Assembly (NCBI GenBank): GCA_000310025.1
Contig: FN649748.1
Span: 2,254,658-2,284,243, forward strand
Length of the DNA stretch: 29,586 bases
Source of the DNA: Ectocarpus siliculosus
Taxonomy: Eukaryota > Sar > Phaeophyceae > Ectocarpales > Ectocarpaceae
Direction of reading: 5' to 3'
Below are positions 1 through 29,586 of the stretch, in pieces. A program made the position numbers and the translations under genes. The notes under the pieces were generated by a model. It ran no database searches. It was not told the DNA's origin and saw only the letters and a program-made list of their open reading frames with translations. The first letter of the stretch is position 1, and every line of letters begins with the position of its first letter.

Positions 1-59
1 GGAAGTAGAATTGAAACGAAGGGGGGGGGGGCAGGGGGGAGGAGGGCGGGTCGGGTGGG

Positions 60-422
60 TTGTCTAGGCCGGTGTCGTGGCCGGTGACGTGGCAGCAGCA
101 GCTGCTGCAGCAGCGAAGGAGCGGGAGCGGCGGCGGCAGCGGGAGCGGCGGTGGCAGCGGCGGTGGCAGCAGGCTTAGCAGAGGGAACGGAGAAGACTGG
201 CTGTCGGTGAGCAGCGCCGAAGGAGGGGAAGGCCTGACGGGACCTTTGTTAGATGGAGGAGAGGGTGCCATCGTGGGGAGAGGAGCGGCGGTGACAGCGG
301 CGGCGGCGGCGTCGACGGTCGAACGGGGCGCCGGCGCTCGCGCTGGTTCGGGCGGGGTTGCACCGGCGGAGGCGAGAAAAGCGGCGACTGCTTCCGCGAG
401 CGGAGGGCTGTTTATCGTATAG
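60..422 (+). CDS. Possible low-complexity exon, unrecognised
   Basis: Open frame of about 120 codons with no ATG near its start; the frame is open from base 9. It encodes a Gln stretch, then Gly/Ser repeats (GSGGGSGSGGGSGGG), then an acidic/Gly region and a poly-Ala run, ending LFIV-stop. Third positions are GC-rich, as in the real exons of this window. A consensus splice donor (GTGAGC) lies inside it at about 207, so only the first half may be exonic. No domain is recognised. It could be an internal or first exon of a gene that extends left of the window, or GC-rich 5' UTR. Repetitive GGC/AGC codons make long open frames likely by chance, so support is weak. Confidence 0.2.
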   Translation: MSRPVSWPVTWQQQLLQQRRSGSGGGSGSGGGSGGGSRLSRGNGEDWLSVSSAEGGEGLTGPLLDGGEGAIVGRGAAVTAAAAASTVERGAGARAGSGGVAPAEARKAATASASGGLFIV

Positions 423-429
423 CTCGGCA

Positions 430-1184
430 GACAGAAAATACACAAGAGCAGCGTGTAGAACGCCGTTCTGGCGCAGAAAGCGGTAGCGGCGGTGTATTGC
501 TTATGTCCTCCACGACAGATGGAAAAGCGCAGTATTGTATCTTGTAACGGAAGGGCTTAGATGTTGTGGTTCACATTAGAAAGGCACGCTTGGATTTGGT
601 TGATTCGAATGAAGTGCCTTGCGTGATGTGGATGAAGTGGGGTTGGTTTCCACCGTTCGTTGTTGATGAAAGTCGTTTTGAGGTGAAAAGGCCATGTTCA
701 GGTTCTGGCTTTTGCTTGTGGCAAAAAGATTGCGAAACTTTAAGAGCCCAAACGATTGAGAAGGTAAGCAGGCCAGGGTCGTCTTCGTTCACACGGCGGC
801 GCCCCCGACCACCCCTCTTTGGTGATCCAACGCCGTTGTTCGTTGCTGTTGCCGGTTCGGCGACTCCTACGCAGCCACCGGGTTTATGGTACGAAGGGGT
901 TGTATTGCGTGGTGGAGAGGTGGCGTGATGATGTGGGTCTGCTTTTTGTGGGTATGGGGTACTTGTATGCCTTTTAACTCTGCTCTGCTGCTGGTACAGT
1001 GAAATCCGTTTGTGTCCCTGATGAGGATCCCCTTGTCGATTTGGATTGATAGTGATCCGTGTGTGGTCGTTTTTGTCGCGTGACGTCACTTGTCTTGGTG
1101 TTTTTGTCGTGCTCGTTCGTTTGTTCTGAAGCCCGATAGGGATTCAGTTTCTGTCGCCGATATTCTCAGAACCTATTTTCGAAA
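430..1184. other. No gene seen
   Basis: Only overlapping short open frames without domains, splice-bounded exons or a consistent third-position GC bias. The sequence is T/G-rich on the plus strand. Nothing further is supported. Confidence 0.4.
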
Positions 1185-1264
1185 ATGACCCCACTATTTT
1201 GTGACCCCACTTTTCTGTGACCCCGCTTTTTTGTGACCCCACCAAAAAGTGACCCCACTTTCTG
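1185..1264. repeat. Five-copy 16-bp tandem repeat (GTGACCCCAC core)
   Basis: Five consecutive units of exactly 16 bp start at 1185, 1201, 1217, 1233 and 1249. Each begins (G/A)TGACCCC(A/G)C and ends in a T-rich or A-rich hexamer. The eight-base core GTGACCCC is almost invariant while the tails vary, so the core is better conserved than the spacer. This may simply be a young minisatellite; it would also fit an array of protein-binding sites. Confidence 0.9.
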
Positions 1265-1752
1265 CATTTCACTTGGTTTTAGAGTAGGCGATCTCCGGTC
1301 TCTAAAAGCAAGTTGTTTTTCTTCGGTCCATGTTTCTGGAGATTGCAGCGACAGATTTTCGTGTGGGTTGGAAGAGGTGTCTCTCCTGGCCCGTACGGCC
1401 CCTCCTGCGAGTTTCGTGCTAACGCTTGTGTCAGCTTGTGAGAGCACGTCCACGGTTGGTACAGAATCAATCATGCACGAAAGTCGACGACTTAGGACAC
1501 AGCCCTGTTAACAGTGAGTGAAACATGCCTCAAACTTTCACCGATCACCACTGAGAGCAAGGCAAGGCAAAAGGCAGTGCTCGAAGGCAGAGCACATTCA
1601 CCAGCACTCAAGTATGCATCATGACGTTGTTGTGTGTACAAAACTTATCTTTCTCTTTGTCGCTCTTTTTTCTCTCTTTTTCTGTGTCAGATGGCCTTGT
1701 CTCTGCTTGCATTTTTTTTTTTTTATTCTTCACTTCAAATCAGCGCTCACAG

Positions 1753-1966
1753 CACTACAGATGGCGCCCGCACTTAAGAACCTACCTGTTAAGAACATGA
1801 GGCTCAAAAAATCCAAAACTCATGAACATGAGCGTATTTTAGTGGTCCCCGTTAAGAACCTGACACTAAAACCTATATAATGGCCATTCGCAGCCTCAAC
1901 AGGCAACTAAGAACCCCAGCCTCACGCAAATTAAGATGTTCTTAAGTGCGGGCGCCATCTGTAGTG
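1753..1966. mobile_element. MITE with perfect 29-bp terminal inverted repeats
   Basis: Bases 1753-1781 and 1938-1966 are perfect reverse complements over 29 bp; the left arm starts CACTACAGATGGCGCCCG and ends CTTAAGAAC. The 214-bp unit has no coding capacity. Internal GTTAAGAAC copies repeat the inner arm sequence. If the true end is CAGATGGCGCC, the flanking bases are TA on both sides, as expected of a Tc1/mariner-type duplication, with CAC and GTG extending the palindrome outward. If the end is ACTACAG, the flanking dinucleotide is GC on both sides. The family assignment is therefore open, but a non-autonomous TIR transposon is clear. Confidence 0.85.
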
Positions 1967-2149
1967 CCGTTTATTCCAACCCGTGGTCACACAGAAGAGC
2001 CTCTCTCTACCCTCCCCTCCTGCGGTACTTCGCCTTCAATTTTTAATGCGAGAAGAGTTCAGCACTCTCTTCCCTCTGTGTACACACGAACTAGCGCTAT
2101 CCACTTGGCCAGGAGCGGAAGCGAGAGAAAAACTCACTTTGCAAGAAAA

Positions 2150-2233
2150 GCTCGCCTACGCCGGGATTCGAACCCCTGACCTGACCTCTATTTAGAAGGT
2201 TACAAGGCTACCAACTAGATCACCGGGGCGACC
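2150..2233 (-). tRNA. tRNA-like unit, probably pseudo-tRNA or SINE head
   Basis: On the minus strand, 2233 to 2150 reads like a tRNA gene. It has an A-box-like segment (GATCTAGTTGGTAGC) and a consensus B box (GGTTCGAATCC). Candidate acceptor arms GGTCGCC and GGCGAGC pair at six of seven positions. An anticodon-type stem-loop has stem ACCTT/GAGGT and a seven-base loop CTAAATA. The spacing between the D arm and the anticodon arm is about four bases too long, and the T stem pairs at only three positions. This fits a degenerate tRNA or the tRNA-derived head of a SINE whose body would run towards 1970. No poly-A or RT-like tail was found to settle this. Confidence 0.5.
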
Positions 2234-2239
2234 GGCAAG

Positions 2240-4880
2240 CACCAAGATTGAACCAAGGGGGTGTACCTCTTTCTCTTTGCCCCGTGATGCTCACTCCTAG
2301 TCTCAGTTGTTACCTCGCATAGCGCGCAGAGGGAGCGGAGGACTCCAGAATACCTGTCGTTGATTTCTATTGACTTGCGGACCCCTTTGTTTGAGCGTAC
2401 CTTTTAGGGTAAGTTAGCCTGTGACCACGGGAATCGACCGCGTCAAGTGTTGGATCAGTACGGACATATGAAGGTACTGGGTAGAGAGAGATCGGAACGG
2501 TTTTTTTCATGCCACTTCCCCCTTGGGTGTCTATGAGTGGTCTGCGTACTGGTTATGGATGTGTTTCATTTGTGCACTTCTTTTTGCGGCGGTTCCGCAT
2601 TTTGTCGAGTGGCGTTTTATGATTGCTCGACCTCGACATAAATTAACGCCTTCATTCTCCTCGTCGTCCTTCATTAGTACCTGATACATGTATCGTACCT
2701 CTGTACTACACGAGGTTTCCTTTTCATATCTGGTCGGACTGCCTTTACTTAACGCTTTTATTTCGACTTCATTTTCCCGCGTGTGTTTGACTCGGCGGAA
2801 CTTGGTCCACTTTGCCCTTGCGCGTGTATGACTCATCATCGCGCCTGGCCTTGCCTGGTTTCTGGTTTCTTTTTTTGCGGTTTGCCGTTTGGTTGCGGTA
2901 TTCGTCGCGCTGCAGACATGTATGTGCCTGGACCATCACAAAGAATTTCCACCACCTCTATCTTCGCACTAATAACCCATCGGGGCTGCCCTCGGTCTTT
3001 CTCTCCCGTACCTGACGACCGGAGAAAAATCTGCGTTTCACGCTTCCCCGTCTATACCCGACAAAGCGTAGCCTTGCCGATCCTCATCATATGACGACGC
3101 CAATGGCTACCATGGTCACGGCTGACGGCCACCTGTCGTTTTTTCGACTCGGTACCCATGCCAATGCCAAGTCAAGGACGAGGAAAAATGTTTTTTCTTT
3201 CCTTCGTTCAACATCTTCTTCATCACCGCGAACAACAATACTATCATCCTCGACCTCCACATAGATAGATAGATGTACCTTCCCTGGCCAATAAAAGGAG
3301 AAAGGACTTCAGATGAGGCCGGGGCTGCCCCCCGGGCTGTTATTTTTTAATTCAGTTTTTGAGAACCCAAAAACCGAATGCGGAGGGAGTACTGAGTTTG
3401 GCAGGGGTCGGGGCCCAGTCTTGCTTGGGTGAACCGAACCCATGGCGAAAAGTTAAGTGTTGAATACTTCAAAGTAGTCGCCAACCTTCACGACATCAAG
3501 CCCCTCTTCGAACGGGACGCACACGAAAGATGAGAAGCAAAGAAAGAAAAATCTATCCCGAAAGCAGACAATCGATATTTCGGAACAGACTTCTTTCTAG
3601 GGAAGAAGCGAAATTGGACAAGTTACATGCATCCATGCGCGAGCAGCACGTACAAGCGCGGTTGAATCATGGCGAACGGCGAACCGCCCCCCGCCCCCCC
3701 ATAAACATGACAACGCACCAACAATTACAGCGGTGGTGGTGGTGCTGCAGAAGCACTGATGTCTTCTGTCTTTCTTGAAACACCACACGGTACTGCCGAA
3801 TGCATTCATCCATGGGACGACAACGGTTTGCCTTTCTTTTGTGTTTTTTGCATGACCAGCACAACAATCTATCGGTATTCTGGTCTCTCTGACACATTTT
3901 CAGCAGCTGGCAAATGCATCCCGAACGCGATGGAGAGCTGCCGGACATCAAGGTTATATACGTTGTCGAGATTATTCTCTCACGAGACTGCCCTTCCTTT
4001 CGTGAAGCCGCTGGCAAAAAGGAACGGGCTCAAGTTGAGGCCCCGGGCTATTTTTTTTCACAGAAAAGCACTTACCGTTGTACTGGCGTTCCATCCAGGC
4101 GGAGTGCGGCTTCTCTCCCTCCCGTGCCCGTTGTTTTCGCTCCATTCTATGTACACGGAAATTAGTCGGAATAACACCACGAACAATCTACAAGCAATAG
4201 GTGAGCCCTTGTGATCATGAGTTGAATGGCACAAGCAGGCAGCACTTCCGGCGCTTTAGAGCAGCAGGGGTCCGAAAACGACTCGAAGGACTGAAGATGG
4301 TAGCAACATCAGTGAGAGGAGTCCCCTCGGTCGTGGAGAAGTGTCTGCCATCCATTAACTCAAGTTCATCACGCCCGCCCAGACCAATCAGTCCATCAGC
4401 GCATCACCCACTTTCCCATTCGCCGACAGACCGGCCTAACCTAACTATTATTTGAACGTTCATCTACGCTACGCTGAATTTGAAAACGTCGTGGTGCCAT
4501 GCCATCGCACCACATTCGTAAAAGGTTTTATCACCACACCTACGGCGGCGAATCTACTGCTGTGTATCCAAAAGGCGCCCTTCGAACTTCGAAGAAAGAC
4601 GCCCCTCCAGCTAATCGATTCAACCGTTTCAAGCCCCACATTTCCCGCAGCATATAAAAACTACACTGAAGAGGCTGGCAAACTGCTTTCTGACCACGGC
4701 CTACCTTGGCAAGCCGAAAAAGAAACGGCCATCACGTTCGGGCGGGCAGAGCAACAACTACAGCACTACGTACACTAGCCAGCAGAGCGAAAACAAAATC
4801 CAACACCAGTCGAAAAATCACATCAGCCCGACCGACGGGGATGAGGCCGAAGACACACGCCTCCCACGCCCCCGGAACCT
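2240..4880. other. Gene-poor stretch, no gene seen
   Basis: About 2.6 kb with only short overlapping open frames. There is an ATAG simple repeat at 3261-3274. Two related GC/T-rich segments, at about 3313-3348 and 4035-4060, both read GAGGCC...CCCGGGCT followed by a run of T and may be fragments of one dispersed repeat. The 11-bp GTGACCACGGG at 2421-2431 is the reverse complement of 1979-1989, on the other side of the tRNA-like unit. No conserved domain or splice-bounded exon was recognised. Confidence 0.4.
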
Positions 4881-4890
4881 CCCGACACCG

Positions 4891-7800
4891 CTAGCAAACA
4901 GTCCCGCCGCCGCCGCCCGCCGCCACCGCCGCACCGCCCGTCAAGCTCAGCAGGGGTTCGCCCACGACGAACCAGGAGATGACGAGTGCGGCGACGGTCT
5001 CGGCCCTGGAGTGGAAGAGCGCGGCCGTATCGTATACCAGGAGAAGCGCGGCCCCCGCCACCGCCGCGCAGACGGCGGCCGCGGGAAGGACCGACAGGAA
5101 CGGCGACGGCCGTAATGGCGGCGGCGGTTGTGGTGGTGGTGATCTCGATGAGGACGTGGAAGAGGAAGAGGGAGACGATGGAGTAGGTGATGGTTTTCGC
5201 TGGAGGCCGGAGGCGATGGCGGCGGCTTGGCGGGAAAAGTCTCCGTATTCTCGGAGAATGCAGCAGAGCTCGAATACCTGGGAGGGGGTACACACGATGC
5301 GGGGCGATTTCCGATATGTCGGCGGGTGGGTGTGCGCGGGAGGTAAGCAGGTGGGGAGAAGACAAAAAGCAAACGAGAGGCGCACGGAAAACTCGGCTTC
5401 CAGGTAGATCAACAGCAAGCTAAACGACACGCAACCAATGCGGGGCAATTGGAAGTTTGGCAGAGGAGGAACATCGCACATCAATGGACGGTCGAACCGG
5501 ATAGGGTGTGCAGAGAGATAAAAAGAGGCCGGAGGGCGAGTAAGCGGGCGGCGGGGACAAGTAGACATTGTTCTGTTAATGTTTTGCCTGTCGAGAGCAC
5601 CGGGGGGGGTTCCACGCAAACCTTCAATTCTGTTTCGAGCAACACAGGAGCACGCAACCCCGTTGCCGTTATCGAATTATTATCCCAACTTTCGCGTAGA
5701 ATATTTCAAGCTGTGTGATTGGCTCCTGAAACTTCACGTCGGGATTGAAATAGGGGGGTGCCGGGTCGATAACGTGACACTACATGGTGAGTTCCCGACC
5801 CTACACCGCCGTTCTCTAACGGTATCAAAACCGGTCCAAGTCCAAGTCCAATGACCGGTTATTGACGCCCCCTCGCAGCATGTGTCCGATATCACTGAGT
5901 GTGTGTTCCCCACGAGGTGGCGGATGTTATAAACTACCCTCTCCCCCGGGGGTGACTTTTCCCCGCCAAGTACACTCCCGTGCGTACAGAGGCGGATCGA
6001 GGTAGGGTAGACGGCTAGACGACGCGCCAAATCACGATCCTTCAACCTACCGCACGCTCCACATCTCTGCCGACGACAACGGACAACCCGTCGTGAGGAA
6101 ACCAGGGTGAAAATGGCCGCAAGCGGGCATGGGACGAAGGCTTACTGCCATGTCATGCAATACATATACATGTAAAGCAACGCACAACATGCAAAGGTGA
6201 TGGCGACGACGATAAGGACTTGCCTGTATCGCGTAGTACTGGCACACGGCGAGGACCACATGGTCGGCGAAGTCGAAGTGCTCGCTACACTTCCCGCTGC
6301 GCCTGAGGTGCGCGTACCAGCAGTTGCTCGATTCCTCGGACTGAACAAGACCCTGTTGGGGCGCAGCGGAGGAGGAGGGGGGAGGGGATTCGTTCGTGCG
6401 GCCTTTGTCTTAAACCATGGTGATTGCGCATTTATTCCAACTAGGTGCGAAATCGTTCTGCTGCTGGTGTGAGAGAGACGCGGCCATACATGTGGGCGGT
6501 CGTTCACGTTTGTGACGCGATAAGGGGACTGTATGCAAATGGAAGGCGGGCGTCCAACGACGAGATCGATGATGGCGAGGTAAGGACCCCAGGAGGACGA
6601 TAAGTGTGCCGGTACATAAGAGCAAATACTGCGTGGTACGTAACCACATCACACAAGGCTCCCCGTTCAGGAACACTCTTCGAGATTAATTCTCCTCATA
6701 TCGAAGCCGGCGCTGCTGTACCCTATGGTACGGAGTGCTCGGTGTTTGGGTTCGATTTGTTGCGTGTGCTGTGTGCGTGTTTCTTAGCCAAGTCTTCCGC
6801 GCTGCGGTATCTACTCGTCCCGTGGCAGCCCCCCTCCTCAAATGGATGCGCGTGTGTCTTGTCTCTGTTTCAACATATCAAATCCAATGCGTAACGCTCC
6901 CTTTTGTTCACCGCACAGACCACAAAACACAAACACACACACAAACACATTGTGTCGCGCGGTCACCTGGATGTAATTCAAGCCCAAGTACAAGCCCAAG
7001 GTGCGGCCCAGTATGACGGCCACGTACAGCAAGAATCGGTTCCACCGAGCTCGCCTGCACGAAAAGGGAGGTTTCGCACGCAAACCCACACGCACGTTTT
7101 GCGCAGACACAAACACGGGGAACGATCAGCGACACAAGGTTTGCGTATCCATGTCACTAACGCCCTCAGGTGCGTGCTTGCTGGCTGTAGAAGAGCAAGG
7201 CAAGCTTGAGGGCACCCTATAAAAGCAGCTGCCGTCTTCTCAAGGGTGACAACGTTCTCGTGGGACACATACCGAGAGTGCCGGTTTACCGAGTAGGTTG
7301 TCAAACCTTTCACCGGCACGGCTTCGCCACGCGCAAAACGGAGACTCTCAGGTAGCACCATACACCTCACGGCAGTCTCACGCTTACACTAATACGCGGT
7401 GGCGGATACATCCACGCGTGGCATTGCCCGATTTCGCGAGCGAGAAAGAGAGAGGTCACACTACCACGAGAATCACACCCCGCAAAAACCCCCGTCAAGG
7501 TGCCCCTCACTTGTTCGGGGTAGATATCCCGCATCAATCTTCTCAACACCGTGATTCATGGATCCAATGCCGACACCACGCTACTCCACTCATGACACAA
7601 ACTCAACCCTTGACGCCTACGTCTCGCTGAGCAGATAGGGGGAGGCTAGAAGGAAGGACGTCGTAGGCTGTCCAGGTTGGCGCGGGGATATCCCATGGGA
7701 GTGTGGGATACTCTTATTTATGTATACTCCTTCCGCACGCCGGGGTTCCTGGCGGTTTCCCGTGCTTGACTAAATCAAACCACTTACGGCGGTAAAACCC

Positions 7801-8016
7801 CCCACTACTCCAAAGAGAGGCGTACGACCTAGAAATGGTTGGCAGGGAATACACCGGATAGCCGGATAGACGTTGAACAAAAATGAACAACCATCGCGAA
7901 GCGAACAACAACGGCAACCATTGCCCCGCTCACGTTCTTGAAGGGGTCGCGCCTCCGGCGAGCCAGTCGCAGAACGCGTTGACCGCCAGTGCGGCGAGCG
8001 GGATGACGAATGCCAG
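4891..8016 (-). CDS. FIT/Scs3-like multi-pass membrane protein, 5' incomplete
   Basis: Four minus-strand exons join in phase: 8016-7934, 7054-6967, 6352-6224 and 5277-4891 (stop TAG at 4893-4891). Donors are GTGAGC, GTGACC and GCAAGT (a GC-AG intron with otherwise perfect consensus). Acceptors follow CTCAAAG, TTTCGTGCAG, CCCAACAG and CCTCCCAG. The spliced product has hydrophobic segments (LAFVIPLAALAVNAFCDWL; FLLYVAVILGRTLGLYLGL; several more in the last exon). It also carries HFDFADHVVL and, downstream, DTAALFHSRAET. The FIT family (fat-storage-inducing transmembrane/Scs3, ER acyl-CoA diphosphatases) has a histidine in an FDxxxH motif and another in a TAxxFH motif, in the same order, so a role in ER lipid homeostasis is inferred. 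About 230 residues are visible, against about 260 for FIT2. No start codon was found, so a 5' exon is missing. The last exon shows two apparent compensating frame changes, described in the findings. Confidence 0.55.
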
Positions 8017-8029
8017 CTTTGAGGTGAGG

Positions 8030-9285
8030 GTCTTGGTAGTTCGGCTTCCACCCCCGATGCACACCCCTGTCGGGCCGGTTCCGGTTCGCGCACGAAAAAC
8101 GACATGTACGTGTGTCCGCACAGGAGCGGGGGGGGCGTTCGCGTGAGAGGGAGGGAGAAACAGCAGCTTGTTTTGTGAGACAACAATATTCTAGAAACAC
8201 CAGCTCGCATTTAGAAACACTAGAAACACCAGCGTGTTTGAGAAACAACACAAGATAAGTTTTGATGACGCGGTTGTGAGGGTGGGGAGGCAGATAGTGC
8301 GCCCTTGGAACAGCGACGGAGGAGCAGAAATAGGGCGGAGTTCAGGCCTCGAAAATCGACCGCCTACAATACGCCGTCGGGGGCGAACAGACTCCAGCAC
8401 CGGTCAGAGGATGCAGTGGCGCGCACTGAGATGTTGAGCGGAGATGCTCATGCTCCGCAGGGTGGGTGTTTGGAGGCAGTTTCGTCTGACCCCCCGCAAG
8501 AGCTTCTATCGATCAACCCAAGGAAAAACAAATCGAGACCGGTTTTTTCTCCTCGTCCGGAAAGGTAAAACAAACACCGATCGATGCCAATCAACGACTC
8601 TTGCAGAGAGGCGATTGACTCCAACGACAATGCACATGTTGAAGGCATTGTAATATGTATGTTCAAGTTGTAGAGGACTTCCACGCTGGCCTCGAAACAG
8701 AAGAGGAAAGTGTTTCTCGTGCCATCGAGTTGCCTCCTCCCCTTTTACAGGGAGCCTCCGGGAGGGGGTTCCGCGGTCGATTTCGCTACATACCCCTCTA
8801 TCCCATGCTGCACGCGGCACACCTCGCTCGCTTCCCACACCTGTTCAGTATGGACTTACTTTGCACCAACTCAACACGGACACAAAACGGGCCACCACGT
8901 CGTACCGTCATCCTCCACGCTTCCGGTACAGCAGATAAGGTCAAGCGACGGCTTCTCCCGCGAGCGGGCGGTGGCAACGTTGGCGTAATTCCGGCGGCAG
9001 CCCTGCTGAACCCTTGTCCTGCGGGTACATCCGGGGAGAAGCAACAACAATCATCATCGACCATGCCATTTTAACAGCACTGTCTGCATGTGCCAGCATA
9101 GAGTGTCACCGCGTCCCCTACGAAATCCCGCGCTCGATTCTCAGCTTCTAGCGGAACATCTCCCACAAAATCATACTTGAACTGTATGTACACAGGACAA
9201 GGCCGGGCAAGGGATACTGTAGGTGACACTTTGAGCACATGGCGGTGTTCTGAATCGGACAAAATGCTGCGTTCACCACACCGTA
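8030..9285. other. No confident gene; probable 5' region of the FIT-like gene
   Basis: The first exon of the minus-strand FIT-like gene should lie here but could not be located. The exon frame stays open upstream to about 8121 without an ATG. Short direct repeats of TAGAAACAC occur at about 8191-8230. Plus-strand open frames at 8655-9074 have no recognisable domain and no coherent splice sites. Confidence 0.35.
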
Positions 9286-9289
9286 AGGG

Positions 9290-9355
9290 TAGGTCTTAAC
9301 GGAACAATCGCATCTCGAAATCACATTCAGCTTTGGTTATAAGACCGGAAGATCC
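9290..9355 (-). repeat. Dispersed 65-bp repeat, inverted copy of 16863-16927
   Basis: Read on the minus strand, this segment matches 16863-16927: both share TTCGAGATGCGATT, then a T/G-rich base pair, TTCCGT and AAGACCTA. Similarity starts near a GATC(C/T) and stops sharply after the final CCTA. A sharp outer edge next to unrelated flanks is what a transposon terminus looks like. A hairpin with perfect 10-bp arms (AAATCGGGAT, 9437-9446 and 9475-9484) lies just inside this copy. Confidence 0.6.
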
Positions 9356-9678
9356 AAGGAACTCTGCTGTTGATTGGCTGAATAGTGATTTCGACCGCCG
9401 AACCTTTAGGACTTTAAAACAGGACGGCCCAAAACTAAATCGGGATTTGAAAAAAGGTGAAACCATTGAATCGGATCCCGATTTGGGTGAACAGCGTCCA
9501 TAGTTGCGGGACCACGGTCCACTCGACGGCAAGTGACGCAGTGGCGCACAGAAAGCAGCCGCGTGACGCGGGGGAAAGGATCAAAGGATCACCACCTCAC
9601 GCCGCGATACCAATCCAGCACGGATTTCGCACAAGCACACCCACGGTTGGGCACCTTGTTGCGCAAGAGTAGGAGAGG

Positions 9679-12600
9679 ATGTCCTCTTCGCAAGGCGGGG
9701 GGCGTGCCCAGGAGCGTCGGGAGCAGGAGGAGCATCGGGAGCACCAGCAGCATTATCATCATCAGCAGCAGCACCAGCGGCAGCACCAGCAGCTACCTTC
9801 GCGAGGCTATGTTGCAAGTTGGTCCTCCGTCCCACTACAGCAGCGCCAGTCGCAGCAGTCGTACCACTCGCCCGGGTCCAGCTGGGCGCCAATCCCTGCG
9901 GTTGGAGGACCGCGGCAGGATTTCGCATCGCTGGGTGGGCATCCCATGTCGTTCCCCCAGAGCAGCCACTTGGCGGCTCCTCCACAGCTGCCGCCGCAGT
10001 TCATGACGGCGCGTCTGCCGCACACAAGCACGCCTGCCCCCTTGCGCGGCTCTCCATCGCCGCCTCTGCCGCAAGCAAGCACGCCATATGTGGGTGGAAG
10101 GGGGGCACCCGTGCCTGAGGAGCTCGACAGGAGCACAGACATGGCCCAGCAGCTCCAGGAGCTCAGCCGGAGAAAAAGCCCCCCGCGTTCAGCCCCTTGG
10201 ACATGGACAACCTTTCCGGCGAGGAAGACGGGCCCCCTCGTGCTACTGCATCCAAGGTAACACGTATGAGCTGCTGTCGTTTGTACGCAACAAGGCCCGA
10301 GCAGCGTACATGTCAAGGCACAGGCTTGTAAGTGTCAAGGCAGTGCAACCGTATGTGACACAAGATATCACCCCCCCCCCCTTGACCGGTTGGCAAAGCT
10401 CAATTGCTCTGTCACAAAGAGTGGTGGTGCAGAAGATGGCTGCATTGAAACCGCGCCGTCAAGAGCATTAAGCGTTTCGTGTATTTGTGGATTCGGCTTC
10501 ATGGAGTAGTCGAGCTTTCAACATCGGCGGTGTGCTATCTTGTGCCACCTACCGATGTAGGTTGGTCGCGCTTGTTATTTGTACAGCTTGAAAGATTTAA
10601 GACAGCGGTGAAGATATTGTGTGCTGCGGCTGCTTGCAGCCAACCGTGGAGCAGTAGCAGGGGGAAGCATAGCATTTCCCATATATGCTTAGCCCAGTGT
10701 TTGATTGCATGCAATATGTTTCGAGTGCAACTATCTGAGATGCCTCCACTTCGTGCCATCCCACCATGGTCCTCGTCGTCTGCGCTGTTCCTCCACCATG
10801 TTCCCAGAGGAAGAACCGCACCCTCGCCGGTTCCTCCGAGGCCCACGGCGGCGAAAGCAGCGGGACGTCAGCAGAAGACGTCGGTAGCCAGGTGAAACAC
10901 CACGGAGTCTCGAGACTGCAATACGTTGCGTTAGAGGCTCTAGAGTTCTCCGTGCAGACGTAAATCTTTCGTGGCGTGCGCTCTTGGCTAGCCGACTTTT
11001 CGTGTTTTCGAGTGATGAGCGTTGGAAGCTGCTCGAACATAAAAAGCACACGATCGAAATAGGTGGCACAAACGCTGCGTCTGCCACCGCATCGAAACGT
11101 GCTTTTGAGTGCTGCAAGTTAGACTCGAGGGTGGCAGATACAAGCACGAAACGACAGCAGTGTGCTACCCCCCCTCCTGTGGCCGAACGTGCACCGGGCA
11201 ACAGAGCGGTTTGTTTGCTCCTGACTGCTCCCGTAAAGCGAGCTACGATAACACGGCAGTCTGACTGCTGTTTATGCACGGGACAACCAAAAAGCGGCAG
11301 CAGCAAATACACAAGTGGATGACACAGCGATCGAAAGCCTGCCATGACCTTTGCCTGAAAAAACAGTGTTGAGACAACAGTGTTGGGACGACTTGTCCTT
11401 GTGGTCAACCTGAAAAAAATCACACGGTCTAGGTGTGTCATTTGCGTGTCACGTCGACCTGGTGCCTGCAGCATCGTTAATTTTGGCAACGTGTAGCGCG
11501 GCGCAACCCTGTGTATTGCCTGGTTTTATTATTATTCGAGTGAGAAAACAAAGACCAACCTGTTTCAGCTCTTCAGCCATCGGTGAGTTGCCGCAAAGTT
11601 ATGGTGTTTGAAACCTGACTTGCGTTATATTCATTTTGTCCCATTGGTTGCCCCCCTTTTATGCCAGCGTGCGCTGAACTTGTCTCTAGACGACCGTTCT
11701 GTCGACAGTGGAGGGGATAGCCTCGGCAACGAAGACGGAGATGAGGACAGCGACTCCGACTCCGCAAAGGTACGGCGTTAGGTAGATCATGTCGGCATCC
11801 GCCCACCGCGTTCAAACCAGAAGAGTTCTATGTTAGCGTCGAGGGTCGTTCGTAATTGTTGTGACACAAAATATCAACTTGGGGGATGTTGTTCTTCTTC
11901 AGGAAAGTGAGTACATCTCGAAAAGATGCATGCATGCCGCTCCCCTCCAAAGGAGTGATCCTTTATTGTGACCCGGATGTCGGAAGAGAAGACGAGAATA
12001 TATCGCGGACCCCGTAGGTGGTCAATGGTTGTTTGACCAGTATTTTGTCCAAACACATAAAATCTCAAACCTATAATAGTACAAGGAGCAACAACGTTGC
12101 ACAACACGCCGATCGCTCCTTGAGCCCGAAAGAGAAGCAGAACCAAACAAGGCAGCAAGAGATGGAGGAACGCCGCAGGCCAGGGATTCACTTCAGGTCT
12201 GCAGAGGTAGGCTGGCGGTGCAGTTGTACCACGACGTCGTGAAACTTAAGGGCGGTGGTAGCGTGTCTCACGTTGGAGATTTGATCATCCCTGATGGGAC
12301 ACGGGGATGGGGTCAAGCGTTCCGGGGGGCCGGGTTGCCGCGGAATAGAGGGCGATGGTGTAGATGCCCGCAAGGAACTCGGGGAAGCAAACAGCGCAGC
12401 GAAGGAACGGCGCAAAAAAAAGGCCTCTGAGGCCGCCCGTAGAAGGGCGAACGAGGAGACAAAACAGTTGAGGCGATGAAGGCGGCAGTAGACGCTATCG
12501 TGAACTTCCAAAAAGCGGACGCTAAGGACGAGGAACCGTGTGCAGAATCCGACGTGGCTGGTCAGCTATCCGAAGCGAGCAAAAATGCCATGAAAGCCCA

Positions 12601-12724
12601 AGCTGACGTAGACGGTCTCCCTCAAAACTGCAGTGCCCTAGCGCGCCGTGCGACAGAGCAAGCTCTCTCCCTTCGGGAGAAGGAGATGAAAGCCCTCATG
12701 AACGAGCACGACTCATCCCTCTAA
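9679..12724 (+). CDS. Multi-exon gene for a Gln/His-rich, acidic then charged protein; function unknown
   Basis: ATG at 9679. Exons are 9679-10256 (donor GTAACA), 10808-10891 (acceptor after CATGTTCCCAG, donor GTGAAA), 11668-11769 (acceptor after CCTTTTATGCCAG, donor GTACGG), a fourth starting near 12126-12141 and ending 12206 (donor GTAGGC), and a last one starting near 12318-12375 and ending with TAA at 12724. The middle exons are all phase 0 with GC-rich third positions. The protein begins Gln/His-rich (residues about 10-50), continues Pro/Ser-rich, becomes acidic (DSLGNEDGDEDSDSDSAK), and ends in a Lys/Arg/Glu/Ala-rich, probably helical region (KERRKKKASEAARRRANEE). This layout recalls nuclear regulatory or chromatin-associated proteins, but no domain was recognised. 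Exon 1 and the last exon each need a -1 frame change, at 10173-10185 and 12461-12464, to stay coherent. The boundaries of the last intron are weak. Confidence 0.5.
10349..10554. mobile_element. Small inverted-repeat element (MITE) in an intron
   Basis: The left end CCGTATGTGACACAAGATAT (from 10349) is an imperfect reverse complement of 10529-10554 (GTGTGCTATCTTGTGCCACC core), with about 20 of 24 positions matching. The 206-bp unit has no coding capacity and lies in the first intron of the 9679-12724 gene. Its terminal core, ACAAGATA(A/T/G)CAC, recurs at 15888-15916 and in the elements at 27070-27200 and 28754-28868, so it belongs to a dispersed family in this window. Confidence 0.65.
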
Positions 12725-12729
12725 GCACG

Positions 12730-13990
12730 CGGTAATGCATAGCTTGCTGCTCTCGGGAGCTTCGCGTCGTTACATCCGTTTCATTTTTTGCCGGGGGGGG
12801 GGGTCTACCTCTCTTTTCTGCCGTGGGAAATTCTTGAATTCTATAAACGCTTAAATGTCAGTGAACGTGGTACAGCTCCGTGAAGGGCGAGTGTTTCTGC
12901 AGTTTATTGGTTCCCGGTGTGAGAGGGTAGACGGACTGTTGTTGGCTCCGTTTTTTTTCGTGGTTACATGCTTTTCCTATGAAGGAGGCTCCGTATTTTC
13001 CCAGCGGGCACGTGGCTCCGCTTGCATGCCATGGGGGTGGAGTTTGGTTTCATTGTATATTTGTTGTAGCGGAGTGAATCCGTTCTACCGCGACCCACTT
13101 CACCTTTTTGGTGAAGTGTTTCTCGGTGCTAATATTAGTGCGGGTTGACAAATGGTCTCCACGAGCGAAGGTGACACGTGTGTTTGACACAAAGGCGAGG
13201 GAAGGGCAGGGTCGTTTCCTTATGCACGCGATCAACAGCGTCAAAACGGGTGCTGCGTTTCGCTATGATGGGATTGTTTTTTGTCGCGGTTCGCGTTTGA
13301 GTCCGAAGGTGAATAAAAAATCGAAGTCGTCAGGAACGTGGTCAAACGACGCTCCTAGTACCAGACTTTTTGCCCTTCGTTAATTTTTTCGAATTATTGC
13401 GGCATGCACGAGACTCAAGCGGCCGCCGCTTGCTGCAAGCATGATTTTCTGAAACCATCGTGCAGAACCCACCCCGCCCGACCATGACACGTGGTGTAAG
13501 TGCTGCCCCCGAACGACTCATGCAACCGGCATGCGTCTTAACTTCCTCTCCTTCCTTCAACACACACCGCTTCACCCCTTGGCAACTTGCCTAGGACATT
13601 TCTTGTTTGTGTAAGGTGTGTGGAGAACGGCACGTTTCTCTCTTTCTCACACACACACGCGGCAGAAGGCCTGTCTCCCCAACTATTATATCTCTCTGCC
13701 CCCCCCCCCCCCCCCCCCCAAACACACGAAGACACGAAACGCGGGACTGCGTTGGAAAGCTGTGTCAAGTCACCTAGAAGCCAGCTCCGTCATGCCCCCT
13801 TCAGTACATGTGACTCGCCGTTGCGTTACACCACGTCCCACCTCCAAATCATCCCGTCCTCTCGCCCCCCACCGTTGTTTTAACATAAAGAAACCGTTCC
13901 AGTTTCCGCTCAGCACATTCTAGACGCCTGCCTCACGTGATCACGAGCCAGTTGCCGTAAAAAGCACCTGTTCTAGGTATAAAAAAAAAT
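12730..13990. other. Intergenic region with a hairpin and a C21 run
   Basis: No gene recognised. A G-run lies at about 12791-12801. A perfect hairpin (arms CACTTCACC and GGTGAAGTG, five-T loop) spans 13096-13118. An uninterrupted run of 21 C occupies 13699-13719, next to a CA-rich tract. Open frames here have no domains or splice structure. Confidence 0.5.
13096..13118. repeat. Perfect 9-bp hairpin with T5 loop
   Basis: CACTTCACC, TTTTT, GGTGAAGTG. It lies about 370 bp downstream of the stop codon of the plus-strand gene. A role in transcript 3'-end structure cannot be shown from sequence. Confidence 0.6.
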
Positions 13991-14095
13991 CGTATGGACC
14001 CAGCAAAAACTCCTTCACTACAAACAATTGCGACGAATGAAGGAACTCGAAACATTAACAACACACGCAGTACGAGGGCCCGTGCCCCTCGCTTT

Positions 14096-16671
14096 TTAGA
14101 TGACACGGTTGGCGTTGCGGTTGAGGATGAATCTCGGTCGCCCCATGGATTTCTGGTCCAGGTAGTCACGAATGAGTTCGCGAGGCATGGACACCTCCGC
14201 AGCTTTCGATGGCCTGCCCCGTGCGGGCACCGTGTCGTAGTAGCTCCCACTGATGCTCCCGTCAGGGTGGAAGGTCACGCTCTCGGGAGCAGATACCTTC
14301 CACGCGGACTGAGGGACGGGGGGCCCTGCGACGTCGCAAGAAGTTGTGCAGCCGAACGATCGTGTTCATGACGTGGCCGACGCGGTCTAGTCGGATCGCC
14401 AGCGGCTTCTACAGAATTCCCCACGTCTTCACCTGTCATCGTATTAGGCGGGAACGGCGGCACCTGGTTGGTCGGTACTTCATACCCCTGAACTAATCGC
14501 CGATATGTACCCATTAAAACTTTGGGATAGAACCAGATGGGGGAGGCGAGACGCGCATTTGACACGTCCGGCTATGCCCAGCTATGTAGTACTGCGTGCT
14601 ACGGATCAATGTTGAATCATTTTCGCGTTCCAGTCGAGAACATTGACACTAAAGAGGTGGTTACCGAAATACTACAACATTCTCAACAATAGTCTCTTCG
14701 AAGAGGCACGAGAGAGGGCGGCAAAAAGAGTGGCGTCGGTTCGAGTGCTCACCAGTATGCCGAACGCTTGCTCGATGGAGACCCTGGCCTGCGACTGGTA
14801 AAAGTTGTACGCGTCTTGGCTGAGGGTGAGGGCAGTGCCTGGGTAGGGGACGAGCACTTGGTTCGACGCCGGGTAGGCGGCGTCGCCAACGATGAAGCAG
14901 TCGGGTGGGAGCTTCCTCAGGAGTGCGTCGAAGCCAGAATTCTTGAACGCCGTGCGGTCGTTCTGGATTTCCGGGCAGTTCATCGTCCACGTGATGATCT
15001 CATAGCTGGCGTTGCAGATGCCCTGAGTACAATTGGTCGCCGTGGGTGAAAGCATTGTTGTTGGTGGCCAAAAGGTCTTCAACATTGGGCACGGAACGGC
15101 ATGAGCGAATGTGCTAACTCCGCCCGGGGAGATCTACGTCGTAGGATGCTTGTTTCCAACACTTCCCGGGGAGATCTACGTCGTAGGATGCTTGTTTCCA
15201 ACACTTCCCAGGGGAGATCTACGTCGCAGGATGCTTGTTCCCAACACTTCCATCCTCGAGGTGTCTCTTTGCTGCATGTTGTAACAATGTTCCTTCTATA
15301 TCCTGCTGTTGCCGATGTTGTTGGATACATCATTGTTTTGTGTAAATAGATAAACCGTTGCAACAACACCGCCACAGCATCCGCGTCTCAACTTTCGCCA
15401 CTGCTACTCCTCCTGTGTACGCCCCAGCGAAGAGCTGTTTGCCCCCAACACTTAACGGTCGTGACTGCTGTGTACTCTTGGTTTGTCTACATGGGCTACC
15501 TACGATGAATACGTGTAGTTCTGACACAGCTGAAGATCAGAGAGAAAAACGTCATGGCACGGCAGGAGAGACGACAGTAACACTAACCGCAAATATGACC
15601 GTACGTTCTGGCGCGAGCGGTTCGTGCGGCAACATGGAATGCGCATCTCAGACAGAACAGAAACAGGTACCGCACACGACGCAATAAAACTCAACCCCGG
15701 CAAGGACCAATTTTTCAAAGCTCGCTTTTGATAAAGTATTCGATTGAACAACAGCACAAAGAGTCGAAGCGCCGAAAACGGCGGCGTTGAAGCCGTCTCA
15801 TCGGCAAGTCTCCGAATAAGGATCGTTTCGTGCATGCATCCTCTCCGTCGTGGACTACTGTAAACGAGTTTTGAAAATTGGTCCAGGGGGTGTGTTATCT
15901 TGTGTCGTATCCGGTGCCCTTGTGTGTCCGCGCACGGCTGCTGTATACAGTGTTGTCTACAGCAGTATACATGTATGGGACCACCCCGAACTATGTATAA
16001 CGCACCTGGAAGTTCATGCCAAAAGCTTTCTTGTGTCCAGTGTAGAACGATCCGGGATTGCAGTGCCTCTTCAGGCACGGCTGGATCAACCGCACGAACA
16101 GCCCGTCCATGGCTCCCACGCATCTTCGGATGACGCCGTTCGTGCTTCGCCTCCGGTACAGCTCGGCTTGGGCGTCGGCCTCGTCCCCTTCTGGCCATTT
16201 GCAATCCAACTCCCTGGTCTGGTTGATGGCATCGATTACAAGGTGCACTATGGCATACGCCGTGCTTTTCGCGATGACATTCGAGTCCATGATCTCGAAC
16301 ACACTCCCGCCTGCCAAGAAGCGGAGAGTCATCGCCAGCTGAAACTCCACTGGGATAGCTCCGTTGCGCAGAGCCCCCATCTTTTCGTCCCTTCTAAGCT
16401 TGGGACGTAGGATGTCTGCCAGGGTCATGAAATCGGTGTAATCCATGCTGAAGCGCTTCCTGAACGTGTTGTCTTCGACCATGGGTCGCACAAACGTGTA
16501 GAACGACCTCCGCTCCCGATACACAAAGTCGTCGCGGTGTGCGGGGGCATCGCTGTCGTCGTCCGTCAAAACCATTACGAGCAAAATCTGCAGCAGCATC
16601 TGCATGGGCTTCTTCTTCTGGCCTCTCTTGTAGGAGCTCCTTCGAGCGTGGCTGCGCGGAGGACGCGCCAT
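14096..16671 (-). CDS. PIF/Harbinger transposase (DDE_Tnp_4), one frameshift
   Basis: Minus strand, ATG at 16671. Exons: 16671-16006 (222 codons, donor GTGCGT), 15022-14753 (acceptor after TTGTACTCAG, donor GTGAGC), and 14408-14096 (acceptor after AATTCTGTAG, stop TAA). All junctions are phase 0. Exon 1 holds the helical N-terminal region (MTLADILRPKL; LAMTLRFLAGGSVFEIM) and the first catalytic Asp in CVGAMDGLFVRL, followed by NPGSFYTGHKKAFGMNFQ. Exon 2 has the second Asp in VGDAAYP and the Glu in RVSIEQAFGIL. Exon 3 has VMNTIVRLHNFL, as in Harbinger transposases, then a conserved-looking tail (HPDGSISGSYYDTVPARGRP). The DDE triad is complete. Exon 3 is 313 nt and changes frame at the six-base G run at 14318-14323 (C run on the coding strand), so the copy may be dead or the base miscalled. 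The usual RWG segment after QAFGIL is missing, so a short exon between 14409 and 14752 may have been overlooked. No TIR pair or 3-bp duplication was established. Confidence 0.85.
15123..15249. repeat. Three-copy 42-bp minisatellite in a transposase intron
   Basis: Units at 15123-15164, 15165-15206 and 15207-15249 (42, 42 and 43 bp). The first two are identical; the third differs by an inserted A and two substitutions. Each contains GGGGAGATCTACGTCG and ATGCTTGTT. It lies in the first intron of the Harbinger transposase. Confidence 0.95.
15888..15916. repeat. Solo copy of the ACAAGATAACAC terminal motif
   Basis: GGTGTGTTATCTTGTGTCGT matches the right-hand arm of the elements at 10529-10554 and 28846-28866. 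No inverted partner was seen close by, so this is a fragment of the same short-element family, inside the Harbinger intron. Confidence 0.45.
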
Positions 16672-16862
16672 GGTCGCGTGCGATGTGTGCGGAATGCTGT
16701 GTGTCCAGTGCTGTGGCGGTGGATTGCGTCACCGCGGGACTGTCGTCAAACCAGACTGTTCGGTCCCTTCGTATGTGTGCAAGGGAGAATCGTTGTTGGA
16801 AGAATTCTCGTCCGTACTTTCGTCGATAAGACACACAGGCCATTTTCGTTCGGATTTAGGTA

Positions 16863-16927
16863 GATCCGACTCGTGTATTCTCATAATCAAGTGTAAATTC
16901 GAGATGCGATTTTTCCGTGAAGACCTA
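16863..16927 (+). repeat. Dispersed 65-bp repeat, possible right edge of the Harbinger element
   Basis: Matches the minus strand of 9290-9355 (shared TTCGAGATGCGATT and AAGACCTA). It lies 190 bp upstream of the Harbinger start codon, where the element's right end is expected. The sequence TAGGTATAAAAAAAAATCG at about 13976-13994 could be a badly decayed left partner, but the match is too weak to call. Confidence 0.45.
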
Positions 16928-17099
16928 ACACCTCCCCGATCATTGAAAGGGGGCTCGCAAGGCGTGCGGTTGGCGTGGAACTTGAACTGCAACAACCATG
17001 CTCCCCCCGTTGCTGGTTTGCGTGGAAAAGTTGAGTTCCTGCCATGGGTATATTCGATGGGATTCGCGTCAACCGTTGGAGTTCAGAGGAGATTACGGC

Positions 17100-17905
17100 A
17101 TGGAAAGTGTACTTTTACTATTGGGGCGTGTACTAACGTCCATTTTCTGGACAGAGAACACGGAACAGGGAACTCGGAATTATTGCCTGATTGGTCAGCC
17201 ACACAAAAAAGTTTCCTGGAAACAAGAAATGCCACACACATTCCCTGTTTGAGGTAGTTATGCCGCACCATAATTTTAACTCCCTCGGGAGTTAAAATTA
17301 GCCAACAGGCCGTAGGGAACGTGGAACACGGACTCTTCCGTGGCAATTCAGGACGTGGTGGGATGTGTGTGTGTGTGTGATCACTCTCGGGCATGCGGCT
17401 GTGACAGGCGTTGCATGCTACCGGTGCAAGCCGTGTAGGCATCGCCACAATAATCAGATGTCTCGCATGCAAAAAAAACGGCGGTGGATGCTCGTGTAGC
17501 CGTTGTATGGGGGAACCTAAAGTGTCAAAGAAACGGCAAGCTGCCGTGGACCACACCTCAAAAATGCATGCCTTTCAGAGCACTGTCGAGGGTGCGGATT
17601 GCATGACGAGCACCGCCTGTTCTAGCCGATACCTATTAACACATGTGTTTGATGTGCGCTCGTCAACAGCTTCCTTCAAAACTACACCATCACCACCCCC
17701 CCTCTACCGTCTACCTCCCACTCGTCTTTGTGCATCCAATGGTTGCATTTGTTGCCTTCGAGTACCTGCGGGCCCCAAGCGCGCACTGAAACGTTCCGTG
17801 TTCCTGGAAATGTGGTGTATGTTAGGACACAACCACACGGAACAGGGAACAGAATTCCCTGTTCCCTGTCCATCAAGGGACGTTAGTACACGCCCTGATT
17901 TCCAT
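17100..17905. repeat. Inverted duplication with an internal near-perfect palindrome
   Basis: Bases 17124-17180 and 17839-17895 are imperfect reverse complements; both read GGGCGTGTACTAACGTCC then TGGACAG and GAACA in the same order. Similarity extends outward to a CATGGAAA on both sides. The right arm contains its own hairpin (CAGGGAACAG, AATTCC, CTGTTCCCTG at 17843-17868). Between the arms lies the palindrome at 17271-17300. No coding sequence was recognised. An 800-bp non-autonomous element is possible, but no target duplication was found. Confidence 0.6.
17271..17300. repeat. 30-bp inverted repeat, 14-bp perfect arms
   Basis: TAATTTTAACTCCC and GGGAGTTAAAATTA are perfect complements separated by only TC. 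Such a compact palindrome can extrude as a cruciform. It lies inside the inverted duplication 17100-17905. Confidence 0.9.
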
Positions 17906-18249
17906 GGACACAAAACAGAAATACAAAGCCGTTGCGCACTAGAGGCCCAGAGCCCCATGGCTTGCGCTCGCTCAAACGCACCTGACGAACTTGCTCCCTG
18001 CGTTTCGGGACAGCCCCGCGCAGGCCACTGCTACGAGGACGGCCGTAAATGTCAAGAACATTCTCCGCATGATGATGCCGCTGCTGTTCTTCCCACACAC
18101 CCCCCACGAGGGGCGAGATCGGCAACGCGCTTTGCCTGTCCAATCCTAAACACACGCTCTTGTACACCAACGTGTGCGAGAAACGCTGCGCGTTTTGTAC
18201 GTAGTACTGCTACACCTTTGTGTGGGCCTGCGGCGGTGGCGGTTGTTGT

Positions 18250-18258
18250 GTTGCAGAG
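18250..18258. repeat. Left 9-bp target-site duplication of the MULE
   Basis: GTTGCAGAG immediately precedes the terminal GGGCGCGAA of the left TIR and is repeated exactly at 24314-24322 after the right TIR. Nine-base duplications are typical of Mutator-like elements. Confidence 0.95.
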
Positions 18259-18379
18259 GGGCGCGAATATTTGCAATCCATGGATTATAAAAGAGAACCA
18301 CAGTCCAAACATCCGGACGGATCGAAACCCCGGGAAACCGCCCGGAGTGTCCCCGAAGAGGTTCTCCTCTCTCCCTCTC
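18259..18379 (+). repeat. Left TIR of the MULE
   Basis: About 121 bp, with only scattered differences from the reverse complement of 24196-24313, mostly at GCGAA(A)TAT, TATAA/GAAG, CCGGACGG/CCATATGG and the pyrimidine-rich inner edge. It contains TATAAAAG in the inward direction at about 18287, where the right TIR has TATAGAAG. Confidence 0.93.
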
Positions 18380-19292
18380 AAATTCAATATTATCTCGGAG
18401 CCTGGATCTAACGCCCGTTGTCTTCGGAAGCAGAGCTCTCGTCTGCAGCAACAGCCTCAACAGTCCATACTGCCATACTGGCACATATTTCACGCCAAGG
18501 CCACCCTTCGCACCCGGGATGCCCAGGAGACGCTAGGCCTCAGAGGAACAGGAGGACACGACGACACACAACGCCCCGTACTTAGAGGAGTGCTCGTCTC
18601 TCTCTGTGTGTGTGTCTATCCGCGTGTGGTGCTGCTGTTGTTGTGCGTTTCTGCTGCTGCAAGCAATTGTTGCTGTAGATTTTGTGAACTACATACAGCA
18701 GTATTCTTTTTTTGGTAGATATAACCTGCTGCACGGTGCTGCCGTGATGGATGTCAGTCATCATGGGGCCGTCAAAATCTGTAGGCATCGTTTAGTTCGC
18801 ACACCGCAGGCCCGCTCAACAAACTCGAGACGCGGCTCACACGGTTTTCTTCGCAGAGCACACAGGTCGACAAGCACAGATAGACGCAGAAAAAAACAAA
18901 ACAGAACAATCAATATCCAACAGCGATTTGATGATAGACTGACCCCCACCAAAAAAATGAAAGGACCTGGATATGACCCCAACACGGCAAAAAAGGGGGC
19001 GGAAGAAAGAAAAGAAAAGGAAATGGAACAAAAGAAATAAAAACAGGACAGGAACCAGATGGCCCCATCGAACGCTACACCGCAACAACCAAATAGACAT
19101 ACAAACACAAAATCGACAACATCACAGACGGCGATCGGCGCAAAAACGCCGAAGCGAAAAATAAACAACACACCGAGCCTTGACCTGCCGCCGGGGGGGG
19201 ACAAAACATCGTTCAGGCATATGCCCCGGTGACGTCGTAAACCTAGGGCCGCGTACCGCTACTCACGTACCCCAAAGTATGCAACACCGAAA

Positions 19293-22200
19293 CTAGAGTT
19301 GGGACCCCGAAGTCGCGGCTCTCTTGCTACCCCCTCTTGTGTATCTTTCTGCAGCGCCAGGTCGTCTTTTATTACTTGTCCTAGCGGGCAGGCGAACAGT
19401 TCCAGGGTTGGCCATGAAGAGAGCCGCCCCCCGCCCTCCCGTCGTTGTAGTTCCTACCCCGCCTGCTTGCACATTGACCATCGTCAGAAATTGGTCCACG
19501 AGGGCTACGGCGACTGTCGGTGAAAAGCGATCAGACAAAATACTCGCGGCTTGCCCGAGCTTCTTCGTTACGTCGGCGTACAACACTTGTCTATCCTGGT
19601 CCGTGGGCCCCTTCTCCTTCAAGTCCAACAGGACCGTCTGCACCGTCTGGCTGCTCCCAACGAAAGACTTCCATCTCCCGCTGCATCCCCCCACCCCCTC
19701 TCCCTCTCCCTCTCCCGCCGCCCCGTCCACTTCTCTCGCAGCGTGGCGGTTGGATACCACCCACCGAGGGCGGGCGACATCCGGCCAGTCCTGCTGCGGT
19801 GTTCCCCTCGCCTTTTCCGTCAGCCAGTGCTCGTGCAGGAGGCCTACGTGGAATCTGAATCGGGGGCTGTACATCATCGCCGCCCACACATGGCGACAAA
19901 ATAGCCTGAGAGTTTGGAGTGTGCGGCACTGGCAGAGATGGCTACCGTCGGAAAAGAGCAAGACGAGGTAGTCGAAGGCCTTGTCATCACGCTGCTCGTG
20001 AATCCCGAAGACGTAAATGGCGTCGCAAAGCTTGTCCTCGATGTACTCGAACGTGCGCCCCGAAGCTGCCGCGCGTTCTGGTCCATCCACCTCCCCACCA
20101 CCCATCTGGCAAAACGTGATGGCCGCGGTCATCTCTTGCTCCATGAACCGCCGCGGCCAGCCCGCGATGGAGAACTCGCAGGACTCGAGCACACTCTTGA
20201 AAGCGGTCGCTGGTGGAGCCGCCATCCGATTAGGCGGCAGATGGTCGATTGCGTCACGCAGCATGGCGGCATCCTTCTGGGAACAGATGATGCCCGAAAA
20301 GTACTTCGCCACGTCCAAAAGCGAGGAGCGCGAGTTGCACCTATCCCTGATGAGGGCGTTTTGGCCTGTTGTGTGTGCGGCGGACAAACACGCAAGAAGC
20401 GACACACAAACCAAACCGTAGGTTAGTGATTGGTGTCATCAGACATCGTTGAAGTCGCAGTACGCCAAACGACTGAAAGAGAAGCCTATGACTTGACGCA
20501 CCCATCGCCACAGATGTATGTACACGTGAGCCGGACGATCGCAGTGCACCGACCAAGTACATCAATCCCGAACAACAGGGGCCGGACAACAGCCACATGT
20601 TTCGAAGAGGTCGTAAACATTAGCGTCATGTAGGGAGTTGTTTACTGGTCATCCACTGACGGCGTACGATAAATTCGTCCAGAAGCACTCACCAATGGCA
20701 TAGTAAATAGGGGGGCAAGGAAGATAGCCGCCCCCCAACCCCTACAGAACGTAGAAAAACTCCCAAAAACAACGACAACGCTATATGCGCTGTCGTTCTC
20801 GAACAAAACGCTCATGATGGCAGATGACGCATACACGCACCTTCAACTCTTGATGTCGTCCACGAACCCACGGAGAACACCAGGGGCGACACATATTCCG
20901 CCCACCGTGCACGGTCGTCATATACTACTTGCATGTACTTCTCCGCCTTCGGGTACTTTTCGATGAGGGCGTTGAACTTCCGTTCGAACTTCGCCAATGA
21001 CAGCTGCTGACGCACACACCTGAACTCGTCCATGAAAGGCTGCGGAAAACACAAACGACGTGGGCCGGGTGGGTGTTGCGTGAGTTGGGGCCTTTGCGAT
21101 ATGGGCTACCGGTCTGTAACGATTGACTGCCACCAACAACCCCGTACACTTCGTTAGCGCTAAGGCGAGACGAGGAGAGGGTTGAAAAAACTCAGCGACA
21201 TACCATTGGTGCTTACAACCTGCTGCTGCTGCTGCTGCTTTTTCTGTGTGCACTGGACGTCGTGAGGTATGTTTCCGTCGAAGCCGAGGTCGTCTCCGCA
21301 TCACGGTCTACGCAGAGACGCTGGATATCACTCTTCCAAGTAGGCGACACTGATCCATGACAACGCACCAACTCGCACAGGGGATACAAGCGGGAGTGGG
21401 GGAGGGGGGCTAGAGTGGGCAGCGTACGTCGCGCGACCAGGACAATACGAGAGGCCAGACTAACCACGCCAACACACACAGTAGAGCGCACCTTCATGTA
21501 CCCACCAAGGACTTTAGCGAGGGCCTTGATAACGTTCTGGTTGAGGTGCCATAAATTGCGCCTCGCCAGCGCGTCCGGGAACACCTCTCGCACCGCCGCC
21601 GTCATCGCCGCGTCCGCGTCCTGGATGAAGGTATCCGGCTGCTTCCCGCGAGACTCCAACGCACTCTTCAACATCCACAGGAAAGTGTCCGTTGTGGTGT
21701 CGGCCGTTATGCTTTGGCCGACGATCCGCGTCCGATACTCCGAATCGACGACAGCGAGCACACCGAGAGGCATACGGTATCTGTTCTTGACAGCGGTGTC
21801 GTCGTAGAGCGCAACGTGACCGTACCGATTCCAAAGCGCCACCTGCGTATTCGGAGCATGACGTCGAAGGGGATCGAGAGCACTTAATTGTGGGTGTGAC
21901 GTGTGTTGGACGCGTCACAACGCACCCCCACCCTTGCCTACGGCGTGCTTTCGGTCAGACGTCCTACATTTGCGGACGGCGAAGCGGTACGTGCGAGATG
22001 CTAAAATGAAAGCAAACCTTCCGGCTGGGGAATATTCGTATGGGGCACAACGACCGGCGACCTACCTGCTCTCTCGTTTGCCACCAGATGTGCGTCAGGC
22101 GGCCGCTGTCATCCATCTTGATCTCGCACACTCCGCCGTCGGCCGTCGCGGCCATGACCTGAAATTGCAACATGTTAAGCGCCCGGAAACATCGAGGGCA

Positions 22201-22551
22201 TCAGCGCAAAACCACGACGACGGCACGGCACACATTTTTTACCTCCAACATTTCTTGGTTTGGTGTCATGGGGCATATATTCTCCCGGTTGTCACCTGCG
22301 ATCGTATGTGTCTTGTCGCCCGGATACCGCCTTGAGCAAAACCCAACATCCCACACACAAACAAGAGAGGCAACAGTCTCAACGGACACATGGACACACC
22401 TCTTCGTACGCATCGGCAGCATCTCTCGGCTTCTCCGCCCCGTGCACAATGGCAGCTGCGTTCTGCACCGCGCGCTTGTTGATGTCGATGTCGCTGTCCT
22501 CGTGCAACGCCTTCATTGCTTTCGTCACCTCTTTTGGCTTCATCCCATGAC
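19293..22551 (-). CDS. MULE transposase with SWIM zinc finger, 5' exons unresolved
   Basis: Five minus-strand exons join in phase: 22551-22400 (donor GTGTGT), 22158-22066 (acceptor after CAATTTCAG, donor GTAGGT), 21842-21492 (acceptor after ATACGCAG, donor GTGCGC), 21039-20841 (acceptor after TTTTCCGCAG, donor GTGCGT) and 20365-19293 (acceptor after CACAACAG, stop TAG). The second has DSGRLTHIWWQTREQ. The third is the MULE catalytic core: ALYDDTAVKNRYRMPLGV with the first Asp, FIQDADAAMTAAV with the second, and NLWHLNQNV. The fourth ends in GSWTTSRVEG, as MULE proteins do before the GQN segment at the start of the fifth. The fifth exon has a SWIM finger (CQC, nine residues, CRH at about 19935-19887) and a basic tail. 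No stop or frameshift interrupts these exons. The first listed exon begins in phase 1, so at least one upstream exon exists, probably between 22600 and 24180. Confidence 0.9.
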
Positions 22552-22754
22552 CTGCGCCGTATGGGAGAGCCGGGAGCACAAAAATAAGTGGCGTGTCACA
22601 GACAAACAGGGTAACAATGTGGAGGCGACAGCAGTACCACGCTTCAAGGGCCGTTCGTCATGCGGCATCATGACTACCAACCATGACAAACCGTGGGATA
22701 CGACGGGAGCCACTGCAGACCTACTCCAACGAGTTCAATCTTCCTTGCCCCATA

Positions 22755-23640
22755 TTTGATTCACAAGACAAGACAAATGAAACGTTTCGCCGTCCACCGC
22801 TGAGTACACGAAAACAGCGAACCGAACGTGCACGCGTTGAAAGGCACGAGGTGCAGCACAGCAGGGACAATCAATTGGCGTGCTACACCCACGAAAACAA
22901 TGGCAGGGCCTCTACAGGGAGCCTTGATGTGGACCGGGGGAATGCCAGATACCGGTGCTCTTTTCATGGGGCCAAGGGGAACAGCAGCAGCAACATCAAG
23001 TAAAGCACACAAAAAAACATTGTGGGTGTCACGCCGAACGGCACGTGTCAAGCACCAACCCGTCTCGCCTGCGTTTCCGGCGGGGGGCTGGTGGTCAATG
23101 TCTGCTGCTGTTGTTGCTGTACGGGGTGGGCTTGTACAGGGTAGCCCGCAAAACCTCCGGCGGCCCCAGCATCGGGAGCACCCACAGGGGCCGGAGTTCC
23201 CAACGGCAGACCAGTGCGAGGTGAAAGCATGGCCTGCAACCGCACGCGAAACCCACCACGCGGCGGAATGGAAGGACACCATGTCAACGTTTGATCACAA
23301 GACAAGACAAATGAAACGTTTCGCCGTCCACCGCTGAGTACACGAAAACAGCGAACCGTACGTGCACGCGTTGAAAGGCACGAGGTACAGCACAGCAGCG
23401 ACAATCCACTGGCGTGCTACACCCACGGAACAAACATTGCCGGTGTCACGTCGAACCGCACTTGTCAAACATCAACCCGTCTCGCCTGCGTTTCCGGCGG
23501 AGGGCTGGTGGTCAATATCTGCTGCTGTTGTTGCTGTACGGGGTGGGCTTGTACAGGGTAGCCCGCAAAGGCTCCCGCAGCGCCAGCATGACGAGCACCG
23601 TAAGAGGCCGACAGAGCAGCACTGGATGGAAGCATTCCTA
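22755..23640. repeat. Tandem duplication inside the MULE 5' region
   Basis: Copy A (22755 to about 23235) and copy B (23290 to about 23640) share long stretches, starting CACAAGACAAGACAAATGAA. Copy B lacks about 115 bp of copy A (roughly 22890-23005). Both contain a minus-strand open segment encoding FAGYPVQAHPVQQQQQQ followed by LTTSPPPETQARRV. In copy A this segment starts after a good acceptor (GCGGTTGCAG, exon from 23233). The duplicated Gln/Pro-rich stretch may be a transposase N-terminal exon present in two versions. Confidence 0.85.
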
Positions 23641-24186
23641 GCAATGACACTACCGCACGGCAGGCCACGGGTCCCACGACGCGAACATGGAGGGTAGACA
23701 CATGAAGTTAAGGGGTTGGGCAAGTGCGTGCACAATGCCTGCACCTCTACCAGCCCAGCACTGCTGTAGCACCACCATACAGCCGAGCAGCCAGAAGAAA
23801 AGACTCCGGACTATACGGCAAGGACAACAGGCAGGGCCTGGCCTGGCCTGACCACACCAGTGCAGGCACATGATCACCAACGTACGTACGACGGCAACAA
23901 CAGGTACAGAGCAGCATCGACACGTGGGACAGCATGAGGGAGGCTGCAACACAGGAGACAGACCAACACACACATGGCGCTGGTGCGGGTGCGGCCGTTG
24001 CTATTTTATTTCCAAAAAAAACATCACAGAGAGGGTGAGGGTGAGGCACAGACACAGAGGATGCACGGACGCCTGTCGGGACGGGATCTCACCAGTTATC
24101 GTTGTGTGTTGTCTCCTCGTCTTCCCCCAGCGTGCGGGTGCGTGTCGCCGCCTTCAGACGGCTCTCCGCCGCCGTGATTATCGCTG

Positions 24187-24194
24187 CTTTTATA
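24187..24194 (-). promoter_or_regulatory. TATA box for the MULE transposase
   Basis: TATAAAAG on the minus strand (context CCTATAAAAGCAGC) at the inner edge of the right TIR, upstream of the minus-strand transposase gene. MULE TIRs commonly carry the transposase promoter, so this is the best candidate core promoter. The start site is not visible from sequence. Confidence 0.5.
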
Positions 24195-24195
24195 G

Positions 24196-24313
24196 GAGAG
24201 GGAGAAGAACCTCTTCGGGGACACTCCGGGCGGTTTCCCGGGGTTTCGATCCATATGGATGTTTGGACTGTGGTTCTCTTCTATAATCCATGGATTGCAA
24301 ATATTTCGCGCCC
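24196..24313 (-). repeat. Right TIR of the MULE
   Basis: About 118 bp; the reverse complement starts GGGCGCGAAATATTTGC and aligns with 18259-18379. It is the transposase-proximal TIR and is followed directly by the right GTTGCAGAG. Confidence 0.93.
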
Positions 24314-24322
24314 GTTGCAGAG
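24314..24322. repeat. Right 9-bp target-site duplication of the MULE
   Basis: GTTGCAGAG, identical to 18250-18258. Confidence 0.95.
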
Positions 24323-24892
24323 GTCTCGTCTACATTTCAGTGTCACAAGCGGCGGGTCCTCGTGTAGTACGTACTTCCATTTTCCTGCGGAGCCCCCTCT
24401 CTCAGCTGATTGGGCAGCTGCTCAAGCTTCGCATGCGTGTGTCATTTGCTCTCACCTTTCTGCACAACTTCTTCACGACACTTGCTCCGTCCCTGTGGCT
24501 TGCTTCAACCTTCGGAACAACGCTCAACATCCTTTGCTTTTCGAGTTTTCGACAGGAGGTCGCTCCGTGGCCGCACGAACGTGTGACGAGGGTCCCTGAC
24601 ACGTGATATAAGCATACGGCAGGTGTCCGACTTGCTGCCTGCAGCCGCGGGGTCTTTCGATTTTTTCCACGCCTTGCCGTTCAAGAACGGCAGCGCGCAA
24701 GCTTCCCTGCCGATCAGGAGGGGCGGAGGGCACGAGTCTGGTGGTCGGACTACACTGCCGACAGCGGCGTTCTGTGCTGGCCGTCAACCATTAGCACGGG
24801 AAGAAGGGGGCGAAGGAACAAGAGCTTTGCGGGTCGGGTCAGAACGCGCACGCACATCAACCGACATCGACACGGCAAATAGAGGTTAGACT

Positions 24893-26804
24893 ATGAAGTT
24901 TGCCAAGCACCTCGCAAGGGCGATGGACGTCTCCGACCCTGAGTGGCACCCGTTCTGGGTCAACTACAAGCAGCTCAAGAAGGTCTTGAAGCAACCGGCG
25001 GCGGCGGCGGCCTCTAACAACAGCAGCAGCTCCCCCTTAGGAGAATCAAGTTCAGCAGCAGCAGCAGCAGCAGCATTAGCCCCCCCGCGGAGACCGGGCA
25101 TCGCTCCTGAGGAAAGTAAATGGGGCGGCAGCACACCTAATGACGATAATGGTCGCTGCCTGGAGCAGCAGCAGAAGAGGAGTAAAACTTCCGCAGTTGC
25201 CGCTCCCATCTTGCCCGCCGCTGCTAGCCTCCTGCGCGCCCAGCCTTGGGACGCAGCGGCGGCCGCGCCGCCAGCATCAACAACGGGGACGTCAACCATG
25301 GCTGCTGCTGCTGCTACGGAGAATGGCGCAAGTCATCGCGGTGGTGCGGAGGGGGTTGCTGCATCGGTGAATACAACAAGGGAGGAATTAGAGCCGGCGG
25401 CGGCGGGGGTGGCGTTGACTGCTGCTGTCCTCTCCTGCAATCCCCGCGCAGCAGCAGCAACAGGTGACCGCGCCGTCAACGGAGAAAGCAACAGCACCAG
25501 CAGCGGCAGCGGCACGCCTCCGCGTGAGGACAAGAAACTTGCCTGCGGCGTCAGGGATAGTTGTCGCGATGGACTAGAAACGGCGTCCGGTGTTCGTGAG
25601 ACTGCCTCCTCCTCCACCGCCGTTGTCCTTGCATGCTGCGGAAATTCGTCTTCGTCTTGCGCTGCATCAGCAGCAGCTGCCGCCGCCAACGCCAGTGGCG
25701 CAGCAGCAGCCAGCCCGGCGGCGGCGCTTGGGGATGATAGCACAGCAGCAGGGGCTGCTGCTACCCAACAGGACGCACAGCAGGGGCTGCTGCTGCAGCG
25801 GCGGCGGCAATGCGAGTGCCCGTTCTTCAGCGCTCTCCTCAGGGAGGTAGACAAGTGCCGCATTTTTTTCTTGGAGAACGAGGGCGAACTGAAGGTGAGA
25901 TGCAGCCAAGATTTATTAAGGAAGAATTAAAAGCACCCACAGAAAGACTACCATTCGAGACACACCCACAGCAGTCGAACGGGATGTGGTGGAGTCTTTT
26001 CAGTGGAGATTTATGTTATTTACATTTGTAGCAAGATATTGCTTCTGCTGCGTGCGTGCAGCCAGTAGTAGTCATGCGTGCATGCATACATGGCGTAAGC
26101 TCAGTCCCCGCCGCCCCACGTCGCAAGTGCCCGGAGTACGGTTAAAATACGTCTATGCCTGTGTCTACAGCAGTAGGTCGTCGTCGCATGTGATGTGTGT
26201 GTGTCTTTATTATTAGCGTCGACCGCGCTAACCGGCTCACCAATGAAAAGACGTCAGTCTTGGTCCGTGTGTGTGTTTGTGCACTTTCCTCGCTGCTTTC
26301 TGCTCCGCCGTGAGAGAGCGTGTTGCAAATGGGAGTGTTTTGGCCGGCCTCCCAGCTACATAGTTCGTCGTGGGGTCGATTTTGCGCGGCGGTTCGGCGG
26401 TTCGGCGGTTCGGCGGGGCTCTTTGCTCTTTGCCTCTTGAACGGGCCATGCAAAGGTTGTTGCTGGTCACTGGCTTTCTCGTTTGAAAACTTGTTGCTAC
26501 CAGGATATGGCACATATGACGCAAAAGCAGCAGTGGCACATCTTCCCCTTTGTTTGTTTGTGTGCACTCTCTGTGCGCAGGAATTCCGATTGTTTGGTTC
26601 CCCTGCTGCCTTGATTGATTCTGCTTCTGCTGCTCGAACCCATGCTCATGTGTGCCCCTACCGACGACACCTATGCATGCCTCTACCTTTGTGCCCCGTC
26701 AAAAGATACGGACCAAGCGCTTGCAGCTGGCGCTGGATCACCTGAAGAGGCCGGACCTTAGCCGCCTCAGCAGCGTCAAGGGCGCGCACATGAAGCTCAT
26801 GCAG
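24893..26804 (+). CDS. SPX-domain protein, 3' incomplete
   Basis: ATG at 24893; exon 1 is 24893-25894 (334 codons, donor GTGAGA) and exon 2 is 26706-26804 (acceptor after CCCGTCAAAAG, donor GTATGT), both phase 0. It opens with a classic SPX N-terminus (MKFAKHLARAMDVSDPEWH, then YKQLKKVLK), whose lysines bind inositol polyphosphates in this family. About 265 residues of Ala/Ser/Gln/Gly-rich sequence follow. SPX homology resumes at FFSALLREVDKCRIFFLENE and continues in exon 2 (RTKRLQLALDHLKRPDLSRL, AHMKLMQ). The final SPX helices and any C-terminal domain (EXS, VTC, MFS or RING, as in other SPX proteins) are not in the recognised sequence, so the class cannot be named. SPX proteins sense phosphate status. 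A TATA-like GATATAAG lies at about 24605. The MULE ends 580 bp upstream. Confidence 0.88.
25895..26705 (+). other. Intron 1 of the SPX gene
   Basis: An 811-nt intron, GTGAGA to AAAAG. It contains a short direct repeat of CGGTTCGG at about 26390-26412 and no recognised gene or element. Confidence 0.75.
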
Positions 26805-27069
26805 GTATGTAGTGTATGCTAAGTTTGGTACATGTCTCTTTTTTGCATACGATAAAGGCGTTATAGACACTCTTTACACCCATCCATGGATAGATGCTCA
26901 TCGATGGATAGAGGCCGACGAATGTGTTTCAACCTCTAGACTATTATCGATGACAACCTTTGTAGGTATGCTGCATGCCTGCGGATTAGCTGACATCTGT
27001 GGATATTGCGCATAGGTCAAGTTTATTTTAAAAATAAAAGCTCTCCCCTGTCCACTGCCGTCGCTAGCT

Positions 27070-27240
27070 ATCGTAGACACAAGATAACACACCCACATAA
27101 GAAACCACACCCCCCACAGAAAACGACACCCCGGTGATAATTTTCGGCGTTTCTGACAAACCATCGATATATCACCGGGGCTACATAAGATAGCACACCC
27201 ATGAGGTTACGCTGCAGGCTCCTACGTCTATCACCGGGGT
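27070..27240. mobile_element. Short inverted-repeat element (CCCCGGTGATA family)
   Basis: A stem of 11-bp perfect arms (CCCCGGTGATA at 27129-27139 and TATCACCGGGG at 27170-27180) is flanked by GTAGACACAAGATAACACAC on the left and CTACATAAGATAGCACACCC on the right. Bases 27078-27140 align in the same orientation with 28769-28813. A third TATCACCGGGG follows at about 27225. Non-coding. Confidence 0.55.
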
Positions 27241-28078
27241 GGTACAACATCTGCCCCGTGGACACGTGGGTATCTCACACACACAACATCTGCGTAACTC
27301 TCTTTTGGTCGTACCCAATGGCAAGGTATGCAGGAGCCTACTTTATTGTGTCAGGGGGCAGGACGGATGACGCACTCTGTGGCCACCGAGTCATATGCTC
27401 ACAGGAGTTTCGTCACCTCCGTTGAGCTCCTTTGTTTTACCACATTCCGCAGAACCACAAGCCATGAAGTGCTAGTAGTTCATACAATACAGGCATTGCT
27501 ATCACACCCCCGCAATAAATACCAACCAAATGTGCGGCAGCAGCGGTTCAACTCTACAACAAGTGTTACAACACCTTTTTATCAATCCCCCTCCGCCCCC
27601 CCGGTGTTTGCCATCGGGGTTGGGTTTTCGTCGCTTGGCAACGACGTTGTAAAACAAGCCAATTCACTTCGTGAGCTCGGCAACCAGGTTACCGTTTTTT
27701 TTTTTATCTTGTTTTTTTTTTTGGCGGTAAACATAAATGGTGGTCGAGTAGATCATGTTGTGCGGGGTCGAGAACCCTCACTCCGCGCAAGGGGGATGAT
27801 CGCACCACGCTGTGTTGAAATGGTCAAGCGTCCTCGAGGCAGTTATACAGTGCTTTAACTGTCTCTGGAAGTGAAAGCACCAGAAAATAAATTAAGTCAT
27901 ACGCAGCTGTCATCCGTACGCAAGGAAGTAAGCACAAGATGCCGAACACCCTTAGCAGGATGCAGCGCACCCTTCATGCGACTCGCCGAATACCTCACGG
28001 CGCTTCGCGCTTGGTGATGTGAGAGCCTGGTCCGGTGAGAACCCGGCGTGCTCCGTCCCGGCTTTGTAGGGATGCGAG
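27240..28078. other. No gene seen; possible SPX intron
   Basis: This stretch would be intronic if the SPX gene continues past 26804. It has T-runs at about 27691-27722 and scattered TATCACACCCC-like motifs (about 27500). No exon with SPX C-terminal residues was found. Confidence 0.35.
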
Positions 28079-28667
28079 GTCAATGGTCTAACGACTACGG
28101 CATGCACGACTATGAGTACCCCCCCCCCCCTCATTAATCAGGGATGAAGAAGTACTTGGACGGCCCCATGGACTATGCGAAAAAGCTGAAATTGCAATTT
28201 CGAGTAGGCGATCTGGACTTGCCAGAACGGAGGAAGAGGTATACCAGCCGTAGGAGAGAGGAAGAGGAGGATAGACACACATGTCCATGTGGCAAATCGG
28301 AGGAGAGTAGACCCCACATAGTTGGGGAGTGTGAGTTGTACAGGAAGGAAAGAGAGGATCTCGAGGAGGAAATGAGACAGAGAGGGTGTGACATGGACAA
28401 GTTTGGTAAATTAGACAACAGCGAAAAAACGATCGCGATAATTGGGGATAGATGGTGGGCACAAGAGGCCCTAGAGGACGGGGATAAGATGTGCAAGAAA
28501 TTTTTATGGAGTTTGTGGCAGAAACGTAAAGAGCTCCCAAATGTTGGTGGTGTCTCTAGTAGGTGTAGGAAAGGTGCTCCGTCTCGAAAGGGACGCGTGG
28601 TCAATGGTCAAATGACTAATGACTACGGCAAGCAACAAATGAGTACGCCCCCCCCCCTCATTAATCA
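28079..28667. repeat. Direct repeats flanking a reverse-transcriptase fragment
   Basis: 28079-28140 and 28599-28667 are similar direct repeats. Both read GGTCAATGGTC, a TAAYGACTACGGCA segment, GAGTAC, a run of C, then TCATTAATCA. The second copy is in frame with the LINE-like open frame and supplies most of its C-terminal tail. The arrangement could be tandem insertion of one element's 3' end, or terminal direct repeats. Confidence 0.6.
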
Positions 28668-28734
28668 CACCCAAAACACACCCGTGCGTGTTCGGACGTG
28701 CTATCACACCCCCTGGTTTATCACACCCTCTTAA
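28144..28734 (+). pseudogene. LINE-type reverse transcriptase C-terminal fragment
   Basis: A 196-codon open frame from ATG at 28144. It starts inside what looks like the C-terminal region of a non-LTR retrotransposon polyprotein. LKLQFRVGDLDLPERRKRYT is followed by a zinc-knuckle-like CPCGKSEESRPHIVGECELY (Cys-x-Cys, then His and Cys), then a charged helical segment with WWAQEAL and FLWSLW. This CxC...H....C arrangement after the RT domain is typical of LINE ORF2 ends. The RT core itself (the YxDD region) is absent, as in a 5'-truncated copy. The last residues come from the direct repeat at 28599-28667 and are probably not native. Confidence 0.55.
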
Positions 28735-28753
28735 GGGCCCAAGCGAGCTGCAC

Positions 28754-28868
28754 TTTATCACCGGGGCTACATAAGATAACACACCCCCCACAGGATACCA
28801 CACCCGGTGATAATATTTTTAAAGCCCAAAATGTTATCACCGGGCTGTGTTATCTTGTGTCGTCTACG
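28754..28868. mobile_element. Short nested inverted-repeat element
   Basis: Inner arms CCCGGTGATAA (28803-28813) and TTATCACCGGG (28834-28844) are perfect. The outer arms ACATAAGATAACACA (28769-28783) and TGTGTTATCTTGTGT (28846-28860) match at 14 of 15 positions. Together they fold into one long hairpin of about 100 nt. It belongs to the same family as 27070-27240 and shares its terminal core with 10349-10554. Confidence 0.65.
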
Positions 28869-28869
28869 G

Positions 28870-29586
28870 TATTCTATGCGTCTGTGCGACGGATGTCACC
28901 TCAGAATGTCTACTGAGTACTTACATAGCAGATGTGACGTGTCAGGTGACCTCGCTCTCATTGCACCTCTCTCACTCTCGACCTCTATACTTAGCTTTTA
29001 GCTTCAGTCCCTTTCCGCGATGTCCCTCCCTATTAGAGCGTGGTTTTACATGCTACCCACATTGCATCACGAATAACATGCTAGCAGCGCAGAACCTGGA
29101 GACAGTCTCGCGTCCCTCACATTTAGAAAAATAAAAACAACAGTCGGAAAAGTGCTTTGTCTTGGCAAGACATCGTCGCCTTCTCACAACTACGTACGAT
29201 CTCGGTACTACTGATGTGTTGTTGAAGGCGAGTTTTTTTCAATGTGCCCTTGTGAAAATCGCGACAACAAATGTAATACATACGTAAATTAATCGTCACG
29301 TTCGACTACTGTGGGTGTGTGGGTGTATCTCGAACGGGTAGTTTTTCTGTGTGTGTATTTATGTTTCCTACTAAAGTGCACGACTGCTTGCTGTACAGCA
29401 GCATACATGTCACTGCCCTCCCGAGTAGACCACTTGCACCCGCCGCACCAAAAAAATTGCTCTGGGCGGAGGGGGGGTTCTGTGAGGGATATTTTAAAAA
29501 ATCATCACTTTTCGCCCCGGCATCGAATTTCCATAAAACAAATTGCGTTGGATAGCTGACGCGAAGTTTTCATAGCGATTTTTTGT
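28870..29586. other. No gene seen
   Basis: Short open frames only, no domains. CTGTACAGCAGCATACATGT at about 29390 resembles CTACAGCAGTATACATGT at 15957, a weak dispersed similarity. Nothing else is supported. Confidence 0.4.

Follow-up and report, generated by a model that had tools for sequence, protein, structure and literature searches.

MULEs of the Mutator superfamily have been described as elements with a DDE transposase, long terminal inverted repeats (TIRs) and target-site duplications (TSDs) of 8-11 bp, often with a zinc finger (PMC6446971). That work includes a group from stramenopile hosts, MULE-Diatoms (group 37), with TIRs of 123-124 bp, a SWIM finger and one ORF, and its main text contains no occurrence of Ectocarpus. 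From the brown algae, whose transposon biology has been called underexplored (PMC12477816), the transposable element catalogue of Ectocarpus sp. 7 (Ec32) lists a single DNA/MuDR family of 56 copies, 42 of them intact, which accounts for 0.13% of the 200.2-Mb genome (PMC12477816, Table 1).

We are confident that the window analysed here, a stretch of 29,586 nucleotides from Ectocarpus siliculosus (contig FN649748.1), contains a complete and potentially autonomous MULE with a SWIM-type motif and a ZSWIM-like core, whose family was recently amplified in this brown alga (Table 1). Its completeness, proposed in a first-pass annotation of the window, is evident from the presence of both tips, the TIRs and the flanking duplications. 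The assignment to the Mutator superfamily follows from the DDE transposase with its MULE domain, the TSD of 9 bp, which falls within the range of 8-11 bp, and the long TIRs (121 and 118 bp), which are typical of the superfamily though not universal in it, with the finger being recognized by motif only. Like the MULE-Diatoms, the element combines a stramenopile host with TIRs of this length, a SWIM-type motif and one ORF, a likeness of TIR length, SWIM and host group alone; it differs from them in its TSD, as the diatom group is tabulated as 'No TSD and not indicated' (PMC6446971). Long TIRs, a 9-bp duplication, a DDE transposase and a SWIM-type motif are also shared with maize MuDR/Mutator and other plant MULEs. 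Unlike in maize MuDR, no mudrB-like second gene was recognized, the other scanned ORFs of the element giving no Pfam match above cut-off. The element is of an ordinary kind in unusually clean condition.

Table 1. Features of the element and its insertion site, in window coordinates
Feature	Position	Strand	Remarks
MULE, whole element	18259..24313	(-) for transposase gene	6055 bp
Left target-site duplication GTTGCAGAG	18250..18258	.	compared with right side and other copies
Right target-site duplication GTTGCAGAG	24314..24322	.	compared with left side and other copies
Left terminal inverted repeat	18259..18379	+	121 bp; alignment of ends, genome matches
Right terminal inverted repeat	24196..24313	-	118 bp; alignment of ends, genome matches
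Two unequal tandem copies, unit ~534 bp	22761..23610	.	upstream of exon A; repeat families D1 and D2
Transposase exon A	22400..22551	-	GT-AG sites, open frame; in-frame ATG 22541-22543; upstream first exon may exist
Transposase exon B	22066..22158	-	splice chain
Transposase exon C	21492..21842	-	MULE/RNaseH-like core; D97 21798-21800, D157 21618-21620; Pfam
Transposase exon D	20841..21039	-	likely catalytic E265 at 20842-20844
Transposase exon E	19293..20365	-	SWIM-type motif and stop codon
SWIM-type motif C410-x-C412-x9-C422-x-H424	19890..19934	-	residue positions; weak Pfam match

The ends of the element are defined to the base. In a local alignment of the two TIRs, 113 of 117 aligned columns are identical and there are two gaps, of 1 and 4 bases; the score of 198 compares with maxima of 30 among 1000 shuffles and 27 among 1000 window pieces from outside the element, that is, with a best value of 30 in 2000 null alignments. 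These values bear out the TIRs of about 120 bp described in the first-pass annotation. Its limits of 18250-24322 hold as the outer edges of the two duplications, although the element proper comprises 18259-24313. Similarly, the tips lie where they had been placed but are not quite identical as claimed, since the right tip, GGGCGCGAAATATTT, has an extra base that is absent from the left tip and from the 24 other aligned copies. The duplication GTTGCAGAG, in turn, was correctly called as an exact one of 9 bp, and the search for further TIRs that had been proposed as a check yielded many. A lack of further copies or a TIR alignment at chance level would have spoken against the first-pass description, and neither was observed.

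Searching the genome (189.5 Mb in 492 contigs; all match counts are lower bounds), we found at least 41 matches to the left end (18259-18420), 26 of which are identical across 162 bases, and at least 42 matches to the right end, with 40 of 73 candidates scored in either case. Allowing three mismatches at most, TIR tips occur at least 67 times, as opposed to none for the reversed control pattern, and the transposase core is present in at least 36 genome copies, 26 of them identical across 331 bp. Besides the window copy, 40 loci were retrieved for comparison. In 25 of these, as in the window, the tips are 5.5-6.9 kb apart (with parts deleted in L008 and L013, and 1953 N in L014), in L040 both tips are present at a distance of only 196 bp, and the remaining 14 loci comprise truncated, diverged and N-gapped copies as well as single ends. 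The part missing from L013 amounts to 534 bp and lies in the region of tandem units upstream of exon A, a region which possibly contains the promoter or first exon.

An exact 9-bp duplication flanks 23 of the 27 two-tipped copies, the window copy included, whereas none of 702 mismatched left-right pairings of the flanking 9-mers match. By eye, the 9-mer is shifted by one C in L016 and by six bases in L022, at the rearranged locus L007 a TIR fragment of 77 bases adjoins the element, and no clear duplication was seen at L009. The idea that inverted repeats and flanking 9-mers have come to surround a pseudogene by chance, against which the TIR score, the tip counts and the duplications all speak, is refuted by the other copies with duplications of their own, and we assign it a negligible probability. 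When the window flanks were joined at one GTTGCAGAG and searched for as an empty or duplicated site, the same genome returned two matches, both being this insertion's own sides, and the flanks are single copy in the genome searched. Compared with each other at E 1e-3, the 27 copies show no similarity in their 100-bp flanks. G or C occupies each of the two outer positions in 18 of the 23 duplications, a weak tendency from which we do not claim a target-site preference.

With regard to the insertion site, we note that an ORF downstream of the element (24890-25930) encodes a protein with an SPX domain (46.4 bits against a cut-off of 27.8), its first ATG being located about 570 bases beyond the right duplication. 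As a further observation on the genome as a whole, at least 150 EsV-1-7 repeats score above cut-off (150 of 880 candidates scored), as compared to none in any of 14 control genomes; according to PMC12477816, these repeats have proliferated in brown algae and are otherwise mostly known from giant viruses.

The transposase gene consists of five minus-strand exons with GT donors and AG acceptors, which together encode 622 residues followed by a stop, the first codon being partial. The visible exons are thus uninterrupted, as had been noted from the first pass. The spliced translation matches the Pfam models PF10551 (MULE; 48.3 bits, cut-off 27.6), PF21056 (ZSWIM RNaseH-like; 41.5 bits, cut-off 27.2) and PF00872 (Transposase_mut; 26.4 bits, cut-off 21), the last over residues 112-272 and thus across the C-D splice. 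D97, D157 and E265, which by motif we take to be the likely catalytic residues, are spaced as D-60-D-108-E, the two Asp motifs being found at the predicted place. A point against our reading is that the C/DxxH motif of such transposases has N at its first position here (NLWH). The SWIM finger was likewise placed correctly as far as its CxCx(9)CxH motif is concerned, but PF04434 remains below cut-off (14.6 of 19.6 bits, E 0.024) and is absent from the matches to the spliced protein at E 0.01. Upstream of exon A, the candidate first exons with an ATG have no convincing donor site, ten further ORFs scanned for an N-terminal DNA-binding domain gave no Pfam match above cut-off, and a 452-residue stretch found no match among solved structures at E 1 or better. 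Against three older copies (L025, L037 and L039; L034, in which exon E is truncated, was excluded) pN/pS is 0.22, 0.31 and 0.22, so that per site nonsynonymous differences are fewer than synonymous ones. These ratios support both the reading frame and past selection on it. Together with the open exons, the splice sites and the D-D-E residues they are in favour of the suggestion that the copy could be autonomous.

Could the gene instead be a captured or domesticated MULE-like gene carried by a non-autonomous element? MULEs often acquire host gene fragments, according to PMC6446971, and the match to PF21056, a ZSWIM model, is above cut-off. However, the same gene is found in the two-tipped copies of at least 5.5 kb that are free of N gaps (in diverged form in L025), the two-tipped copies of subfamily A all measure 5.5-6.1 kb with the exception of the 196-bp L040, no tip pair encloses other cargo as judged from pairing by eye, and the gene has its SWIM-type motif as well as the DDE residues. 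ZSWIM1/3 proteins are products of host genes; with these the transposase shares the RNaseH-like domain, but unlike them it is encoded between TIRs and in many copies. We therefore consider capture or domestication very improbable and hold to an element that encodes its own transposase. A Pack-MULE or other non-autonomous MULE, in which TIRs surround host sequence and a transposase is lacking, was considered too and does not apply, as the element has a transposase of its own. In a search for a viral carrier, exon C gave 16 pattern matches in viral_contigs, none of which was confirmed by tblastn, a comparison sensitive to close relatives only.

The family appears to be young. Over 25 copies (the diverged L025 left out) the mean pairwise substitution difference is 0.141% and the maximum 0.423%, and 60 of 65 gap-free substitution columns are singletons (58 of 62 in a second alignment with 5251 gap-free columns). 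The substitution pattern among these copies is star-like, and their average difference of 0.14% points to a recent burst of the MULE family, in agreement with the earlier description of the copy as recent. In the window copy itself, a single substitution is private (two are in the first alignment), as are four one-base insertions, none of them within an exon. By linked variants at 19674, 24253 and 24255 the copies fall into two groups, except that L012 carries a mixture and one of the sites is unread in L014, and two source lineages may stand behind these groups. The singleton rate is 5.2e-4 per base (77 in 148,475). For Ectocarpus, PMC10254074 gives a mutation rate of 4.07e-10 per site and generation, with an interval from 4.93e-11 to 1.47e-9. 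At this rate the singletons would correspond to a rough age of 1.3 million generations (range 0.35-10.5 million), an estimate that is likely too old since sequence errors inflate the singleton count.

The family covers 203,808 bases, or 0.108% of the 189.5-Mb genome. Like the catalogued DNA/MuDR family of Ectocarpus it is one low-copy family of a brown alga, and judged by copy number and coverage alone the two may be the same; different from the catalogue with its one MuDR family, the genome searched here also contains other, distant MULE-like sequences.

But is the family still alive? Scored on 25 two-tipped and seven truncated copies (the older L025, L034, L037 and L039 left out), the exon chain is intact as assembled in seven of 32, all of them two-tipped and the window copy among them. 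The chain is broken in the other 18 of the 25 two-tipped copies of subfamily A and in all seven truncated ones; for L014, L030 and L036 this is at least in part due to N gaps, and for L035 it is because exon E is cut. Taken at face value, this would speak for a real MULE burst that has since stopped and left most copies frameshifted. Yet across the whole element the 25 copies contain 95 small insertions as opposed to three small deletions, a ratio which fits unpolished long-read error better than mutation, and no short indels are reported in an Ectocarpus pedigree study (PMC10254074). Of the 98 small indel events 85 are distinct, and 26 fall in exons, which make up 1868 of 6055 bases and hence are not clearly spared. 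From the excess of insertions we infer that many of the frameshifts are probably residual long-read errors that polishing could not remove from so uniform a repeat. This, together with the seven intact copies, makes a family that is young but already dead the less likely alternative, although one to be taken seriously.

For a potentially autonomous MULE, as we prefer to see it, a conventional course of transposition can be proposed. The minus-strand gene would be transcribed and give rise to a DD(E) transposase, which would bind the TIRs of about 120 bp and excise the element. The element would then be joined to target DNA cut with a 9-base stagger, and repair of this cut would generate the 9-bp duplications. 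Whether the family continues to move in this brown alga is a question on which we lean very slightly to the negative; two-tipped copies are nearly all full-length or close to it rather than miniature, with 26 of 5.5-6.9 kb and one of 196 bp.

Many of the frameshifts that this assembly shows in near-identical repeats are probably not real, which affects counts of intact transposons based on it. What emerges is a young, multicopy and apparently intact MULE family, bounded to the base, in an underexplored lineage. If it is true that the family still moves, brown algae would have in it a candidate for a natural insertional mutagen.

Across 25 aligned copies of the Mutator-like element (the window copy with L005-L024 and L026-L029), 95 small insertions stand against 3 deletions. 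This bias suggests that near-identical repeats in the assembly carry unpolished long-read error. Larger changes affect the tandem units upstream of the transposase, where L013 lacks 534 bp and where L025, an older and diverged copy, is arranged differently. Between the window copy and L025 the introns show 19 differences over 1341 aligned bases (1.4%, all introns taken together), a lower rate than the 23 differences in 431 synonymous sites. This lower divergence of the introns may reflect gene conversion or a mosaic origin.

In L007 the right flank opens with an inverted copy, 8 bases long, of the left flank, and we read the arrangement of this locus as a complex or aborted insertion event. 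In L032 the element breaks off and is followed by a second left end, which runs from position 21 on in unchanged orientation. L040, the sole miniature among the fetched copies, is flanked by an exact 9-bp duplication, CACTTGGAG.

Features of the element copies, distant sequences and window neighbours
Feature	Location	Strand	Description
L007	G000:C6:223013-229146		77-base TIR fragment within L007:101-190, 4 bases ahead of full element
L032	G000:C16:7266000-7272192		element broken off at own position 5719
L040	G000:C5:1994279-1994474		196-bp derivative, both tips present
L048	G000:C9:1780500-1786000		distant MULE-like sequence
L049	G000:C24:1847500-1853000		distant MULE-like sequence
Tandem units	window 22761-23610		~534 bp each, upstream of transposase
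ORF	window 15991-16728	-	
SPX-domain gene	window 24890-25930	+	PF03105
ORF	window 28138-28734	+	

When loci L045-L049 were compared by tblastn, L048 and L049 gave rows of 25-42% amino acid identity (E up to 0.005) and L045-L047 gave none. The rows for L048 include the SWIM region (E 0.004), to which L049 shows a weak match (E 0.14). Several PF10551 fragments of equal score lie at other sites in the genome. A simple search of the five loci found one weak inverted-repeat pair each in L047 and L049 and no inverted repeats in the other three.

Within the window, the minus-strand ORF at 15991-16728 may represent a Harbinger-type transposase and the plus-strand ORF at 28138-28734 a retroelement tail; neither has a Pfam match at E 0.01. 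The insertion lies upstream of the SPX-domain gene, about 570 bases from the gene's first ATG, and it is possible that the element affects the promoter of this gene.
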